The notes under the pieces were generated by a model. It was not told where the DNA came from. It worked only from the letters and a program-made list of their open reading frames with translations, and made no database searches. Source: Halorubrum aethiopicum (lineage in GTDB: Archaea; Halobacteriota; Halobacteria; Halobacteriales; Haloferacaceae). From it: a stretch of DNA of 64,000 nt. Shown piece after piece: positions 1 through 64,000 of the stretch (its first letter is position 1; the number at the start of each line of letters is the position of its first letter). The translations under genes and the position numbers were made by a program. The DNA lies in the NCBI RefSeq assembly GCF_001542905.1, contig NZ_LOAJ01000001.1, positions 2,976,001 to 3,040,000 on the forward strand. The letters are read 5' to 3'.

Positions 1-390
1 CACCCCGTCCTGCCGGAAGAGCACCTGTTCCTCGTCGATGATGTCCGCGATGTTCTCCGCGACGACGTCGTTGCCGTCCTCGACGGCGTCGCGTATCACC
101 CCGAGGAGCCCCGAGAGATCGGACTGTCGCGCCGGTCGGATGCTGAACGACACGTCCTCGCCGGCGAACTCCTCCTCGACTCCGCCCCCGAAGTCGTCCT
201 CGATGCCGACCACCAGGTCGTCGCCCTCCCGCCGCAACAGCCCGTCACGCCGCAGGATCGTGACGTGGTGTCCGAACTGCGTCGGATCGAAGCCCAGATC
301 CGCCCGGGCCGTCTCGTACGCCACCCGATCGCGTTCCTGGACGTACTCGTAGATGTCTCGCCTGTCCTTGTGTTCCACCTGCTGGATCAT
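1..390 (-). CDS. GNAT-family N-acetyltransferase with N-terminal HTH region (3' end cut by window edge)
   Basis: The visible 130 codons begin MIQQVEHKDRRD and run open to the window edge, so the C-terminal part with most of the acetyltransferase fold is missing. Residues 1-60 look like a small winged-helix region (YEYVQERD ... HHVTILRRDGLL), followed by a linker and the start of a GNAT domain (FSIRPARQSDLSGLLGVIRDAV). This layout matches a common haloarchaeal GNAT family; substrate unknown. ATG at 390 is preferred; an in-frame GTG lies 15 bases upstream at 405, just after a stop. An AT-rich promoter stretch (tttaattat, about 420-428) precedes it. It lies on the same strand as, and 61 bases downstream of, the small protein that ends the Fix cluster, but has its own promoter-like sequence. 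Confidence 0.75.
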   Translation of the reverse strand, partial: MIQQVEHKDRRDIYEYVQERDRVAYETARADLGFDPTQFGHHVTILRRDGLLRREGDDLVVGIEDDFGGGVEEEFAGEDVSFSIRPARQSDLSGLLGVIRDAVEDGNDVVAENIADIIDEEQVLFRQDGV

Positions 391-451
391 GCCTGTGACT
401 ACCACGCACTATCACTTATGTTTAATTATCGTTCATGTACGACTGGCGGCG

Positions 452-829
452 TCACCGATCGGTGCGGGGCGGGATGCCGGTGAGCAGTTGTGCGGTGTCG
501 CGGACGTTGTGGGTCTCGACCAGCAGCTCCGCCGCCTCTCGAACGGTCACGGCGGGGTCGCGAGAGGAGCCGTGACACCGGAGGTACAGCGCCAGCCAGT
601 CGTTTACCGCCGCCTGGAGCATCGACAGTTCGACCTCGGAGAACCGGACGTGCTCGTCGCCCGTGCGGCCCCGGAGGTACACCGCGACGGTCGGACCGAA
701 CCCCTCGCGGAGGTACTCGAGACCGCGCTCTTCGGCCGGCGGCGACGCCGGCGGCTCGAACGACTCCCGCTCCTCGCGGGCCCGGTCGGCCAGGTCGGCG
801 ATCCGCTCGGCGTACGGCGAGGTCGTCAT
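452..829 (-). CDS. Conserved haloarchaeal hypothetical protein, Fix-cluster tail gene
   Basis: A 125-residue acidic soluble protein starting MTTSPYAERIADLADRA. I recall similar proteins in other haloarchaea next to electron-transfer-flavoprotein genes (a DUF8055-like family), but no function is known to me. It has no signal peptide, no membrane segment and only one cysteine. Its ATG lies one base after the fixC stop codon, so it is almost certainly cotranscribed and translationally coupled with the Fix genes. That context suggests an accessory role in the electron-transfer complex, which is inference only. Confidence 0.75.
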   Translation of the reverse strand: MTTSPYAERIADLADRAREERESFEPPASPPAEERGLEYLREGFGPTVAVYLRGRTGDEHVRFSEVELSMLQAAVNDWLALYLRCHGSSRDPAVTVREAAELLVETHNVRDTAQLLTGIPPRTDR

Positions 830-830
830 C

Positions 831-2495
831 TCATCCCTGCCGGAACTCGACGCCCTTCCCGCCGCGGGGGTGTTCCCAGTCGGTGTCCGCGACGACGGCG
901 CAGGTCCCGCACTCGACGCAGGGCTGGGTGTCGAGGCTCACGACGCGTCGCTCGTCGCCGTTCGTCCGGACCGTCTCCTCGCGGTAGCAGCCGCCGCCGA
1001 AGTCGCGGGCGCTGACCGGACAGGCGGTCACGGCGTCGCCGCTGGCCCCGACGGAGTCGTCGACGAGTTCGATGTGCGGGTTGCCCACGTCGACGTCGTA
1101 GGTGAGGTCGCCGATCCGATCGACCAGGTCCGGCGGCGTCACGCCGTTCTCCGTCTCGACGGGGTCGCCGAGCTCCTCCGCGATGACCGTCGGCAGGGTG
1201 ACGTACGGCGTCCGGGTGTCCGGCACCATCGTCGAGAGGAACGGCGAGCCGTACAGCGATTCGAGGCCGTCGCCGAGCGCCCGCACGCCGAACCGCCCGA
1301 CCGGCGACTTCAGGACCGCGTCCAGGGCGTCCGTGAGCGGGTCGTGTTCGGCGAGCGCTCGCACCGCGCGGTACCGCCTGGGACGGAGCTTCTCCATCAC
1401 GCCCTCCTCGCGGAGCTTCCGCTCGTAGAGGTCGCCCGCGGCGTCCGGGTCGCTCCGCGAGCGCGCCTCCACGAACGCCTCGGCCGCGAGCGCGCCGGCG
1501 GTGACGGCGTGGTTCATCCCCTTGATGATCGGCCCCTGCGCCTGCATCTGCCCGGCGGCGTCGCCGACGAGCGCCAGACGGCCCCGGTGGGGCGACGGGT
1601 GAGCCACCTTCTTCGAGTCGGGGACGAGCTTCGCGGCGTACTCCAGCTCCTCGTACCCGTCGTCGAGCCAGCGGGCAAGGAGGGGGTGGGTGAGCAGCGC
1701 GTCCAGCAGCTCGTGGGGCTCGGCCTCCTCGGCGACGAGGCTGTCGAGGTGAAACACCGTCCCGATCGAGAGGGTGTCCTCGTTGGTGTAGAGGAACCCG
1801 CCGCCGCGGACGCCCTCGAAGAGGTCGCCGGAGAACAGGTGGGCCTCGCCCTCGTCGTCGTCGAGGTCGAAGCGCTCCTCGACCGCGCCGTCGGGCATGT
1901 CCACGACCGCCTTCACGCCCTGGAACCACTCCTCGGGCTCGTCCCAGTCCATCAATCCGGCGTCGCGGGCGAGCTCGCTGTTCACGCCGTCGGCGGCGAC
2001 GACGAAGTCGGCCTCGATCGGGTCGAGCTCGTCGCAGGTGACGCCGACGATCTCCCCGTCCTCGCGGAGCAGGCCGTTCACCCGCACGTCGGTGAGCAGG
2101 CCGCCGCCGGTCTCGCGGGTCACCTCGTGGACCCGCTCGGCGAGCCACGAGTCCATCTCCCGGCGGAGGACGGCGTCGGCCCACTCGGTGTCGTGGTCGT
2201 GGAGGTCGGTGACGTCGAAGGTCTTGACCCGATCGCCCGCGAGGTTGTGGAGGTAGTAGTCCGTGACGGGGCGCTCCGCGGCGGCGTCCCGGAAGCCGGG
2301 GAACAGGTCGTCGATCGCGTACGGCGCGGACTCCTCGGCGTAGAGGATCCCCCCGGAGACGTTCTTCGATCCGGCCTCGACGCCGCGCTCCAAGACGAGG
2401 GTCTCCACGCCGTTCCGGGCGAGCGCCGCGGCGGCCGCCGCGCCGCCCGGCCCCGCGCCGACGACGACGGCCTCGTAGCGTTCGCGTTCGGTCAT
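831..2495 (-). CDS. fixC: FixC-type electron-transfer flavoprotein:quinone oxidoreductase with fused FixX-like 4Fe-4S domain
   Basis: 554 residues. The N-terminus carries the FAD-binding GAGPGG motif (about residues 12-17), and the body follows the geranylgeranyl reductase/ETF-QO fold, with a second FAD motif region LVGDAAGQ. The last 63 residues form a FixX/ETF-QO iron-sulfur domain: Cys492 (CPVSA), then Cys526, Cys529 and Cys532 (CVECGTC), followed by the WEHPRGG signature. All four cluster ligands are present. The enzyme would pass electrons from the FixA/FixB flavoprotein through FAD and the 4Fe-4S cluster to membrane menaquinone. Its start overlaps the fixB stop (ATGA), showing operon coupling. 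In bacteria FixX is usually a separate gene, so the fusion here explains its absence from the cluster. Confidence 0.93.
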   Translation of the reverse strand: MTERERYEAVVVGAGPGGAAAAAALARNGVETLVLERGVEAGSKNVSGGILYAEESAPYAIDDLFPGFRDAAAERPVTDYYLHNLAGDRVKTFDVTDLHDHDTEWADAVLRREMDSWLAERVHEVTRETGGGLLTDVRVNGLLREDGEIVGVTCDELDPIEADFVVAADGVNSELARDAGLMDWDEPEEWFQGVKAVVDMPDGAVEERFDLDDDEGEAHLFSGDLFEGVRGGGFLYTNEDTLSIGTVFHLDSLVAEEAEPHELLDALLTHPLLARWLDDGYEELEYAAKLVPDSKKVAHPSPHRGRLALVGDAAGQMQAQGPIIKGMNHAVTAGALAAEAFVEARSRSDPDAAGDLYERKLREEGVMEKLRPRRYRAVRALAEHDPLTDALDAVLKSPVGRFGVRALGDGLESLYGSPFLSTMVPDTRTPYVTLPTVIAEELGDPVETENGVTPPDLVDRIGDLTYDVDVGNPHIELVDDSVGASGDAVTACPVSARDFGGGCYREETVRTNGDERRVVSLDTQPCVECGTCAVVADTDWEHPRGGKGVEFRQG

Positions 2496-4135
2496 TCCGT
2501 CTCACCCCCGTCGGCGACGGCGGTCTCCAGGTCACCGCTCTCCAGCGCCTCGGTCAGCCGCGGCAGCACCTCGAAGAGGTCGCCCTCGATGAAGTAATCG
2601 GAGAAGTCCCGGACGTCCGCCTCGGGATCGGTGTTGACCGCGACGATGGTGTCGGACTCGTCCATCCCGACCTTGTGCTGGATCGCGCCGCTGATGCCGG
2701 CCGCGACGTAGAGGTCCGGCTCCACCTCCTGGCCGGTCTCGCCGATCTGTCGCTCCTCCGCGGCGTACTCCTCGACGTGGCCCTCGAACTCGTAGGAGGA
2801 GGTGACGATCCCCCGCGAGATCCCGAGGGCGGCGTCCTCGAACGCGTCGACCAACTCGAGGCCGAGCTCCATCCCGCGCGTGGGGTCGTCGCCGATGCCC
2901 CGCCCGAGCGCGACGATCACCTCGTGGCCGGTCAGGTCGACGCCGCCCTCCAGCCGGTCGAACTCCTCGACGTCGACGCGGAACCAGTCGTCGTCGAGGT
3001 CGAACTCGTGTTCGACGACCTCGCCCTCCCGATCGGGGTCGGGATCGGGCACCTCGAAGCTCCCGGGGATGACCGACGCGCCCTGCGGATGGAACTCGCG
3101 GCTCGGGTTGTCGAGACAGAGGATGGTCGAGTACTCGAAGCCGCTGAAGTCCGGCCGCTTCATGTGGAGGACGCGCTCGAACTCGCGGTCCTCGCCGCCG
3201 GTCTTCGCGGGGTTCGAGATGACCGCGTTCTCGATGTAGAGCCCGGAGCAGTCGCTCGCGAGCCCGGAGTCGAGTTCGGCCTGTACCTGCGCGGAGAGGT
3301 CGCGGCCGTTGTGCGTCGCCGGGAACAGGACGTAGCGCGGCTCGTCGTAGTCGCGCCACGCCGCGGGGTCGGGGTTGCCCGCGCCCGGATCGCCGCCCCA
3401 GCGCGCCATGTCGCAGAACACGCGGGTGTAGGGCTCGTGACGGAACCGGTCCAGTCGCGGGTCCTCGTGGTGGACGACGACGTCCGCGCCGTGCGCGATA
3501 CACGTCTCGGCGTGTCCCGCGACCTCGTCGCCGATCAGGACGGCCACGACCTTCTCCTCGGCGTCGTAGGCGTCGTTGTAGTCGTCCATCAGCTCGCGCG
3601 CCTTCCCGAGCATCTCCAGGGAGACGTCGATCAGGTCGCCGGCCTGGGTCTCGCAGTACACCCACACGTCGCCGTAAGTGCCCCCCTCCAGCGCGCGGAC
3701 GTGTCGCTTGTCCGCGGTCGGGTGGTCGAGGTCGGGGTGTTTCTCCTCGGGCGGGACGACCTCGGCAGCCTCCGCGTCGCTTCCGCGCACCGAGTCGAGG
3801 CGGTTGTCGACGAGCGTGAGCACGCTGTCGCGGTTCTCTCCCGCCTCCTCGGCCTCGCGGATCCGCTCCAGTTCCTCGGGGTCGTCGACGTCCTGGAGCG
3901 CGTTGCCCACCTCGGCGGCCGTCATCTCCGCGGGATCGACCTCGCCGGTCGCTTCTTCCTCCTCGGTGAACTTCTCGAGCCGGCTCTCGATGACCGTCTT
4001 CGCGCCCGCGCGGTCCTCGCCGGCCTCCTCGGCCTCGAGGATCGCCCGCAGCGCGTCGACGTCCTCGATGCTCTGGATCTCGGGGCCGAGCTCCTGGATC
4101 GTGTACTCGCCGGGGTCCATCGGTGCGTCCGCCAT
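2492..4135 (-). CDS. fixB: Electron transfer flavoprotein alpha subunit FixB/EtfA with N-terminal duplicated helical module
   Basis: 547 residues from ATG 4135; a GTG at 4141, which overlaps the fixA stop as GTGA, is an equally plausible start. The C-terminal two-thirds is a normal EtfA: an N-terminal domain beginning near GDVWVYCET and a C-terminal FAD domain with VIVALGRGIG, GISRGIVTS and GISGAIQH. About 130 residues precede it, containing two similar acidic helical segments (around ELGPEIQSIED and EVGNALQDVDD, each ending EAEEAGE-R). Bacterial EtfA lacks these; they resemble small haloarchaeal-specific modules (DUF8129-like, from memory). FixB pairs with FixA to carry FAD between dehydrogenases and FixC. 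Confidence 0.93.
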   Translation of the reverse strand: MADAPMDPGEYTIQELGPEIQSIEDVDALRAILEAEEAGEDRAGAKTVIESRLEKFTEEEEATGEVDPAEMTAAEVGNALQDVDDPEELERIREAEEAGENRDSVLTLVDNRLDSVRGSDAEAAEVVPPEEKHPDLDHPTADKRHVRALEGGTYGDVWVYCETQAGDLIDVSLEMLGKARELMDDYNDAYDAEEKVVAVLIGDEVAGHAETCIAHGADVVVHHEDPRLDRFRHEPYTRVFCDMARWGGDPGAGNPDPAAWRDYDEPRYVLFPATHNGRDLSAQVQAELDSGLASDCSGLYIENAVISNPAKTGGEDREFERVLHMKRPDFSGFEYSTILCLDNPSREFHPQGASVIPGSFEVPDPDPDREGEVVEHEFDLDDDWFRVDVEEFDRLEGGVDLTGHEVIVALGRGIGDDPTRGMELGLELVDAFEDAALGISRGIVTSSYEFEGHVEEYAAEERQIGETGQEVEPDLYVAAGISGAIQHKVGMDESDTIVAVNTDPEADVRDFSDYFIEGDLFEVLPRLTEALESGDLETAVADGGETE

Positions 4136-4137
4136 GC

Positions 4138-4992
4138 TCACTCACCCCCCGCGAGCGGAGCCATCGCGTCGACGACGTCCGCCATCTCCTCCTGGTTCTC
4201 CGGATCGACCATCGTCGCGTCGCGCTCGGCGGGGGCCTTCGGGATGGGGTCTACCGAGGAGACGACCGTCGGCGAGCCGTCGAGCCCGATGTAGTCGGGG
4301 TCGAGGTTGAGGTCGGCGTGGTCCCACACCGTCATGTGCTCCTCGTGATCCTCGGCGCGCTCTTCGGTCTCCTCGCGGAGGTCCCGGTGGCGCAGGCGGT
4401 GTTCGGCCCGGCGGTAGGTGGGTTCGAACTCCGGGTCCGCGACGACGAACGCCGGCAGCGTCGTCTCGACGGTCTCTATCTCCTCGATGTCGCCCTCGAC
4501 GAGCCGCTTCGCCCGCAACCGTTCCGCGTCGGGGTCGATCTCCAGGGAGACGACGTGGGTGACGATCGGCATCCCGTACGCCCAGCAGGTCTGTGGCCCG
4601 GTGTGGCCGGTCTCGCCGTCGGCGGTCTTGAAGCCCGCGAAGACGAGGTCGGGCGAGGGCTCCATCTTCTCGAGGGCCGTCGAGATCGTGATCGCCGTCG
4701 CCCACGTGTCCGCGGCGGCCATCTCGCGGTCCGACAGCAGGTAGAGGTCGTCGGCGTACACCGACTCCATCGCCTCCCGGAGGACGTCCCCGTAGCCCGG
4801 CGGACCCATGCTCATCACGCTCACGGTGCCGCCCCGCCGCACCTTCGTCTGGAGCGCGGCCTCGAGCGCGTGCTCGTCGTTGGGGTTCATCACCGTCGGC
4901 GTCTCTCCCCGTTCGAGGTGTCCGTCCTCGTCGAAGGAGACCTGTCCCTCCCGGAAGTCCGGGACGCCTTTCGTTAGAACGACCGTGTTCAT
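4138..4992 (-). CDS. fixA: Electron transfer flavoprotein beta subunit FixA/EtfB
   Basis: 284 residues beginning MNTVVLTKGVPDFREG, the usual EtfB opening. Family features include the VMNPNDEHALEAAL segment and the SMGPPGYGDVLREA loop, which help bind the second flavin or AMP. With FixB it makes the soluble heterodimer that takes electrons from dehydrogenases such as acyl-CoA dehydrogenase, or bifurcates from NADH in true FixABCX systems; the sequence alone does not separate these roles. ATG 4992 is chosen over an upstream in-frame start at 5016 because homologues start here and GAGAGG, a Shine-Dalgarno-like run, lies 8-9 bases before it. A TATA-like AATTAAGG lies near 5030, so transcription may start here as well as at the ferredoxin gene. 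Confidence 0.93.
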   Translation of the reverse strand: MNTVVLTKGVPDFREGQVSFDEDGHLERGETPTVMNPNDEHALEAALQTKVRRGGTVSVMSMGPPGYGDVLREAMESVYADDLYLLSDREMAAADTWATAITISTALEKMEPSPDLVFAGFKTADGETGHTGPQTCWAYGMPIVTHVVSLEIDPDAERLRAKRLVEGDIEEIETVETTLPAFVVADPEFEPTYRRAEHRLRHRDLREETEERAEDHEEHMTVWDHADLNLDPDYIGLDGSPTVVSSVDPIPKAPAERDATMVDPENQEEMADVVDAMAPLAGGE

Positions 4993-5082
4993 TGTTACAT
5001 CCTCTCGTGTTCGCATCCGACGGGTAGTTCCTTAATTGTTTTTCGTGTTGGTTTCGGCGGGACCGACCTCCGTTCGGCGGTC

Positions 5083-6279
<1,197 letters not shown>

Positions 6280-6573
6280 TCAGCCCCCGATCGGGTTCAC
6301 GTCGATCCGCGTCGGCACCACGTCGACGTCGAGCGACTTGCCGGCGTACCAGAGCGCGGCTCCGATCGCGGGGAGGACGAAGACGGTCGTCGTGAACGCC
6401 GCGGAGACGAGATCACCCTGGGCGTAGTGCATCCGACCGACCCGCGACCAGAACAGCGACCAGCCGGCGAGGACGAGTCCCGCCAACAGCGTGGTCGCCA
6501 CCTCGACGACGCGGGTCGTAACTGTCGACACGGTGCGCCGAACCGAATCGACGGCGTTTCGGATCGCAGGCAT
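6280..6573 (-). CDS. Small two-helix membrane protein, function unknown
   Basis: 97 residues with two clear hydrophobic helices: about 24-44 (VEVATTLLAGLVLAGWSLFW) and about 57-77 (AAFTTTVFVLPAIGAALWYA). A short amphipathic N-terminus precedes them. I do not recognise the family by name; codon use and acidity fit its neighbours. A TATA-like TTCATAAG lies about 25-30 bases before the ATG, which supports a real gene. It is flanked by the TRIC gene downstream and the acyl-CoA ligase upstream, both on the same strand. Confidence 0.65.
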   Translation of the reverse strand: MPAIRNAVDSVRRTVSTVTTRVVEVATTLLAGLVLAGWSLFWSRVGRMHYAQGDLVSAAFTTTVFVLPAIGAALWYAGKSLDVDVVPTRIDVNPIGG

Positions 6574-6657
6574 CGTCGGCGACGTAGCGGTTCAAGTCTT
6601 ATGAAAGTGTGATAAATTTAGGTATGTATGCTAAGAATAAACTATAGAATCAGTGCG

Positions 6658-6662
6658 AAAAA
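6658..6662 (-). terminator. T-tract terminator candidate after the acyl-CoA ligase gene
   Basis: On the minus strand a run of five T (AGTTTTTCGC) lies about 65 bases past the ligase stop codon, at the edge of a 75-base AT-rich stretch (6590-6665). Archaeal transcription ends mainly at oligo-T tracts, and this is the only one close behind the gene. Confidence 0.4.
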
Positions 6663-6726
6663 CTTGCTCGCTGTCGAGGTGAACGGCCCGAAACGTCGGG
6701 CGACGGCGCTCTCGGCGGTCGAATCG

Positions 6727-8766
6727 CTACGCGTCGGCGTAGATCATCTCGATCTCGTCGGCGAACCGGTCTAAGATGTTCCGGCGCTTCTTCTTCATCG
6801 TCGGCGTGAGCAGGTCGTTCTCCTCGGAGAACTCCTCGGGGAGCAGCCGGAACCGCTTGATCCGCTCGTAGGGCTCGAACGCCTCGTTCACCGAGTCGAC
6901 CTCGGTCCGGAACCGGTCGCGGACGCGCTCGTCCCGGCAGATCTCCCGTCGATCGTCGGGGAGGTCGAACCCCTCCGCGTCGGCCCACGCCTCGACCGCA
7001 TCGAAGTTCGGAACGAGGAGCGCCGAGACGAACTTGCGTCCGTCGCCGAGCACGACGCACTGCTCGACGAGCCCGTTGGCGGCGAAGCGGTCCTCGATCG
7101 GGCCGGGCGCGACGTTCTTGCCGGTCGAGAGCACGAGCAGCTGTTTGGCCCGCTCGCGGAAGGCGACGTACCCGTCGGGACGGAGCTGGACGATGTCGCC
7201 GGTGTGGAACCACGGCTCCTCGGGGTCGCCGTCGCGCTCGCCCGGCGGCGTGCCCGCCACGGTCGCATCCGCGGGAAGCGCGTCGTGTTCCGAGAACGCC
7301 TCACGGGTCGCGTCCGGGCGGTTCCAGTACCCCGCCGTCACCTGCGGACCGCGGACCAGCAGTTCGCCGACCGCGCCCGGGACGTCCGCGACCTCCTCGC
7401 CGACGACGCGGCCGTCGATCGCGACTTCGGTGTCGACGACCGGCGGGCCGATGGTGCCCACCTTCGGCTCCTCGGGCGGGTTGACGCAGACCACCGGCGA
7501 CGTCTCGGTGAGCCCGTACCCCTCGAGGATCGGGAGGTCCATCGCGTGATACAGCGCGCACAGCTCCGCCGAGAGCGACCCGCCGCCGGAGATGAAGAAG
7601 TCGACATTGCCGCCGAGCGCCTCCCGCACCGACGAGAAGACCAGCCGGTCGGCGAGCGCACGCTTCGCGCCGAGCAGCGGTCCCGGATCGTCGGCCGCGT
7701 GGTGTCGCCGACCCACCTCGACGGCCCACTCGAAGATCCGCCGTTTCACCGCCGACTCCGACGCCCGGTCGCGGATCGCGTCGTAGAGCTTCTCGTAGAC
7801 CCGCGGGACGCTGGTGGTCGTCGTCGGCCGGACGAGCCCGAAGTCCTCCCGGAGCGTGTCCGGGCTCTCCGCGTACCCGACGGTCGCGCCCGCCGCGAAC
7901 ATCATGTAGTGGCCGGCGAGCCGCTCGAAGACGTGCGCGAGCGGGAGAAACGAGAGGGTCGTCGAGCCCGCGCCGATCCCCGGTACCCCGGCGTCGCGGT
8001 CGGGCCGGTCCGCAAAACGCTTGTAACACTGGTTCACGTTCGACCGGAAGTTGTCGTGGGTGAGCCGGACCCCCTTCGGCTTCCCGGTCGTCCCGGAGGT
8101 GTAGATGAGGCTCGCGAGGTCGTCGACGGCGGTCGCGTCGAGCCACGACTCGTAGGTCTCCGCGTCGAACGCGGCCGCGCCGAGTTCGTGGACCTCGCCG
8201 AGGGTGTAGACGGTCTCGAGGTCCGCTCCGCCGTGCTCGTCCGATTCGGGATCGACTTCGTCCATCGTCACGATGGCGTCCAGGTCGTGTTCGAGGTCGT
8301 CGCGGGCGTCGAGCACCTCCTCGAGGAGCGCCCGGTTCTCGACGACGACGACCGTCGCCTCGGGATCGGAGAGCAGGTAGCGGACCTGCGACGGCGACGA
8401 GGAGGCGTACACCGTCGTGACGACCGCGCCGGCCGCGAGCGCCGCGAAGTCGACCTGCGCCCACTCCATGCGGGTTCCGGCGTAGACCGCGAGTCGCGTG
8501 TCGTCGTCGACGCCGACCTCGCGGAGCCCCGCCGCGAGGGTCCGAACGACCGACCGCATCTCCGCGTAGGTGAGGTCGGCGTAGTCGCCGGCCGGCGCGC
8601 GGTCGACGACGTCGGCGGCGACGAGCGACCGGTCGTACACCCCGCCCTTGTACCGCTGGGCGACGCGGTCGGCGTTGCGGGCGGCGGAGCGCTCGAACGT
8701 TCGAGGGAGGGTCTCGCGGGCGACGACCTCGTCCGCGAACCGCCGCTCGGCTTCCTGCCAACTCAT
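6727..8766 (-). CDS. Long-chain fatty-acid--CoA ligase (AMP-forming)
   Basis: 679 residues, the usual size for bacterial FadD15-like and eukaryotic-type long-chain acyl-CoA synthetases. The ATP/AMP motif IYTSGTTGKPKG sits near the first third, followed by TTTTSVPRVYEKL, the substrate-pocket segment GGGSLSAEL, EGYGLTETSP, and the hinge region WFHTGDIVQL...RAKQLLVLSTGKNVAP. It activates fatty acids to acyl-CoA, the entry step of beta-oxidation or of acyl transfer. ATG 8766 is chosen since a strong TATA box lies 20-29 bases before it; the longer reading to 8850 would include that promoter. Haloarchaea make isoprenoid lipids, so the physiological role is probably catabolic. Confidence 0.93.
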   Translation of the reverse strand: MSWQEAERRFADEVVARETLPRTFERSAARNADRVAQRYKGGVYDRSLVAADVVDRAPAGDYADLTYAEMRSVVRTLAAGLREVGVDDDTRLAVYAGTRMEWAQVDFAALAAGAVVTTVYASSSPSQVRYLLSDPEATVVVVENRALLEEVLDARDDLEHDLDAIVTMDEVDPESDEHGGADLETVYTLGEVHELGAAAFDAETYESWLDATAVDDLASLIYTSGTTGKPKGVRLTHDNFRSNVNQCYKRFADRPDRDAGVPGIGAGSTTLSFLPLAHVFERLAGHYMMFAAGATVGYAESPDTLREDFGLVRPTTTTSVPRVYEKLYDAIRDRASESAVKRRIFEWAVEVGRRHHAADDPGPLLGAKRALADRLVFSSVREALGGNVDFFISGGGSLSAELCALYHAMDLPILEGYGLTETSPVVCVNPPEEPKVGTIGPPVVDTEVAIDGRVVGEEVADVPGAVGELLVRGPQVTAGYWNRPDATREAFSEHDALPADATVAGTPPGERDGDPEEPWFHTGDIVQLRPDGYVAFRERAKQLLVLSTGKNVAPGPIEDRFAANGLVEQCVVLGDGRKFVSALLVPNFDAVEAWADAEGFDLPDDRREICRDERVRDRFRTEVDSVNEAFEPYERIKRFRLLPEEFSEENDLLTPTMKKKRRNILDRFADEIEMIYADA

Positions 8767-8785
8767 ATGGCCGAGACTCGCGGGA

Positions 8786-8795
8786 GTATAATAAA
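8786..8795 (-). promoter_or_regulatory. TATA box of the acyl-CoA ligase gene
   Basis: On the minus strand the sequence is TTTATTATAC, a near-ideal archaeal TATA element, 20-29 bases before the ATG at 8766. It argues against translation from the upstream in-frame Met and predicts a leaderless transcript. Confidence 0.65.
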
Positions 8796-8894
8796 CGATC
8801 CGGTGGTTGTTCGTTTCTTTGTTCGAGCGCCCCGGTCGAGGGGCTTTCAAGGGGTCTCCGAGGGTTTAATTCCCGGAGCGCGCGAGGGGGTCGT

Positions 8895-10817
8895 GTGGAC
8901 CCCGACCGGATCCCCGCCGAGTTCCCGGCCCCGGGCTTCCGCGGCGCACAGGAACGCGCGCTCGCGGACGTCCGGGACGCCTTCGCCGCCGGCAACGACG
9001 TGGTGTTGGTGCGCGCGCCGACCGGCAGCGGCAAGTCCCTGCTCGCGCGGGCCGTGATGGGCGCGGCCCGCGAGGTCGCCGACGCGGCCCCGAGCCAGCC
9101 GACCGACGCCTACTACACCACCCCGCAGATCTCCCAGCTCGACGACGTCGCGGGAGACGACCTCCTCTCCGACCTGAAGGTGATCCGCGGGAAGTCGAAC
9201 TACGACTGCGTCCTCCCCGGCGAGCACGACACGCCGGTCGACCGCGCGCCCTGCGCCCGCGAGCAGGGGTTCGACTGCTCGATCAAACACCGCTGTCCGT
9301 ACTTCTCGGACCGGGCGATCGCCTCGTCGGGTCGCTTCGCCGCCATGACGCTCGCGTACTTCATGCGGACCGCGGGCTCCGAGACCTTCCGCAAGCGCGA
9401 CGTCGTCGTGATCGACGAGGCCCACGGGCTCGCGGAGTGGGCGGAGATGTACGCGACGATCGACCTCTCGCCCGAGCGGGTCCCCGTCTGGGACGACGTG
9501 GGCGTCCCGGACGTGGAACGGGACGCCGGCGACGACGAGGACGCGCTCGACCGCACCGCCCGGTTCGTCGAGAGCCTCCGCGACGTGGCGAAACGCGCGA
9601 AGGACGAGCTGGTCGGACGGCCCGAGCTGAGCCGCGAGGAGGTCGCGAGACGCGACCGGCTCCAGGAGCTGATCTCGGAGCTCGGCTGGTTCCTCGAGGA
9701 CTACCGCGACCTCGACTCGCCGACGACGTGGGTCGTCGACCAGCCCGACGGCGAGGGGTCGGCGATAGCGATCAAGCCGCTCGACCCCGCGCGGTACCTC
9801 AGACACACCGTCTGGGACCGCGGCGAGAAGTTCGCGCTGCTGTCGGCGACGATCCTCTCGAAGGACGCGTTCTGTCGGGGGGTCGGGCTCGACCCCGCGA
9901 ACGTGGCGCTCGTCGACGTCGAACACACCTTTCCGCTCTCGAACCGCCCGCTGTACGACGTGACGCAGGGGTCGATGACGTACGAACACCGCGACGAGAC
10001 GGTGCCGAAGATCGCCCGGCTGATCGTCCGGCTGATGGCGGAACACCCGGACGAGAAGGGGCTGATCCACGCGCACTCCTACGACATCGCCGGGCGGCTC
10101 GTGGAGAGGCTGGGCGAGTTCGGCGTGGCCTCGCGCGTCCGCCGGCACGCGCGGGCGAACCGCGACGCCGAACTGGAGGCGTGGAAGGCGAGTTCGGACC
10201 CCGAGGTGTTCGTCTCCGTGAAGATGGAGGAGGCGCTCGACCTGGAGGGGGATCTGTGCCGCTGGCAGGTGGTGTGTAAGGCACCCTACCGCAACACCAA
10301 CGACTCGCGGGTCGCCCGGCGGCTGGCCGACGGCCAGTGGGCGTGGTACCACCGGACCGCCCTGCGAACCGTGATACAGGCGTGCGGGCGCGTCGTCCGC
10401 GCGCCCGACGACTACGGCGCGACCTACCTCGCGGACGACTCGCTCCTCGACCTGTTCGACCGCGCGGCGGCGGACACCCCGCCGTGGTTCCGCGACCAGG
10501 TCGACGCGATGACGACGCCCGACCTCCCCGCGTTCGACCCGGCGGCCGCGCTCGCCGGGATCGACGCCGATCCGTCGGGGCCCGGTCGCGCCGGCCGCCG
10601 GCGGGGAGGATCGCGATCCACGCCGTCCGGGCGGTCGGAGGGAGCGAACGACAGCAACGGGGCCGCCGGCGGGAGGGCGGCGGGCGGCTCCGGGTCGACC
10701 GGGGGAAGCGGCTCGAACGGAGCGACCGGCGGGGACGGGACGACGCGGACCCGGTCGGAGGCCGACGCGGAGCGGCGAAAGGACCACCCGCTCTCCGACG
10801 TCTGGGGCGACGGCTAG
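8895..10817 (+). CDS. Fe-S cluster superfamily 2 DNA helicase, XPD/Rad3/DinG-like
   Basis: 640 residues from a GTG start. Walker A APTGSGKS (residues 41-48) and the DEAH box (174-177) are clear. Between them Cys105, Cys120, Cys128 and Cys134 have the spacing of the 4Fe-4S domain of XPD/DinG helicases, which couples ATP use to 5'-3' unwinding. Helicase domain 2 ends with QACGRVVRAPDDYG (motif VI). The last 85 residues are a Gly/Ser/Thr-rich, probably disordered tail that ends in a separate acidic-hydrophobic tip (HPLSDVWGDG). Likely role: DNA repair or recombination helicase. A TATA-like gtttaat lies about 30 bases upstream, and the gene is divergent from the ligase. Confidence 0.88.
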   Translation: MDPDRIPAEFPAPGFRGAQERALADVRDAFAAGNDVVLVRAPTGSGKSLLARAVMGAAREVADAAPSQPTDAYYTTPQISQLDDVAGDDLLSDLKVIRGKSNYDCVLPGEHDTPVDRAPCAREQGFDCSIKHRCPYFSDRAIASSGRFAAMTLAYFMRTAGSETFRKRDVVVIDEAHGLAEWAEMYATIDLSPERVPVWDDVGVPDVERDAGDDEDALDRTARFVESLRDVAKRAKDELVGRPELSREEVARRDRLQELISELGWFLEDYRDLDSPTTWVVDQPDGEGSAIAIKPLDPARYLRHTVWDRGEKFALLSATILSKDAFCRGVGLDPANVALVDVEHTFPLSNRPLYDVTQGSMTYEHRDETVPKIARLIVRLMAEHPDEKGLIHAHSYDIAGRLVERLGEFGVASRVRRHARANRDAELEAWKASSDPEVFVSVKMEEALDLEGDLCRWQVVCKAPYRNTNDSRVARRLADGQWAWYHRTALRTVIQACGRVVRAPDDYGATYLADDSLLDLFDRAAADTPPWFRDQVDAMTTPDLPAFDPAAALAGIDADPSGPGRAGRRRGGSRSTPSGRSEGANDSNGAAGGRAAGGSGSTGGSGSNGATGGDGTTRTRSEADAERRKDHPLSDVWGDG

Positions 10818-10868
10818 GCGTGTCCGGAACCCGCGGGCGGGACCGCCCCGCGTAGCAGCCGAACCGAC

Positions 10869-10952
10869 TTAGAGGAAGCTGATCCCCCAGGCGACCATGG
10901 AGCTCACCATGAGGAACGCGAAGAACAGCGCGATGACCTGCTGTCTGTCCAT
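10869..10952 (-). CDS. 27-residue membrane peptide
   Basis: A short reading frame, MDRQQVIALFFAFLMVSSMV then AWGISFL and a stop. The charged MDRQQ start followed by about 20 hydrophobic residues predicts a single membrane helix. Peptides of this kind (MDR... then one helix ending in AYGI or AWGI) are conserved in haloarchaeal genomes as far as I recall; their function is unknown. A TATA-like aattatcg at about 10976-10983 lies 25-30 bases before the ATG, so it has its own leaderless promoter. It converges on the helicase gene. Confidence 0.6.
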   Translation of the reverse strand: MDRQQVIALFFAFLMVSSMVAWGISFL

Positions 10953-11057
10953 ACCCCGTCTCGACGGCAGAGACCGATAATTCCTTCGAGTATCCCCCGA
11001 CGCGGCTGCCGTGTGATGATGTTCCATTATATACATCGCGGCGACCGACGCGACACA

Positions 11058-11070
11058 TTATATCATATAA
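11058..11070. promoter_or_regulatory. AT-rich inverted repeat TTATAT-c-ATATAA
   Basis: A perfect 6-base inverted repeat around one base, in a 100-base AT-rich stretch of the intergenic region between the 27-residue peptide and the DUF7317-like gene. It may be a TATA element plus operator, but the nearer TATA-like ttcataaac (11104-11112) is the better-placed promoter for the gene at 11133. Confidence 0.35.
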
Positions 11071-11132
11071 GGTGTATCATGGTCCTGAATGAATTAGTAA
11101 GCTTCATAAACGTTCACGCAGGATGGGTGGGT

Positions 11133-11324
11133 ATGGCAACGAACGCGCTGTCGAGTGCGCTGACCCTGTACGGTGCGCGAACGCTGACGCTGGAGCAGGC
11201 GGCGACGCAGGCCGGCGTCAGCGAGGCCGAGTTCATCCGGCAGCTGGAACGCCGCGGCATCGAGGTAACCGAGGCCGAGCGCTCGGCAGCGTTCGAGAGC
11301 GACCACACCGCCCGCGCGGACTGA
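11133..11324 (+). CDS. Small UPF0175/DUF7317-like putative DNA-binding protein
   Basis: 63 residues starting MATNALSSALTLYGARTLTL. It carries one compact helix-turn-helix-like unit: LTLEQAATQAGVSEAEFIRQL then ERRGIEV. This is the pattern of UPF0175 and the haloarchaeal DUF7317 family, small proteins thought to act as antitoxin-like or regulatory DNA-binding proteins. No toxin gene is adjacent. ATG 11133 is chosen because ttcataaac at 11104-11112 is a TATA box at leaderless spacing; two upstream in-frame Met codons would place the promoter inside the coding region. Confidence 0.7.
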   Translation: MATNALSSALTLYGARTLTLEQAATQAGVSEAEFIRQLERRGIEVTEAERSAAFESDHTARAD

Positions 11325-11446
11325 ACCCCCCGGTCCGAGCGGCGTCGGCACCGACCTGACGGGTACCCCCACGCCAACTCGCGTTCACTCCCGTTTTTCC
11401 ACCGGCGAGCCGCGGCCACGCGACGACTACCCGCGAGAGACCGTGA

Positions 11447-12553
11447 CTACTCCCGAGGGACCAAGTGAACGTCCTCGCCGTGTTTGAACGCCAACACCGC
11501 GTCCGCGTCGTCGTCGACGAACGCGGGGTTCGGCACCGTCCGCGCCTCGTACGTCTCCGGGTCGAGCACCTGGATCGCGCGCTCGTCCTCGACGGTCACC
11601 ACCGTGGTCTCCTCGGCCTCCTCCCGGCTACCGAGCCGGGTCGCCGTCGGCGTGTCCCCCTCGTCGAACGCAGAGGCGTACTCCTCGCCGCTGGCGAGCC
11701 GGACGCCCCGGATCCGGCCGGAGACGCCGGTGACGAGCACGGGGCCGTCGCCGTCCTCGGGGTCGAGTATCTCCCCTTCCGCGTAGCGCGGGAGCCGAAC
11801 CGCGAACGTCACCCGGTACACCTCGTTGCCGTCGCCGTCCTCCGTGACGAGCGTCGGGTACGACTCGAAGCTCCCCCCCAGCTCCTCCGTGATCCGCGTC
11901 GCGACGTTCTGGGCGAGCCGGTTCGAGGAGAGCTTCACGTCGGGGCCGTCGTCGGTCTCTTTCACCTCCGTGATGAACGCCTCGCGGTCGCCCTTCGCCT
12001 CCTGTTCGGCGACGTACGACTCCGCGATCTCGAGCGCCTCGGCGCGCTCCGCGGCGGTCAGCTCGCGGCCGTCCGCGCGCACCTGGATCACGCCGGCGTA
12101 GTAGCCGCCGGCGATCCGACCGCACCGGTCGCAGGTCCCCCGAGACACCTTCACCGGGACGACCGCCTCCGCCGAGCGGAGCGTCCCGCGGACGACGCCG
12201 GAGAACCGGCAGTGCATCCGGACCGTGTTCTCGTCGACCTGTTCGGGCTCGACGCCCCACTCGACGTCCTCGGCGGCGACGTGGACGCCGAGCGCCTCCG
12301 CCACCTCGTCGACCGCGACGTCGGTGTAGTCGCGCGCGCCCACGTCCCGCCAGGACTCCCCGCGGCGGACCGCCCCGCAGCCGGAACAGACGAGCACCTC
12401 GATCCGGTCCGGGGCGTCCACGAGTTCGAAGTCCTCGAAGTAGCAGTCGTCACACAACAGCGCGTCCCGTCCCGCCGGATCGCCGGGTAAGGGGTCGCGA
12501 CGCTCGGGGACGGCGTCGCCACACCGGGGACAGAACTCCCGCGACTCGCTCAT
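11447..12553 (-). CDS. NMD3-family 60S/50S ribosome-associated zinc protein
   Basis: 368 residues. The N-terminal zinc ribbons are typical: [31 protein letters not shown] and later [13 protein letters not shown]. The middle and C-terminal parts match the archaeal NMD3 family, with a beta-rich eIF5A-like or SH3-like region. In eukaryotes NMD3 escorts the 60S subunit out of the nucleus and clears its P and E sites; in archaea it is presumed to act in late large-subunit maturation. Start ATG 12553 is followed by the first zinc ribbon. It is divergent from the PDCD5 gene with a 124-base shared promoter region. Confidence 0.92.
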
Positions 12554-12677
12554 GGCCGCGGATACGACGGTGAGCCGTTTAAGCGGCCCGAAGCGTCCCT
12601 CGAGGGAGGCTCCGCGCCCGTCGAGGCGCGACCGATCCTCCGAAATCGTTTTTCGCCCGGACCGAGAAAGCACGGAC

Positions 12678-13028
12678 ATGAGCGGCAACCCCGACGACGA
12701 ACGACTCGAGGAACTGCGCGAACAGAAGCTGGAGGAGCTTCGCGAGCAACAGCAGGGCGACGAGGCGGCCGAGGCCCAACAGGAGGCCCAACAGCGCGCG
12801 GAGGCCCAACAGGAGGCGGTGCTCAAACAGCACCTGACCGACGGCGCGCGCCAGCGGCTCAACGCGGTCGAGATGTCGAAACCGGAGTTCGCGAAGAAGG
12901 TCAAACAGCAGGTCGCCTCGCTGGCCCAGAGCGGCCGCGTCCAGGGACGCATCGACGAGGAGCAGATGCGCGACCTGCTCAAGGAGCTCCAGCCCGACCA
13001 GAAGAGCTTCGACATCCGGCGGCGGTAG
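12678..13028 (+). CDS. DNA-binding protein of the PDCD5/TFAR19 family
   Basis: 116 residues. A Gln/Glu/Arg-rich N-terminal helix ([17 protein letters not shown] with repeated AEAQQEA) leads into the conserved three-helix core, with [22 protein letters not shown] and the ending [17 protein letters not shown], a family signature. Archaeal members bind DNA weakly and may act with ribosomes or chromatin; human PDCD5 is an apoptosis- and CCT-linked protein. Codon-repeat expansions (gaggcccaacag) are visible in the N-terminal helix. Its stop codon is followed at once by the ATG of the PP-loop gene. Confidence 0.93.
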
Positions 13029-13622
13029 ATGGAGCTCGCGCTCCTGTACAGCGGGGGGAAGGACTCCTCGCTCGCCGCCGCCCTGCTCGACCGCTTTTAC
13101 GACGTTCGGTGCGTGACGGGCAGCTTCGGGCTCACCGACGACTGGGAGCACGCCGAGCGCGCGGCCGCGGAGATCGGCTTCCCGTTCGAGCGGATCGACC
13201 TCGACCGCGCGGTCGCCGAGGAGGCGGCGGAGCGCATGATCGCCGACGGCTACCCCCGAAACGGGATCCAGCGAGTCCACGAGCACGCCCTCGAGACCAT
13301 CGCCGAGCGCGACGTCGACGCGATCGCCGACGGGAGCCGCCGGGACGACCGGGTGCCGACGGTCTCGCGCGCGCAGGCACAGAGCCTGGAGGATCGCCAC
13401 GGCGTCGACTACATCTCCCCGCTCTCGGGGTTCGGCCGACACGCGGTCGACCGGCTCGTGGAGGCGACCTTCGAAGTGGAACAGGGCCCGAGCGAAGAGG
13501 TCCCGAAGGCCGACTACGAGGACGAGCTGCGGGCGCTCATCGCCGAGGAACACGGCGAGGAGACGGTCGCCGACGTGTTCCCGGACCACGACCAGACGTA
13601 CGTCCGCGGGCGGAACGACTGA
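13029..13622 (+). CDS. PP-loop ATP pyrophosphatase-type protein (COG2117-like)
   Basis: 197 residues. The PP-loop motif SGGKDSS is at residues 8-14. Later SRRDDRVPT, PLSGFGRHAVDRLVE and a terminal region rich in acidic residues fit the archaeal COG2117 group, once predicted to be a tRNA thiouridine-synthesis subunit. N-type ATP pyrophosphatases adenylate tRNA bases or amide substrates, so an RNA-modification role is likely but unproven. Its ATG follows the PDCD5 TAG with no spacer, so the two are translationally coupled. As I recall, the same pair occurs in other haloarchaea, suggesting a functional tie to translation. Confidence 0.82.
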   Translation: MELALLYSGGKDSSLAAALLDRFYDVRCVTGSFGLTDDWEHAERAAAEIGFPFERIDLDRAVAEEAAERMIADGYPRNGIQRVHEHALETIAERDVDAIADGSRRDDRVPTVSRAQAQSLEDRHGVDYISPLSGFGRHAVDRLVEATFEVEQGPSEEVPKADYEDELRALIAEEHGEETVADVFPDHDQTYVRGRND

Positions 13623-13713
13623 CTGCGCGGTCGCCAGGGACCGCGTCGAGCCGACCCCGCGACCCGCCTACGGAGCCGGAACGGCTTTCGGTCCCGGACG
13701 GCTACGTCGAGAC

Positions 13714-14169
13714 ATGGCATCCGACCGCGTCGTCGAGCTGCTCCGAAAGGCGTACGCCGACGAGATCGAGACCGTGATGAACTACCAGACGAACGCGATC
13801 GTCCTCGACGGCGTGCGCGCCGAGGAGATCAAGGAGAGCCTCAAGACGGACATCCAAGAGGAGCTCGGCCACGCCGAGCAGCTCGGCCAGCGGCTCAAAC
13901 AGCTCGACGCGCGGCCGCCGGGCTCCGCGGAGTTCACCGCCAGTCAGGACTCGCTTCAGCCGCCCGAGGACTCGACGGACGTGCTCGCCGTCATCGAGGG
14001 CGTGCTCGACGCCGAGGAGGACGCGATCGCGACCTACCGGGACCTGATCGACGCCGCGGAGGCCGCGAACGACCCGGTCACCGAGGACCTCGCCGTGACG
14101 CTCCTCTCCGACGAGGAGGCCCACCGCACCGAGTTCCGCGGGTTCCAGAAGGAGTACCGGACCGACTGA
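13714..14169 (+). CDS. Ferritin-like di-iron domain protein
   Basis: 151 residues of four long acidic helices. Iron-ligand patterns are visible: DEIETVMNY in helix 1, EELGHAEQ in helix 2 (Glu plus ExxH), AEEDAIATYRDL in helix 3 and DEEAHRTEF in helix 4 (ExxH). This is the bacterioferritin/rubrerythrin-type di-iron site; no rubredoxin domain follows, so electrons would come from a partner. Possible roles are iron storage, peroxide removal or a Dps-like function. No iron box is seen upstream; the next gene, hisS, starts 51 bases later on the same strand. Confidence 0.85.
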   Translation: MASDRVVELLRKAYADEIETVMNYQTNAIVLDGVRAEEIKESLKTDIQEELGHAEQLGQRLKQLDARPPGSAEFTASQDSLQPPEDSTDVLAVIEGVLDAEEDAIATYRDLIDAAEAANDPVTEDLAVTLLSDEEAHRTEFRGFQKEYRTD

Positions 14170-14220
14170 GGCCGGATCCGAAAGGATGGTTTCAAGCGGG
14201 CGCTCGCCGAACCCGCGTCC

Positions 14221-15543
14221 ATGTACGAGGGACTCAAAGGCTTTCGCGACTTCTATCCCGGCGAGCAGTCCGCCCGCCGGGAGGTGACCGACGCGATCGA
14301 GGGGGCGGCCGCGCGGTACGGCTTCCGCGAGGTCGCCACGCCCGCCTTGGAGCGGACGGAGATGTACGTCGACAAGTCCGGGGAGGGGATCGTCGAGGAG
14401 CTGTACGCCTTCGAGGACAGGGGCGGTCGCAAGGTGTCGCTCACGCCCGAGCTCACGCCGACGGTCGCCCGGATGGTCGTCGCGAAGGGCCAGGAGCTCT
14501 CGAAGCCGATCAAGTGGATGTCGACCCGCCCGTTCTGGCGCTACGAGCAGGTCCAGCAGGGCCGGTTCCGCGAGTTCTACCAGACCAATATCGACGTCTT
14601 CGGCTCCTCGGCACCGGAGGCCGACGCGGAGGTGCTCGCGGTCGCCGCGGACGCTCTGACCGACCTCGGGCTCACCGGCGACGACTTCGAGTTCCGCGTC
14701 TCCCACCGCGACGTGCTCGGCGGGCTCGTCCGCGCGCTCGCCGACGACCCCGAGGCCGTCGACGTCGAGGCCGCGATCCGCGCGGTCGACAAGCGCGCGA
14801 AGGTGGACGACGGCGAGTACTTCGGCCTCCTCTCCGACGCCGGGCTCGACCGCGCGACCGCCCGCGAGTTCGACGACCTGATCACGGGCGTCGACGACCC
14901 CGCCGACCTCGACGCGGTCGCCGAGGCGGGCGGCGAGGACGTCGAGGCCGCCGTCTCGAACCTCCGGAGCGTGCTCGCCGCCGCCGACGACTTCGGAGCG
15001 GGCGAGTTCTGTGAGATATCGCTCACGACCGCCCGCGGGCTCGACTACTACACCGGCGTCGTCTTCGAGTGTTTCGACTCCACCGGCGAGGTGTCCCGCT
15101 CCGTCTTCGGCGGCGGCCGCTACGACGACCTGATCGAGAGCTTCGGCGGCCAGCCCACGCCCGCCGTCGGGGTCGCGCCCGGTCACGCGACGCTCAAGCT
15201 GCTGTGTCAGCGCGCCGGCGTCTGGCCCGACGAGGAGCTCTCGACGGACTACTACGTTCTCTCCGTCGGCGATACCCGCGCGAAGGCGGCCGAGATCGCG
15301 CGCGACCTCCGCGCGCTCGGCGACGACGTGGTCGTCGAGACCGACGTCTCGGACCGGTCGTTCGGGTCACAGCTCGGCTACGCCGACTCGATCAACGCCG
15401 AGACGGTGGTCGTCGTCGGCGAGCGCGACCTCGCGAACGGCGAGGTGACGGTGAAGGACATGGCGAGCGGCGACGAGACGACCGCGCCGGTCGCGGAGTT
15501 CCCGCCCGACTCCAGCCTGCCGACGTACGAGGACTACGAGTAG
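14221..15543 (+). CDS. hisS: Histidyl-tRNA synthetase
   Basis: 440 residues, a normal class II HisRS. Motif 1 region GFREVATPALERTEMY, motif 2 WRYEQVQQGRFREFYQ, the His-A signature ARGLDYYTG and motif 3 GGGRYDDLIESFGG are all present, followed by the anticodon-binding domain (LSTDYYVLSVGD to the end). It charges tRNA-His. A promoter-like ggtttcaag lies about 30 bases before the ATG. Its last ten bases overlap the 3' end of the convergent HAD gene. Confidence 0.97.
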   Translation: MYEGLKGFRDFYPGEQSARREVTDAIEGAAARYGFREVATPALERTEMYVDKSGEGIVEELYAFEDRGGRKVSLTPELTPTVARMVVAKGQELSKPIKWMSTRPFWRYEQVQQGRFREFYQTNIDVFGSSAPEADAEVLAVAADALTDLGLTGDDFEFRVSHRDVLGGLVRALADDPEAVDVEAAIRAVDKRAKVDDGEYFGLLSDAGLDRATAREFDDLITGVDDPADLDAVAEAGGEDVEAAVSNLRSVLAAADDFGAGEFCEISLTTARGLDYYTGVVFECFDSTGEVSRSVFGGGRYDDLIESFGGQPTPAVGVAPGHATLKLLCQRAGVWPDEELSTDYYVLSVGDTRAKAAEIARDLRALGDDVVVETDVSDRSFGSQLGYADSINAETVVVVGERDLANGEVTVKDMASGDETTAPVAEFPPDSSLPTYEDYE

Positions 15544-16226
15544 GTCGGTCGGCCGTCCGACACCGCCTCCGGGACCGCGGAGAGCGACTCGACGGTCTCG
15601 ATCGGATCGGCCCCGATCCGCTCGAAGGGGTCGTTCGCCCGGTTCACCCAGACCGTCTCCATCCCCGCGCTCCCCGCGCCCGCGACGTCCCAGGCGTTGC
15701 CGGAGACGAGCCAGCAGTCGCCGATCGCCGCGTCGAGGTCGGCGGCCGCGGCCTCGTACACCGCGGGAGCCGGCTTGAACGTCCCGGCGGCGTCGGCGCT
15801 TAAGAGCGCGTCGAGCGCGCCGTCGAGCCCCGCGTTCCCCGCCAGCGTCGACAGCATCTCCGGGTTCCCGTTCGAGAGCACGGCGACGGCGTGCCCGTCG
15901 GCCGAGAGGGACTCCAGGACCTCCGTCGCGCCGGGGAACGGCTCCAGGCTCTCGTACGACCGAAGGATCCGGTCTCTCGTCTCCCCGTCGGGCGCGAGGT
16001 CGTACCGGTCGAGCGCGAAGTCGAGCGCGTCCCGCGTCACCGACCAGAACGGGCGGTACGACTCCATCAGCGCGAGCTGGTAGCTGTACCGGAGCTGTCT
16101 GGAGCGCCAGGTCGACTCCACCGCGTCGACGAGCCGGTCGGCGACGTCCAGCTCCCGGCGCAGCGTCCGCGTCACGCTCGCCGTGTCACAGAGCGTGCCG
16201 TACATGTCGAAGCAGATCGCGGCCAT
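15534..16226 (-). CDS. HAD-superfamily hydrolase, haloacid dehalogenase type II-like
   Basis: 230 residues. The nucleophile motif is FDMYGTL (Asp at residue 7), motif II is VLSNGNP, the lysine is in AAGTFKPAPAVY and motif IV is near CWLVSGNAWDVAGA. The order and the WDVAGA ending match (S)-2-haloacid dehalogenases, which release halide from 2-haloacids, but related HAD proteins act on phosphate esters, so the substrate is uncertain. It converges on hisS with a 10-base overlap. A second, diverged member of the same family lies at 20491-21174. Confidence 0.85.
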   Translation of the reverse strand: MAAICFDMYGTLCDTASVTRTLRRELDVADRLVDAVESTWRSRQLRYSYQLALMESYRPFWSVTRDALDFALDRYDLAPDGETRDRILRSYESLEPFPGATEVLESLSADGHAVAVLSNGNPEMLSTLAGNAGLDGALDALLSADAAGTFKPAPAVYEAAAADLDAAIGDCWLVSGNAWDVAGAGSAGMETVWVNRANDPFERIGADPIETVESLSAVPEAVSDGRPTYS

Positions 16227-16304
16227 GTGACGGGCGTGGGCGTCGACGGGAAAGAAACCGGGGGATACCCGCGATCCGCGCGGGGAGAAACGGTGATCGG
16301 CGGC

Positions 16305-17072
16305 TCACGCCCACCGGATCCGGTCGAGAAGCGTCGCCGTCGCGGACGCGTCGAACCGCATCGGTCGCCGCCACCACGGTCCCTTCCCGGAGTCGCTCGA
16401 GAGGTCGGTGACGAGGTCGTTCGCCTCCGCTCCCGACGCCGAGGTGCTCAGCGGGACGGCGCGCTCGAAGAGGCCGGATTCGGTCGGATCGCCGGCGACG
16501 ACGACCCGCGCGTCGAAGGGGTCGCGTTTCAGGTGGGCGTTCGTCGGGGCGGCCCCGGCGGCCATCTCCCGGTCGGGGTCCTCGATCACCCGATCGACCC
16601 GGATCCCTGCGAGCAGGTACGCGCCCCAGTCGGGCGCGAGGTCGTCGTCGACGACGGTGCCGGCGTCGACGACCGCGTCGCCGTCGCGGTCCGGTTCCGG
16701 TCCGGGCCAGTCGGCCGGCCGGAGCGAGAGCGTGGCGTAGAACAGCAGCCAGTCGCCCGGCTCGAGGTCGGCGATCGGCGCGGCCTTTATCGCGTAGGGA
16801 TCGCCGTAGGTCGCGCGCTCGCGGCCGTGGACGCCGGGGAACTCCGGGTCCATGTGGACCGGACGGTCGCGGAGCGACGCGGGGAGCGAAAAGGGGAGGT
16901 CGAGGTCGGCGTACGTCGGGAGCGGCTCGTCGACCGGGAACCGGTCGCGAGGGAGCGTCGCCGCCGACTCGGGGATCGGGACGTACGCGAAGGACCCGTC
17001 GGGGTACACGGGCCCGCGGAAGCCGGGCTCGTTGGTGTTGGCGGCGACGTTGACGGCGACGGCGCGAGGCAT
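16305..17072 (-). CDS. Nmad3-like putative nucleotide-modification protein
   Basis: 255 residues starting MPRAVAVNVAANTNEPGFRG. The early segment GPVYPDGSFAYVPIP, the middle ERATYGDPYAIKAAPIADLEPGDWLLFYATL and the end GPWWRRPMRF fit the nucleotide modification associated domain 3 (Nmad3) group. Those proteins were proposed, from genome context in phages and bacteria, to make or handle modified bases; biochemical proof is lacking. Here there is no phage neighbourhood: it sits just downstream of a hexapeptide acyltransferase (32-base gap, same strand). A different role in haloarchaea is quite possible. Confidence 0.65.
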   Translation of the reverse strand: MPRAVAVNVAANTNEPGFRGPVYPDGSFAYVPIPESAATLPRDRFPVDEPLPTYADLDLPFSLPASLRDRPVHMDPEFPGVHGRERATYGDPYAIKAAPIADLEPGDWLLFYATLSLRPADWPGPEPDRDGDAVVDAGTVVDDDLAPDWGAYLLAGIRVDRVIEDPDREMAAGAAPTNAHLKRDPFDARVVVAGDPTESGLFERAVPLSTSASGAEANDLVTDLSSDSGKGPWWRRPMRFDASATATLLDRIRWA

Positions 17073-17104
17073 GGACGACCGAACGGAAGCCGGGTTCGAC
17101 CCGG

Positions 17105-18034
17105 TCACTCCGGCGCGTTCGGGTTGCCCGTCGCCCCCGGCGGGTGGAGGTCCCGCCCGAACTCGTCGAAGCGGTCGAGGTCGTCGGGCAGATCGTAGGG
17201 GATCTCGCGCTCGTCGCTCCGGTCGGGGAGGCGGCCGTCCTCGAGCTCCTCGGCGACGTCCTCCCAGCCGGGCTTCACGCGGATGCTTCGCGCGGGGGTC
17301 CCGACGGCGACGTGGTGGTCGGGAACGTCGCCCTGGACGACGGCGCGCGCGCCGACGACGCTGTTCTCGCCGATCCGACAGCCGGCCCGCACCATCGCGT
17401 CGTAGGTGACGCGGGCGTCGTCGCCGACGATCGTGTGGAAGTTGCGGACCTCGGTCTGGTCGACGAGGTCGTGGTCGTGGCTGTACACGTGGACGCCGTC
17501 GGAGATCGACGCGCGGTCGCCGATCGTCAGCTTCCCGCGGTCGTCGAGGTGGACGTCGTCGTGGATCACGACGTTGTCGCCGACCTCGATGTTGTGGCCG
17601 TAGGTGAAGGAGATCCCCTTGAAGAAGCGGCAGCCGTCGCCACAGTCGGCGAAGAGGTGTTTGCCGAGCATCCGGCGGAACCGCAGGGCGAACTCGACGT
17701 TGTCGGCCATCGGCGTGGCGTCGAACTGCCGCCAGAGCCACTGGAGGTGTTTCGAGCGCCGGAACCGCTCCTCGTCCTTCTCGGCGTAGTACTCCGACTC
17801 GAGGGTGGCGTTACACGGGTCGTACCCCTGGAGGCGGACGCGCTCGGCCTTCGAGACGTCCTCGCCGGCCTTCCAGGCCTCCCAGCGCTCGCGGTCGCCG
17901 TGGAGGTCGATCAGCGTGTCCCGAACGACGTCGCAGGTGTCCTCCGCCGAGGAGAGCCTGTCGTCGACCTCGTCGATGAACCCCTGGACCGACGCCTCCG
18001 CGTCGTCCGGCAGGGACACGTGTCGTTTTGTCAT
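17105..18034 (-). CDS. Left-handed beta-helix acyltransferase with N-terminal maltose-acetyltransferase-like region
   Basis: 309 residues. Residues about 65-140 (YDPCNATLESEYYAEKDEERFRR and following) resemble the N-terminal helical part of sugar O-acetyltransferases. The rest has hexapeptide repeats: VGDNVVIHDDVHLDD, IGDRASISDGVHVYSHDH, VGDDARVTYDAMVRAGC and IGENSVVGARAVVQGDV, then VAVGTPARSIRVKPGW, the classic acetyltransferase ending. The catalytic histidine is probably in VYSHDH. It would acetylate a sugar or similar hydroxyl compound with acetyl-CoA. An extra N-terminal 60 residues and a C-terminal charged tail are haloarchaeal additions. ATG 18034 begins MTKRHVSLPDD. Confidence 0.82.
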   Translation of the reverse strand: MTKRHVSLPDDAEASVQGFIDEVDDRLSSAEDTCDVVRDTLIDLHGDRERWEAWKAGEDVSKAERVRLQGYDPCNATLESEYYAEKDEERFRRSKHLQWLWRQFDATPMADNVEFALRFRRMLGKHLFADCGDGCRFFKGISFTYGHNIEVGDNVVIHDDVHLDDRGKLTIGDRASISDGVHVYSHDHDLVDQTEVRNFHTIVGDDARVTYDAMVRAGCRIGENSVVGARAVVQGDVPDHHVAVGTPARSIRVKPGWEDVAEELEDGRLPDRSDEREIPYDLPDDLDRFDEFGRDLHPPGATGNPNAPE

Positions 18035-18082
18035 CGGCTCGATTTCGGCGGGGATCCTCAAATGGGTTCGGTTGTGCGACGC

Positions 18083-18118
18083 ACGCGCCACGACGGGGGC
18101 ACGCGTCACGACGGGGGC
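18083..18118. repeat. Two-copy 18-bp tandem duplication
   Basis: Two adjacent copies of an 18-base unit (acgcgYcacgacgggggc) differ at one position. They lie in the divergent intergenic region between the acyltransferase and the aldo/keto reductase, 49 bases or more from the acyltransferase start codon. Confidence 0.6.
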
Positions 18119-18238
18119 GGGTCCGGCGCTCGCGCGGATCCGGCGCTCCCGGAGCGCGGACTCCCCCGGCGCGTCGGCCGATCCCAGGTTCCGGGGACGA
18201 CCGGGGCGGATAAGTGTCCCCGCGCCCAACGACGCTCC

Positions 18239-19312
18239 ATGCAGCACCGAGAACTCGGGACCTCCGGCGTCGAGGTGTCGGAGATCGGCTTCGGCGCGTG
18301 GGTCGTCGGGACGGACTGGTGGGGCGACCGCTCGGACGACCAGGCGGTGTCGATGGTCCGGGACGCCCTCGATTCGGGCGTCACCTACGTCGACACCGGC
18401 GACGTGTACGGCCACGGGGAGTCGGAGCGGATCGTCGGGGAGGCGATCGCGGACCGCCGCGAGGAGGTCACGCTGGCGACGAAGATCGGCTACGACTTCT
18501 ACGACAACCCGCAGGCGGGCCACGGCGAGCTCCCGAAAGAGCTGAACGAGGCGTACCTCCGCGAGGCGCTCGAGTCCTCGCTCGACCGGCTCGACACCGA
18601 CTACGTCGACCTGATCCAGCTCCACAACGCGAACGTCGACGAGGTGACGCCCGAGGTCCGGGACCTCCTCCGCGAGTGGAAATCGGAGGGACGGGTCCGG
18701 GCGCTCGGCTGGGCGCTCGGCCCCTCGATCGGCTGGCTCGCGGAGGGGGACGCCGCCGTCGAGTACGACGAGTTCGACGCGGTCCAGACCGTCTTCAACC
18801 TCTTCGAGCAGGAGCCGGGCCGCCACTTCATCGACACGATCCGCGAGACGGGTTCCGACACCTCCGTCATCGCCCGCGTCCCGCACTCCTCGGGGCTCCT
18901 CAACGAGCAGGTGACGCCCGACACCGTCCTGGAGGACGGCGACCACCGCTCGCACCGCCCGAAGCAGTGGTACGAGACCGGGTGGGAGAAGGTCGAGGCG
19001 ATCCGCTTCCTCGAGGAGCCCGAGGGCGTCGAGGGGACCCGGACCCTGAGCCAGGCGTCGATCCGGTGGCTGCTCGCGCACGACGAGGTCGCCTCGGTGA
19101 CGCCGACGTTCCGCGACGGCGAGGACATCGCGGAGTGGAGCGCCGCGAGCGAGGTCCCCCCGATCTCCGACGCCGAGTACGACCGGCTCGAGGAGCTGTA
19201 CGCGCGGAACTTCGACGTGGACCGCGACGACGGGATGGACGCGCTCCGGACCTCCGTCGACGGCGAGGACATCGCGGCCGCGGGCCTCGACAAGCGCGCC
19301 GCCCCGTACTGA
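18239..19312 (+). CDS. Aldo/keto reductase
   Basis: 357 residues. The start MQHRELGTSGVEVSEIGFGAW, the TYVDTGDVYGHGESE segment with the catalytic tyrosine, ATKIGYD (catalytic lysine) and YVDLIQLHN (catalytic histidine) are the family's signature elements; ALGWALGPSI and TPTFRDGEDIAEW follow for NADP(H) binding. It is an NADPH-dependent TIM-barrel oxidoreductase acting on carbonyl compounds; the true substrate cannot be told. Codon use is typical and it stands alone between divergent and convergent neighbours. Confidence 0.92.
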   Translation: MQHRELGTSGVEVSEIGFGAWVVGTDWWGDRSDDQAVSMVRDALDSGVTYVDTGDVYGHGESERIVGEAIADRREEVTLATKIGYDFYDNPQAGHGELPKELNEAYLREALESSLDRLDTDYVDLIQLHNANVDEVTPEVRDLLREWKSEGRVRALGWALGPSIGWLAEGDAAVEYDEFDAVQTVFNLFEQEPGRHFIDTIRETGSDTSVIARVPHSSGLLNEQVTPDTVLEDGDHRSHRPKQWYETGWEKVEAIRFLEEPEGVEGTRTLSQASIRWLLAHDEVASVTPTFRDGEDIAEWSAASEVPPISDAEYDRLEELYARNFDVDRDDGMDALRTSVDGEDIAAAGLDKRAAPY

Positions 19313-19342
19313 TCGGCGGAGCGAGCGGGTCGGTCCGACCGA

Positions 19343-20494
19343 TCAGGCGATCCGGTCCAGCCGGAAGCGCTCGATCGGCAGGTCGGTCTCCCGCCGGGTG
19401 GCCAGGTCGGCGAGGATCTCCCCGACCACGCTCGCGTACTTGAACCCGATGCCCGAGAAGCCCGCGGCGACGGAGACGTGCGGGTACTCCGGGTGGGTGT
19501 CGAGGTAGAAGTCCCCGTCCAGCGACCGGGTCACGATACAGGAGGTGAGCCGCATCGTCGGACCGGTCGCGTCCGGGAAGAGGCGTTCCGGGATCATCCG
19601 CAACAGCTCCTCGTCCTGGAGGGTGGGCTCGTCCCGCCAGTCGTCCGGATCGATCGTCTCCGTGTGCTCGGGGGCTCGCCCGAACTTGAACCCCGGCTGC
19701 TCGTGGACCGGAAATCCGTAGCTGTTCCCCTCCGGGGAGTCGAGCGTGAACACCGGGAAGTTCTCGGGGCGGAACTTGGAGGGCTCCTCCGGTTGGAGCC
19801 AGGCCATCACGCGTCGCTGCGGCTTGAGCGCGGACTCGAGGAGCCGAACGTGCTCGCTCGCCCACGCGCCGGCCGTCACGACCAGGTTCTCGGCCGCGTA
19901 CCGGTTCCGGTCGGTCTCCACGACCACCCCCGACTCCGTCGGCCGCCAGTCCAGCACGCGCTCGCGGGCCCGCACGGTCGCCCCCAGCGACTGCGCCCGC
20001 GTCACGTACGTCGTGATCGCGCGCTCACAGGCGATGAACCCGCCGTCCGGCTGGTGGACGACGCGGTACTCCTCGGGGAGCTCGTACCCGGGGAACCGGT
20101 CGTTGACCTCCGCCCCCGTGAGAACGGTGTGCGGGAGGTCGTACGCCGCACAGCACTCCACGGCGTGCTCGAAGGACGCGGATCCGGGCTCCCCGCCGAA
20201 GATCGACCCCGTTTCCGTGAAGAGGTCGGTGCCGGCGTCGGCCTCGAGCTCGCGCCACAGTTCGCCCGCGCGCCTCGCGAGCGGGACGTAGTCCGGATGT
20301 TTCTGCGTGAGGCTGTACTGTCGCGTCTCGCCGTGGGAGGACCCCCGCGCGTGGGGGACGTCGTACCGCTCGATCCCCAGCACGTCCACTCCCCGTTCGG
20401 CGAGGTGACACACCGCGGCGCTGCCCATCCCGCCGATGCCGATCACGACGGTCTCGAACTCGGTTCGCTGGGACACGGTCGATCCGGCGCTCAC
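19343..20494 (-). CDS. FAD-dependent N-methyl-tryptophan/sarcosine oxidase-type amine oxidase
   Basis: 383 residues from a GTG start that overlaps the stop of the upstream HAD gene (GTGA). The dinucleotide-binding motif VVIGIGGMGSAAVCHL, the HARGSSHGETR segment and the end AAGFSGIGFKYASVVGE with GFKFGRAPE and YLDTHPEYP fit the MTOX/SoxA/SolA group. In this group a cysteine near the GGF/GFKF region carries covalent FAD; here it is probably Cys in RLTSCIVTRSLDGDF. The enzyme oxidises N-methyl amino acids or related secondary amines, giving H2O2. Coupling with the HAD gene suggests they work on one substrate family, which is inference. Confidence 0.85.
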   Translation of the reverse strand: MSAGSTVSQRTEFETVVIGIGGMGSAAVCHLAERGVDVLGIERYDVPHARGSSHGETRQYSLTQKHPDYVPLARRAGELWRELEADAGTDLFTETGSIFGGEPGSASFEHAVECCAAYDLPHTVLTGAEVNDRFPGYELPEEYRVVHQPDGGFIACERAITTYVTRAQSLGATVRARERVLDWRPTESGVVVETDRNRYAAENLVVTAGAWASEHVRLLESALKPQRRVMAWLQPEEPSKFRPENFPVFTLDSPEGNSYGFPVHEQPGFKFGRAPEHTETIDPDDWRDEPTLQDEELLRMIPERLFPDATGPTMRLTSCIVTRSLDGDFYLDTHPEYPHVSVAAGFSGIGFKYASVVGEILADLATRRETDLPIERFRLDRIA

Positions 20495-21174
20495 GCCCCC
20501 AGTTCGTCCGCCAGCTCGTGGAACGTCTCGATCTCGAGGTGCGGGTCGCGCAGGATCTCCTCCCACTCGGTCCCGGCGCGGTTCATCCAGACGCCCTGCA
20601 TCCCGGTGTACAGCGCGCCCTGGACGTCGTACCACGAGGCGGTGACGTGGACGATCCGGGAGACCGCGGTCCCCGCCCTGTGTGCGGCGTGTCGGTAGAG
20701 CTCCCGACCGGGCTTACAGACGCCGGCGTCGGCCGCGCTGATGGTGTCGCTGAGGAGGTCGTCGACGTCGGCGTGGACGACCAGCTCGTCCAGCATCTCC
20801 GGGTCGCCGTTGGAGAGCATGTAGATCTCGTAGCCGTCGTCGATCAGCCGTTCGAGCCCCTCCCGGACGTCGTCGTACACGTCGAGGTCGTCCACGGTGT
20901 CGAGGATCGCCTCGCGTTCGGCCGCCGACACCTCGACGCCCGCGGTCTGGAGGGCGTACTCCAGCGACACCCGATACCGGTCCCGCGTCGGCTTGAAGTC
21001 GTCCAACAGGGCGGACGTGATCCCGTAGAGACTGCCCCGGAGGTCCCAGATCCGCGCAACGGCCTCCGGGTTGTCCGTGTGCTTTTCGAGCGCCCTCCGC
21101 GTGGAGAGCTCGTCGACGAGGGTGCTGTAGGAGTCGACCAACACCGTGTCGACTCTGTCTGGTTCGAAGGTCAT
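20491..21174 (-). CDS. HAD-superfamily hydrolase, haloacid dehalogenase type II-like
   Basis: 227 residues. Motif I is VLVDSYSTLVDE: the usual DxYGTL is DSYSTL, with the nucleophile at Asp14. Motif II is MLSNGDPEML, the lysine is in VCKPGRELY, and motif IV is in VTASWYDVQGAL. It is the same family as 15534-16226 but clearly diverged; similar length suggests a full enzyme. Promoter: AATAAAC 28-34 bases before the ATG. It leads an operon with the amine oxidase, overlapping by four bases. Confidence 0.83.
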   Translation of the reverse strand: MTFEPDRVDTVLVDSYSTLVDELSTRRALEKHTDNPEAVARIWDLRGSLYGITSALLDDFKPTRDRYRVSLEYALQTAGVEVSAAEREAILDTVDDLDVYDDVREGLERLIDDGYEIYMLSNGDPEMLDELVVHADVDDLLSDTISAADAGVCKPGRELYRHAAHRAGTAVSRIVHVTASWYDVQGALYTGMQGVWMNRAGTEWEEILRDPHLEIETFHELADELGA

Positions 21175-21201
21175 CGTGAACAGTGCCGTCTCGCATCAAA
21201 C

Positions 21202-21208
21202 AATAAAC
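21202..21208 (-). promoter_or_regulatory. TATA box of the HAD/amine-oxidase operon
   Basis: The minus strand reads GTTTATT, 28-34 bases before the ATG at 21174, in an otherwise GC-rich context. Confidence 0.5.
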
Positions 21209-21373
21209 GTACTGGTGGAATGACCGAACGATCGTGGGCGTTCGGGGCGTATCCGTGACGAAACGAGTGTTCATCGTTTCTCGTCGAGACGCCGTCCGCG
21301 TCGACTCCCCGCTCGCGTCAACCCTCGGCCGCGTCGACTCCCGACCGCGTCGATCCGACGGCGACGGCGGCCG

Positions 21374-22186
21374 TCAGTCCGCGTCGATCCGACAGCCGCC
21401 GGTGTAGTCGACGCCCTCGATCGTCTCGATCCCCTCGTCGCCACACACCGGGCAGTCCGGATCCCGTTGGTACGGGACCGTCTCGAAGGTCATGTCCATC
21501 GCGTCGTAAAACAGCAGCCGGCCCGCGAGCGGCTCGCCGGCGTCGAGGAGGAGCTTGACCGCCTCCGTCGCCTGGATACAGCCGAGCGTGCCGGGGAGCA
21601 CGCCGAGCACGCCGGTCGTCGCGCAGTCGGGGACGGTGCCCGGCTCGGGCGCTTCCGGGAAGAGACACCGGTAGCAGGGGCCGTCGGGGACGAGCGTCGT
21701 CGCCTGCCCCTCGAACTTGTAGATCGCGCCGTGAGCGACCGGCACGCCCTCGATCCGGGCGGCGTCGTTGACGACGTACCGCGTCCGGAAGTTGTCCGCG
21801 CAGTCGACGACCACGTCGTACGCGCCGATCAGCTCGCGGGCGTTGTCCACGTCGAGACGCGTCTCGTGGGTCTCCACGTCGACGTCGGGGTTGAGCCGGT
21901 CGACGAACCGCGCGGCCGACTCGACTTTCGGCTCGCCGACATCGCCGTCCCCGTGGATCACCTGTCGCTGGAGGTTGGAGCGCTCGACGACGTCGTCGTC
22001 GACGATCCCGAGCGTGCCGACGCCCGCGGCCGCGAGGTACTGGATGACGGGCGCGCCGAGCCCGCCCGCCCCGAGGACGAGCGCGCTGCCCTCGAGGAGA
22101 CGCCGTTGTCCCTCGGGGCCGACCTCCTCCATGATGATGTGTCTGGAGTACCGGTCGAGCTGCGTGGAATCGAGGGAGAGGCTCAT
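21374..22186 (-). CDS. ubaA: E1-like SAMP-activating enzyme (ThiF/MoeB/UbaA family)
   Basis: 270 residues. The nucleotide-binding LVLGAGGLGAPVIQYLAAAG (residues near 36-55) leads the Rossmann fold. NLQRQVIHGDGDVGEPK and VDCADNFRTRYVVND are the family's adenylation motifs; CYRCLF and CPVCGDE give the zinc CxxC pairs; and the catalytic cysteine is in DCATTGVLG. No rhodanese domain follows. In Haloferax this enzyme adenylates the ubiquitin-like SAMPs for protein modification, tRNA thiolation and molybdopterin synthesis. L15e lies 93 bases upstream on the same strand. Confidence 0.92.
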   Translation of the reverse strand: MSLSLDSTQLDRYSRHIIMEEVGPEGQRRLLEGSALVLGAGGLGAPVIQYLAAAGVGTLGIVDDDVVERSNLQRQVIHGDGDVGEPKVESAARFVDRLNPDVDVETHETRLDVDNARELIGAYDVVVDCADNFRTRYVVNDAARIEGVPVAHGAIYKFEGQATTLVPDGPCYRCLFPEAPEPGTVPDCATTGVLGVLPGTLGCIQATEAVKLLLDAGEPLAGRLLFYDAMDMTFETVPYQRDPDCPVCGDEGIETIEGVDYTGGCRIDAD

Positions 22187-22279
22187 GCGGAGACGTGGGT
22201 GACGCTCGGGTATAACCGCTTTCCCGACGGCGGCGCCGCTGGGCGAGTGAATAACCGAGAGAAGTCGTCGAGGGAGGGG

Positions 22280-22870
22280 TTACTTGCCCTGCCGGTCGTT
22301 GCCGGTGACCGACGGGCGGGTCTTCTCGGTTCCCTTGCCGCGTTTGCGCTGACCGCGGCCCTTGGTGCCGGCGGAGGTGAGCCCGCGGAACGCGCGGCCC
22401 TTGTGGTCGTCCGAGCAGATCCAGTTGAGCTCCTCGTCGTTCTCGATCGCCGGGTGAGCCGGATCGACCAGGATCACCTCGTGCCACTTCTGGGAGCCGT
22501 CCTCGCCGACCCAGTAGGAGTTGAGCACGCGCAGGTTGCGGTACTTCCGCGAGGCACGCTCCTCGGCGATGCGCTGGATCGACTTGCGCCGCGAGAGCCG
22601 GTTGACGCCCTGCCGCTTCGAGCGGCGGCCGGCCTTGTGTCGCTGCTTGCGCGAGCCGCCCTTGCGGACGCTCACGCGGGCGACGATCACGCCCTGTTTC
22701 GCCTTGTAGCCCAGCTCGCGGGCCTTGTCGAGTCGGGTGGGGCGGTCGATCCGCTCGATCGCGCCCTGGTCGCGCCACTCCTGTTTGCGCTGCCACTGGA
22801 GTTCCGCGAGTTTCCCCTCCTTCGGGGACCGCCATGCGTCCTTGATGTGCGAGTAGAAGCTTCGTGCCAT
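22280..22870 (-). CDS. rpl15e: 50S ribosomal protein L15e
   Basis: 196 residues starting MARSFYSHIKDAWRSPKEGK. The archaeal/eukaryotic L15e signature is complete: RLDKARELGYKAKQGVIVARVSVRKGG, the basic RKQRHKAGRRSKRQGVNRL stretch, NSYWVGEDG and the glycine/arginine-rich end GQRKRGKGTEK. It is unusually basic among its acidic neighbours, as expected for an RNA-binding large-subunit protein. Start ATG 22870; the longer reading into the 300-base upstream region is not supported. Confidence 0.97.
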   Translation of the reverse strand: MARSFYSHIKDAWRSPKEGKLAELQWQRKQEWRDQGAIERIDRPTRLDKARELGYKAKQGVIVARVSVRKGGSRKQRHKAGRRSKRQGVNRLSRRKSIQRIAEERASRKYRNLRVLNSYWVGEDGSQKWHEVILVDPAHPAIENDEELNWICSDDHKGRAFRGLTSAGTKGRGQRKRGKGTEKTRPSVTGNDRQGK

Positions 22871-23147
22871 CGTTCTGTGTCCACGGACGCTTGCGATTCG
22901 GCCGGAACCCGGCCACATGTCGTCTCGTCCCGGAGCGAGGCCGTCGAACCGACCCCGCTCCGGCGGCGAGTGCCCGCCGGACGTCCGTACCGACGAGTTA
23001 CACTCCAGTTCCGCGCGTTCGATCATAAGGGCTTCGCTCCGCGGCGGGCGTGTCGTCGGCTCACACGGCGGAGCGGAACCGAACTCCGTGTGTCGGGATC
23101 GCGTGTGCCGGAACCGCGACCCGACCGCGCACTCGTCAGCGTTTTAT

Positions 23148-23165
23148 ATATTCCTCGGAGAATAT
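23148..23165. promoter_or_regulatory. Inverted repeat ATATTC-n6-GAATAT over the RHH gene promoter
   Basis: Six-base perfect arms with a six-base spacer lie 7-24 bases before the ATG of the ribbon-helix-helix gene and overlap the end of its TATA run (ttttatata, 23142-23150). The placement between TATA box and start is typical of autorepression. Confidence 0.5.
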
Positions 23166-23171
23166 CTCGGT

Positions 23172-23360
23172 ATGCCCAAGATAAGCGTCGAGATCCCCGG
23201 CGAGCTGTTGGCGGACCTCGACGAACACGTCGGCGACGACGGGAAGTTCGTGAACCGCAGCGACGCGGTCCGGGCGTCGATCCGCAAGACGCTCGACACC
23301 CTCGACGAGATAGATGCGCGCCACGGCCGGCTGACCGACGAGGACGGCTCGGATGAGTAG
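23172..23360 (+). CDS. CopG/ribbon-helix-helix transcriptional regulator
   Basis: 62 residues: MPKISVEIPGELLADLDEHV gives the beta strand and helix 1, and FVNRSDAVRASIRKTL gives helix 2 of the RHH fold, which binds DNA as a dimer. The acidic C-terminal 20 residues are a halophilic tail. Its 3' end overlaps the start of the queuosine-precursor-type transporter by 8 bases, so the two are cotranscribed. Promoter: a strong TATA run at 23142-23150 with an inverted repeat, consistent with self-control. Confidence 0.85.
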   Translation: MPKISVEIPGELLADLDEHVGDDGKFVNRSDAVRASIRKTLDTLDEIDARHGRLTDEDGSDE

Positions 23361-24075
23361 CCGCTCCGCCGACACCGGACCCGAGCGCCTCCTCGCGGTC
23401 GATCCCTTCTCCCGGCCGGCGGTGGCGGCGGTGGGGCTCGTCGCGCTGTTCGTCACCGCGCTCGCGACCGCGCAGGTCACCGCCGCGAAGGTGCTCGCCC
23501 TGTCGCTCCCGGTCGCGCTGCCCGTGGTCGGCCCGCGGATACTGCTCCCCGGCGCGGCGCTGGCGTACGCGATCACCTTCTTCGCGTCCGACTGCCTGGC
23601 CGAGCTGTACGGCCGCCGGACCGCTCAGGTCGTCGTGAACGTCGGGTTCGCGATGAACTTCGTCGTGCTCGCGTTGGTGTGGTCGACGCTGGCCGCGCCG
23701 GGCGTCGACCCCGAGGTCGCCGCCGCCTTCGGGACCGCGCTCGGCCCGACGACCAACGTCGTCGCCGGCAGCCTGCTGGCGTACGTCGTCAGCCAGAACG
23801 TCGACGTCGTGCTCTTTCACGCGATCCGCGACCGGACCGGATCGGCCAACCTCTGGCTCCGCAACCTCGCGTCGACGGCGACGAGCCAGGCGATAGACAC
23901 GGTCATCTTCGTGTCGGTCGCGTTCCTCGTCGCGCCGACGCTCCTCGGGGTCGGGAACGCGCTGCCGCTCGCCGCGGTCGGCGCGCTGATCGTCGGCCAG
24001 TACCTCCTCAAACTGCTGATCGCCGTGCTCGACACCCCGTTCGTCTACCTCGTCGTCGGCGCGGTCCGGGAGTAG
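23353..24075 (+). CDS. Queuosine-precursor transporter-type membrane protein (VUT/YhhQ family)
   Basis: 240 residues with about six membrane helices. Family marks are TAAKVLALSLP, PGAALAYAITFFASDCLAELYGRRTAQ (the conserved DxxxExYG-like loop), AGSLLAYVVSQNVDVVLFH, the SxxIDTVIF element in TATSQAIDTVIFV and the end GQYLLKLLIAVLDTPFVY. YhhQ imports preQ0/preQ1 in bacteria. Haloarchaea use preQ0 to make archaeosine in tRNA, so salvage of that deazapurine is the likely job. It overlaps the RHH regulator gene by 8 bases. Confidence 0.88.
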   Translation: MSSRSADTGPERLLAVDPFSRPAVAAVGLVALFVTALATAQVTAAKVLALSLPVALPVVGPRILLPGAALAYAITFFASDCLAELYGRRTAQVVVNVGFAMNFVVLALVWSTLAAPGVDPEVAAAFGTALGPTTNVVAGSLLAYVVSQNVDVVLFHAIRDRTGSANLWLRNLASTATSQAIDTVIFVSVAFLVAPTLLGVGNALPLAAVGALIVGQYLLKLLIAVLDTPFVYLVVGAVRE

Positions 24076-24094
24076 CGGTCCGCTCGGAAACGGC

Positions 24095-25132
24095 TCACGC
24101 GACCGCGAGCGCCCGCGGGACTGCCTCCGGGAGGTCGGCCGGGACCCGATCGAACCGGTCGCCGCCGTCGACGGTTCGATAGAGCCCGTGGTTCGTGAGC
24201 GCCCAGAGTTCGCCGGTCACCGCTCCCGACGCCAGGACGGCCCGGTAGGTCCCCTCGCCGGTCGGGATCCCCCGGTCGTCGAGCCGTTCCCAGGCCGTCG
24301 CGTTCGGGTTCCGGCCCGCTCCGTCGCCGGCCTCTCCGTTGCCGCCTCCTCTCTCCCGTCGATACAGATAGGCCTCCCCGCGTCGGTGGGCGGCATTCGC
24401 GCCGGCGGCGGCGCTGACGAGGACGCGGTCGGGGTCGCCGGGGTCGACGGCGAGCCCCCACACGTAGCCGTGATCGAGCCCGTCGGCGACGACCTCGAAG
24501 GACCGTCCGCGGTCGTCGCTCTCGGCGTAGCCGTCGCCCGCGGCGACGTACACCCGGTCCGGGGCGTCCGGATGGGTCGCGATCGTGTGGGTGTCCCGGC
24601 GCGATCCCGGCGGACGGTCGGTCCACGTCGCGCCGCCGTCCGCCGTGACGAGCAGCGCCCCGGCCTCGATCCCGACGTACCACCGCTCGGGGTCGTCGGG
24701 ACAGGCCTCGATCCACCGGACGTGGTGGGTGTCCGGGCGGGGCGGGAACGACCACTCCGACGCGGAGGGGACGTCGGTCATCCCCGTGACCGGCTCGACC
24801 GATCCGCCGCCGTCCGCGGTCCGGTAGAGCCGCGAGGGCTCGGTCCCGATCCACGCCGTTTCCGGGTCGTGCGGGCTCGTCGCGAGGGCGGTGACCGCGT
24901 CCGGGCCGGTGCCCTCGGGACCGACCGCGTCTCCGGCGATCCGTTCGAACGACTCGCCCGCGTCGAGAGAGCGGTGGAGACCGTCGTCGAACGTCCCCGC
25001 GAACACGCGCTCTCGAGCCTCCCGGTGGACCGTCACGCACTCGACCCGTCGTCCGTCGAGGCGGGTCTCGACGCGTCCCGTGTCGGGATCGACGACGCGG
25101 AGCCCGTCGGCGTAGGCCGCGTACGCGTTCAT
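24095..25132 (-). CDS. BNR/sialidase-like beta-propeller protein
   Basis: 345 residues made of repeated blades: FAGTFDDGLHRSLDAGESFERI, WIGTEPSRLYRTADGGGSVEP, YVGIEAGALLVTADGGATWTD, YVAAGDGYAESDDRGRSFEVV and ALTNHGLYRTVDGGDRFDRV. The S/T-x-D-x-G-x-x-(W/F) Asp-box in most blades marks BNR/Asp-box repeats, as in photosystem stability factors and sialidases. No signal peptide is seen, so it is probably cytoplasmic. The catalytic residues of sialidases cannot be confirmed. ATG 25132 is chosen; earlier codons overlap the promoter region of the divergent neighbour. Confidence 0.75.
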   Translation of the reverse strand: MNAYAAYADGLRVVDPDTGRVETRLDGRRVECVTVHREARERVFAGTFDDGLHRSLDAGESFERIAGDAVGPEGTGPDAVTALATSPHDPETAWIGTEPSRLYRTADGGGSVEPVTGMTDVPSASEWSFPPRPDTHHVRWIEACPDDPERWYVGIEAGALLVTADGGATWTDRPPGSRRDTHTIATHPDAPDRVYVAAGDGYAESDDRGRSFEVVADGLDHGYVWGLAVDPGDPDRVLVSAAAGANAAHRRGEAYLYRRERGGGNGEAGDGAGRNPNATAWERLDDRGIPTGEGTYRAVLASGAVTGELWALTNHGLYRTVDGGDRFDRVPADLPEAVPRALAVA

Positions 25133-25211
25133 GCCCGTGAGAAGGGCGGGCGGGAACATAAGCGTGGACGCCGCAAGGGATTTACCACCCCACACCGTGG
25201 TAACGGTAAGC

Positions 25212-25943
25212 ATGGATCTCCGCGTACAGGGGGACGTTCCCCCCGACCCGTTTCTCGGCGCCGCCGACCTGTTCGAAACCGAGTTCTCGCTCGACGACCC
25301 CGTCTACGTCAAGGTCCGGGACGATCCCGACGAGCGGACGTGGGCCGGCCACTACGCCGACCACCACGTCCTCAACGTCTCCCGACGCGCCGCCACGAGC
25401 GCGATGGCCCGCGAGCTGGCGGTCCACGAGCTCTCGCACATGGCCCGGTACGAGGAGGGCCACGCCTCACACCTCCAGTCGACCGAGGAGGCGCTCTACC
25501 TCGGGCTCGCCGGCGAGACCGTCGAGCGGCGCAAGCTCGCGCACTGTTACCAGATCGCGAATCACATGAAGGACATCTACGCCGACGACATCACGCTCTC
25601 GGTCGCGCCCGCCGACAAGCTGGTCGGCTTCCTCGAGTCCACGCTGGCGACGGCCGTCGCGGACCGGCCGGCCCCGGACCGGGCCGGGTCGCCGCCGGTG
25701 ACCGCCGGGGCCGACCCGGACATCACGGCGGTGAACGCGGCGTTCGCGCTGGCGCTCGTCGAGCGGCACGACCTCGCGGAGCCGAGCCACCGCCTGTACG
25801 ACCTCGCTCGTGCGGCCGAGAGCGACGCCGCGGACGTCGACGTCGACGGGTTCAAACGGCGGTTCCTGGACCTCGGCCCGGACCCGACGGAGAGCGCCTA
25901 CCGGAAGGCGCTCGTCTCGGCCGCGCGCGCGTACGCCGTGTGA
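25212..25943 (+). CDS. DUF5781-like protein with a zincin-type HELSH motif
   Basis: 243 residues. The noteworthy part is HELSH at residues 72-76, in AVHELSHMARYEEGHASH, which has the HExxH pattern of zinc metallopeptidases, with Glu81, Glu82 and His84 as possible third ligands. The rest is conserved in archaea (DUF5781, by memory) without a known function. No signal peptide, so it would act inside the cell. ATG 25212 is chosen over an in-frame start 81 bases upstream. Its stop codon is the first three bases of the 25-bp tandem repeat. Confidence 0.75.
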   Translation: MDLRVQGDVPPDPFLGAADLFETEFSLDDPVYVKVRDDPDERTWAGHYADHHVLNVSRRAATSAMARELAVHELSHMARYEEGHASHLQSTEEALYLGLAGETVERRKLAHCYQIANHMKDIYADDITLSVAPADKLVGFLESTLATAVADRPAPDRAGSPPVTAGADPDITAVNAAFALALVERHDLAEPSHRLYDLARAAESDAADVDVDGFKRRFLDLGPDPTESAYRKALVSAARAYAV

Positions 25944-26114
25944 CGAGACTGACTGACGCGTCGAGTGACGAGACTGACTGACGCGTCGAGTGACGAGACT
26001 GACTGACGCGTCGAGTGACGAGACTGACTGACGCGTCGAGTGACGAGACTGACTGACGCGTCGAGTGACGAGACTGACTGACGCGTCGAGTGACGAGACT
26101 GACTGACGCGTCGA
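25941..26114. repeat. Seven-copy 25-bp tandem repeat (minisatellite)
   Basis: Copies begin at 25941, 25966, 25991, 26016, 26041, 26066 and 26091, and are identical except that the last loses its final base. Each unit starts tgacgagactgactgacgcg and ends tcgag, contains the palindrome GACGCGTC, and with the next unit can form a CGTC-gagt-GACG hairpin. The DUF5781 stop codon TGA is the first three bases of copy one, so the array probably grew out of that gene's 3' end by slippage. Since 25 is not a multiple of 3, every frame is entered in turn. It sits between two convergent genes. Confidence 0.97.
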
Positions 26115-26154
26115 CGCCCACCTCCTCGGCAGCGTCGGCGCGCCGCCGGCCGCG

Positions 26155-27525
26155 TCAGTCCGCCTCGTCGGCCTGTAGCTCGTCCGAGTCGGCGGTCGAC
26201 GGCTCGTCCGTCTCCTCGAGGACCGTGACTCGGGCCTTCATGATCCGCGTGTTGTCGACGCGTTCGATTCGGATCCGGACGCCGTCGAACTCGATCTGTT
26301 CGCCCTCCTCGACGAGCCGGCCCGCGCGGTTGAACACGAATCCCGCCAGCGTCTCGAACTCCTCGCCCTCGGGGAGGTCGATGCCGAGGATCTCGTTGAC
26401 CTCGTCGATGTTGACCTCGCCCCGAACGAGCGCGACGTTGTCGTCGAGGAACTCGACGGGGGCGTCCTCGTCGCCCTCCAGGATCTCGCCGACGATCTCC
26501 TCGGCCATGTCCTCCAAGGTGATGATCCCCTCCGTCGTCCCGAACTCGTCGATGACGGTCACCATCTGGAGGCGGTTCTCCTGCATCTCCGCGAGCAGCT
26601 CGTCGGCGTTCTTCGACTCGGGGACGTGAAGCGTGGGCTTCACGACGCGCGCGAGCGACGGCTCCCCCTCGGAGTAGCGCAGCTCGCGGACCAGGTCGCG
26701 GACCGTGACGACGCCGACGATGTTGTCGAGGTTCCCCTCGAAGACGGGAACGCGCTCGTGGTCGGCGTGGATACACGTCTCGATCGCCTCCTCGACGCTG
26801 GACTCCTTCGCGACCGCCGTGACGTCGAGTCTGGGCGTCATCACCTCCTTGGCGATGGTGTTGTTGAACCGGAAGATGCGGTCGAGCATCTCGCGTTCCT
26901 CCTCCTCGATGACGCCCTCGCGCTCGCCCGTCTCGATGATGTCCTGGATCTCGTCGCGGGTGACGTAGGAGGTCTCGATCGCCGACCGGCCGCCGGTGAC
27001 CTTGTTGACGACGCGCGTCAGGTAGTCGAAGAGGACGACGAGCGGGAAGAGGACGTACTCCGAGAGCTTCAGCGGACGGGCGATCCGGAGCGACCACGAC
27101 TCGGTGTTCTCGACGGCGTACGACTTCGGTGCGCTCTCGCCGAACAGGAGGACGAGCGCCGTGATCCCGAACGTGGCGATGGTGACGGCCTGTCCCTGGC
27201 CGAACCCGAGATAGACGAGCAGTCCCGTCGAGATGGACGACATCGCGACGTTGACCATGTTGTTCCCGACGAGGATGGTGATGAGCAGGCGGTGTGGGTC
27301 GCTTTTCAGCGCCTGTACCGTCTCCGCTCCGGGGATGCCGTCCTCGACCAGGCTGTCGATCCGGTGTTGCGGGAGCGAGAACAGCGCGATCTCCGAGGAG
27401 GAGAAGAACGCCGACAGCGCGATCAACACGAGGATCGTGAGCGCGCCGAGGAGAGCCACAGTGGTGTCTCCCATCACCGGTAGCTGGAGCGGGCCGACTG
27501 TCAGCACGCTTGACGATAAGCCCAT
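26155..27525 (-). CDS. CNNM/CorC-type (HlyC/CorC) transporter-associated protein with CBS pair
   Basis: 456 residues. Residues 1-190 form the DUF21/CNNM membrane domain with four helices, starting AFFSSSEIALFSL and including VGNNMVNVAMSSI and LLFGESAPKSYA. A CBS pair follows (about 215-335; VMTPRLDVTAV, VPVFEGNLDNIVGVVTVRDL, VTVIDEFGTTEGIITLEDMAEEIVG). The C-terminal CorC/HlyC domain ends with TLAGFVFNRAGRLVEEGE. This family controls Mg2+ or Na+ efflux. ATG 27525 fits a TATA element (CCTTTAACTG, 27551-27560) at leaderless spacing. It converges on the DUF5781 gene across the 25-bp array. Confidence 0.92.
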   Translation of the reverse strand: MGLSSSVLTVGPLQLPVMGDTTVALLGALTILVLIALSAFFSSSEIALFSLPQHRIDSLVEDGIPGAETVQALKSDPHRLLITILVGNNMVNVAMSSISTGLLVYLGFGQGQAVTIATFGITALVLLFGESAPKSYAVENTESWSLRIARPLKLSEYVLFPLVVLFDYLTRVVNKVTGGRSAIETSYVTRDEIQDIIETGEREGVIEEEEREMLDRIFRFNNTIAKEVMTPRLDVTAVAKESSVEEAIETCIHADHERVPVFEGNLDNIVGVVTVRDLVRELRYSEGEPSLARVVKPTLHVPESKNADELLAEMQENRLQMVTVIDEFGTTEGIITLEDMAEEIVGEILEGDEDAPVEFLDDNVALVRGEVNIDEVNEILGIDLPEGEEFETLAGFVFNRAGRLVEEGEQIEFDGVRIRIERVDNTRIMKARVTVLEETDEPSTADSDELQADEAD

Positions 27526-27627
27526 TATCGCCCCAGTTCCGTCGGCACGCAGTTAAAGGGTTACCTTCGAACGTCCAGGCGTGCCGCGGCCGACACGATT
27601 ACCCCTCCCGCGGCCGAAGCGGGTGGT

Positions 27628-27900
27628 ATGACGGACCCACAGATCACCCTGTACCGACTACAGGCGTGTCCGTACTGCGAGCGGGTCGTGCGAACGCTCG
27701 ACCGCCTCGGCCTCGAGTACCGGTCGCGGTACGTCGAGCCGATGCACTCCGAGCGGAACGTCGTCAAGCGCGTCTCCGGCGCGCGGAGCGTTCCCGCGAT
27801 CGTCGACCGGAACACGGGCGTGACCATGTCCGAGAGCGCCAACATCGTGGAGTACCTCGAGGGCACCTACGAGGGCGCCGGCGCGGCGGGGGGTGCCTGA
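27628..27900 (+). CDS. Glutaredoxin/GST N-terminal domain protein
   Basis: 90 residues, one thioredoxin fold. The redox motif CPYC is at residues 14-17 (LQACPYCERVVRTL), the cis-proline is in ARSVPAIVD, and SESANIVEYLEGTY matches the GST N-terminal consensus. It reduces disulfides with a low-molecular thiol, in haloarchaea probably gamma-glutamylcysteine. Its stop overlaps the next gene's ATG by one base (TGATG), so the redoxin is translated by termination-reinitiation. Confidence 0.9.
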   Translation: MTDPQITLYRLQACPYCERVVRTLDRLGLEYRSRYVEPMHSERNVVKRVSGARSVPAIVDRNTGVTMSESANIVEYLEGTYEGAGAAGGA

Positions 27901-28409
27901 TGCCCGACTTCGACGTCGTCGAGCTCCCCGAGGCGGACCACGTGACGGCCGGCGAGACCGCCCCCGAGTTCACCCGGCCGCTCGTCGGCGAGGAGTTCTG
28001 GGAGGACCGCTCGCTGTCGGCGGTCGTCGACGGGCCGACGCTGCTCGTCTTCCACCCGATGGACGGCGCGTTCCAGACGACGTACGTCTACAACGAGATC
28101 GACGACCGCGGGTGGGCCGACGCGCTCTCCGTGTACGGCGTCTCGATCTCCTCGCCGTACGAGCACAAGGACCTGCTCGCCGAGCGCGGCGACGGGGTTC
28201 GAGTCTTCTCGGACCCGAGCGCGGACGTGATCGAGGCGTACGGCGTCGCCCACGACATCGACGGGATGGCGGGGATCACGGAGACGCGCCCGGCGGTCTT
28301 CCTGCTCGACGACGACCGCGTCGTCCGATACGCCTGGGTCGGGAGCGAACACCCCTCCTTCCCCGACTACGACGCGGTCGAGGCGGCGATCGACGACCTC
28401 CGCGACTGA
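27900..28409 (+). CDS. Peroxiredoxin-fold (redoxin/AhpC-TSA-like) protein without cysteine
   Basis: 169 residues. The thioredoxin-like pattern is present: GETAPEFTRPL, LLVFHPMDGAFQTTYVYNE, VYGVSISSPYEHKDL, VFSDPSADVIEAYGV and RPAVFLLDDD-RVVRYAWVG. The residue that aligns with the peroxidatic cysteine (after PMD-x-x-F) is not Cys, and the protein has no cysteine anywhere. It therefore cannot be a normal peroxidase; a chaperone, sensor or binding role with the coupled glutaredoxin is possible. It starts at the ATG that overlaps the glutaredoxin stop. Confidence 0.85.
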   Translation: MPDFDVVELPEADHVTAGETAPEFTRPLVGEEFWEDRSLSAVVDGPTLLVFHPMDGAFQTTYVYNEIDDRGWADALSVYGVSISSPYEHKDLLAERGDGVRVFSDPSADVIEAYGVAHDIDGMAGITETRPAVFLLDDDRVVRYAWVGSEHPSFPDYDAVEAAIDDLRD

Positions 28410-28490
28410 GAGCCGACCCGCACGGCTCCGGGAGTCCCCCGAACGAGCCGACCCGCTATCCTTTTTCGATCCGAACGTCTACGCCGATCC

Positions 28491-29147
28491 GTGACCGACG
28501 ACGCCGACACGGGTGCCGAGGACCGACGACTCGACGCCGACGGATCCCCCGACGTGGACCGCGAGTCCCTCCGCCGGGCCGCCGACGCGGTCGCGGCCGG
28601 CGAGCTCGTCGTCTACCCGACGGAGACGGTGTACGGGCTGGGCGCGAACGCCCTCGACCCGAACGCGGTCGAGCGAGTCTTCGAGACGAAGGGACGCGAC
28701 CGCGACGACCCGCTCTCGCTCGGCGTCGCGAGCGTCGACGCCGCGTTGGGCCACACCCGACCGACCGCGCTCGCGACCGCGTTCTTGCGGGCGTTCCTGC
28801 CGGGACCGGTGACGGTCGTCGTCGAGCGGGACCCCGCGGTCCCCGACGCGCTGACCGGCGGCCGAGACCGCGTCGGCGTTCGCGTCCCCGATCACCCGAT
28901 CGCCCGCGCGCTCCTGGAGGAGACGGGACCGCTGACCGCCACCAGCGCGAACGTCTCCGGATCCGGCAGCGTCACCCGCGTCGCGGACCTCGACGAGCGA
29001 GTGCGCGACCGGGCCGCGGCGGTGATCGACGGCGGCGAGACCTCGGGCGCCGAGAGCACGGTCGTCGACCCCGAACGCGGCGAGGTACACCGACGCGGCG
29101 CGATGGCCGGCGCGGTCGAGGCGTGGCTCGCGGACCCGCCGGTGTGA
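28491..29147 (+). CDS. L-threonylcarbamoyladenylate synthase (Sua5/YrdC family)
   Basis: 218 residues from a GTG start. The YrdC core is clear: GELVVYPTETVYGLGANAL, ETKGRDRDDPLSLGV (Lys-x-Arg and Pro-L pattern), FLPGPVTVVVER, RVGVRVPDHPIARALL and TATSANVSGSGSV. It makes threonylcarbamoyl-AMP from threonine, bicarbonate and ATP for the t6A37 modification of tRNAs reading ANN codons. There is no Sua5 C-terminal domain, so it is the short YrdC form. An AT-rich ctttttcgatc just upstream is the probable promoter. Confidence 0.92.
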   Translation: MTDDADTGAEDRRLDADGSPDVDRESLRRAADAVAAGELVVYPTETVYGLGANALDPNAVERVFETKGRDRDDPLSLGVASVDAALGHTRPTALATAFLRAFLPGPVTVVVERDPAVPDALTGGRDRVGVRVPDHPIARALLEETGPLTATSANVSGSGSVTRVADLDERVRDRAAAVIDGGETSGAESTVVDPERGEVHRRGAMAGAVEAWLADPPV

Positions 29148-29209
29148 GATCGGGGGGAGAGACGACCGGAACGGGAGCCGAGAAGGGGATCGACGGCGTG
29201 GCCCGCCCG

Positions 29210-29476
29210 CTACACCGAGAGGTCGCCCGTCGCCTTGATCACGTCGAGCGCCTCGGCGTCGACGGTGTCGACGTCGAGCCAGTGGGGGACGTACTCGCGT
29301 TTCTCGTAGGCCTCGCGCTCGTCGGGGGTGCCGACGGTACACCAGAGCTGCGGCTCGTCGGGGCCGTGCCACCCGCCCTGCGTGCTGATCCCGAAACAGA
29401 CCAGCTCCTCGCCCTCGTACTCGATGATCGCGTCCCGACGGATGCCGGGGTCACCGCGGACGATGAGGTGTTGCAT
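29210..29476 (-). CDS. HAH_0734-family small conserved protein
   Basis: 88 residues, MQHLIVRGDPGIRRDAIIEY onward, with EELVCFGISTQGGWHGPDEP, LWCTVGTPDEREAYEKREYVPHWLDVD. The pattern matches the haloarchaeal HAH_0734 family, which is widespread in the class but has no known function. No membrane segment; two cysteines (VCFG, LWCTV). It converges on Sua5, leaving 62 bases between the stops. Confidence 0.85.
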   Translation of the reverse strand: MQHLIVRGDPGIRRDAIIEYEGEELVCFGISTQGGWHGPDEPQLWCTVGTPDEREAYEKREYVPHWLDVDTVDAEALDVIKATGDLSV

Positions 29477-29604
29477 GCTCCGAGGTTGGCGGGTTCATCG
29501 CTTAATCGCTTCGGTACGAGCGATCCGCCGTCGGGTGACCGACCCCGTCCCGGCGGCGGACGCCCGACGCGTATCCGCGTCGTATATTGTTCGATCACGA
29601 GTCG

Positions 29605-29620
29605 TTCGATCGCGATCGAA
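29605..29620. promoter_or_regulatory. Perfect 16-bp palindrome TTCGATCGCGATCGAA
   Basis: The 16-base sequence is its own reverse complement. It lies in the 309-base gap between the HAH_0734-like gene (start 29476, minus) and the universal stress protein (29786, plus), in the AT-rich half of the gap. The GATC-rich core could be a repressor site; the spacing does not decide which gene it controls. Confidence 0.45.
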
Positions 29621-29676
29621 AGAGATCGCACGTTCAATTATCTCCCGATCACAATCATCGATCAGTCTCGAGAGGG

Positions 29677-29700
29677 GATAGATAATGATAATCGTCTATC
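29677..29700. promoter_or_regulatory. Inverted repeat GATAGA-n12-TCTATC upstream of the universal stress gene
   Basis: Six-base perfect arms at 29677-29682 and 29695-29700 with an AT-rich spacer (taatgataatcg). Located 86-109 bases before the stress-protein ATG and just before the TATA-like tcgttaagtg (29711-29720). A candidate operator; no known motif recognised. Confidence 0.35.
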
Positions 29701-29785
29701 CTGTCGAAAATCGTTAAGTGAGTCGGGAGCGGATCCTACGATAGAACGGGCGAGCGTCCATCGGACGGCCCGTCGACCACCGACC

Positions 29786-30391
29786 ATGTCAGCAGACATC
29801 GACCCCGACGCGAGCCGCCACGGAGCAGAGCCGACCGTTCGGACCCCGGACGGGACGGGGATCGACGCGGCCGACCACGACCGCGACGCCGACGAGCGCG
29901 GGAGCCGCCCGGACCCCGCCGACGAGCCGGACGCCGACGCGGATCCGACCGCGGGGCCGGCCGCCGTCGGCCTCTTCGAGCGAGTGCTGGTCGTCACGGA
30001 CGGCACCGACGTCGGCGAGGCGGCCGTCGAGGCGGGGATCGACCTCGCGGCCGCACACGGCGCGACCGTGGACGCGCTGTACGTCGTCGACACGACCGAG
30101 GCGTGGGACATGGTGGTCGAGCGCCGCGAGCGCGAGGGCGAGGCCGCCGTGGAGGCAGCCGAGGCCCGCGGTCGCGAACGCGGCGTCGACGTCGAGAAGC
30201 GGTTCCGCTACGGCACCGCCCACGAGGAGGTGCTCGACTTCGCCGACGCTCACGGGGTGGATCTCATCGTGCTCGGCTCGGCCCGCCGGACCGGGCTCGA
30301 CCGGCTCGTTCACCCCGAACCGCTCCCGACGCGGGTTCAACGCGGCAGCTCGGTCCCCACGCTGGTGGTCGGCGTCGACGACGAACGCTGA
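29786..30391 (+). CDS. Universal stress protein with long acidic N-terminal extension
   Basis: 201 residues. Residues 1-62 are a disordered Asp/Pro-rich extension. From there a single UspA domain: FERVLVVTDGTDVGEAAVEAG, ALYVVDTTEAW, VDLIVLGSARRTGLDRL, then SSVPTLVVGVDD. The nucleotide-binding G-2x-G-9x-G(S/T) pattern is only partly kept (VLGSARRTG...RGSSVP), so ATP binding is doubtful. The 309-base upstream gap holds palindromes, suggesting regulated expression. Confidence 0.88.
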   Translation: MSADIDPDASRHGAEPTVRTPDGTGIDAADHDRDADERGSRPDPADEPDADADPTAGPAAVGLFERVLVVTDGTDVGEAAVEAGIDLAAAHGATVDALYVVDTTEAWDMVVERREREGEAAVEAAEARGRERGVDVEKRFRYGTAHEEVLDFADAHGVDLIVLGSARRTGLDRLVHPEPLPTRVQRGSSVPTLVVGVDDER

Positions 30392-30409
30392 CCCGGGTCG
30401 GACTCGTCC

Positions 30410-32230
30410 CTAGGGCGCGTAGTAGTACTCGCCGTCGCGCTTCTGTTGCCGGTCCTTCTGTGAGTCCGGCTTGTTGATCCGCGGGCGGCCGGTCCGCTCG
30501 TCGCGTCGGAACGTGATGTCGAGGTCGGCGAGGAACTCGTTCATCCCCTCGCGCATCTCCTGCGGGCGGGTCGCGCGACCGCGCTCGGCGGGCTCGCCGT
30601 CGAACACCATGAGGCGGTCCGCGAGCAGGTCGATCATGTAGATGTCGTGGTCGATCACCAGCACGGTCGCGTCGTGGTTCTCCGCGTACCGGCGGATCGC
30701 GGTGGTCGCGCGCACCCGCTGTTCGACGTCGAGGTGCGCGGAGGGCTCGTCGAGCAGGTAGAGGTCGGCGTCCTCCGAGAGACACGCCGCGATGGCGACG
30801 CGCTGGCGCTCGCCGCCCGAGAGGTCGACGAGGTCCTGTTCCATGATCCGGTCGAGCTGGAGCGGTCCCGCGACCTCCGTGTTCCAGTAGGAGCTGCCGA
30901 ACTCGTCGGTGATCGAGGAGAGGAACGCGTCGACCCGCATCGGCTGGTCGATCTCGATGTACTGCGGCTTGTACGCGATGTCGAGTTCGAACTCGAGCTC
31001 TCCGACATCGGGTTCCAGAGAGCCCGCGAACAGCTTCGCGAGCGTCGACTTCCCGATCCCGTTGGGACCGACGATCCCGAGCACTTCCCCTTCGTTGATC
31101 GTTCCGCCCTCGACGTGGAGTTCGAACTCGCCCTCGCCGTAGGACTTCTCGAGGTCCGGGTACTCCACGAGCGGCGTCCCCTTCGAGGAGACGCGCGGGG
31201 CGTGTTCCTCGAAGGTGATCGCGGAGGGGCGGATCCGCATGTTCTCGTTCTCGAGGTATCCCTTGAGATACTCGTTGATCCCGTTGCGGACCGACTTGGG
31301 GTCCGTGATGACCCCGTACGCACCCGGCTCCCCGTACGCGACGTGGAGGGTGTCGGCGAGCAGATCGAGGATCGCCAGGTCGTGTTCGACCACGAGCATC
31401 GACCGCTCGGATCCGGGGTCGTTCGCCAGCTCCTGGATCAGCCGCGCCGCGACCATCCGCTGGCCGATGTCGAGGTACGGCGTGATCTCGTCGAGGAAGT
31501 AGAAGTCGGCGTCGCGCGCCAGACACGCCGCGATCGCGACGCGTTGGAGCTCGCCGCCGGAGATCGAGTCGATGTCCTGGTCCATCACCGGGCGGATGTT
31601 GAGCCGGTCGATGAGGTCGTCGAGCACGCCGCGCTCGTCGGTGCGCTCGAGGAGGTCACGGGTGTTGCCGTCGAACTGCTTGGGGATCTGGTCGACGTAC
31701 TGGGGCTTGCGCGAGACCGTCACGTCGTCGGCCTCCAGCGCGGCGAGGTAGTTCTGGAGGCCCGTCCCGCGGAAGCGGTCGAGGACGCGCTCCCAGTCGG
31801 GCTCCGTCTCGTGGTCGCCGAGGTTCGGGACCCGCTCGCCCGCGAGCGCGTGGACCGCCGTCGACTTCCCGATCCCGTTGGGGCCCAGGATGCCGGTGAC
31901 CTTTCCGGGCTCGGGGGTCGGGAGCCCGTACAGCGCGAACGCGTTCTCGCCGTACCGGTGGACGGGGTCCTCCTCGAGCTCGGAGGGGAGGTTGATGATC
32001 TCTATCGCGTCGAAGGGGCACTTCTCGACGCAGATGCCGCAGGTCTCGCCGAGACAGATCTCCTCGGAGATCCGGATCTGGTCGGGGTCGCCCTCCTCGG
32101 CGTCCTCGCCGCGCTCGGTGATACACTCCTTTCCCGTCCGGTTCGGCGGGCAGTAGTTCGCACACTCGTAGTTACATCGGTCGGGCTGGCACCGATCCAG
32201 GTCCACGACCGCGATGCTGTCGTCGGCCAT
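30410..32230 (-). CDS. RLI/ABCE1 ribosome-recycling ATPase
   Basis: 606 residues. The N-terminal 8-Cys ferredoxin-like domain contains CNYECANYCP and CLGETCGICVEKCPFDAI. Two ABC modules follow: GPNGIGKST twice (first near residue 117, second near 382), signature SGGELQRVAI and LSGGERQRVAI, and Walker B FLDEITPYLD / LLDEPSAHLD. The hinge and the second module's end RKQ-rich tail complete a full-length ABCE1. With aRF1 or Pelota it splits post-termination ribosomes. It starts two bases after the stop of the EMC6-like gene. Confidence 0.97.
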   Translation of the reverse strand: MADDSIAVVDLDRCQPDRCNYECANYCPPNRTGKECITERGEDAEEGDPDQIRISEEICLGETCGICVEKCPFDAIEIINLPSELEEDPVHRYGENAFALYGLPTPEPGKVTGILGPNGIGKSTAVHALAGERVPNLGDHETEPDWERVLDRFRGTGLQNYLAALEADDVTVSRKPQYVDQIPKQFDGNTRDLLERTDERGVLDDLIDRLNIRPVMDQDIDSISGGELQRVAIAACLARDADFYFLDEITPYLDIGQRMVAARLIQELANDPGSERSMLVVEHDLAILDLLADTLHVAYGEPGAYGVITDPKSVRNGINEYLKGYLENENMRIRPSAITFEEHAPRVSSKGTPLVEYPDLEKSYGEGEFELHVEGGTINEGEVLGIVGPNGIGKSTLAKLFAGSLEPDVGELEFELDIAYKPQYIEIDQPMRVDAFLSSITDEFGSSYWNTEVAGPLQLDRIMEQDLVDLSGGERQRVAIAACLSEDADLYLLDEPSAHLDVEQRVRATTAIRRYAENHDATVLVIDHDIYMIDLLADRLMVFDGEPAERGRATRPQEMREGMNEFLADLDITFRRDERTGRPRINKPDSQKDRQQKRDGEYYYAP

Positions 32231-32231
32231 C

Positions 32232-32540
32232 TCAGAACGTCACCGTCGAGGTGAGAAGCACCGTGTAGCTGATGAACCACAGCGTGAACGTCATGAACGC
32301 CACGTAGAAGTTGTCCTTGATGCCGAAGTCGGCGATGTCGACGCCGAAGACGCTGTACACCGGGTACTGGAGGAACACGAACGCGCCGAGCACCACGAGC
32401 GCCATCGTGTCGGCGGCGGCGGCGGGATCGGTCCCGACGTAGACGGCCGACACCACGCCCGCGGCGATCCCCGCGAGACAGCAGATCGTGGTGACGACCA
32501 CGCTCCGGGCGTGCCCGGAGATCCCCGATTCGTCGCTCAT
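32232..32540 (-). CDS. EMC6-like small membrane protein
   Basis: 102 residues with three hydrophobic helices: VVVTTICCLAGIAAGVVSAV, MALVVLGAFVFLQYPVYSVFG and NFYVAFMTFTLWFISYTVLL. The middle DFGIKDNFYVAFMTFTLWF matches the archaeal EMC6-like (Rab5-interacting) family, whose eukaryotic member is a core subunit of the ER membrane protein complex that inserts membrane proteins. Start ATG 32540. Its stop and the RLI start are separated by one base, so the pair is an operon; that links a membrane-insertion candidate to ribosome recycling. Confidence 0.85.
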   Translation of the reverse strand: MSDESGISGHARSVVVTTICCLAGIAAGVVSAVYVGTDPAAAADTMALVVLGAFVFLQYPVYSVFGVDIADFGIKDNFYVAFMTFTLWFISYTVLLTSTVTF

Positions 32541-32800
32541 ACGTACGGATCCGCGATCGCCAGTGAAAAACCGTTCGTTCCGCTCACGTCCCTCCGGCCG
32601 TCGATCCGACCGCGTCCCGTCCGGGGGCCCGTCCGCTCGCGCCCCGTTCGTCGCCACACCCGTCCCGAACGTATCAGATCGCGTACTTTCCGATCGGGAC
32701 GACGAGCACGCCGGATCGAACCGGGATCGATCCGGAGGTCGCCGCCCGTCGGATCGGAGATATCCTACCGCGCGGCGAGCGCGCGCGAGGCGAGATCGCT

Positions 32801-32816
32801 GACTGACTGGTCAGTC
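32801..32816. promoter_or_regulatory. Near-palindrome GACTGAC-TG-GTCAGTC
   Basis: Seven-base perfect arms around two bases, in the 404-base gap between the EMC6-RLI operon and the HTH gene. The form resembles TetR-type operators. It lies about 130 bases before the HTH start and 260 before the EMC6 start. The rest of the gap (32541-32944) shows only promoter-like AT patches near its right end and no credible gene. Confidence 0.35.
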
Positions 32817-32899
32817 CATCGGCGGGTTTGCGGCATGAATGTCCGGATCTTGGACGGAGAACCAGCAATAAACGCCGATAAGACGGACGAGATCGGGGG

Positions 32900-32912
32900 T
32901 GTTGTATCAACA
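32900..32912. promoter_or_regulatory. Inverted repeat TGTTG-TAT-CAACA before the HTH gene
   Basis: Five-base perfect arms with a three-base spacer, directly before the TATA-like atttatg (32912-32918) of the gene starting at 32945. A site here would overlap the BRE element and could serve autorepression. Confidence 0.45.
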
Positions 32913-32944
32913 TTTATGCCCGTGTGCGGTTTCGGTTCATAGCG

Positions 32945-33226
32945 ATGGCTGGAACCCAAACGGAGGGTCTCGACGACCTCCCGCCGAGCGCCAAACTCGT
33001 CTTCAAGGTGCTCGAATACAACGGACCGCTGACACAGAAAGGGATCGTTCAGGAGTCGATGCTGTCGGCCCGGACCGTGCGCTACGCGCTCGAACGGCTC
33101 GAAGGGATCGACGTCGTCGACGAGGACGTCTACTTCGCGGACGCCCGACAGAACCTCTACAAGCTCACCGAGCCCGCCCAGGAGTTCACGAGCGAGGAGC
33201 GGGATGCCTCCTGTACGGCCGATTAA
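32945..33226 (+). CDS. MarR/TrmB-type winged-helix transcriptional regulator
   Basis: 93 residues. LPPSAKLVFKVLEYNGPLTQ begins the domain, then KGIVQESMLSARTVRYALERL forms the recognition helix and DVYFADARQNLYKLTEP the wing. It is close to haloarchaeal small MarR-like HTH proteins with no effector domain. The promoter (atttatg, 27-33 bases upstream) has an inverted repeat over its BRE, so autocontrol is likely. Its last 4 bases overlap the end of the convergent membrane protein gene. Confidence 0.82.
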   Translation: MAGTQTEGLDDLPPSAKLVFKVLEYNGPLTQKGIVQESMLSARTVRYALERLEGIDVVDEDVYFADARQNLYKLTEPAQEFTSEERDASCTAD

Positions 33227-33531
33227 CGCCGCCCCTCCCTCCCGACCGATCTGGCACCCCGAACCGCCTCGAACGCCGTGAGCGCTATCGCGACCAGAAG
33301 TGCCGACGTGGCCGCGAACACGAACGCCAGGAGACCGAACCAGACGTCGGGCCCGACCACCGGGTACTCGCGGACCTCCACCAGCGGACCGAGGAGTTCC
33401 AGCGCGCGCGTGAGGTACAAAAGGACCGCCAGCGACGCCCCGACCGCGAGTCCGACGCGGACGTTCCGGTAGAACGCCAGAGACTCGAGGAGGACGAGCA
33501 TCGGGGGCTTGTCCGTCGTGTCGTCGCTCAC
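33223..33531 (-). CDS. Small membrane protein, function unknown
   Basis: 102 residues, MSDDTTDKPPMLVLLESLAF onward. Two hydrophobic helices are visible: about 27-48 (GLAVGASLAVLLYLTRALEL) and about 63-86 (WFGLLAFVFAATSALLVAIA). Charged, acidic N-terminus and basic C-terminus suggest an N-in/C-in hairpin. I recall similar haloarchaeal sequences but no name that I trust. It converges on, and overlaps by four bases, the HTH gene. Confidence 0.65.
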   Translation of the reverse strand: MSDDTTDKPPMLVLLESLAFYRNVRVGLAVGASLAVLLYLTRALELLGPLVEVREYPVVGPDVWFGLLAFVFAATSALLVAIALTAFEAVRGARSVGREGRR

Positions 33532-33574
33532 GCGTTCCCGTAACCGCTACACTCGCAAAGAGCCGTCGGAACGG

Positions 33575-33646
33575 GACCGCCGGTTGACTCGAGACCGCCG
33601 ATCGACTCGGAGCCGCCGGTCGGCTCGGGACCGCCGGCCGACTTCG
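33575..33646. repeat. Four-copy 18-bp degenerate tandem repeat
   Basis: Units at 33575, 33593, 33611 and 33629 follow the consensus RaccgccggtcgactcgR with one to four changes each. The array lies in the 243-base gap before the dehydrogenase gene, 129 bases from its start. It is GC-rich and not related to the 25-bp array. Confidence 0.75.
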
Positions 33647-33774
33647 TATCCAGACCAACCGCCGGTGACCCCTCCGCGGCCGGACGGCGGATACGTCACC
33701 GTCGATCGTCTTATTTTCTCCGTGTCGATTCGCGTACCCAACGGGACTAAGGCGGTCTCGACCGATCGGGGGGT

Positions 33775-34773
33775 ATGAGACGCGTGCTTCTCTCGGCGTC
33801 CTCGATGATCGATCCCGACGCGTTCCGGGCGCTCCTCAGGGACGCCGTCGACGAGCCGGTCGAGATCGAGGTCGCTCGGCTCGGGTCGACGGAGCGACTG
33901 ATCGAGGCCGGATCGGGATTCGAGGACGGTTCGGGGTTCGACGCCGTCGTGGTCGACGTACACACCCCCGTGTCCGCCGAGGCGATCGACGCGCTCGGGA
34001 GGAGCCTCGACGCGATCGTCCGCGCGGCGGTCGGGGTCGACGACGTCGACGTCGCGGCCGCGGCCGACGCCGGGGTGACGGTGACGCGGGTGCCGGAGTA
34101 CTGTACGAAGGAGGTCGCGACGCACTCGCTCTCGCTGCTCTTCGCCTGCCTCCGGTCCGTGACGGAGTACGACGACGCGGTGGCCGACGGTCGCTGGAGA
34201 TGGGAGGTGGGACGCCCGATCCGGCGGGTGAGCGAGTCCACGGTCGGGCTGCTCTCGTTCGGACCCATCGCGAGGCGGGCCGCGGAGCAGCTCTCGGGGT
34301 TCGGCGCGGAGCTTCTCGCGTACGACCCGTTCGTCGACGGCGACCGGATGGACGACCGCGGCGTCGAGAAGGTCGGATTCGAGGCCTTGTTCGATCGGAG
34401 CGACCACGTCGCGGTGTACGCCCCGCTGACCGAGTCGACCCGGGGGATCGTCGACGCCGACGCGCTCTCCCGGCTGTCGGCTCACTCCGTCGTGGTGAAC
34501 GTGGGACGCGGCCCGGTGATCGACGCCGACGCGCTGCTGGAGGCGCTGGAGGCGGACGCGATCAAGGCCGCGGGCCTCGACGTGCTCGCGGAGGAGCCGC
34601 CGGACGACGACCCGCTCGTCGGCCGCGACGACACGGTCGTCACGCCGCACGCCGCCTGGTACAGCGAGGACGCTCGCGAGGATCTGAACCGGAGCGCCGC
34701 CGACGACGTCGCCGCCGTCCTCAACGGCGAGGTCCCCGACGGCCGCGTCGATCCCGACGCGGACTGGCTGTGA
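33775..34773 (+). CDS. D-isomer-specific 2-hydroxyacid dehydrogenase (C-terminal-binding-protein-like)
   Basis: 332 residues. The NAD-binding domain has SFGPIARRAAEQLSGFGAELLAYDPF, where the usual GxGxxG is replaced by GxIxxx-like sequence (SFGPIARR), a known variant. The catalytic set is present: Arg in VVNVGRGPVID, Glu in LDVLAEEPPDDDP and His in VVTPHAAWYS. It reduces 2-oxoacids or oxidises D-2-hydroxyacids with NAD(P). The C-terminal-binding-protein group includes such enzymes, so the substrate cannot be fixed. It sits alone after the 18-bp array. Confidence 0.9.
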   Translation: MRRVLLSASSMIDPDAFRALLRDAVDEPVEIEVARLGSTERLIEAGSGFEDGSGFDAVVVDVHTPVSAEAIDALGRSLDAIVRAAVGVDDVDVAAAADAGVTVTRVPEYCTKEVATHSLSLLFACLRSVTEYDDAVADGRWRWEVGRPIRRVSESTVGLLSFGPIARRAAEQLSGFGAELLAYDPFVDGDRMDDRGVEKVGFEALFDRSDHVAVYAPLTESTRGIVDADALSRLSAHSVVVNVGRGPVIDADALLEALEADAIKAAGLDVLAEEPPDDDPLVGRDDTVVTPHAAWYSEDAREDLNRSAADDVAAVLNGEVPDGRVDPDADWL

Positions 34774-34780
34774 GCCGGAC

Positions 34781-35596
34781 TCACAGCCGGTCGGTGAGGT
34801 CGAACTCGTCGTCGGCGTCGCTTTCGCCGTCGGCGTCGCTCTCGCCATCGGCGGCGGCGTCGAGGTCGTCGTCGGACTCCTCGCCCCCGGTCGTCCCGAT
34901 CGTGTCGACGCCGGCCGACTCCAGTCCCGCGGCCAGCCCGTCGCCGAGCCCGTAGGTGTCCCGGATCGTGCGCGCGAGCACCCCGTCGCGCTCGAAGACG
35001 ACGTAGACGGCGACGAAGTCGTGGTCCGCCGGCCGGAGCACGAACACCTCGCGGGGCGCGTCGTCCCCCCGCGTCTCGTTGACCCGATCGACGAGCGGCT
35101 CCACGGGGATCCGGGCCGCGCGAAGCTCCTCGAACGTGTCGGTCCCGGGGGCGTCGGCGAACAGGTAGAGCGCGCCGTTCGGCTCCCCGTCGGTCGAGCG
35201 CGTCGTGACCGATCCCACCGCCTCTCCCTCGGCACGGATCCCCTGCCACGCGTCGACGGCGGCCTCGAACATCCCCTCGACCCCGTCGGCGAACCGGAAC
35301 CGACTCTCGCGGACGGTCGTCACCTCGGCGAACCGGGCGGTGCCGTCCGTCCACTCCAGCGTCGCGTCGACGACGGCTCCGGGATCGAGACCGGCGACCC
35401 GATCCGCGAGTTCCCCCTCGTAGCCGGTCGCGGTCGCGTACAGCGGGTCGTACGCCTCCGCGGCGTCCGGATCGGTCGGGTCGATCGGCTCCTCGGGCAG
35501 TTCGACGAGGACGAACTCGGCGGGGCCGTCGCCGCCGTCGACGGGGCGCGGGCGGCGGTCGTGGACGCGGAACCGGCCGGTCGTCGTCGGGTTCAT
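34781..35596 (-). CDS. DUF6663-like haloarchaeal protein
   Basis: 271 residues, MNPTTTGRFRVHDRRPRPVD onward. A beta-rich N-terminal part (EFVLVELPEE, YATATGYEGELADRVAGL, VVDATLEWTDGTARFAEV) and a mixed C-terminal part (VEPLVDRVNETRGDDAPREVFVLRPADHDFVAVYVVF) are followed by a 35-residue Asp/Gly repeat tail with (G/D)ESDAD units. It resembles the haloarchaeal DUF6663 family; no function known. It converges on the dehydrogenase with 7 bases between stops. Confidence 0.7.
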   Translation of the reverse strand: MNPTTTGRFRVHDRRPRPVDGGDGPAEFVLVELPEEPIDPTDPDAAEAYDPLYATATGYEGELADRVAGLDPGAVVDATLEWTDGTARFAEVTTVRESRFRFADGVEGMFEAAVDAWQGIRAEGEAVGSVTTRSTDGEPNGALYLFADAPGTDTFEELRAARIPVEPLVDRVNETRGDDAPREVFVLRPADHDFVAVYVVFERDGVLARTIRDTYGLGDGLAAGLESAGVDTIGTTGGEESDDDLDAAADGESDADGESDADDEFDLTDRL

Positions 35597-35727
35597 ACCG
35601 ACGGAACGGACGGTCGGCGGATAAGGCGGTCGGAATCGGTCCGGTCCGCCCGTGGGACCCGTCGCCGAAACCGACGGTTCGGTCCGGATCCGTGTCGTTA
35701 TGGGGTCGGCTCCCCAACCGACGAGCA

Positions 35728-36351
35728 ATGGGGATCCTCGAGGACAAGTCGAACGCCCGGCTGTTCTACAAGTACCTCTCGAAGGTGTACGACCGGGTCA
35801 ACCGGTTCAACTGGAACGACGAGATGCGGGCGGAGGCGCTCTCGTGGCTGGAGTTCGGCGAGGACGACCGCGTGCTCGACGTGGGCTGCGGAACGGGGTT
35901 CGGGACGGAGGGACTGTTGGAACACGCCGACGACGTCCACGGACTCGATCAGAGCGTCCACCAGATGGAGAAGGCCTTCGAGAAGTTCGGGAAACGCGAC
36001 CGTGTGAACTTCTACCGCGGCGACGCCGAACGACTCCCGTTCCGCGACGACGCGTTCGACGTGGTCTGGTCGTCCGGCTCGATCGAGTACTGGCCGAACC
36101 CCGTCGAGGGGCTCCGGGAGCTCCGGCGCGTCGCGAAGCCGGGCGGGCAGGTGCTCGTCGTCGGCCCGGACTACCCGCACAACCGCGTCCTCCAGCGGGT
36201 CGCCGACGCGATCATGCTCTTTTACGACGAGGACGAGGCCGACCGGATGTTCGAGGCGGCGGGCTACGAGGAGTTCGAACACCACATCCAGCGTGCGACC
36301 CCGCGGAGCCCGCGGGCCATCACGACCGTCGCGCGGGTCCCCGAGGAGTAG
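35728..36351 (+). CDS. SAM-dependent methyltransferase resembling MPBQ/MSBQ quinone methyltransferases
   Basis: 207 residues. Motif I is VLDVGCGTGFGTEG. Beyond the generic fold it shares unusual features with plant/cyanobacterial MPBQ/MSBQ methyltransferases (VTE3 type): LFYKYLSKVYDRVN, DEMRAEAL, GLDQSVHQMEKA, GDAERLPF and SSGSIEYWPNPVEGLRE. Those enzymes methylate a benzoquinone ring in plastoquinone and tocopherol synthesis. Haloarchaea contain menaquinone and methylated menaquinones, so ring methylation of a quinone is the best guess. It could also be a general UbiE-type enzyme. A UbiE-type family is certain, the substrate is not. Confidence 0.85.
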   Translation: MGILEDKSNARLFYKYLSKVYDRVNRFNWNDEMRAEALSWLEFGEDDRVLDVGCGTGFGTEGLLEHADDVHGLDQSVHQMEKAFEKFGKRDRVNFYRGDAERLPFRDDAFDVVWSSGSIEYWPNPVEGLRELRRVAKPGGQVLVVGPDYPHNRVLQRVADAIMLFYDEDEADRMFEAAGYEEFEHHIQRATPRSPRAITTVARVPEE

Positions 36352-36414
36352 GTCGAGTCGGGGGACGGGGAGACGCGACGGGCCGCGAGGCGGCCGAGGA
36401 GACGCCAGGCGCTT

Positions 36415-36942
36415 TCACCCCGGACGCGCGGTCGCCTCCAGCGTCGCGATCGGCTGCTCGCGGACCGAGAGCCGAAGCTCGACCCGGTCGCCCGGCTCGA
36501 TGAGCGGCTCGTTCGTCCCCGCGATCCGGAACGACGCGGACCCGCCGACGACCCACTCGCCGTCGCTCGCCGCGTTGAACGCGCCGGTTGGACCGGGCTT
36601 GAACCCGGCCGCCGAGAAGAACGGGACCGGCGGTTGACGCGCCAGCGGCTCGCCGTTCACCCCGACGCGGACCGCCATCTCGTCGACGGGGATCGGGTCG
36701 CCGCCGTCGTGGGTGACCGTGATCCGGTCCCCCTCGACCTCCATCGATATCATCGTGGTCGGCGACGGCTCGGCGGGGGAATCAAGCGTCGTCGCCGCCG
36801 TGACGCCGACTGCGAGGAGGACCGTCACCGCGACGAGCAGCAGACCGGCGAGCGGGGCGAGCGCACGCGTCGAGCGCCGCGGGATCGGCGTGTTCGGCGC
36901 GTCGGACGCGTTCGGCGGGCGTGAGGGAGTTCGTGACGACAC
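36415..36942 (-). CDS. Type IV pilin-like/DUF1628-type secreted protein
   Basis: 175 residues. The N-terminus has a basic stretch RRSTRALAPLAGLLLVAVTVL, similar to archaeal type IV pilins (positively charged region then a long hydrophobic helix starting near residue 28). The remaining 120 residues form a beta-rich outside domain with VEGDRITVTHDGGDPIPVDEM and GTNEPLIEPGDRVELRLSV. These are typical of the archaeal DUF1628/pilin-like group: MISMEVEGDRITVTHDGGD. It would be processed by PibD or anchored by its helix. It faces the divergent surface block. Confidence 0.75.
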   Translation of the reverse strand: MSSRTPSRPPNASDAPNTPIPRRSTRALAPLAGLLLVAVTVLLAVGVTAATTLDSPAEPSPTTMISMEVEGDRITVTHDGGDPIPVDEMAVRVGVNGEPLARQPPVPFFSAAGFKPGPTGAFNAASDGEWVVGGSASFRIAGTNEPLIEPGDRVELRLSVREQPIATLEATARPG

Positions 36943-37045
36943 GGCCCGTCTGGGCCGTCATCCGGTAAAAGGGATCGCCGACGGGAGCGCTCCGACGCCG
37001 CGTCGCAGCGGCGGGTTCCTCGGGTATCGGCGGGTCTCGTCTCGG

Positions 37046-38389
37046 TCAGCCGCCCCCGTCCGTCCCGCTCTCGTCCCCGATGTCGGTCGTCACTCGAGGC
37101 GTCGCGATCGGATCGATGTCGTCGATGACGGCGACTCGCGGCTCGTCGACGACGGTGATCCGGTACGGATCGGCCGGCGAGAGCGTTCGGACCACGCCGT
37201 TCTCGTCGGTGGTCCCGATGGTCTCGCTCGGGGTGCCGCCGGCGCTTTTCGTCACCGTGATCCCCTCGAGCGGGTCGCCGGTGGCCGAATCGAGGACGGT
37301 GACGGTCACGGGGCCGCCGGGGTACGTCCGGTTGACGGTGACGTTGAATCCGTCCTCCGAGGTGGAGACGGAGTTCGCGTCGGGGAACGTCGAGAGCGCC
37401 ACCCGCTGGTGTTCGAGGAACACCCGTTCGGTCCCGCCGCTGACGAACGTCCGGAGGGTTCCGAAGTCGTGGTCGACGGTGATCCGCTGGACCGTCCCCG
37501 CGCCGAGCGCGTCCGGTGCGGTGAGGTTGGCAGTCTCCGGATACGCCTCGATCGTCGCGTTTATCGCGGCCTCGCTCCCGAGGTCGTCGGCACCGCGGTC
37601 CCACCGGTCGCGACGGAGCGACTCTCTGACGTACTGGCCGTCGACGATCGTCGCGAGGACCAGCGAGTTCGGGCTCGACTGGACGTGGATCTCGGTTCCC
37701 ATCCGCTCGCCGCGAACCGTCTCGAGGGCGATCTCCCGGACGGGGCCCTCGTACACCAGGAGCTGGACCTGGAGCGTGCTGACGCGGTCCGGCGTGCTGA
37801 ACCCGTCCGTCTCCTCGGCGAGCTCGGCGAGCGTCTCGAGCCGGCCGTCGTACTCGCGCGCGATCGCCGCGATCCGGACCAGCTCGTCGAGGAGTTCGCG
37901 GTCGGTCAGCTCCCCCGATGCGTGCGCGTTGATAACCGCCGTCTGTCGGCTGTCGAGGCTCACCTCGTCCTGTTCCACCTGGTTTATCGCGGCGAGGATC
38001 CGGCGTTGCCGCTCGGCGTTCGTCTCGGCGGACTCGATCCGCCGTATCGCGGCTTCCGTCCGGAGGGCCGCGTCCGAATCGCCGACCGCGAGCCCGAGCG
38101 AGGTACCGAGATTGACGCCGCGCCGGTGGCTCGAGAGCCGCGGTTCGACGCCGGGCGGCGTCGACAACACGCGGAGGGTGAAGTTCTCCCCGTGCGTCGA
38201 GGCCGGCCCCGTCCCCGGACCGACCGAGCCGATCGCGGACGGGACGGGATCGGAGACGCTCGGCTGCGACACGGGATCGGGGACGGACGACGCGGACCGG
38301 GCGTCGGCCGTCGCGCCCGCGGGACCGATCCCCGCGACGACCGGCGAGACGAGGAGGAGGGCGGCGACGAAGACCGAGAGGGCTCTCAT
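37046..38389 (-). CDS. Secreted haloarchaeal protein (DUF7096-like), C-terminal beta domain
   Basis: 447 residues starting MRALSVFVAALLLVSPVVAG, a Sec-type signal peptide. A helical middle (about 95-230; RIESAETNAERQRRILAAIN to LETLAELAEE) and a C-terminal beta-rich domain with TVTVLDSATGDPLEGITVTKSAGG, a carboxypeptidase-regulatory-like pattern, follow. The family is haloarchaeal and uncharacterised. ATG 38389 is preferred over 38410 because it begins the signal peptide. It is divergent from the membrane-anchored HTH gene, with 213 bases between the two starts. Confidence 0.72.
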   Translation of the reverse strand: MRALSVFVAALLLVSPVVAGIGPAGATADARSASSVPDPVSQPSVSDPVPSAIGSVGPGTGPASTHGENFTLRVLSTPPGVEPRLSSHRRGVNLGTSLGLAVGDSDAALRTEAAIRRIESAETNAERQRRILAAINQVEQDEVSLDSRQTAVINAHASGELTDRELLDELVRIAAIAREYDGRLETLAELAEETDGFSTPDRVSTLQVQLLVYEGPVREIALETVRGERMGTEIHVQSSPNSLVLATIVDGQYVRESLRRDRWDRGADDLGSEAAINATIEAYPETANLTAPDALGAGTVQRITVDHDFGTLRTFVSGGTERVFLEHQRVALSTFPDANSVSTSEDGFNVTVNRTYPGGPVTVTVLDSATGDPLEGITVTKSAGGTPSETIGTTDENGVVRTLSPADPYRITVVDEPRVAVIDDIDPIATPRVTTDIGDESGTDGGG

Positions 38390-38602
38390 CGTCGCCCGCT
38401 TCTCCGGCAAGGGTCAAAAACCCACCCCAACTCGACGGCCGCGGAGGTGAACGCCGTGTCGCCGGCGACGACGCGGGATCCGCGGCGGTCGACGCGGAAT
38501 CCCGGTCGCCGACGCCGAGTCCGTCGCGATCGGAGACTTTCGTGGACGGAGAGGCGGTGTATAGAAAGCGTTTTGCCCGGGGCGCGAGAGCCCCCGAACT
38601 AC

Positions 38603-39913
38603 ATGCGGAACCCCGCGATCCGCGTTCTCCTCGTCGCGTTCCTCGCCGTTGCCCTCGTGGCCGGCGCGGGGGTCGCCGTCGGGGAGGTCGCCCCCTCCAC
38701 TCACCCGTCACCGCCGGAGTCGACGCCGACGAGTTCGATAGGGACCGCCGCGTCACCGCAGGTCGACGGGACGGCCGTGCCGACGGGCGAGACGCGGATC
38801 CGGATCGACTTACGGTCGAACCGGGACGCGCGGTGGGAAGTGGTCGTCCGGTACGAGTTCGCCGACCCGAACCGAACGGCCGCGTTCGAGACGGTCGGGG
38901 AGCGGTTCGTGGAGGGGGAGGTCGGGCCGACGCCCGCGCTGTTCGAGCGGTTCGCCGAGGAGGCGAGCCGGAACACCGACCGCGAGATGTCGGTGGTGAA
39001 CGTCGAGCGCGAGTACGTCGTCATCGAGGACCCCGAAACCGCGGGAAACGGCACGGACGGCGGCGACTCGTCGGGAGCGGGAGCCGCGGAGACGGGCGAG
39101 TCCGGGGAGATAGCCGCCGCGGGGGAGCTTCGATTGACCTTCGTCTGGACGGAGTTCCTGGCGGAGGACGGCGAGGACCTCGTGTTGGGTGACGCGCTGA
39201 CGACGGCGAACAACGGGACTTGGCTCCGATCGCTCGAGTCCGGTCAGACGATCGAGGTGACCACCCCGGATGGGTACTCCATCTCGGGGACGCCGGGAGC
39301 GAACGTGCGACTGGAGGACAACGCCGTGGTCATCCAGGGGCCGCGCGTGTTCGCCGACGGCGACCGCGTGGCGGTCGTGTACGCGCCGACACCGACCACG
39401 CCGGCCGGGGAGACGCCGCCGTGGACGCTTCTCGCCGGCGCGATCGTCCTCGCGGCCGTCGTCATCGCCGGCGGACTCGTCGGGTACCGCCGGTACGGGT
39501 CCGGCGACGGAACGACGGCGACCGAACCGGACCGACCCGGACCGGGAACCGGCTCTGAGACGCGGACGGTCGACGAGGACGAGACCGTTGGGGAGGGGGC
39601 CGACGACGACCTCGCCGGCGGCGCGGGCGACGAGCCCGAGGAGGACCTCTCGCTGCTGTCCGACGAGGAGCGCGTCGAGCGCCTTCTCGGCCGAAACGGC
39701 GGGCGAATGCGCCAGGCGGACATCGTCGCCGAGACGGGGTGGTCGGACGCGAAGGTGTCCCAGCTCCTCTCGGCGATGGCCGACGAGGGACGCGTCGAGA
39801 AGCTCCGGCTCGGCCGGGAGAACCTGATCTCGCTGCCCGACGACGCGTCCGACGCGAGCGGTCCGGACGGTCCGAACGGTTCAGAGGATTCCGCCGACGG
39901 CGACGGGACCTGA
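38603..39913 (+). CDS. Membrane-anchored one-component regulator with extracellular domain and C-terminal winged helix
   Basis: 436 residues. A signal-type helix (residues 4-27), an outside domain of about 240 residues with RIDLRSNRDARWEVVVRYEF and a Ser/Gly linker, one membrane helix at about 273-295 (WTLLAGAIVLAAVVIAGGLV), an acidic linker and a winged helix at about 351-415 (LLSDEERVERLLGRNGGRMR, ADIVAETGWSDAKVSQLLSAM, EGRVEKLRLGRENLI). The HTH is of the haloarchaeal DUF7343 type. It senses something outside and regulates DNA from the membrane. Targets unknown; the divergent secreted gene is the first candidate. Confidence 0.82.
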   Translation: MRNPAIRVLLVAFLAVALVAGAGVAVGEVAPSTHPSPPESTPTSSIGTAASPQVDGTAVPTGETRIRIDLRSNRDARWEVVVRYEFADPNRTAAFETVGERFVEGEVGPTPALFERFAEEASRNTDREMSVVNVEREYVVIEDPETAGNGTDGGDSSGAGAAETGESGEIAAAGELRLTFVWTEFLAEDGEDLVLGDALTTANNGTWLRSLESGQTIEVTTPDGYSISGTPGANVRLEDNAVVIQGPRVFADGDRVAVVYAPTPTTPAGETPPWTLLAGAIVLAAVVIAGGLVGYRRYGSGDGTTATEPDRPGPGTGSETRTVDEDETVGEGADDDLAGGAGDEPEEDLSLLSDEERVERLLGRNGGRMRQADIVAETGWSDAKVSQLLSAMADEGRVEKLRLGRENLISLPDDASDASGPDGPNGSEDSADGDGT

Positions 39914-39965
39914 TCCGCCCGTTCCGTTTCGTCCCGTCCCGTTTCGGCCCGTTCCGTCCTGCCCA
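39914..39965. repeat. Degenerate CCCGTTTCGT-type 10-bp repeat stretch
   Basis: After the HTH gene stop a run of related units appears (ccgttccgtttcgtcccgt, cccgtttcggcccgttccgt), each some 9-11 bases. It lies between the HTH gene and the DUF5817 gene. It looks like simple-sequence expansion; no function is implied. Confidence 0.4.
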
Positions 39966-40028
39966 TCCCGGAGCGGCGTCGACGCCGGGAGCCGAGGGTT
40001 CAAATCGGGGCCGGGCGAACACGCGGAC

Positions 40029-40559
40029 ATGTACGCGGTCGTCGGCTGTAACGGGTGCGGGAACCTCTGGCTCGTTCGCGACCCGCGGGCGAGCGAGACG
40101 GCCCGCTGTTCGCGGTGTGAGAGGACCCACCGGACCGCGAAGCTCAAACGCCTCTTCGAGTCCGAGGACCGCGACGCGGCCCGCGAGGCGCGGGCGGCCC
40201 TGCTCGCGAAGAAGCGCGGCGACTCGGAGGCCTTCGCGGCGGTCGACCACGTCGCGGACCTCGAACGCGCCGTCGAGGACGCCGGCGTCGACGACTGCGA
40301 GTACCTCGAGGCCTCCGGGCTCGACGCCGACGCGGTGTTCGAGGCCGGGTCGCGCGCGGAGGGGAACGCGGGATCGACGCGGTCGCGGGAGGAGATCGTC
40401 CGGGACGCGGTCGAGGAGGCGGCGGAGCCGACCGAGGAGGAGATCGTCGCGTACGCGACCGAGCACGGCGTCCCGGCCGACGCGGCCCGCGACCTCCTGG
40501 AGAAGCTGACCCGTCGCGGGGAGCTGTCGGAGTCGCAGGGGCGGTACCGGGCGCTGTGA
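40029..40559 (+). CDS. DUF5817-like zinc-ribbon protein
   Basis: 176 residues. The N-terminal ribbon is VVGCNGCGNLW (CxxC) and then TARCSRCERTHRT (CxxC). A central helical region rich in Ala and Glu and a C-terminal winged-helix-like part (EEEIVAYATEHGVPADAARD, LLEKLTRRGELSESQGRYR) follow. I link it to the haloarchaeal DUF5817 family, whose function is unknown; nucleic-acid binding is likely from the fold. The ATG follows ttcaaat, a promoter-like element, by 25 bases. Confidence 0.75.
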   Translation: MYAVVGCNGCGNLWLVRDPRASETARCSRCERTHRTAKLKRLFESEDRDAAREARAALLAKKRGDSEAFAAVDHVADLERAVEDAGVDDCEYLEASGLDADAVFEAGSRAEGNAGSTRSREEIVRDAVEEAAEPTEEEIVAYATEHGVPADAARDLLEKLTRRGELSESQGRYRAL

Positions 40560-40620
40560 CTCGCCGACGCTCCGGTCCGGATCGGACAAGACACTTACCT
40601 CCGGGATAGGATCGCGGCGT

Positions 40621-41640
40621 ATGGACACGCGAACCACCCTCCTGGCGATCGCCGCCGCGGTCGTGCTCGCGGGCGCGGTCGGGATCGTCGCGGTCCCCGA
40701 CGCCGTCGACGACCCGCGAGCGGAGGCCGACCGTCCCGGACAGGTCGGCCTCGTCGACGTCGTCGTCGCCCCCGGCGAGGTCCGCGGGGAGACGGCGACG
40801 CTCGACCTGCTCGTCGACCTCGAACACCACGGGTCGACCGTGGAGAACGTCACGGTCCGCCACCGCGCCATCGACGCGGACTCCGGGCTGCTCGTCGACG
40901 AGACGACCGTCGACGTCGGCACCGTCGACCGCGAGGGGGAGACGACCGTGAACGGCAGCCTCGACGTGGAACGCGAGGGCGGGTATCGACTCGAAACGGT
41001 GGTGTACGTCGACGGCGAGCGTCGGAGCGAACGGACCACGCGAGTCGCCGGCGTCTCGGCGCTCACGCCGTCGTACGCCGACTCGCCGGTCGGGTTCGCC
41101 GACGGGAACGTCTGGCCGACCGTCGCCGTGAGCGTGGCCGAGACGACGGAGGAGACCGCGACGCTGTCGGTCTCCGTGTCGGTCACGAACCGCGGCGACG
41201 ACGCCTCCGACGAGATCGAGCTCCGGCTGCTGCTCCGGCAGGCGGAGTCCAACGTGATCGCCGATCGGGCGACCGAGACGGTCGGGTCGGTGCGGCCCGG
41301 TCGGACCGACACCGTGACGACGACGCTCGAGGCCCCGGACGGGTACAACTACTACGTCGACGCCGCGCTCTTCGACGACGACGTGCTGATAGACGAGACG
41401 CAGGGCGTGGCCAACCTCGACCCGCAGGAGACGATCAGCGCGAACGAGACGGTTCGGGACGTCGCCTTCGAGGTCGAGGACTTCTCCGAGGAGACCGGCG
41501 AGGACCTCGACGGCGGGAGCGACGGCGGCGCGCCGGACCGCGGCGACGGGAGCACCGACGACGCGACGCCGGGCTTCGGCGTCGTCGTCGCGGTCGCCGG
41601 ACTCCTCGCCGCGGCGCTTCTCGCACGGAGGGCGTCATGA
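40621..41640 (+). CDS. PGF-CTERM surface protein, DUF7490-like
   Basis: 339 residues. Signal or anchor helix at 5-25 (TTLLAIAAAVVLAGAVGIV), two beta-sandwich halves (DLLVDLEHHGSTVENVTV, TATLSVSVSVTNRGDDAS), an Asp/Gly-rich linker (295-313) and the tail TPGFGVVVAVAGLLAAALLA followed by RRAS. This is the PGF-CTERM tripartite signal cut by archaeosortase ArtA, which then links the protein to lipid at the cell surface. The gene overlaps the next by four bases (ATGA). It may bind the small membrane protein encoded behind it. Confidence 0.85.
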   Translation: MDTRTTLLAIAAAVVLAGAVGIVAVPDAVDDPRAEADRPGQVGLVDVVVAPGEVRGETATLDLLVDLEHHGSTVENVTVRHRAIDADSGLLVDETTVDVGTVDREGETTVNGSLDVEREGGYRLETVVYVDGERRSERTTRVAGVSALTPSYADSPVGFADGNVWPTVAVSVAETTEETATLSVSVSVTNRGDDASDEIELRLLLRQAESNVIADRATETVGSVRPGRTDTVTTTLEAPDGYNYYVDAALFDDDVLIDETQGVANLDPQETISANETVRDVAFEVEDFSEETGEDLDGGSDGGAPDRGDGSTDDATPGFGVVVAVAGLLAAALLARRAS

Positions 41641-42203
41641 GCGACGATCGCCCCTCGACGCCGGCCGACGACGCGACGAACGCGACGAACGACACTACCG
41701 ACCCACGGACCGTCGACCCACGGAACACCGACGCCATGACCGACACACCGGACGAAACGGAAACCGCCTCGACGACGACCGCCCCCACGACCGCTTCGAT
41801 GACCGAATCGGCAACCGAACCGGCGACCGCGACCGACGGAGGCACCGCGGGAGACGGCTCGGCGGGAGAGGACGCCGAACCGCCCGAGGAGAGCGACTCT
41901 CGGCTCTCCCGGCTCTCCTCTGATGACCTCCGCGGGCTGCTCGACCGGATCGGGCTCGCCGCCCTGGTGTTGCTCGCGCTGATCGCGGGATGGAGCTTCT
42001 ACGGCCAGACCGGGCGCGCGATCCGGACGTGGCTCGATCCGGCCTACCACCCGATCGCGCTCGCGGCGTTCAACCTCGCGGTGCTGTTCGTCGCGCTCGC
42101 GGGCGTGACCCACCAACTCCGTCGGATCCGCGCCGGCGACGAGGAGGAGCCGGAGCCGAGTCGAACGGAGGGGCGACACACGTCGGAGGACGCCGACCGG
42201 TAA
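41637..42203 (+). CDS. Membrane protein with long acidic/threonine-rich N-terminal tail
   Basis: 188 residues. Residues 1-95 are a low-complexity tail of Thr, Asp, Ala and Pro. Two membrane helices follow: about 107-123 (IGLAALVLLALIAGWSF) and about 139-156 (IALAAFNLAVLFVALAGV), then an acidic C-terminus. Family not recognised (DUF8060-like, by memory). Its start overlaps the PGF-CTERM gene stop, so the two form an operon and may work together at the membrane. Confidence 0.68.
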   Translation: MSDDRPSTPADDATNATNDTTDPRTVDPRNTDAMTDTPDETETASTTTAPTTASMTESATEPATATDGGTAGDGSAGEDAEPPEESDSRLSRLSSDDLRGLLDRIGLAALVLLALIAGWSFYGQTGRAIRTWLDPAYHPIALAAFNLAVLFVALAGVTHQLRRIRAGDEEEPEPSRTEGRHTSEDADR

Positions 42204-42219
42204 GCGACCGGCGGCCGGG

Positions 42220-42579
42220 CTACTCCTCGGGCAGGTCCTCGGTGCTGGCGGGGATCCGTTCGACCCGTCCCGCGAGCGTCGCGGCGTCGCCGGCGACGGT
42301 CGACGCCTCGACGCCGGCCTCGTCGGCGACCAGTTGGACGTGCGCCGCGAGCAGCGCGAGCGCGCGCAGCCCCTCGGATTCGGGATCGTCGGCGGTCCGC
42401 TGCGCGAACGTTGTGTCCACCTCGCCGTCGCGGACGACGCCGACGTGGACCGCCTCGATCCCGTCGTCGTCGAGGAGGTCGCGGGCGCGCTCGAGTTCGA
42501 CGGCGAACTCGTCGCGCTCGTCGCCGTCTCGATCGTCCCCGCCGTCGCGTCCCTCGGAGGGCTCGTCGTGGTTGCTCAT
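42220..42579 (-). CDS. DUF8113-like small haloarchaeal protein
   Basis: 119 residues, MSNHDEPSEGRDGGDDRDGD onward. The acidic head precedes FAVELERARDLLDDDGIEAV, HVGVVRDGEVDTTFAQRTAD, ALALLAAHVQLVADEAGVEA and a short acidic end. Conserved in haloarchaea with unknown function; the pattern of alternating helices could form a small alpha/beta domain. No signal or helix in the membrane. It converges on the membrane-protein gene and lies 116 bases before the end of the Rieske gene's codon run. Confidence 0.65.
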   Translation of the reverse strand: MSNHDEPSEGRDGGDDRDGDERDEFAVELERARDLLDDDGIEAVHVGVVRDGEVDTTFAQRTADDPESEGLRALALLAAHVQLVADEAGVEASTVAGDAATLAGRVERIPASTEDLPEE

Positions 42580-42695
42580 GGACGGAGTTCGGGTGAACGA
42601 GGGAAAAACGCCGCGCTCCGCGTCGTTCGAGGATCCGACGACGGATCGGTGAAGGACCGTGACACGTCGGGGAGAGAACGCGGCGGATCGACCGT

Positions 42696-43532
42696 CTAGT
42701 CTTCCGGGCGCGGCCGCGCGACGAACAGCGCCTGCTCGAGCGTGAACGGGTCGTAGCCGGACTGGTGACAGACGCAGTAGGTCCCGTCGCCGACGCCGTA
42801 GCGGGAGGACTCCTCGAGCTGTTTGTAGCCGGGGATACAACAGAAGTGCGTACAGACGTTGAGGTACGCCATGAACCCCTGGTCGGTCGACGCCTCGACC
42901 CACTCGTCCTCCTGGGCGGCCTCCTCGATCCGCGTCGAGCGGATGACGGTCGCGTTGAGCGACGAGTCGGCGTCCTCCGAGCGCCACGTCACGGCCGCGG
43001 GCTTCCCGACGCCGTCGTTGCCGACGCCGTTCCCCCACGTGTCGTAGTTCTGGAAGTCGTCGATATGGATCCGGTCGCCCCCGGAGTAGGTGTTGTCCTG
43101 CCACTCGTACTGCCCGGTCTCCGCCCGGAAGAGGTTGTCCGACTCGAAGTTCGGGGCGATGTTCTCCTGTGACTCCACGCCGCAGTACTGGAACCACGCG
43201 CCCGAGTACGTGCGTCCGCCGAGCTGCTGTTGGGCCACCTCGATCTCCTGGCCGCCCTGTTCGATCGTCTGGACCTCGGGCCAGATCCCCTCGATGTACC
43301 CCTCGTCGGTGACGCGCACCGGGATCTGCGGGAGGCCGCGCGGGGCCGGGCCGGTCACCTTGGCGATGGTCATCGCCGTGGTCTGCCCGCCGCCGACGCC
43401 GCCGGCGGTCGTCAGGGTGTTTACCGTCACCGACCCGGTCGCGCCGACCCCCGCGAGCGCCGCGCCGCCGACGACGCCCTTGACGAAGCGCCGCCGCCCG
43501 GACTCAGCCGGGTACTTGTCGGACATGCTCAT
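42696..43532 (-). CDS. Rieske 2Fe-2S protein with Tat signal
   Basis: 278 residues. The N-terminus has the twin-arginine motif SGRRRFVKGVVGGAALAG (Tat export, with the helix left as a membrane anchor). The cluster ligands are Cys227 and His229 (CTHFCC) and Cys253 and His256 (CVCHQS), with Cys232 and Cys255 as the disulfide pair. Cys231 is extra and Val254 replaces the usual proline. A 2Fe-2S subunit of a bc-type quinol oxidase is expected, but no cytochrome b or c gene is nearby. ATG 43532 is used; ATG 43526 is also possible. Confidence 0.9.
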   Translation of the reverse strand: MSMSDKYPAESGRRRFVKGVVGGAALAGVGATGSVTVNTLTTAGGVGGGQTTAMTIAKVTGPAPRGLPQIPVRVTDEGYIEGIWPEVQTIEQGGQEIEVAQQQLGGRTYSGAWFQYCGVESQENIAPNFESDNLFRAETGQYEWQDNTYSGGDRIHIDDFQNYDTWGNGVGNDGVGKPAAVTWRSEDADSSLNATVIRSTRIEEAAQEDEWVEASTDQGFMAYLNVCTHFCCIPGYKQLEESSRYGVGDGTYCVCHQSGYDPFTLEQALFVARPRPED

Positions 43533-43686
43533 ACGATCGGTTCGGGATGGACCGGTAAAAAGGGTGACGAACCCGCCGGTTCCCTCCGAGTCGACGCACC
43601 GACCCGCTCGATCGGGACGCGTCGGCGTCCCCGAACCGTCACGAACATTCACTCGGAGCCGAGGCAAACGTTCGGGGATACGGCGG

Positions 43687-43694
43687 TTTTAACC
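43687..43694 (+). promoter_or_regulatory. Promoter of PEP carboxylase
   Basis: ttttaacc lies 25-32 bases before the ppc ATG (43719) and sits in the short palindrome GGTTTTAACC. Leaderless transcription is predicted. Confidence 0.5.
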
Positions 43695-43718
43695 GGAACC
43701 CACCGCAGCGTGTGTGGT

Positions 43719-46421
43719 ATGGAGTTACACAATCGAAGCGTGCGGACGGACGTCCGCGAGCTCGGCGCGCTGCTCGGCGACGTGCTCGCGGCACAGACCT
43801 CGACGGCGGCCTACGAGACGGTCGAGGACCTCCGGACCGCCGCGATCGAGTACCGACGGGGCGACGCGGCGAGCCGCGACGCCCTCGAGGAGACGATCGG
43901 GGGGCTCTCGGACGCCCGCGAGGACGTCGTCGCGCGGGCGTTCACGACGTACTTCGAGCTGATCAACCTCGCCGAGGAGCGCGAGCGCGTCCGCGCCGTC
44001 AGAAACGCCGACGCCGACGGGTCCCTCCACGACTCCCTCGAGGAGACGGTCGGGGAGCTGGCCGAGGCCGGCGTCGGAGCCGACGAGTTCGAGGAGCTGC
44101 TCGCGGACGTGCTCATCGAGCCGACGTTCACCGCCCACCCCACGGAGGCGCGGCGGGCGACGGTCAAGGCGAAGCTCCGGTCGATCGCGACCCACCTCGA
44201 GGAGCTGGACGAATGCGACATGACCGACCGCGAGCGGAACGCCGTCTGGCGCGACGTCACCGCCGAGGTGACGAGCCTCTGGGGGACCAGACAGGTCCGC
44301 CAGCGCCGGCCGGAGCCGGAAGACGAGGCGCGAAACGTCCAGTGGTACCTCGAGAACACGCTGTTCGACGTGGTCGGCGACGCCTACGAGGAGTTCGAGG
44401 AGACCATCTCGAGCGAGTACCCGGACGCGGACTGTCCCAAGCTCTTCGAGTTCCGCTCGTGGGCGGGCTCCGACCGCGACGGCAACCCGTTCGTCACGCC
44501 GGAGGTGACGACGAAGACGCTCGAACGGCAGCGCGAGATAGCCGTCGAGAAGTACCGCGACCGGTGTAAGCGGCTCTCGGCGGTGTTGAGCCAGGACGGC
44601 GAGCGGTACGCGGTCGACGGTCCCCTCCGGGAGTCGCTGGCGGCGGACGCCGAGCGGTTCCCGACGGTGGTCGAGGAGGCCCGCGAGCGGTACCCCGACG
44701 AGCCGTACCGCCAGAAGCTGAAGCTGATGCGCGAGCGGCTCGACCGCGTCGACGACGTACGTCCGGGCGGGTATCCCGACGGCGACGCGTTCCTCGCGGA
44801 CCTCGAGGTCATCGCCGAGTCGCTCTCGGTCGACCGCAACGACGTGGTCCGGACGTCGTTCATCGATCCGCTCCGCCGACAGGTCGACACGTTCGGGTTC
44901 GTCCTCGCGTCGCTCGACCTCCGGGACCACCGCGAGAACCACACCGAGGCGGTCGCCGAGGCGGTCGCGGCCGAGGGCGTCGACTACCGCGGGATGGACG
45001 AGGCGGCGCGGGCCGAGTTCCTCACCGAGGCGATCCTCCAGGGGGATCCGATCGTCGACGCGGAGGACCCCGGCGACGTCTCGGAGACGACGGAGCGCGT
45101 GTTCCGCCGCTTCCGCGAGCTCGCCGACTGGCAGGCGGAGTACGGCACGCAGGCGATAGACACCTACTGTATCTCGATGACCGAGGAGCCGAGCCACGTC
45201 CTCGAGGTGCTCTTCCTCGCCGACCAGGTCGGCGTCGTCTCCCTGCCCGATCACTGCGGGATCGACGTCGTCCCCCTACTCGAGACCGAGTCAGCGCTCA
45301 ACGGGGCCGAACGGATCCTCGGGACGCTCTTCGAGAACGAGGCGTACGGGACGGCCCTCGAGACCCGCGGCGGGGTCCAGGAGGTCATGCTCGGCTACTC
45401 CGACTCGAACAAGGAGAACGGCTTCCTCGCGGCCAACTGGGACCTCTACAAGAACCAGCGCCGGCTCGCGAGCTTCTGTCGCGAGGAGGGCGTCACCCTC
45501 CGGCTGTTCCACGGTCGCGGCGGCTCCATCTCCCGGGGCGGCGGGCCGATGAACGAGGCGCTGCTCGCGCTCCCGAACGAGACCGTCACCGGACAGGTGA
45601 AGTTCACGGAGCAGGGCGAGGCGATAGCCGAGAAGTACGCCAACCGCCGCATCGCCGAGCGCGAGCTCGAGCAGATGCTCGACGCGCAGATCCGCGCCCG
45701 CCACGAGGCGAACGAGGAGCCGACGGAGGACGTCCCGGAGGAGTGGGTCGACGCGATGGAGACGATGGTGCCGGCGGCCCGAAGCGAGTACCGCGACCTG
45801 TTGAGCGCCGACGGGTTCGTCTCGTACTTCGGACAGGCGACGCCGATCGCCGTCGTCGAGGACCTCAACCTCGGCTCCCGGCCCGCCTCCCGCAGCGGGG
45901 AGCGCACGGTCGAGGACCTCCGGGCGATCCCGTGGGTGTTCTCGTGGACGCAGACCCGTCTCATCCTCCCCGGCTGGTACGCGCTGGGGTCCGGACTCGA
46001 CGCCTACCTCGAGGAGGCGGGCGAGGAGGCGGGGCTCGCGACGCTCCGGGAGATGTACGACGAGTGGCCGTTCTTCCGGACGACCCTCGACAACGCCGCG
46101 CTCGCGCTCGCGCGGACCGAGCCGGAGATCGCGGCCGAGTACGCCGACCTGGCCGACGACGACCTCCGCGAACGCTTCTTCCCGCGGCTCGTCGGGGAGT
46201 ACGAGCGCGGGCGCGAGCTCGTGCTCGCGGTCAGCGGTCGCGACGAGCTCATCCGGCGCGACTGGCTCGCCGAGAGCCTCGACCGGCGGAACCCCTACGT
46301 TGACCCGCTCAACCTGCTCCAGGTCGACCTGCTCGGGCGGGACGACCGGACCGACGACGAGGAGCGGACGCTCCGGCTCACCGTCAACGGGATCGCCGCC
46401 GGGATGAAGAACACCGGGTGA
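43719..46421 (+). CDS. ppc: Phosphoenolpyruvate carboxylase
   Basis: 900 residues. The bacterial-type PEPC is complete: PTFTAHPTEARR (catalytic His), WAGSDRDGNPFVT, GYSDSNKENGFLAANW, FHGRGGSISRGGGP, QGEAIAEKY and the conserved end VNGIAAGMKNTG. It carboxylates PEP to oxaloacetate with bicarbonate, refilling the TCA cycle. No regulatory insert is seen. Start ATG 43719 follows a leaderless promoter. Next to it on the right is the divergently oriented copper chaperone. Confidence 0.97.
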   Translation: MELHNRSVRTDVRELGALLGDVLAAQTSTAAYETVEDLRTAAIEYRRGDAASRDALEETIGGLSDAREDVVARAFTTYFELINLAEERERVRAVRNADADGSLHDSLEETVGELAEAGVGADEFEELLADVLIEPTFTAHPTEARRATVKAKLRSIATHLEELDECDMTDRERNAVWRDVTAEVTSLWGTRQVRQRRPEPEDEARNVQWYLENTLFDVVGDAYEEFEETISSEYPDADCPKLFEFRSWAGSDRDGNPFVTPEVTTKTLERQREIAVEKYRDRCKRLSAVLSQDGERYAVDGPLRESLAADAERFPTVVEEARERYPDEPYRQKLKLMRERLDRVDDVRPGGYPDGDAFLADLEVIAESLSVDRNDVVRTSFIDPLRRQVDTFGFVLASLDLRDHRENHTEAVAEAVAAEGVDYRGMDEAARAEFLTEAILQGDPIVDAEDPGDVSETTERVFRRFRELADWQAEYGTQAIDTYCISMTEEPSHVLEVLFLADQVGVVSLPDHCGIDVVPLLETESALNGAERILGTLFENEAYGTALETRGGVQEVMLGYSDSNKENGFLAANWDLYKNQRRLASFCREEGVTLRLFHGRGGSISRGGGPMNEALLALPNETVTGQVKFTEQGEAIAEKYANRRIAERELEQMLDAQIRARHEANEEPTEDVPEEWVDAMETMVPAARSEYRDLLSADGFVSYFGQATPIAVVEDLNLGSRPASRSGERTVEDLRAIPWVFSWTQTRLILPGWYALGSGLDAYLEEAGEEAGLATLREMYDEWPFFRTTLDNAALALARTEPEIAAEYADLADDDLRERFFPRLVGEYERGRELVLAVSGRDELIRRDWLAESLDRRNPYVDPLNLLQVDLLGRDDRTDDEERTLRLTVNGIAAGMKNTG

Positions 46422-46485
46422 CGCCCGTCACGGACGGTCGGCCCGCCGAAGTCCGGTGGCTTCCCCGCGTCGCGTTCCTCGACCG

Positions 46486-46686
46486 CTACCCGCCGTGGGC
46501 GGTGTAGCCGGCGTCCTCGACGGCCGCCACGAGGGCCGCGGCGTCGGCGTCGCCCTCGACGCTCGCCCGTCCGCCCTCCCGGTCGGCGGTCGCGTCGGTC
46601 ACGCCGGACACGTCCCGAAGCGCCTCCTCGACCGTTCGTTCACAGTGCTCGCAGGACATCCCCTCGACGTCGATGGTCGTCGTCAT
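46486..46686 (-). CDS. copZ: CopZ-type heavy-metal-binding chaperone
   Basis: 66 residues: one HMA fold. MTTTIDVEGMSCEHCERTVE holds the copper-binding GMSCEHC with Cys12 and Cys15, then ALRDVSGVTDATADREGG and AAVEDAGYTAHGG. It carries Cu(I) to the ATPase encoded 0.9 kb away. It is divergent from the Lrp-TRASH regulator. An inverted repeat overlapping its start codon matches one in the copA promoter. In Halobacterium the homologous chaperone, regulator and ATPase form a copper-response set; the symbol is by family. Confidence 0.9.
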   Translation of the reverse strand: MTTTIDVEGMSCEHCERTVEEALRDVSGVTDATADREGGRASVEGDADAAALVAAVEDAGYTAHGG

Positions 46687-46700
46687 ACGGGCGTCCGTAC
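46685..46700. promoter_or_regulatory. Candidate copper operator at copZ: ATACGG-n4-CCGTAC
   Basis: Read on the copZ strand it is GTACGGACGCCCGTAT, an inverted repeat with one arm base changed, overlapping the ATG of copZ. It shares GTACGGAC and CCGTA with the repeat before copA (47524-47538). No other copy was noticed in the window. Confidence 0.55.
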
Positions 46701-46817
46701 GTCCCCCGCGCTTTAGCGGGTTTCGCCTTCGATCGTTCGACCGGAGGGGCATCCGAACCGTGGAATCGAAAGCCGGTTCGCCGGTGTGCTTTACTCTCTC
46801 CGCTTCCACGCTCCGCC

Positions 46818-47441
46818 ATGCGCGATCTGGACGAGACCGACCTCGAGATCCTCCGGCTCCTGCTGTCGAACGCCCGCCGACCGTACAGCGACATCGCGGA
46901 CGCCGTGGGGCTCTCGGCCCCGGCCGTGTCGGATCGGGTGACGAGGCTCCGGGAGGCGGGCGTCATCAACCGGTTCACGCTCGACGTCGATCGGTCACAG
47001 CTGCGCGGCGGCATCCCGGTGTTGATCACGCTCGACGTCGGGGACGCGAGCGTCGCGTCGATCAGGGAGCACCTCCTGGACGAGAGCGCGGTCGAGCACG
47101 CGTTCACCACGGCCGAGGCCGACCTGATACTCTACGCCAGGGTTCCGGACAACGACGTCGCCGGCTGGCTCTCGGATACCCTCGACGGCGGCGCGGTCGA
47201 CGACGGGATGGATGTGGACGACGCGATCGGCGACCTCGAGGTGACGCTGCTCGCGGGGGCGGACTGGTCGCCCGACCTGGGCGGAACGGAGTTCGCCCTC
47301 TCCTGTGCGCAGTGCGGAAACACGGTCGACAGCGAGGGGACGGCGACCCGCATCGACGGCGAGTTGTACCAGTTCTGTTGTCCGTCGTGCGAGAGCCGGT
47401 TCGCGGAGAAGTACGAACGGCTCCGAGAGGGGACCGAGTGA
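46818..47441 (+). CDS. Lrp/AsnC-type copper-responsive regulator with C-terminal TRASH domain
   Basis: 207 residues. The N-terminal AsnC HTH reads LDETDLEILRLLLSNARRPY and SDIADAVGLSAPAVSDRVTRL; a diverged Lrp effector region follows; and the C-terminus is a TRASH metal domain with Cys163, Cys166 (CAQC), Cys187, Cys188 and Cys191 (CCPSC). Such regulators control copper ATPases in Halobacterium (VNG1179C), where it activates the yvgX ATPase and a CopZ-like gene. Neighbours here are exactly those two. Cu(I) binding by the TRASH domain should be the switch. Confidence 0.92.
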   Translation: MRDLDETDLEILRLLLSNARRPYSDIADAVGLSAPAVSDRVTRLREAGVINRFTLDVDRSQLRGGIPVLITLDVGDASVASIREHLLDESAVEHAFTTAEADLILYARVPDNDVAGWLSDTLDGGAVDDGMDVDDAIGDLEVTLLAGADWSPDLGGTEFALSCAQCGNTVDSEGTATRIDGELYQFCCPSCESRFAEKYERLREGTE

Positions 47442-47523
47442 GCGGACTCCACGCCCCGCAACGCTTCGGATCCGAAAGTTTCGACCGTCGATCGCCGAAC
47501 CTTCGAAAGGGAAACTCCACTAA

Positions 47524-47538
47524 GTACGGACCCCGTAC
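47524..47538. promoter_or_regulatory. Candidate copper operator at copA: GTACGG-ACC-CCGTAC
   Basis: A perfect six-base inverted repeat with three-base spacer, 10-24 bases before the copA ATG, close behind the TATA-like stretch cactaagta. It resembles the copZ site. A second palindrome, TTCGGATCCGAA (47465-47476), lies farther upstream in the same gap. Confidence 0.6.
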
Positions 47539-47547
47539 GTATAGGTA

Positions 47548-50292
47548 ATGAGCCAGCATCGAAGCCAGATCAGCATTCAGGGGATGAGCTGTGCGAACTG
47601 TTCACAGACCGTCGCCGAGGCCGTCGAGTCGCTCGAGGGCGTCTCGGAGGCGAACGTCAACTTCGCCACCGACGAGGGGTCGGTCGCGTACGACCCCGAG
47701 AGGGTCTCGCTCGGGGAAGTGTTCGACGCGATCGAGGAAGCCGGCTACGAACCAGTGACGGAGTCGGTCACGATCGCGGTCACCGACATGTCGTGTGCGA
47801 ACTGCTCGGAGACGATCGAGGACGCGCTCGAGCGGACGCCGGGGGTCGTCGACGCCGACGCCAACTACGCCACCGACGAGGCCCAGGTGACGTACAACCC
47901 CGCCGAGGCGAACCGCCGAGACCTCTACGAGGCGATCGAGGAGGCCGGCTACTCGCCCGTTCGGGAGGACGCCGGAACCGGGACCGAAACCGACGACGGC
48001 TCGGGGGGCGACGCCCGCGAGGCCGCTCGCCAGGGCGAGATCCGTCGACAGCTTCGCTTGACGCTGTTCGGGGCCGCGCTCTCCCTCCCGCTTCTGGCGT
48101 TCATGGTCGACCACCTGCTGGGGCTCGGACTCGTCGGCGACTCCGTCGCCGGGATCCCGACTCCCTGGGTCGCGTTCGCGCTGGCGACGCCGGTCCAGGC
48201 GGTGCTCGGCAAGCCGTTCTACGAGAACTCCTACAAGGCGCTCGTCACGAACGGCCGCGCCAACATGGACGTGCTGATCGCGCTGGGCTCGTCGACCGCG
48301 TACGTCTACTCCGTGGCGGTTCTGTTCCAGGTCATCGCCGGCGAGGTCTACTTCGACACGGCGGCGTTCATCCTCGTGTTCATCACGCTCGGCAACTACC
48401 TCGAGGCCCGCTCGAAGGGGCAGGCCGGCGAGGCGCTCCGGAAGCTGCTGGAGATGGAGGCTGACACCGCCACGGTCGTCGACGAGGACGGAAACGAGGA
48501 GGAGGTCCCCCTCGAGGACGTCGCGGTCGGCGACCGGATGAAGGTCCGCCCCGGCGAGCGGATCCCCACGGACGGCGTCGTCGTCGACGGCCGGTCGGCG
48601 GTCGACGAGTCCATGGTGACCGGCGAGTCCGTCCCCGTCGAGAAGTCGGAGGGCGACGAGGTCGTCGGGTCGACGATCAACGAGAACGGCGTGCTCGTCG
48701 TCGAGGCGACGAAGGTCGGGGAAGACACCGCGCTCCAGCAGATCGTTCGGACGGTGAAGGAGGCGCAGTCCCGCCAGCCCGACATCCAGAACCTCGCCGA
48801 CCGCATCTCCGCGTACTTCGTCCCCGCGGTCATCGCGAACGCCATGGTGTGGGGCGTGGCGTGGTTCCTGTTCCCCGCGGCGCTCGCGGGATTCGTCGAC
48901 GCGCTCCCGCTGTGGGGTCTCGTCGCGGGCGGCCCCACGGTCGTCGGCGGCGGCGTCTCGGTCTTCGAGTTCGGGGTCATCGTGTTCGCCTCGGCCGTCC
49001 TGATCGCGTGTCCCTGCGCGCTGGGACTGGCGACGCCGGCCGCCACGATGGTCGGGACGACCATCGGCGCGGGCAACGGCGTCCTCTTCAAGGGCGGCGA
49101 CGTCCTCGAGCGCGCGAAGGACGTCGACACCGTCGTCTTCGACAAGACCGGGACGCTCACGGAAGGCGAGATGGAGCTGACCGACGTCGTCGTCTTCGGT
49201 GACGACGGGCAGCCGGTCGCGGACGGCGGCGCCGCGGCGGTCGACGACGCGGACTCCGCAACCGACGGCGGCCGACTCGCCGCGCGCGACCGGCTCGACG
49301 AGGACGACGTGTTGCGGCTCGCCGCGAGCGCCGAGAGCGGGAGCGAACACCCGCTCGCGCGTGCGATCGTCGACGGCGCGGAGGACCGCGGCATCGACGT
49401 GACCGAGCCCGACGACTTCGAGAACGTCCCCGGCCAGGGCGTCAAAGCGACCGTGGACGGCAGGGCGGTCCGACGGACCGCCGAATGGTCGAGCGGCGAC
49501 GGGACGGAGCCGGGAGACGTCGAGGTGCTGGTCGGCAACCGGAAGCTCCTCCGGGACAACGGGATCGATCCCGCGCCCGCCGAAGAGACGATGGAGCGTC
49601 TCGAGAACGAGGGGAAGACCGCGATGCTGGTCGCGGTGCGCGGTTCGGAGCGAGGCGAGAACCGCGATGCGAGCGGCGGTCAGGCGCGAGCGGAGGGCGA
49701 ACTCGTGGGCGTCGTCGCCGACGCCGACACGGTCAAGGAGAGCGCGCGGGACGCCGTGAGCCAACTCAGGGAGCGGGGCGTCGACGTGATGATGATCACC
49801 GGCGACAACGAGCGGACCGCCCGCGCGGTCGCCGAGCGGGTCGGCATCGACCCCGAGAACGTCCGCGCGGAGGTGCTTCCCGAGGACAAATCGGACGCCG
49901 TGGAGTCCATCCAGGACGAGGGTCGAAAGGCGATGATGGTCGGCGACGGCGTCAACGACGCCCCCGCGCTCGCGGTCGCGTACGTCGGCACGGCCATCGG
50001 CTCGGGGACCGACGTCGCCATCGAGGCCGCCGACGTGACGCTGATGCGCGACGACCCGGTCGACGTCGTGAAGGCGATCCGCATCTCGGAGGCGACGCTC
50101 GCGAAGATCAAACAGAACCTCGTGTGGGCGCTCGGCTACAACACGGCGATGATCCCGCTGGCCTCGCTCGGACTGCTCCAGCCCGTGCTCGCCGCCGTCG
50201 CGATGGCGTTCTCCAGCGTGTCGGTGCTGTCGAACAGCCTCCTGTTCCGCCGGTACACGCCGGACGAGGAGTACCGACCGCTGTGGCGGTAA
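47548..50292 (+). CDS. copA: Copper-exporting P1B-type ATPase CopA
   Basis: 914 residues. Two HMA domains bind copper (Cys15/Cys18 and Cys83/Cys86). Eight membrane helices follow with the copper-site CPC at 488-490 in [22 protein letters not shown] is the actuator motif; DKTGTLT has the phosphorylated Asp532; and GDGVNDAPA (around 799-807) closes the hinge. An acidic insert, [20 protein letters not shown] and onward, lies in the nucleotide-binding domain. It pumps Cu(I) out of the cell. The copper operator sits between TATA and start. Confidence 0.96.
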
Positions 50293-50549
50293 ACGCCGGA
50301 GCGAGCCGAACGAACCGAAACGAGATCCCGACGTCGACGGAGTCCGGACGACATCGACCCGTTTCGGGGGGCCACGATCTCGCGGGACGGAACACGCCGA
50401 GCGGCACGCGTGCGCTCGGGTTTGATATAGCGATATCGGATACAAGTGGAACAGTGCGGAGCGGGTCCCGATCGACGCTCACGAACGAGTAACGACGCCG
50501 CGAGCCGGGGGCTCACGGCGGGCGAGATCGGGAAGAGAACGGAGACGGT
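50293..50549. other. Intergenic region after copA with orphan AT palindrome
   Basis: 257 bases between copA's end and the S19e stop. GC-rich except for an AT patch with the inverted repeat GATAT-agcg-ATATC at 50424-50437. It looks like a promoter or operator, but no good gene follows on either strand; it may be the copA terminator region or control of an undetected small RNA. Confidence 0.4.
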
Positions 50550-51005
50550 CTACGCGTAGCGTTCGAGTTCCGGCCGGTCGAGGTCCTCGAGGACCTCGCT
50601 CGCGACCTCCGAGAGGAACGCCTCGCCCTCGTCGGAGACGCGGCGACCCTCGCCGGCGGCGGTAGTGACGAGACCCTCCTCCTCGAGCGCCTGGAGCGAC
50701 GCGCGGATGAGCTTGCGGGAGCCGCTCTCGTGCTCGCCGGGGCGAACGACGTAGCGGTTGGAGCCGCGCTTCTTCGAGCCGTACTCGGTGGCGAGCCGCT
50801 CGATGCCGATGGGCTCGTTCTGTGCGACCTTCCGGAGGAGACTCGCCGAGCGGACGTACCAGAAGTCGTCCTGCTCGGGCGGGAGCTCCTTGCCCGCGCC
50901 GGTCTTCGTGAACTCCACCCAGTCGGGCTCGTCGATCCGCTCCTCGAGTCGCGCCGCGACCGCCTCGATGAGGGCGTCCGCCGGCACGTCGTAGATGGTT
51001 ACCAT
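50550..51005 (-). CDS. rps19e: 30S ribosomal protein S19e
   Basis: 151 residues, MVTIYDVPADALIEAVAARL onward. The archaeal/eukaryotic S19e core is evident in KELPPEQDDFWYVRSASLLRK, IGIERLATEYGSKKRGSNRY, PGEHESGSRKLIRASLQAL and GRRVSDEGEAFLSEVA. It is a small-subunit protein needed for 40S maturation in eukaryotes. ATG 51005 is confirmed by tttaaac at 51031-51037, a TATA box at leaderless spacing, and by homologue starts. Note the weak overall basicity for a halophile. Confidence 0.96.
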   Translation of the reverse strand: MVTIYDVPADALIEAVAARLEERIDEPDWVEFTKTGAGKELPPEQDDFWYVRSASLLRKVAQNEPIGIERLATEYGSKKRGSNRYVVRPGEHESGSRKLIRASLQALEEEGLVTTAAGEGRRVSDEGEAFLSEVASEVLEDLDRPELERYA

Positions 51006-51151
51006 TAGGGGAGAATTCAGCCCAAGGTCGTTTAAACCCATCGTATTCGAGAGCCGTCGTGTGAGCCGTTTTCACGGAGAACGGCGGTCGAGCGGCCGGC
51101 GCGTGGCGGACGAGCGGCGGGCGAACGACGGGCGAACGGCGGGTCGATCCG

Positions 51152-52495
51152 CTACTCGACGTACTCGTACTTCCGCTCGTTCATCCGACCCCAGCCGGTG
51201 AAGACGAACTCGCCCTCGGGGGCGGTGAACTCCTCGATCTCGCGCTCGAGGTCCTTGTCGTACTCGTGGATGTCGTGGACGTCCTCGTACTCCTCCCACG
51301 AGAGGTCGTACCGGCTCGCGAGCTGGTCGTCGATGTCGAGCGCCTCGATCTCCGAGCGCCACCCCTCGCGAACCGTCTCGGCGTGGATCTCGGCCTGCGC
51401 GCCGGAGCCGTAGGAGGCGACGAGCAGCGTCTCGTCGACGAAGTCGCGGTCGCGCTCGAGCGCGTCGCGCAGGGCGCTCACGCGGGCGACGTGAACCGAG
51501 GAGGTGTACCAGTTGCCGACCTCCCGAGAGAGCCCGAGCGTCGGCTCGACGGCGTCGTCGTACCACGTCCGGTACTGGTCCGTCGTCTTCAGCTCGTCCA
51601 TGTAGTCGCGGATCGCCTCCTCGTAGGCCTCGCGGTCCTCGTACTCGTCCTCGCGCGGCTGGCGGCCGATCTCGTCGGCGAGGTCGTCCTCGTACTCCGT
51701 GTCCCGGATCACGTGGCGGTACGCGAGCAGGGCGGCCTTCCGGACCATCCCCGGGAACGGCGTGTGGAACGGGGCGTACGCGAAGTCGTCGAGCTCGATC
51801 TTGCCCGCGACCGACTCGTAGTCCTCGAGCGCCTCGCGCATCCGCGAGAGGTACACCTGCATCGAGCGCTTGCCGTCGACGCTCGGGAACTGCTGGTTCG
51901 GCTTCAAGAAGTCCGTCTCGTCCTTCGAGCCGTACCCCTGATCCGTCGAGAGCTCGACGAGGTTCGGCTCCTCGGCGATGAGCATCGCGACTGCGCCCGC
52001 GCCCTGGGTCGCCTCGCCGGGGTCGCCGCGGGCGTACAGCGCGGTGTCGGTCGCGATCACGAGCGCCGCGCGGCCGCGGTTCCGCCCCGCCCGGATCCAG
52101 TTGTACGCGTCGTCGACCGCCTGCGTGCCGGCGACGCAGGCGAACTTGCGCTCGCCCTTGTTGGCGTGGACGAAGTCGCCGTCGTACACCTTCTCCAGAC
52201 AGCCCGCGATGTACGTCGAGACGGGCTTGGAGTGGTCGAACGCCGACTCCGTGGCGACGTCGATCCGCCCGATGTCGTCGGGCTCGAGACCCTTGCGGTC
52301 CATCAGGCGCTTGGCCGCGTTCGCGCCCATGGTGACGATGTCCTCGTAGACGTCCGGGAACGAGGAGTTCGTGAGCCCCAGCCCCTTCGTGTACTTCTCC
52401 GGGTCGTCGCCCTTCTGCGGGGCGAACGTGCCCGGTAAGTCGAGTTTGAGCTTTCCGGATCGGATCTCGATGGCGTCGATCCCCACTGCGGTCAT
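51152..52495 (-). CDS. hmgB: Hydroxymethylglutaryl-CoA synthase
   Basis: 447 residues. Archaeal/bacterial HMGS catalytic set: Glu83 (ATESAFDHSKP), Cys120 (KFACVAGTQ) and His244 (APFHTPFPGM). Long acidic insertions in the C-terminal half are common in haloarchaea. It condenses acetyl-CoA and acetoacetyl-CoA to HMG-CoA, the first committed step of the mevalonate route to archaeal lipid chains and carotenoids. A TATA-like cataag lies 20-30 bases before ATG 52495. It is followed by the S19e gene on the same strand, 146 bases downstream. Confidence 0.95.
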   Translation of the reverse strand: MTAVGIDAIEIRSGKLKLDLPGTFAPQKGDDPEKYTKGLGLTNSSFPDVYEDIVTMGANAAKRLMDRKGLEPDDIGRIDVATESAFDHSKPVSTYIAGCLEKVYDGDFVHANKGERKFACVAGTQAVDDAYNWIRAGRNRGRAALVIATDTALYARGDPGEATQGAGAVAMLIAEEPNLVELSTDQGYGSKDETDFLKPNQQFPSVDGKRSMQVYLSRMREALEDYESVAGKIELDDFAYAPFHTPFPGMVRKAALLAYRHVIRDTEYEDDLADEIGRQPREDEYEDREAYEEAIRDYMDELKTTDQYRTWYDDAVEPTLGLSREVGNWYTSSVHVARVSALRDALERDRDFVDETLLVASYGSGAQAEIHAETVREGWRSEIEALDIDDQLASRYDLSWEEYEDVHDIHEYDKDLEREIEEFTAPEGEFVFTGWGRMNERKYEYVE

Positions 52496-52616
52496 GGACG
52501 GTCGTTCACGAGGTGGGCTTATGGGTGTGTCGATAGGGTGTTACGTCGATCGTGGAAATAGATCTCTACGACTTCCGAATGTGATAGGAGATGTACTGAA
52601 TTACTGTATTTTGAGA

Positions 52617-55214
52617 TTATGTTATATTTAGAGATAATTCCGATCCGTCAGAGAATTCAAGCGTGACAATAATATCGGCACTAGAACTGTCTGAAACAAA
52701 GTTCTCATCAATACCTAGACTACCACTGCCGGAGAACTCGCGAAGTTCGACAGTGGCCTGTCCATTGATCGTGGCGGGTAGACTCTGTCCATCAAATGAG
52801 CTTCCAGTATCTGAGAATGTACGACCCGACATATCATTCTGTGTCTCAACAGAGAACGCATCAATCTCAACGGATTGATCGGCACTAATGTCAAATTCAA
52901 CAGCCCTACCACCGCCAGGGATGTTGGATTGTCCTACAGTACCATCAACTCCCGAAACTTGGCTCGCCATCGTCGGGTCGATCGTCACTCCCTGAACTGC
53001 CGTGTCGTCCTCAGAACGAACGGTAATATCATCAGTCTCAGCGTCACCGGGTGTCGTCGACCATGTGAGCGTACCTGACGTAGTTTCGCCTCCATCGAGG
53101 GTGACCTCGATCGAGTCGATGACTTGGTCATCGAAGTCAAGTAGTTCGATCGTCTGTGTGTCGGTTTCATCGCCGGTGTTTTCCACCGTGTAGTCGACGT
53201 TGAGGTCCTCACCTTCGGTGATCGGTTCGTTGGTGGACGTGATACCGACCTCGAACTGCGCCGGTGCGTTCACCGTCGCAGTGCGGGTGTCGAAGTCGTC
53301 ATCGCTTTCGGCTCTGACATCGACATCAGGAGAGTCACCCTGTTCGGTCTGGTAGGTGAACGATTCAGTTACCTGTGCGCCGCTTGCGAGAGTCACTCCC
53401 CTCACGTTGATCTCCTCGCCGTCGACGAGGAATCGAATGTTCTGTGTCCCCGTCGATCCGCCGGTGTTCTCTACCGTGACTTCGACGTCAAGATTTTCTC
53501 CCTCAGTGACCGGTGCGTTGGTGGACGTGATGTCGACCGAGAACGTCGGACTAACCGTACCAACCGTCTCAATGTCGTTAGCGAGTTCGGTCGTCATGGA
53601 ACCGTCTTGATACAGTGTCGCATTGATCGTGTCGCCGTCACTGATGCCACCGATATCAGCAGCATCAACGGTTGTACTTCCGTCACCAACGGTATTCTCG
53701 TATGTGCCGCCGGTATCTTCATTCTCGACGACGAGATATCCCGAATCGAGGTTCGTAAGCTCGTGATCGACGGTGAAGTTGCTATCGCTCTCGAAGATTT
53801 CATCTTGGAGATCGACGGTTCCTCCGATGACCGTAACCTCGGTGCGATCAACGTCGTCACCGGCCGAAGCGTACACGTCGAACGATTCATTTTGCTGAGC
53901 GCTCCCCGCTTCAAACGTGACGTTGTCGGTTCCGTCGTGAACGGACTGGTTCCATTTCGACAATGAACCGTTGGGAGATTGTGGCGTGATCGAGTAATCG
54001 ATCGTCGCGTTCGCGATCGGAGTTCCGCTTCGATCGGACACGCTCACGTTCAGATCTCGCTCGTCGTTCTCCACCACGGTCGCGGAGTCCAAGTCCCACT
54101 CCGTGTTGAACGTTCGATTCACGCTGCCGTTGCCGCCCGCCTCGGTGATCGTGAACGGAACGGATTCGTAGGACTCGCTACCCCCGTTGATCGTCGCGCT
54201 GTAGTCGTCGGCAGCGTCCGGTTCGAAGAAGGCCCGTCCGTCAGCGTTCGTATTCTCGGTGGTACCGTCAAGGGATACCTCGGCACCCACGACGGGATTG
54301 TTGTACTTGTCTCGTACTTCGACACCGACGCTCTCTCCGACAGTTCCATTGCCCGTAACCGGGACGACGTACGCCGGCTCGGTCGTCCCGCCGGCGTCGA
54401 CTGCGACCTTCGAGAGCCCAAGCCGATACGTCTCGCTGCCGTTGAGGGCGATCCGGACCGTGCCACCGTCCTCGGTGACGGTCGCGTTCGGAAGTTCCGC
54501 GGCCCACCGGCCCCGGAGCGCGGTGGCGTTGTCGACGGCCGTCGGAAGAACGATCTCGACGTCGCCGCCGTCACCCGTTATCGGGACCGTCCTGCTGCTC
54601 CGCGAGATCGGCTCCGGATCGACGCTTTGAGACTCCACACCGGTCTCCGAGATGGCTCCGGTCAGGGCTGTTATCGCGATCCGATCGCCACGAACGACCG
54701 TCTGATCCGACCGGAGGAGGACGGCGTCGTCGAACTCCGCGGCCACGACGGAGTGTTCGTACAGCAGTCGCGGAGCGCCCCGATACTCGTTGTAGTCCGG
54801 CGTGTACCGGATGGACGTCGTGTTGAATCGCGGATCGGTTTGCGTCCAGAACTCACGGACGTTCTCGTGGGCTCCCGACCCGACCGTGGCGTTCACCTGA
54901 ATCGCCTCTTCTCCCGTGGTCTGAAGCGATCCGGACGCCGGCGGCGGATTCAGAAAGAACGTCCGCTGGGGATATCGGGTTCCGAGCTGTATCGGCTCGG
55001 ATTGTACCGACCCCGTCGATCCGGCCTGAAGGATCGCGTTCCGCAGGTCCAGGAACTCGCCTTCGACCTGCTGGCTGTGTTCGAACTCGATCTCCTCGTT
55101 TTCCGCCGGCACGAACTGGACCTGATACGTCGCCATCGCGAGGATCAGGAAGCCGAAGAGGATCACCGTCCCCACCACGACCGACTGGCCCCGACGGTCG
55201 TGTCTGAAACTCAT
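52617..55214 (-). CDS. Large pilin-type surface protein with CARDB-like repeats; mosaic base composition
   Basis: 865 residues. The N-terminus has a prepilin-like signal: RHDRRGQSVVVGTVILFGFL then ILAMATYQVQF, i.e. charged residues, then one long hydrophobic helix. A large beta-rich outer part contains GVEVRDKYNNPVVGAEVSLDG (carboxypeptidase-regulatory-like), an N-rich middle and two CARDB-like repeats (VDITSTNAPVTEGENLDVEV..., VGITSTNEPITEGEDLNVDY...). The C-terminal third ends FSDGSELSLNIT. GC is 77% at 54481-54540 but 52% at 53641-53700 and 45% at 52681-52740 (hand counts), so the 3' half looks imported. ATG 55214 begins the signal. Confidence 0.85.
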   Translation of the reverse strand: MSFRHDRRGQSVVVGTVILFGFLILAMATYQVQFVPAENEEIEFEHSQQVEGEFLDLRNAILQAGSTGSVQSEPIQLGTRYPQRTFFLNPPPASGSLQTTGEEAIQVNATVGSGAHENVREFWTQTDPRFNTTSIRYTPDYNEYRGAPRLLYEHSVVAAEFDDAVLLRSDQTVVRGDRIAITALTGAISETGVESQSVDPEPISRSSRTVPITGDGGDVEIVLPTAVDNATALRGRWAAELPNATVTEDGGTVRIALNGSETYRLGLSKVAVDAGGTTEPAYVVPVTGNGTVGESVGVEVRDKYNNPVVGAEVSLDGTTENTNADGRAFFEPDAADDYSATINGGSESYESVPFTITEAGGNGSVNRTFNTEWDLDSATVVENDERDLNVSVSDRSGTPIANATIDYSITPQSPNGSLSKWNQSVHDGTDNVTFEAGSAQQNESFDVYASAGDDVDRTEVTVIGGTVDLQDEIFESDSNFTVDHELTNLDSGYLVVENEDTGGTYENTVGDGSTTVDAADIGGISDGDTINATLYQDGSMTTELANDIETVGTVSPTFSVDITSTNAPVTEGENLDVEVTVENTGGSTGTQNIRFLVDGEEINVRGVTLASGAQVTESFTYQTEQGDSPDVDVRAESDDDFDTRTATVNAPAQFEVGITSTNEPITEGEDLNVDYTVENTGDETDTQTIELLDFDDQVIDSIEVTLDGGETTSGTLTWSTTPGDAETDDITVRSEDDTAVQGVTIDPTMASQVSGVDGTVGQSNIPGGGRAVEFDISADQSVEIDAFSVETQNDMSGRTFSDTGSSFDGQSLPATINGQATVELREFSGSGSLGIDENFVSDSSSADIIVTLEFSDGSELSLNIT

Positions 55215-55551
55215 TGCCCACCCTGGGTCGCGGACGATTATAAATGCCCGCCGCCGCGTCTCACTCGCGAGAACGTCCTCTCGACTCCCTTTCGAGGATT
55301 TCCCGATCCCGCGTTTCGCGTCTCGATCCGTCCGTTCTCGCCCTCCGCACCCGCCCGATGTGAGCGACGTCTCCCGGGCCGACCCGCTCCCCTTCGACCA
55401 TTCATACACGACATGTCGGTATAGCAAATCCGGGTCCGGTCGCTGACCCCGGACTCGCTCGCGTCGAGGAACGCGGCGTGGACCGGTCCGGATCGGCTCG
55501 ACCCGGGGATTGAAGCGCCCGGTCGTGGAACTCGGTCGATGATGAGGTCCG
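55215..55551. other. Divergent intergenic region with no gene seen
   Basis: 337 bases between the surface protein (minus) and the HEAT-repeat gene (plus). GC-rich; it holds the palindrome CGACATGTCG and AT-containing patches near 55400-55430 that may be promoters, but no reading frame with coding character. Confidence 0.5.
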
Positions 55552-56571
55552 ATGACTGAACGCGACCGCCCGCTCTCGCCGGAGCGTCTCGTCGACCTCC
55601 TCGTCGAGGGCGATCGGCGGGAGGCGGCGACGTGTCTGGACCGGTTGAGAACGGCCGACTCCGAGACGCGAAAGGCGTTCCTCCGGGAGATCCGCGACGC
55701 GGCCGGAGAGCGGCCGGGGCTTTTCGAGGGACTGGCCGGCCCGCTGGCCGCGTTCCTGACCGACGACGACCGGGCGGTGAGGCTGACCACGGCCAAACTG
55801 TTCGTCGCGCTGGCGGCGGCGGAGCCCGCGGTCGTCCTGCCGGTCGCGGATCGAGTGGCGGCTCGCCTCGCCGACGACGAGGAGTTCTACTACGTGCGGG
55901 CACGCTGTGCCGAGACGCTGGGCTACGTCGCGCTGGAGTCGCCCGAGGAGGTCGGCGACACGGCGGTTCTGGCGGACCTCCGGGTCGGGCTGTCGTTCGA
56001 CGAACCGGAGGTCAGAGAGAAGCTGGCGAAGGCGCTGAAACACGTGGCGGCGGGCGACCCGAGCCGACTGCGCCACCAGGTCGCCTCGCTGGCGGATCAC
56101 CTCGAGGACGACCGCGAACTCGTCCGCTACCACCTCTGTACGGCGCTTGTCGTGGTCGGGAGCGAGCACCCGGAGCGGCTCTCGGCGGCGGCAGAGGTGT
56201 TCCGGGCGCGGGCGAGCGAGGACGAGAGCCCGTACGTCCGGGCACGAGCCGCCGAGGCCCTCGGAGTGATCGGGCGGTCGGGGTCCGCGGTCGATCCGGT
56301 GCCCGACCTCGACGCGGTCGAGTCGGCGTTCGAGGAGCCGCCGTCGTTCCTGACCGCCCGCGTGGAGTTCCTTCGCGACGTCCTGGCGGACGGCGCGCGC
56401 CCGGCGGGGCCGCCGGAGGGCCCCGGATCCGTCGAATCGATCCGGGAGGGAACGGATCCCGTCGTCGGGGAGATCACCTCTCCCGACGACGGCGAGTGTC
56501 GCCACTGCGGGCTCGACCTCGCGGACGGCGGCCCGCCGACGTGTCCGCGCTGTGGCGCACCCCGCGGATAG
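55552..56571 (+). CDS. HEAT-repeat protein with C-terminal zinc ribbon
   Basis: 339 residues. Residues 15-255 are alpha-helical HEAT-like repeats: DRLRTADSETRKAFLREIRD, RAVRLTTAKLFVALAAAEPA, YVRARCAETLGYVALESPEE, EVREKLAKALKHVAAGDPSR and YVRARAAEALGVIGRSG. A linker leads to a zinc ribbon CRHCGLDLADGGPPTCPRCG at the C-terminus. Such proteins are scaffolds for protein-protein contacts. The ribbon suggests binding nucleic acid or a partner. Its 3' end lies 3 bases before the first iron box, so it is not the iron target. Confidence 0.82.
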   Translation: MTERDRPLSPERLVDLLVEGDRREAATCLDRLRTADSETRKAFLREIRDAAGERPGLFEGLAGPLAAFLTDDDRAVRLTTAKLFVALAAAEPAVVLPVADRVAARLADDEEFYYVRARCAETLGYVALESPEEVGDTAVLADLRVGLSFDEPEVREKLAKALKHVAAGDPSRLRHQVASLADHLEDDRELVRYHLCTALVVVGSEHPERLSAAAEVFRARASEDESPYVRARAAEALGVIGRSGSAVDPVPDLDAVESAFEEPPSFLTARVEFLRDVLADGARPAGPPEGPGSVESIREGTDPVVGEITSPDDGECRHCGLDLADGGPPTCPRCGAPRG

Positions 56572-56573
56572 TT

Positions 56574-56587
56574 TTAGGTCCACCTAA
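56574..56587. promoter_or_regulatory. DtxR/Idr-type iron box TTAGGTCCACCTAA
   Basis: A perfect 14-base palindrome. It matches the haloarchaeal iron-regulator consensus TTAGGYnnRCCTAA bound by Idr/SirR-type DtxR proteins. It lies 42-55 bases before the start of the iron-binding lipoprotein gene, before its probable promoter. Confidence 0.85.
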
Positions 56588-56609
56588 TATCCGGAACTCC
56601 TTTGTATTG

Positions 56610-56623
56610 TTAGGCGGGCCTAA
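56610..56623. promoter_or_regulatory. Second DtxR/Idr-type iron box TTAGGCGGGCCTAA
   Basis: A second perfect palindrome, TTAGGC-GG-GCCTAA, only 22 bases after the first and 6-19 bases before the ATG. Two boxes around the core promoter predict tight, possibly cooperative iron-dependent control. Confidence 0.85.
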
Positions 56624-56628
56624 AGCGT

Positions 56629-57852
56629 ATGTCGAGAGACGACGCGGAAGGCGGTACACCGACGCGACGGGATTACCTGACGTACGGCGGCGCGGTCGTC
56701 GGCGGTGGACTCCTCGCCGGATGTACCGGCGGGAGCGACGCGGAGTCCGCGCCCACGACCGATCGAACCGCGAACGAGTCCGGATCGGACTCGGCGTCGT
56801 CAACCCCATCAAGCGGCTCCGAGTCGGCCGAGGAGTCCTCGTCGACGGACGGGGCGTACTCGGTGACGATGGAGCCGGTGGGAACCGTGGAGTTCGATCG
56901 CGTTCCGGCGACCATCGCCCCGTTCACCGCGGACTACATCGACATGCTGGTCGCGCTCGGGCACGCCGACGCGGTCCAGTCGATCTGGTACCGCGGACGG
57001 TACAAGACGATACACTACGAGGAGCTCGACGGCGTCTCGATCGATCTCGACGGGCTCACCCAACTGTGGAACGACGGCGTCTCGAAGGAGCTGTTCTACG
57101 AGATGAACGCGGACCTCCACCTCATCGATCCCCACGAGCTGACGGACTGGCTCGGCGCGTGGGACCGAGACGATCTCGAGGAAGTTCGGACGAACGTCGC
57201 CCCCTTCCTCGGGAACCTGATCTTCCGCCGAACCGACGACTGGCACGACTACCGGTACTACTCGCTGTACGAGGCGTTCGAGAAGGTCGCCGAGATCGTC
57301 CGGGAACGCGAGCGGTTCGAGGCGATCCGGTCGATCCACGACGAGTTGGTGACGGACGTCCAGTCGCGGCTGCCGGCACCCGAGGACCGTCCCGATGCCG
57401 CCCTCGTGTTCGCCGGCACGGAGCCGGAGGAGTTCACGCCGTATCGGATCGACGGGCAGGGGGCGAACAAGGAGCACTTCCACGCGCTCGGGATATCCGA
57501 CGCGTTCGCCGGCACGGACGTCGAGGGGTACTCCGGGTCGCAGTCGCTCGACTACGAGGCGCTCCTCGAGGTCGATCCCGACTCGCTGCTGTTGCGGTAC
57601 CACCGGGAGGGCATGACGCGAGCCGAGTTCGAGGACACCGTGCTCGCGTATCTGAAGGAACACGAGCTGGGAAGCCAGCTGACGGCGGTCGAGGAGGACC
57701 GCGTGTTCCGCGGCGGGCCGATCTACGCCGGACCGCTACACAACCTCTTCATGATCGAGCGGTACGCGAAGGGGTACTACCCGGGAGAGTTCACCGAGGA
57801 CGAGCTGATCGACCGCGACCGCCTCTCGCGGATCATCACCGAGGGAGCGTAG
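56629..57852 (+). CDS. Iron(III)-siderophore-type ABC substrate-binding lipoprotein
   Basis: 407 residues. Tat-lipobox start: TRRDYLTYGGAVVGGGLLAGC (residues 12-32) with the lipidated Cys32. A Ser/Asp/Glu linker follows, then a PF01497-like binding domain: VGTVEFDRVPATIAPFTADYI, VALGHADAVQSIWYRGRY, KELFYEMNADLHLIDP and the end HNLFMIERYAKGYYPGEF. It would take up Fe(III)-siderophore or heme-like complexes for an importer, but no permease or ATPase gene is adjacent. Two iron boxes precede it, so it belongs to the iron-starvation set. Confidence 0.9.
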   Translation: MSRDDAEGGTPTRRDYLTYGGAVVGGGLLAGCTGGSDAESAPTTDRTANESGSDSASSTPSSGSESAEESSSTDGAYSVTMEPVGTVEFDRVPATIAPFTADYIDMLVALGHADAVQSIWYRGRYKTIHYEELDGVSIDLDGLTQLWNDGVSKELFYEMNADLHLIDPHELTDWLGAWDRDDLEEVRTNVAPFLGNLIFRRTDDWHDYRYYSLYEAFEKVAEIVRERERFEAIRSIHDELVTDVQSRLPAPEDRPDAALVFAGTEPEEFTPYRIDGQGANKEHFHALGISDAFAGTDVEGYSGSQSLDYEALLEVDPDSLLLRYHREGMTRAEFEDTVLAYLKEHELGSQLTAVEEDRVFRGGPIYAGPLHNLFMIERYAKGYYPGEFTEDELIDRDRLSRIITEGA

Positions 57853-57977
57853 CGGGAGCGGCGCGCCGCGGTGCGTCGGTCGCGTCCCCTGCCGGGTGAC
57901 GCCCGGCGTGAGGCCCCGCCCGGAAACCGCGCCCGAGTATCGGGTCGTTTTTGCGCACGGCCGCTGGAGACGGTCGT

Positions 57978-58703
57978 ATGGCGAAACAGCCGCACCTGCT
58001 GGTGGAGGAGGGCGACGTCCACGAGACCGCGATCGTTCCGGGCGACCCCGGCCGCGTCGACCGGATCGCCGACCTGTGTGACGACGGCGAGGTGGTCGCC
58101 GAGAACCGCGAGTACAAGGTCGTCAACGCGAGCTACGAGGGCGTCGACCTCACGATCTGTTCGACCGGGATCGGCTGCCCCTCCGCGGCCATCGCCGTCG
58201 AGGAGCTCTCGCGCGTCGGCGTCGAGACGTTCGTCCGCTGTGGCACCTGCGGGGCGCTTCAGGCCGACATGGAGATCGGCGACATGGTCGTCGCGACCGG
58301 CGCGGCGAAGGAGGAGGGGACGAGCAAGCGCTACGAGTCGGCGAACTACCCGGCGGTCCCCGACTACGACGTGCTCTCCGCGCTCGTCGACGGCGCGGAG
58401 GCGAACGACGAGGAGGTCCACGTCGGCCCCATCGTCTCCGACGACGCCTTCTACAACGAGAGCGACGAGTACGTCGCCGACTGGGAGGACGCGAACCTGC
58501 TGGCGATCGAGATGGAGGCCGCGACGGTGTTCTCGCTCGCCCGTCGGAAGGGGCTCGCCGCCGGCGCGATCTGTACCGTCGACGGCAACCTCGTCGCCGG
58601 TACCCAGAAGGGTGCCGACTCGGACGACGAGCTCCCGGAGAAGGCGAGAGACAACGTCGAGCGGGCGATCCGGATCACGCTCGAGGCGGTCGCCGGGCTG
58701 TAG
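57978..58703 (+). CDS. Uridine phosphorylase-family nucleoside phosphorylase
   Basis: 241 residues. The PNP/UDP fold shows IVPGDPGRVDRIADLCDDGE, CSTGIGCPSAAIAVEEL, FVRCGTCGALQADMEIGDMV and AIEMEAATVFSLARRKG (a purine/uridine phosphorylase signature). It splits nucleosides with phosphate to base and ribose 1-phosphate; uridine is the likely substrate, though purines cannot be excluded. The ATG at 57978 is preceded by a TATA-like gtttttgc. Confidence 0.93.
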   Translation: MAKQPHLLVEEGDVHETAIVPGDPGRVDRIADLCDDGEVVAENREYKVVNASYEGVDLTICSTGIGCPSAAIAVEELSRVGVETFVRCGTCGALQADMEIGDMVVATGAAKEEGTSKRYESANYPAVPDYDVLSALVDGAEANDEEVHVGPIVSDDAFYNESDEYVADWEDANLLAIEMEAATVFSLARRKGLAAGAICTVDGNLVAGTQKGADSDDELPEKARDNVERAIRITLEAVAGL

Positions 58704-58761
58704 GTCCGGACCGGTTCGGTCACTCCGGACCGGTTCGGTCACGCGGGCTTCTCGGAGCCGC

Positions 58762-59211
58762 TCACTCCTCCTCGGCTTTGAACTCCACGAGCGTCAGCTC
58801 CCGGTCGAGCGCGCAGTAGTCGTGCGGCGGGTCCCCGAGCACTCGCTCGATCCGGCGCTCCTCGTCGAAGTCCGCCCCGTCGGGGACGCAGTACTCGTGG
58901 CTCGGGCACTCGGTGTGGGGACACGGGCCCGCGAGCGACGCCCGGCTGCCGGCGTACGCGCCCTTCGAGGGGACGTTCGCGGGGACCGGCGCGGGCTCGA
59001 CCTCGACCGCGCGGACGCCGGCGTCGTGGACGGCGCAGTCGAGCGTCTGGGCGTTCTCGCGCACGTCCGTGATCCGGTACCGCGTCCCGACGGAGAGGTT
59101 GAGACACTGGCTCCGGTAGGGACAGCCCGCGCAGTCGGGCGACTCCCCCTCGTAGACGAACTCGCGGCCGGCGTCCGCGAGCCGCGAGCCGATGAGCGTG
59201 ACCGTGGGCAT
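58762..59211 (-). CDS. UPF0179-family cysteine-rich protein
   Basis: 149 residues with conserved cysteines: CAGCPYRSQCLNL, DCAVHD, CPHTECPSHEYCVPDG and DYCALD. This is the archaeal UPF0179 set (MPTVTLIGSRLADAGREFVY start). The nine-plus Cys pattern suggests an Fe-S or zinc protein of unknown role. It converges on the nucleoside phosphorylase and is divergent from TmcA. Confidence 0.88.
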   Translation of the reverse strand: MPTVTLIGSRLADAGREFVYEGESPDCAGCPYRSQCLNLSVGTRYRITDVRENAQTLDCAVHDAGVRAVEVEPAPVPANVPSKGAYAGSRASLAGPCPHTECPSHEYCVPDGADFDEERRIERVLGDPPHDYCALDRELTLVEFKAEEE

Positions 59212-59374
59212 GGTCGGAGGGAGGACCCCCGGCGTCGTAAGCGTCCCGCCTCGACGAAAGCCTCCCCTCTCGACGGGAGCGTCCCGCCTCGACGGAGACG
59301 ACGATGACCGTGTCGCACGCCGACCGCGGCCCGGAAGGCAACACACATCCCCCGCGCCCGAGAAGAGCCGTCGA

Positions 59375-61681
59375 ATGATCGCGGAGCTGGCGGCGGACCT
59401 GAAACGCGAGGCCGAGCGGGCGAACCAGCGGCGGCTCCTCGTGCTCGCCGGCGACCGCGACCGCGGCGTCGACGCCGCCTACGACGCGATCGAGGCGGTC
59501 GACGCCGACGAGGGGCGCGTCTCGATCGTCTCGACCCGCGAGGGGTTCCGGTTCGAGCGGCTCGCCCCGCGGGCCGCGGACGACCTGCTCGGTCGCACGC
59601 GCGAGGTCGTCGTCCTCGACTGTCACGACCGGTTCGTCCCGAACGCGCTGGGACGGGCCGCGGGCGCGGTGGACGGCGGCGGACTCCTGGTGCTCGTGAC
59701 CCCGTCACTCGACGACTGGCCGGGTCGCCGGGACGGCTTCGACGAGTCGCTCGCGGTCCCGCCGTTCGCGCTCGCGGACGTGACGGGGCGGTTCCGCGAA
59801 CGGCTGGTCGAGACGATCCGGACGCATCCCGGCGTCGCGGTCGCAGACCTGGGCGGGGCGAACGACGGATCCCCCGGAACGGGGATCGCGATCGAACGCG
59901 ACGGGCTCACCGACCCGCCGGCGGCGCGGCCGCGGTCGCCCCCCGGCCGCCCCGCGACCGCGACGTTTCCGGAAGCCGTGTACGACGCGTGTCTCACCGC
60001 CGACCAGTCGCGCGCGGTCCGGGCGCTGGAGTCGCTCGCGACGCCCGGGTCGGCGGCGGTCGTCGAGTCGGATCGCGGCCGCGGGAAGTCGAGCGCGGCC
60101 GGGCTCGCCGCGGGCGCGCTCGCGCTCGACTGCCGGGACGTGCTCGTCACCGCCCCCGCCTTCCGCAACGCGGCGGAGGTGTTCGCCCGCGCCCGCGAGG
60201 TCGTCGGCGCGGACGGGAGTGACGCCGAGAACGCGGGTCCCGGGGACGACCCGATCCGCGTCGCGGGCGGCGGTCGCGTCCGGTTCCTCCCGCCGGCGGC
60301 CGCGGCCGACCTCCCCGACGATCCGGACTGCGTCGTCGTCGACGAGGCGGCCGCGCTCCCGGTGCGGCTGCTCGAGCGGTTCCTCGCCGCGCCCGCGATC
60401 GCGTTCTGTACCACGGTCCACGGCTACGAGGGCGCGGGCCGCGGCTTCTCGGTGCGCTTCCGCGACCGGCTCGCGGAGAGCGAGTTCGCGGTCCGGGAGG
60501 TTCGGCTCGACGAGCCGATCCGGTACGCCCGCGACGACCCGGTGGAGTCGTGGGTCGCCCGCGCGCTGCTGCTCGACGCCCGCCCGGCGGTTTCGGAGGC
60601 GGTCGCGGAGACGACCGTCGACGACGTCGACTACCGGGCGCTCCCGCCCGACGACTTGCTCGCGGACGAGGTCCTGCTCGGCGAGGCGTTCGGGCTGCTC
60701 GTGGCCGCGCACTACCGGACGGAGCCGAACGACCTCGCGCGGCTGCTCGACGCGCCGAACCTCGTCGCGCGCGCGCTCGTCGCCGGCGACCGCGTCGTCG
60801 CGGTCGCGCTGTGCGCCCGGGAGGGCGGGCTCGACCCGGAGACGCGCGCCGGGATGTACGAGGGCGAGCGCGTCCGCGGGAACATGGTGCCGGACGTGCT
60901 CACGAGCCAGCTCCGCGACGAGGCCGCCGCCGAGCCCCGCGGGCTCCGAACCGTCCGGATCGCGGTCCACCACGCGCTCCGCGGCCGCGGCCTCGGATCG
61001 CGCCTGCTCGACCGGATCCGCGGGGAGTTCGCGGACGACGTGGACTACCTCTCCGTCGGGTTCGGCGCGACCCCGCGGCTCCTCCGGTTCTGGCGGCGGG
61101 CGGGCTACCGGAGCGTCCACCTCTCGACCACCCGCAACGACGCCTCCGGCGAGCACTCCGCGGTCATGCTCAGACCGGAGAGCGAGGCCGCGCGGACCCT
61201 GCTCGACCGGCACGCGAGCGCCCTCCGGGACCGCGAGCGCGACGCGCTCTCGGACGCCCACCGCGACGTCGACGCCGACGTGGTCCGCGGCGTCCTCGCG
61301 GCCTGTCCGGCGCAGGCGACGGTCGACCTCACGCCCCACGAGTGGCGCGCGGTGGTGGGGGCGTCGTTCGGGCCGGGGATGTACGACGTCGCGCCCGGCG
61401 CGTTCCGCGACCTCGCGGTCGCGACGCTTCTCGGCGGAGGCGGCGATGGCGACGCGGCGTCCGGGGCCGACGCCGGCGACCTCGGTCTCGACGATCGCGA
61501 GGAGCGGCTGCTCGTCCGGAAGGTACTACAGGGCCGCCCGTGGGAGGCGGTCACGGAGGAGTTGGGGTACGTCTCGACGGCGGCGTGTATGCGCGCGCTC
61601 GGGTCGGCCGTCGAGCCGCTCGTCGAGCGCTACGGGACCGACCTCGCGCTGGCGGAACGCGACCGGTTTCTCGACCGCTGA
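59375..61681 (+). CDS. tmcA: tRNA(Met) cytidine acetyltransferase TmcA
   Basis: 768 residues. Walker A is ESDRGRGKSS, Walker B is VVVDEAAALP, with FCTTVHGYEGAGRGFSVRF as the helicase-like core. Then comes the GNAT acetyltransferase, including GLRTVRIAVHHALRGRGLGS, and a C-terminal tRNA-binding region. It acetylates cytidine 34 of elongator tRNA-Met (and, in some archaea, many RNA sites) with acetyl-CoA and ATP. ATG 59375 lies behind a tight divergent promoter region. Size and motifs are normal for the archaeal enzyme. Confidence 0.94.
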   Translation: MIAELAADLKREAERANQRRLLVLAGDRDRGVDAAYDAIEAVDADEGRVSIVSTREGFRFERLAPRAADDLLGRTREVVVLDCHDRFVPNALGRAAGAVDGGGLLVLVTPSLDDWPGRRDGFDESLAVPPFALADVTGRFRERLVETIRTHPGVAVADLGGANDGSPGTGIAIERDGLTDPPAARPRSPPGRPATATFPEAVYDACLTADQSRAVRALESLATPGSAAVVESDRGRGKSSAAGLAAGALALDCRDVLVTAPAFRNAAEVFARAREVVGADGSDAENAGPGDDPIRVAGGGRVRFLPPAAAADLPDDPDCVVVDEAAALPVRLLERFLAAPAIAFCTTVHGYEGAGRGFSVRFRDRLAESEFAVREVRLDEPIRYARDDPVESWVARALLLDARPAVSEAVAETTVDDVDYRALPPDDLLADEVLLGEAFGLLVAAHYRTEPNDLARLLDAPNLVARALVAGDRVVAVALCAREGGLDPETRAGMYEGERVRGNMVPDVLTSQLRDEAAAEPRGLRTVRIAVHHALRGRGLGSRLLDRIRGEFADDVDYLSVGFGATPRLLRFWRRAGYRSVHLSTTRNDASGEHSAVMLRPESEAARTLLDRHASALRDRERDALSDAHRDVDADVVRGVLAACPAQATVDLTPHEWRAVVGASFGPGMYDVAPGAFRDLAVATLLGGGGDGDAASGADAGDLGLDDREERLLVRKVLQGRPWEAVTEELGYVSTAACMRALGSAVEPLVERYGTDLALAERDRFLDR

Positions 61682-61749
61682 GGGGTCGGCGTCGAGCGCC
61701 TCGGAACGGGCCGGTCGACGCGGGATCGGCGCGGGTCGAGACGGATCGC

Positions 61750-62052
61750 TCAGTCGTCGGCGGACTCGGGGTCGTGAACCGGATCCGGGAGGTCCGCGAC
61801 GTGTGCCGCGGCCTCCGAGAAGTTCGGGCCGGGTTCGATCTCGCCGGTTTCGGGATCCCACTCGATGTAGCCCGCCTCCTCGAGCGCGGGGAGGTGGGTC
61901 TCGCGGAGCGCGGCCTCGATCTCCTCGGCGCGACCGCGGGGGCGGAGGTCGCTCACCGATTCGACCGCGTCGTCGGCGATCGCCGCGACGACGCGGCGTC
62001 GGAGGGCGAACTCGGGCGTCGGCGCGTCGGCGGCGGTGGTGTCGTGGGACAT
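61750..62052 (-). CDS. DUF7344-like winged-helix protein
   Basis: 100 residues, MSHDTTAADAPTPEFALRRR onward. The core RRRVVAAIADDAVESVSDLR, AEEIEAALRETHLPALEEAG, YIEWDPETGEIEPGPNF is the pattern of haloarchaeal DUF7344 winged helices (HTH with a beta wing), often regulators of surface or stress genes. Its promoter has the TATA-like CTTTTATTTC with a 24-bp near-palindrome between TATA and start, suggesting it binds its own promoter. Confidence 0.8.
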   Translation of the reverse strand: MSHDTTAADAPTPEFALRRRVVAAIADDAVESVSDLRPRGRAEEIEAALRETHLPALEEAGYIEWDPETGEIEPGPNFSEAAAHVADLPDPVHDPESADD

Positions 62053-62060
62053 GGTCGATT

Positions 62061-62084
62061 CCGTGTGTAATCGTATTCACACGG
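62061..62084. promoter_or_regulatory. 24-bp near-palindrome in the winged-helix promoter
   Basis: Arms CCGTGTG and CACACGG are perfect, with AAT/ATT inner matches: 10 of 12 base pairs form. It fills the space between the ATG (62052) and the TATA element (62091-62101). This is the expected spot for a repressor dimer, most simply the gene's own product. Confidence 0.6.
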
Positions 62085-62138
62085 TACGGAGAAATAAAAG
62101 TACGGACGATCGAGGGACGCTCCGGACGGGACCGCCGC

Positions 62139-62540
62139 TCACTCGGAGCGGTACGCCCGCCGGAGGAAGACGAGCACCCCGCCGAGCATCGCGAGGTTCC
62201 CGAAGAAGGCCAGCCGCTCGCCGCTTCTGTCGTCCTCGTCGGCGTTCCAGAAGTCGTGCATCGTCGCCGTGACGACCGCGAGGAACGTCGCGGCCGCGCC
62301 GGTCGCGACCCGCGGGAGCCGCCAGAGCGCGATCCCCAGCCCGGCGACGACCATCGTTCCGGAGGCCAGCGGGGCCGCGATCTCGGGGACGGGGACGCCC
62401 GCGGAGTCGGCGTACTCTATCGTGTCCTCCATGTCCCGGAAGTCCTCGGAGGCCTGGAGCGCGAGCCCGAGACCGAGCGCGACCCGGCCGAGCCGCGAGA
62501 GCGAGTCGTTCGCGTCGTCGTCCGTGGCGTCTTCTGCCAT
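62139..62540 (-). CDS. DoxX-like small membrane protein
   Basis: 133 residues with about four hydrophobic helices: RLGRVALGLGLALQASEDF, APLASGTMVVAGLGIALW, ATGAAATFLAVVTATMHDFW and ERLAFFGNLAMLGGVLVFL. The layout (four helices, acidic ends, HDFW motif) fits the DoxX/DoxD-related group, often tied to thiosulfate or respiratory redox reactions. Function unproven. ATG 62540 begins MAEDATDDDAND. Confidence 0.8.
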   Translation of the reverse strand: MAEDATDDDANDSLSRLGRVALGLGLALQASEDFRDMEDTIEYADSAGVPVPEIAAPLASGTMVVAGLGIALWRLPRVATGAAATFLAVVTATMHDFWNADEDDRSGERLAFFGNLAMLGGVLVFLRRAYRSE

Positions 62541-62642
62541 ACACGGCACTACCGCCCAGAGGTACAAAACTCTACAGCCGGCGCGGTCCCGGGCGTCCCG
62601 AGTGCTTCGAACGGGTCCACGACCGCGGGAGATCGAACGGAC

Positions 62643-63992
62643 CTACGACCGCAGGAGGCTCCGCCCGTCGAACTCGGCGGTGTCCGCGTCGACCTCGAGC
62701 ATCTCGAGCAGCGTCGGCGTCAGATCGAAGAGGTCGACGTCGTCGATCGCGACCCGGTCGTCGTCGGTGAACAGACACGCGTTCGAGAACTTGTGCATCC
62801 CGTTTCGGGGACCCTGGCTGAACACCGCCTCCTTGCGGCCGAAGCCGGACTTCAGGTCGAAGCCGTCCTCGGGGACGACGACCACGTCGGGCGCGATGTC
62901 GTCGGCCGGGCCGTCGAAGACGTCCTCTCCCCTGTGGATCTGCGCGCAGACGGGCGAGCCGTCGGGGCCGGACATCGACTCCAGGTCGTCGATCAGCCGG
63001 TCGCGGACCGCCTCGTACTCCTCGTCCGGCACCGCGCCGTCCGGCTCCCGCCCCTCGAGGTTGACGAAGAACCGACCGGGGATGAAGGAGAAGACCTCGG
63101 TGTCGGCGCTGATGTCGGCGAGCTCGTCGGGCTCGTCGCCGTCGTAGTCCAGGTAGCCGTTGCGGGCGAGCCACTCGTTACAGTTCACCTCGTGGACCAG
63201 CTCCGTGAACCCGTGGTCGGAGGCGATCACGAGCGAGACGTCCTCGGGGAGGTCGTCGTATATCCGGCCGACGTAGTCGTCGAGCGAGCGGTAGAACTCG
63301 AGGAAGGCGTCGGCGTCGTCCGTGTCGTTCGCGTAGTCGCCGAAGAGGAAGTGGTTCACTCGGTCGGTCGTCATGAACACGCCGAAAAAGAGGTCCCAGT
63401 CGTCCGCGGAGAGGTAGTGGTCGAAGACCTCGTAGCGCGCGTCGAGCGTGTCGTGGGCGTTCTCGAGGAACGCCGACTTGTCCTCGTCGTGGCCGAGTTT
63501 GGCGTCGACGTCGATGGCGTAGTCGTTCGCTTCGAGGACCGACCGGACCTCCGCGTCGCTCGCGGCGGCCTCGATCGAGGGCGAGAGGAAGCCGGAGACC
63601 ATGCGCTGGACGTCGTCCTGCGGCGGGAACGTCACGGGGACGTTGAGCACGGTCGCGTCGCCGCCGTCCGCGGTCACCCGGTCCCAGAGGCGGGTCGCCC
63701 GCACGTGTTTGCCCATCGGGACGTACGTCTCGTTGGAGCCGACCTCGCGGTCCTGAAAGCCGTACACGCCAGTCTTCCCGGGGTTGACGCCGGTGGTGAG
63801 GCTCGGCCAGCAGGCGCTCGACTCGGGCGGAACGATGCTGGAGATCCGGCCGCCGGCCCCCTCGTCGGCGATGCGGTGGAGGTTCTCGAAGACCTCGGGG
63901 TGGTCCGCGACGAGGTCGTACGGTACGCCGTCGATGCCGAGGAAGACGACGCGGGGGTCGTCGTCGCCGCGGAGTCGATCGAACAGGCCCAT
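62643..63992 (-). CDS. Alkaline phosphatase-superfamily phosphodiesterase/nucleotide pyrophosphatase
   Basis: 449 residues. The superfamily motifs are VVFLGIDGVPYDL (first metal Asp), WPSLTTGVNPGKTGVYGF (nucleophile Thr), MTTDRVNHFLFGDY (metal Asp/His) and VIASDHGFTELVHE (metal Asp-His). It is of the type I phosphodiesterase/nucleotide pyrophosphatase kind with two zinc ions; close relatives hydrolyse diverse phosphodiesters or sulfates. No signal peptide, so cytoplasmic. The ORF closes only 8 bases from the right edge, complete at its ATG (63992). Confidence 0.9.
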   Translation of the reverse strand: MGLFDRLRGDDDPRVVFLGIDGVPYDLVADHPEVFENLHRIADEGAGGRISSIVPPESSACWPSLTTGVNPGKTGVYGFQDREVGSNETYVPMGKHVRATRLWDRVTADGGDATVLNVPVTFPPQDDVQRMVSGFLSPSIEAAASDAEVRSVLEANDYAIDVDAKLGHDEDKSAFLENAHDTLDARYEVFDHYLSADDWDLFFGVFMTTDRVNHFLFGDYANDTDDADAFLEFYRSLDDYVGRIYDDLPEDVSLVIASDHGFTELVHEVNCNEWLARNGYLDYDGDEPDELADISADTEVFSFIPGRFFVNLEGREPDGAVPDEEYEAVRDRLIDDLESMSGPDGSPVCAQIHRGEDVFDGPADDIAPDVVVVPEDGFDLKSGFGRKEAVFSQGPRNGMHKFSNACLFTDDDRVAIDDVDLFDLTPTLLEMLEVDADTAEFDGRSLLRS

Positions 63993-64000
63993 GTTACCGG

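Follow-up and report, generated by a model that had tools for sequence, protein, structure and literature searches.

A fixed-address, hypervariable surface-protein gene of Halorubrum whose distal part is probably exchanged between species

The window analysed here, a stretch of 64,000 nucleotides from Halorubrum aethiopicum, contains a gene for a large pilin-like protein directly upstream of the gene for HMG-CoA synthase (HMGS), from which it is separated by 121 bp of AT-rich intergenic DNA (52496-52616, 46% GC). Ribosomal protein S19e and a HEAT-repeat protein are encoded by further neighbors (Table 1). HMG-CoA synthase was found in 17 genomes from other haloarchaeal families, and in 9 of them the gene is, judged by coordinates, likewise upstream of it. 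We compared 31 Halorubrum orthologs, including the window gene, taking one genome per species and each pair as one comparison. Pairwise DNA identity across the genus was 0.93 in codons 1-20 and 0.5-0.75 in the middle of the gene, reached 0.79 at codons 299-308, and was down to 0.19 in codons 401-420; for DNA upstream of HMGS-70 the value was ~0.27, the random level. The conserved start of the gene spans about -40 to codon 60, and the island at codons 299-308 may provide left homology for exchange. Many Halorubrum species (L035-L040, L045, L062, L063) carry a second pilin-like gene with high GC3 between the variable gene and HMG-CoA synthase, which is missing at the window locus; the one tested, that of Boch-26 (L045), had Pilin_N, CarboxypepD_reg and CARDB matches.

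Table 1. Features of the surface-protein locus and its constant flank, in window positions.
Feature	Positions	Strand	Basis or remark
Pilin-like Ig-domain surface-protein gene, 865 aa	52617..55214	(-)	ORF; 30 other Halorubrum genomes have an ortholog upstream of HMG-CoA synthase
HMG-CoA synthase (HMGS), constant right flank	51152..52495	(-)	NF041302
Ribosomal protein S19e, constant right flank	50550..51041	(-)	PF01090, E 1.9e-43
Conserved 62-bp HMG-CoA synthase upstream region	52496..52557	(-)	Right border of variable block in all relatives compared
Conserved 5' anchor, codons 1-60: class III signal and long helix	55035..55214	(-)	RRGQS in 31/31 orthologs; 77-93% pairwise nt identity
Conserved island, codons 299-308, RDKYNNPV motif	54291..54320	(-)	79% pairwise nt identity vs 52% for codons 101-420
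Putatively exchanged block, codon 344 to 62 bp before HMG-CoA synthase	52558..54183	(-)	No counterpart in Hrr. halodurans
Head domain, about residues 73-271, alpha/beta	54402..54998	(-)	Predicted; pLDDT 84, pTM 0.78 (N-terminal 298-residue model)
CARDB domain 1, residues 556-641	53290..53549	(-)	Pfam PF07705, E 1.2e-11 for protein, best stretch
CARDB domain 2, about residues 655-750	52966..53250	(-)	Second CARDB stretch; 82.8% nt with Hrr. sp. 48-1-W (L031)
AT-rich tail domain, residues 756-865	52620..52949	(-)	GC4 0.32

The N-terminus has the features of an archaeal prepilin signal under the published -1/-2 rule (PMC4371748): cleavage is expected after G9, between DRRG and QSVVVG (DRRG followed by QSVVVGTVILFGFLI), with a charged residue at -2, G/A/S at -1 and a hydrophobic segment after the cleavage site. 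The other Halorubrum orthologs have this DRRG/QSVVVG start too, or one very close to it. Pfam Pilin_N (PF07790) did not match the 865-aa protein among matches examined up to E=1. Modeling of the N-terminal 298 residues predicted a 60-residue helix (residues 8-67) followed by the head. The head (pLDDT about 90) had no convincing PDB match, Foldseek returning nothing at E<=0.001, and is possibly an undescribed fold. The stretch beyond the head gave weak Big_1/CarboxypepD-like matches, followed by two CARDB domains, the second a tandem copy of the first (direct repeat D1), and then the tail. The full-length model, a chain of beta domains, had low confidence (pLDDT 61), so the Ig-bead chains (titin, complement) returned for it by Foldseek were taken to indicate domain type only. 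Searches by sequence found no convincing solved relative, and the 865-aa protein contains no cysteine. From this anatomy (signal, helix and domain chain) we infer that the protein is located at the cell surface.

Bactofilin-like repeat stretches (PF04519), unusual for an exported pilin-like protein, end the distal parts at L033 and L049, and similar distal repeats were seen by eye at L061, L066 and L067. Very large open frames of 2000-3900 aa with many CARDB copies (G018:C27, G010:C28 and G014:C78) contain copies up to 47-48% identical to the window CARDB stretch, and are a possible reservoir of modules.

The locus was brought to attention by a first-pass annotation that had reported, from GC counted by hand, a composition break within the gene. 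The hand counts of 77%, 52% and 45% were exact on recount (76.7% at 54481-54540, 51.7% at 53641-53700 and 45.0% at 52681-52740). The lowest-GC 1600-bp stretch in the window is 52436-54035 (52.6% against a median of 70.2%; the next-lowest region has 65%), and 300-bp windows at or below 46% GC all start at about 52451-52601; the intergenic DNA downstream of the gene is AT-rich, as had been noted. GC at four-fold degenerate sites was 0.80 in codons 1-343, 0.65 in codons 344-755 and 0.32 in codons 756-865; the composition shift is thus more than an amino-acid effect. GC3 change points were located at codon 706 (reached by 0 of 5000 permutations) and at about codon 393 (p = 0.0004). The break is therefore real, although it consists of two steps rather than one; the reading frame occupies 52617-55214, and 52496-52616 is intergenic. 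For GC3 in the window at large only the median was used as a control, since over-extended ORF starts blur it.

A composition shift of this kind turned out to be common at the locus. Distal GC3 was lower than N-terminal GC3 in 28 of 31 orthologs (Wilcoxon p = 2e-8), and N-terminal GC3 was lower than that of HMG-CoA synthase in 30/30. The drop was significant in 21 of the 31 orthologs and a significant rise in none, and GC3 also declines along the gene in several other families. In cibi and aquaticum the drop comes directly after codon 50-58, a pattern suggestive of replacement of almost the entire gene. Because the GC3-poor orthologs include ones with unrelated 3' ends, as well as Hrr. halodurans, the genome used for comparison below, composition is not diagnostic of a swap, as the first-pass annotation had assumed, and we rejected it as proof of foreign origin. 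Low GC3 is a trait of the DNA circulating at this locus and no evidence for the window's own swap.

Alignment provided the evidence that composition could not. The nearest available genome to the window was that of Hrr. halodurans Cb34 (G014), with an HMG-CoA synthase 98.3% identical. The two genomes aligned without interruption, at 90% identity, from window position 59000 to 54184 (codon 344); the alignment resumed, at 96%, at 52557 (HMGS-62, that is, 62 bp before HMG-CoA synthase), leaving 52558-54183 unmatched. The N-termini of the two proteins were 98% identical, and the C-termini gave no blastp match. The homology break at codon 344 precedes the first composition step by ~50 codons. As the first ~200 bp of HMG-CoA synthase hitchhike, this gene is an imperfect sole species marker, and a 40-kb comparison (window 24001-64000) was therefore added beside it. 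In these 40 kb, 52558-54183 was the largest stretch lacking a Hrr. halodurans counterpart and the sole one inside a long gene; the others were ~820 bp (between two contigs) or smaller. These alignments, with a matching N-terminus and matching flanks on both sides of a wholly different 3' half, support the earlier proposal that recombination had replaced the 3' half. The exchange at codon 344 and HMGS-62 may have occurred in either genome, the window's or that of Hrr. halodurans.

Alternative 3' ends, which the first-pass annotation had suggested looking for among strains, were present across the genus, between species: the 31 orthologs comprised 17 C-terminal types (at a bit-score fraction of 0.4). 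Similarity of HMG-CoA synthase was related neither to N-terminal similarity (Spearman 0.08) nor to C-terminal similarity (0.12); the C-terminal types are uncoupled from the flanking gene. Hrr. kocurii and lipolyticum have N-termini 92% identical and C-termini without a match, the breaks lying at codon 321 and HMGS-58. The reverse combination was also found. Boch-26 has a C-module in common with lipolyticum and JWXQ-INN 858 (54-62%) while identity of the N-termini is just 64%. In halophilum and 'Halobellus captivus' ZY8 the C-termini are 49.5% identical over 426 residues and the N-termini 54%. The last genome (L061/L095) groups with Halorubrum in a genome search and has an HMG-CoA synthase 95% identical to that of Halorubrum; its record is probably misnamed or mixed. 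Hrr. alkaliphilum and kocurii are 99-100% identical over a ~2.6 kb tract that starts at about codon 10-17, ends at about HMGS+185 and has flanks of ~84% identity. This tract is a recent inter-species replacement of nearly the whole gene, with both ends in conserved anchors.

A homologue of the whole window 3' end was found in only 1 of the 51 other genomes of the genus. The gene of Hrr. sp. 48-1-W (genome G025, locus L031) has a window-type 3' end, with a tail 62% identical in amino acids and one CARDB domain fewer. Both halves of the window gene match this one homologue, which has the same composition shift, an outcome that the first-pass annotation had counted against replacement. Only 48-1-W gave this outcome; the nearest genome, Hrr. 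halodurans, did not. Behind the 48-1-W gene is a second copy of the HMGS upstream region together with HMGS codons 1-61. A GCGGCC microhomology connects this stub with a halodurans-type 3' remnant (86.8% over 152 bp), which is followed by an antisense MazE-type/PIN pair and then by the true HMG-CoA synthase start. On the simplest reading, the incoming DNA used homology for recombination at its left side and microhomology at its right, and the old 3' end was displaced in the process. The case rests on a short-read assembly, in which the contigs overlap by exactly 54 nt; 26915 + 100 + 13231 equals 40246, the figure in the NODE_33 name, indicating that the assembler had joined both contigs. The two HMGS-start copies differ by substitutions and an indel. 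No second displaced 3' remnant was found in the gaps of other loci.

The genes for a MazE-type antitoxin and a PIN-domain toxin in 48-1-W (L031:1-1750) lie between the surface-protein gene and HMG-CoA synthase. In the corresponding gap of Hrr. halodurans (L032) there is a degenerate fragment of this MazE-type gene (55% over 49 aa), and a related MazE-type/PIN pair is found upstream of the gene in G069.

We considered whether the distal homology could have been lost by ordinary fast divergence, without any exchange of blocks. The whole gene is indeed more divergent than its neighbors, identity falls from codon 60 on across the genus, and by eye the tails of several types seem similar. Fast divergence cannot, however, give 98% identical N-termini and undetectable C-terminal similarity within flanks of 96-98%, nor a tract of 99-100% identity in 84% flanks, nor the displaced 48-1-W remnant next to its HMGS stub. 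It is largely refuted by how sharply homology ends at codon 344 and HMGS-62, and we regard it as highly improbable. Import of the AT-rich 3' part from an AT-rich donor outside the genus is suggested by the fall in GC4 from 0.80 in the N-terminus to 0.32 in the tail. Against this, most orthologs with differing 3' ends show the same drop, as do several other families, the sole sequence closely matching the 3' end as a whole comes from Halorubrum, and there was no phage or viral-contig match; such a donor seems unlikely. A viral origin was rejected, as neither a tblastn search of 50,697 phage records nor two scans of IMG/VR returned a match.

The first-pass annotation had likened the gene to phase-variable or phage-selected pili. 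Phase or antigenic variation within a genome, by silent cassettes, an invertase or slippage as in Neisseria pilE/pilS, has in its favor the conserved N-terminus with a variable C-terminus and the displaced remnant adjoining the 48-1-W gene. The window genome contains a single match to the 3' part and hence no silent copy, the locus has no inverted repeats beyond chance-like matches and no slippage or simple-sequence tracts, and the 48-1-W remnant is the sole one found in the locus gaps; the proposal is extremely improbable and we abandoned it. A polymorphic-toxin-like system of the Rhs/CDI kind, with exchangeable effector tips and displaced orphan tips, would account for an old 3' end behind an active gene, and the vapBC-like PIN and MazE-type genes in the same gap of 48-1-W could then be related to it. 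The distal parts nevertheless consist of CARDB, Big_1, bactofilin or unassigned beta domains, with no toxin domain, there is no constant immunity gene (the window gap is only 121 bp), and the PIN/MazE pair is antisense and present in few loci, which makes this reading very unlikely.

We consider it probable that this is a fixed-address, hypervariable surface-protein locus whose distal part, or nearly whole gene, is exchanged between Halorubrum species via conserved anchors. In-situ exchange between species, with its break points in conserved anchors, is the part of this reading that the sequence comparisons show directly. A pilin-type N-terminus, with its prepilin-peptidase signal, 60-residue helix and head, would carry a chain of Ig-like distal domains. 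The gene is set between conserved DNA anchors: on one side its 5' end, from about -40 to codon 60, and on the other the HMGS upstream region with the 5' end of HMGS; weaker islands, codons 299-308 among them, are further anchors. DNA from other Halorubrum species would recombine through these anchors and replace either the distal part or almost the entire gene. In some cases there would be homology on one side only; the other side would be joined at a microhomology, and the old 3' end would stay in place behind the gene. Cell-to-cell transfer of DNA followed by ordinary homologous recombination is the presumed mechanism. Selection may favor diversity of the distal domains through specific contacts with mating partners, aggregation, surfaces or viruses.

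The closest parallel is the VARTIG module of Thermococcales (arCOG07710), for which a counterpart was sought in other archaea, including among CARDB proteins, and none reported; its authors were unable to map recombination sites, as close genomes were lacking (PMC8416519). Both are large archaeal surface proteins with CARDB/Ig-like domains, a conserved N-terminal and a hypervariable C-terminal part, and in both the C-terminal part is exchanged in situ between species beside a constant neighbor gene, with no integrase reported nearby (PMC8416519). Unlike VARTIG, the Halorubrum protein has a pilin-type N-terminus, the D[ND]NxxxG[GD] tail motif is found in the last 40 residues of 0/31 Halorubrum orthologs, and the conserved cysteines of VARTIG are missing from the window protein. 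VARTIG adjoins the RNase III-like arCOG05836, whereas the Halorubrum gene adjoins HMG-CoA synthase, S19e and the HEAT-repeat protein. An array of shorter C-terminal homologues downstream, as in VARTIG, is also missing from the window genome; in 8 of the 31 orthologs a downstream gene has a CARDB match (35-47% identity). By its tail motif, cysteines, gene array and neighbor, the Halorubrum locus is not a member of VARTIG, yet it works like it.

Other systems share single aspects. The cell-wall and S-layer islands of Haloquadratum walsbyi are likewise haloarchaeal surface genes diversified by homologous recombination, and their exchange, according to the authors, probably limits virus infection (PMC4535781); they span tens of kb and many genes, whereas in Halorubrum one gene is affected, its address is constant and the break points fall within it. 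UpsA of Sulfolobales is also a pilin-type protein with a variable region that differs by species, and has experimental evidence of partner recognition (PMC7064770), whereas the Halorubrum protein, with a putative recognition role, is large and has a chain of distal domains. Exchange of 3' ends and a displaced old 3' end (in one Halorubrum species) recall Rhs/CDI polymorphic toxins, a likeness drawn from general knowledge and parallels in PMC8416519, but no toxin or immunity gene was found at the Halorubrum locus. Neisseria pilE/pilS resembles it in the conserved pilin N-terminus, variable C-terminal part and recombination, and differs in the silent copies that the window genome lacks. We found no earlier description of the Halorubrum locus in a literature search of incomplete coverage.

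More tentatively, and with considerable doubt, the locus may be a haloarchaeal counterpart of VARTIG: an old, position-fixed locus that acquires its distal Ig-like modules from other species when DNA is exchanged and serves recognition of self and non-self or of mating partners. A comparable archaeal system had been described only in the heat-loving Thermococcales, whereas in Halorubrum the break points can be read. The genus offers ~50 genomes of different species, many cultured strains and one recent inter-species transfer, and genetics is established in the related Haloferax. How archaeal surface recognition proteins diversify, and whether this diversification tracks mating or virus resistance, thereby becomes testable in haloarchaea that can be grown.

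Follow-up and report, generated by a model that had tools for sequence, protein, structure and literature searches.

A lone gene for a predicted iron-binding lipoprotein in Halorubrum aethiopicum, with two copies of an iron-regulator motif set around its promoter, raises two questions: how such an arrangement could switch the gene, and which importer the encoded protein could serve. We addressed both questions in the 64-kb stretch of DNA that carries the gene, referred to here as the window, in the remainder of the genome and in related genomes.

Two perfect iron boxes bracket the core promoter

A sequence-only reading of the window had described two perfect boxes around the core promoter, 36 bp apart, and both their positions and their spacing proved correct. 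The two TTAGGNNNNCCTAA boxes, 36 bp from centre to centre (Table 1), are the only perfect matches in the window, and 100 shuffles gave none. When up to two mismatches were allowed, the window held three box-like sites against 2.48 expected, which is not above chance. The spacer between the boxes, TATCCGGAACTCCTTTGTATTG, contains both a BRE-like and a TATA-like element, and the ATG of the lipoprotein gene follows 5 nt past box 2. In haloarchaeal promoters, a TATA-like element some 25 nt before the ATG is compatible with a leaderless transcript; the distance of about 25 nt found here fits this, and the lipoprotein transcript is presumably leaderless.

Table 1. Positions of genes, promoter elements and protein features within the window
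Feature	Position	Strand	Basis
HEAT-repeat protein, 339 aa, with C-terminal zinc-ribbon-like Cys pairs	55552..56571	+	Pfam HEAT_2, 50.7 bits
Iron box 1, predicted distal operator, TTAGGTCCACCTAA	56574..56587	.	Motif match
BRE-like element TCCGGAA	56590..56596	+	Read from sequence; CG at this place in oriented 36-bp twins
TATA-like element TTTGTAT	56601..56607	+	Read from sequence; AT-rich stretch here across 58 oriented twins
Iron box 2, predicted promoter-proximal operator, TTAGGCGGGCCTAA	56610..56623	.	Between TATA-like element and start codon
Siderophore-type substrate-binding lipoprotein, 407 aa, orphan	56629..57852	+	Peripla_BP_2, AlphaFold, Foldseek
Tat twin arginine, R13 R14	56665..56670	+	Invariant in 19/19 aligned relatives
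Lipobox LLAGC, residues 28-32	56710..56724	+	Cys32 invariant
Glu154, putative N-lobe permease-docking glutamate	57088..57090	+	Invariant 19/19
Peripla_BP_2 best-matching stretch, residues 179-364	57163..57720	+	Pfam
Glu310, putative C-lobe permease-docking glutamate	57556..57558	+	Invariant 19/19

The lipoprotein resembles class III siderophore-binding proteins

The open reading frame begins with a TRRDYL Tat motif followed by the lipobox, and its product scored 47.1 bits against Pfam Peripla_BP_2, for which the curated cut-off is 27.5. Using an AlphaFold model of the lipoprotein (pLDDT 81, pTM 0.78), Foldseek returned 159 PDB matches at E<=0.001, the best being YfiY bound to ferric schizokinen (3tny), followed by 4mlz, HtsA and CeuE among others, with HmuT at rank 22. 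The model and these matches assign the lipoprotein the class III siderophore-binding fold, and a profile built from 19 relatives likewise matched solved periplasmic iron binders (4mlz, E 3.4e-15). Glu154 and Glu310 sit at what we take to be the places of the docking glutamates of BtuF. An assignment to the substrate-binding protein of the F420-0 ABC transporter (TIGR03868) was rejected, the score being 29.7 bits against a curated cut-off of 392.4. As judged from sequence and model, the protein is most likely a Tat-exported, lipid-anchored class III substrate-binding protein (SBP) for the ferric siderophores of other organisms.

Perfect boxes mark a predicted iron regulon

Across the 3.33-Mb genome we found 15 perfect boxes and three boxes with one mismatch. 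Since a backwards control pattern was commoner than the true box at up to one mismatch over the whole genome (29 sites versus 18), weight was given only to perfect boxes and to where they stand, and one-mismatch boxes were discarded as stand-alone evidence. Three perfect twins are present in the genome, all at 36 bp: that of the window gene and two others, at C1:1910932/1910968 and C1:1914329/1914365, which head the operons SBP-SBP-SBP-oxidoreductase and oxidoreductase-FecCD-ATPase. A fourth pair, 37 bp apart and with a mismatch in one box, precedes a DtxR-family gene in the importer cluster. Ferric-type ABC systems also have boxes, at 596-606 kb and 1136 kb, which accompany an SBP, a permease region and an ATPase; a role of these parts in iron uptake is presumptive, their NCBIfam scores lying under the cut-offs. 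Several boxed genes of the genome carry a single box, 1-12 nt ahead of the start codon.

The earlier suggestion that these boxes are iron-regulon sites is borne out within the same genome, where perfect copies stand before siderophore and ferric-type importer parts and before the DtxR-family gene. The placing of the boxes supports a predicted iron regulon that includes the FecCD/ATPase importer, three more SBPs, a ferric-type ABC system and a DtxR-family gene. For the most part, the orphan lipoprotein gene would be a typical member of an iron regulon that is already known, though the layout of its promoter is unusually rigid.

One gene that reads from sequence as PAS/histidine-kinase-like (L019:5106-6359) has a perfect iron box 1 nt ahead of its start; a gene of this kind would not be expected in an iron regulon. 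In the neighbourhood of the ferric-type ABC components (L016:4626-15870), the boxed genes include a gluconate 2-dehydrogenase subunit with a GMC oxidoreductase, a glycosyltransferase, an RGP-family protein and an LPG-synthase-like membrane protein. In the FecCD operon, an open reading frame of about 46 codons (L018:11183-11328, minus strand) starts 5 nt past the twin, and its stop codon overlaps the start codon that follows. The closest relative, G014, conserves this frame, and an SBP gene takes its place in relatives.

Seven matches to Fe_dep_repress exceeded the cut-off in this genome. The importer-linked DtxR-family gene (C1:1916281-1916694; L018:13284-13694), itself behind boxes, encodes a protein that lacks HHRLLE/LEHH-type ligands in 9/9 genomes, whereas these ligands are kept in three of the four other paralogs of this genome that were aligned. 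The HHRLLE and LEHH motifs presumably hold the usual metal ligands of DtxR proteins. With these missing throughout, the importer-linked protein was rejected as the iron sensor, a role that would then fall to another paralog and, on the aligned sequences, more likely to a metal-competent one.

A boxed FecCD importer is the probable remote partner

Among seven Peripla_BP_2 and three FecCD matches in the genome (two of the latter above cut-off), no FecCD permease falls within the 64-kb window; all three lie elsewhere. The unboxed permease is BtuC, for vitamin B12 (545 bits against a cut-off of 461), and this second confident FecCD permease was thereby ruled out as a partner of the orphan lipoprotein. 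The third match, FecCD-like at C1:2103547, scored 26.3 bits, just below the cut-off of 26.5. The boxed FecCD-ATPase importer lies at C1:1911-1913 kb, 1.1 Mb from the orphan gene; its permease is nearest in the PDB to FhuB, HmuU and BtuC and, when aligned to BtuC, retains the IRLPR and ADxxARL arginines. With BtuC as the sole other FecCD permease identified with confidence, the orphan lipoprotein very probably feeds this boxed importer. The sequence-only reading had proposed that the lipoprotein shares a remote importer and had suggested a search for the same motif before remote permease genes; that search led to the boxed FecCD operon, and sharing holds at the level of genome evidence.

IucA/IucC were not found in the genome, although they were detected in the Haloferax volcanii positive control. 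Foreign siderophores are therefore the likely cargo, with the lack of IucA/IucC leaving room for other siderophore pathways.

The promoter-proximal box is the better conserved of the two

The stop codon of the HEAT gene lies just ahead of box 1, and this neighbour provided a handle on orthologous promoters. True HEAT homologs occur in 8/52 same-genus genomes and an iron box follows in all eight. Box 2 is perfect in each of these eight promoters, with the ATG 5 nt on, while box 1 carries 0, 3, 2, 1, 1, 1, 1 and 1 mismatches at 35-37 bp and is perfect only here. Judged by this conservation, box 2 seems to be the essential box of the pair. The closest relative has the same HEAT-SBP-uridine phosphorylase order with one perfect box and a box 1 with three mismatches; the gene can thus be kept without both boxes being perfect. 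In the wider set of loci examined, a perfect iron box lies within 250 bp downstream of a HEAT homolog in 17 of 33, including the eight in the genus.

In the eight same-genus genomes, the next recognised gene after the HEAT homolog encodes an SBP in seven and FecCD in one, and G024, G022 and G184 have FecCD importer genes within the corresponding stretch. The description of the lipoprotein as an orphan was thus right for this window, where FecCD is absent, but the orphan state is confined to this genome and G014, other HEAT-linked SBPs of Halorubrum adjoining importer genes. In a tree of SBPs, the orphan clusters with those of G014, G053 (from another family) and Halomicrobium katesii (100/100), away from the other SBPs of its own genome, which points to a mobile and patchily distributed lineage.

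The 36-bp layout recurs across haloarchaea

We surveyed 148 genomes of the family for perfect twins with gaps of 8-38 nt, a 22-nt gap corresponding to the 36-bp spacing. Exactly 36 bp separated the boxes in 146 of 197 perfect twins, and in 47 of 48 within the genus, counts that, with related genomes among them, do not represent independent events. By genus, 20/28 had a twin of any spacing and 16/28 a 36-bp twin, and the reversed control pattern gave no twin in any genome listed. Distinct twins in the loci examined were spaced at 36 bp in 73 of 92 haloarchaeal cases and in 0 of 51 from other named organisms, a comparison that leaves out 39 twin-pattern loci (L196-L234) for which no organism was listed. 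With one mismatch allowed, a 36-bp twin was present in 36 of 59 relatives, spanning several families of the order. The twin layout is the usual arrangement, a standard cassette, of this regulon.

For 58 of the 73 haloarchaeal 36-bp twins, those with a convincing downstream open reading frame, we compared oriented with reversed sequences. CG occupied the BRE place in 56/58 oriented twins against 0/58 reversed, and the TATA stretch averaged 6.1 A/T of 7 positions against 2.9. The start codon lay 4-5 nt past box 2 in 29 of the 58, automatic start choice being unreliable beyond 8 nt (for one operon of this genome it gave 70 nt, where the ATG is actually at 4 nt). We favour the core promoter acting as a spacer, rather than helical phasing, as what would set the 36 bp; this distance is about 3.4 turns, so that the boxes should lie on different faces of the DNA. 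We did not find the geometry described in the literature searched, which is weak evidence of absence as the founding motif papers lay outside its reach. Possibly new are the fixed geometry, the tie between the HEAT/zinc-ribbon neighbour and iron genes, and the marine twins described next.

The twin-box pattern alone, used without protein information, also found transferrin-like and Fea1 loci in marine archaea, where 14 twin loci were collected and Pfam was run on seven. Three lipoproteins on Marine Group II contigs matched Transferrin (L145:3159-5270, 138.7 bits; L182:184-2286, 138.1 bits; L159:3950-5026, 60.7 bits; cut-off 20.3). The 704-residue protein at L145 matches both lobes of lactoferrin (E 1.8e-27), and its Asp-Tyr-Tyr places align with what we take to be the ligand positions of lactoferrin. 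Lipoproteins of the Fea1 family (low iron-inducible periplasmic protein) follow directly after twins at L158:2786-4024 (43 bp), L143:3-1067 (34 bp) and L125:6536-7792 (44 bp).

A proposed two-box switch and its alternatives

Taken together, our results favour a two-box DtxR-family switch on a siderophore SBP that serves the single boxed FecCD-ATPase importer, a model to which we give a probability of about three in four and in which the identity of the regulator, repression, the ligand and docking are the predicted parts. With ample iron, both boxes would be occupied by a DtxR-family regulator in its metal-loaded form. Box 2, which follows the TATA element and precedes the start of what is presumably a leaderless transcript, would block RNA polymerase; box 1 would abut the upstream side of the BRE, placing the TBP-TFB footprint between the two. 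As iron runs short, the regulator would leave and the gene would come on together with the importer, its other SBPs and the ferric ABC parts.

One alternative is that box 2 works alone as the operator, with box 1 a weak accessory or kept by chance, so that the twin adds little. The pattern in the eight orthologous promoters (box 2 always perfect, box 1 perfect once and with 1-3 mismatches elsewhere) speaks for this, as do the several boxed genes with just one box 1-12 nt before the start. However, where a second box is present it is held at one spacing across genera, and even the degenerate box 1 stays 35-37 bp off in all eight promoters, which drift alone would not keep; we consider this alternative unlikely, if far from negligible. 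That two boxes simply came together by chance in an intergenic spacer richer in A/T has practically no probability: sites with up to two mismatches are indeed at chance level in the window, but the absence of perfect boxes from 100 shuffles, the equal spacing of the other two perfect twins of the genome and the lack of reversed-control twins in all genomes listed refute it.

Other alternatives concern the proteins rather than the DNA. The lipoprotein may store, sense or hand over surface iron, or bind heme or another iron chelate, rather than feed FecCD. Its gene is away from any permease gene here and in G014, and class III SBPs use one fold for siderophores, heme and B12, HmuT being among the structural matches; against this stand the invariant docking glutamates, the paralogs located in importer operons and siderophore binders as the best structural matches, which together make such a role improbable. 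The boxes could also serve an activator or opposing DtxR paralogs instead of a simple repressor. Several DtxR paralogs are described in Halobacterium iron control (work on Idr1/Idr2, as cited in PMC11349517 and PMC5605881), and the present genome has seven Fe_dep_repress matches and a boxed paralog without the usual metal ligands. Box 2 is nevertheless placed where a bound protein should block polymerase, as described for MDR1 and LrpA (PMC2995911), and we regard an activator or opposing paralogs as distinctly improbable.

Beyond the two-box switch at this gene, the observations may be joined into a wider reading, which we offer tentatively and with less than even confidence: a rigid box1-BRE-TATA-box2 iron-switch cassette, kept across haloarchaeal families, with marine variants and a DtxR tuner. 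Such a cassette would be a 50-bp unit, often with the ATG 4-5 nt behind, on which two DtxR-family dimers would bracket the TBP-TFB complex, and its layout would accompany iron lipoprotein genes that are distributed patchily and probably move horizontally. Marine Group II archaea would have a related layout with other fixed spacings (34-35 and 43-45 bp) before Fea1 and bilobal transferrin-like lipoproteins, and the boxed ligand-less DtxR paralog beside the importer may tune the switch without sensing iron itself.

Tying an isolated lipoprotein to one specific importer of the same genome yields a prediction testable by a single permease knockout. Being sharply defined, the fixed operator geometry can serve as a pattern with which to annotate the iron regulons of archaea not yet studied, and the cassette would be a simple test case for how archaeal repressors deal with a TBP-TFB site that has a box on either side.

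Comparison with known systems

In fold and in lipoprotein or periplasmic role, the orphan lipoprotein resembles class III siderophore-binding proteins (YfiY 3tny, HtsA, CeuE and 4mlz), with which it shares only 13-17% identity. Its predicted regulation recalls the haloarchaeal iron regulon of FerR, a DtxR-family protein (Leyn and Rodionov 2015, as cited in PMC11349517). The latter paper reports that in Haloferax volcanii a ferR signal precedes all fhu genes or operons, and that low iron induces five of the 11 fhuD paralogs by a factor of more than 4. In Hfx. mediterranei, iron ABC genes are co-repressed with an FAD oxidoreductase (PMC11218638). The likeness to the FerR regulon lies in the iron boxes before fhuD/fhu genes and in the many SBP paralogs served by few permeases; the difference lies in the absence of IucA/IucC from this Halorubrum genome and in the 36-bp, BRE-TATA-bracketing geometry, which does not appear in the portions of the texts examined.

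An isolated iron-type SBP has a precedent in HVO_B0047 of Haloferax volcanii, near which no other ABC subunits are encoded (PMC7407949). HVO_B0047 flanks a siderophore biosynthesis cluster, whereas the orphan gene does not. For the proposed block, the counterpart is MDR1 of Archaeoglobus fulgidus, a metal-dependent regulator that is reported to block RNA polymerase but not TBP/TFB (PMC2995911), the polymerase-block model being reported there for both MDR1 and LrpA. The likeness is one of position: box 2 is placed for such a block, and a regulator that binds there would be expected to act in the same way.
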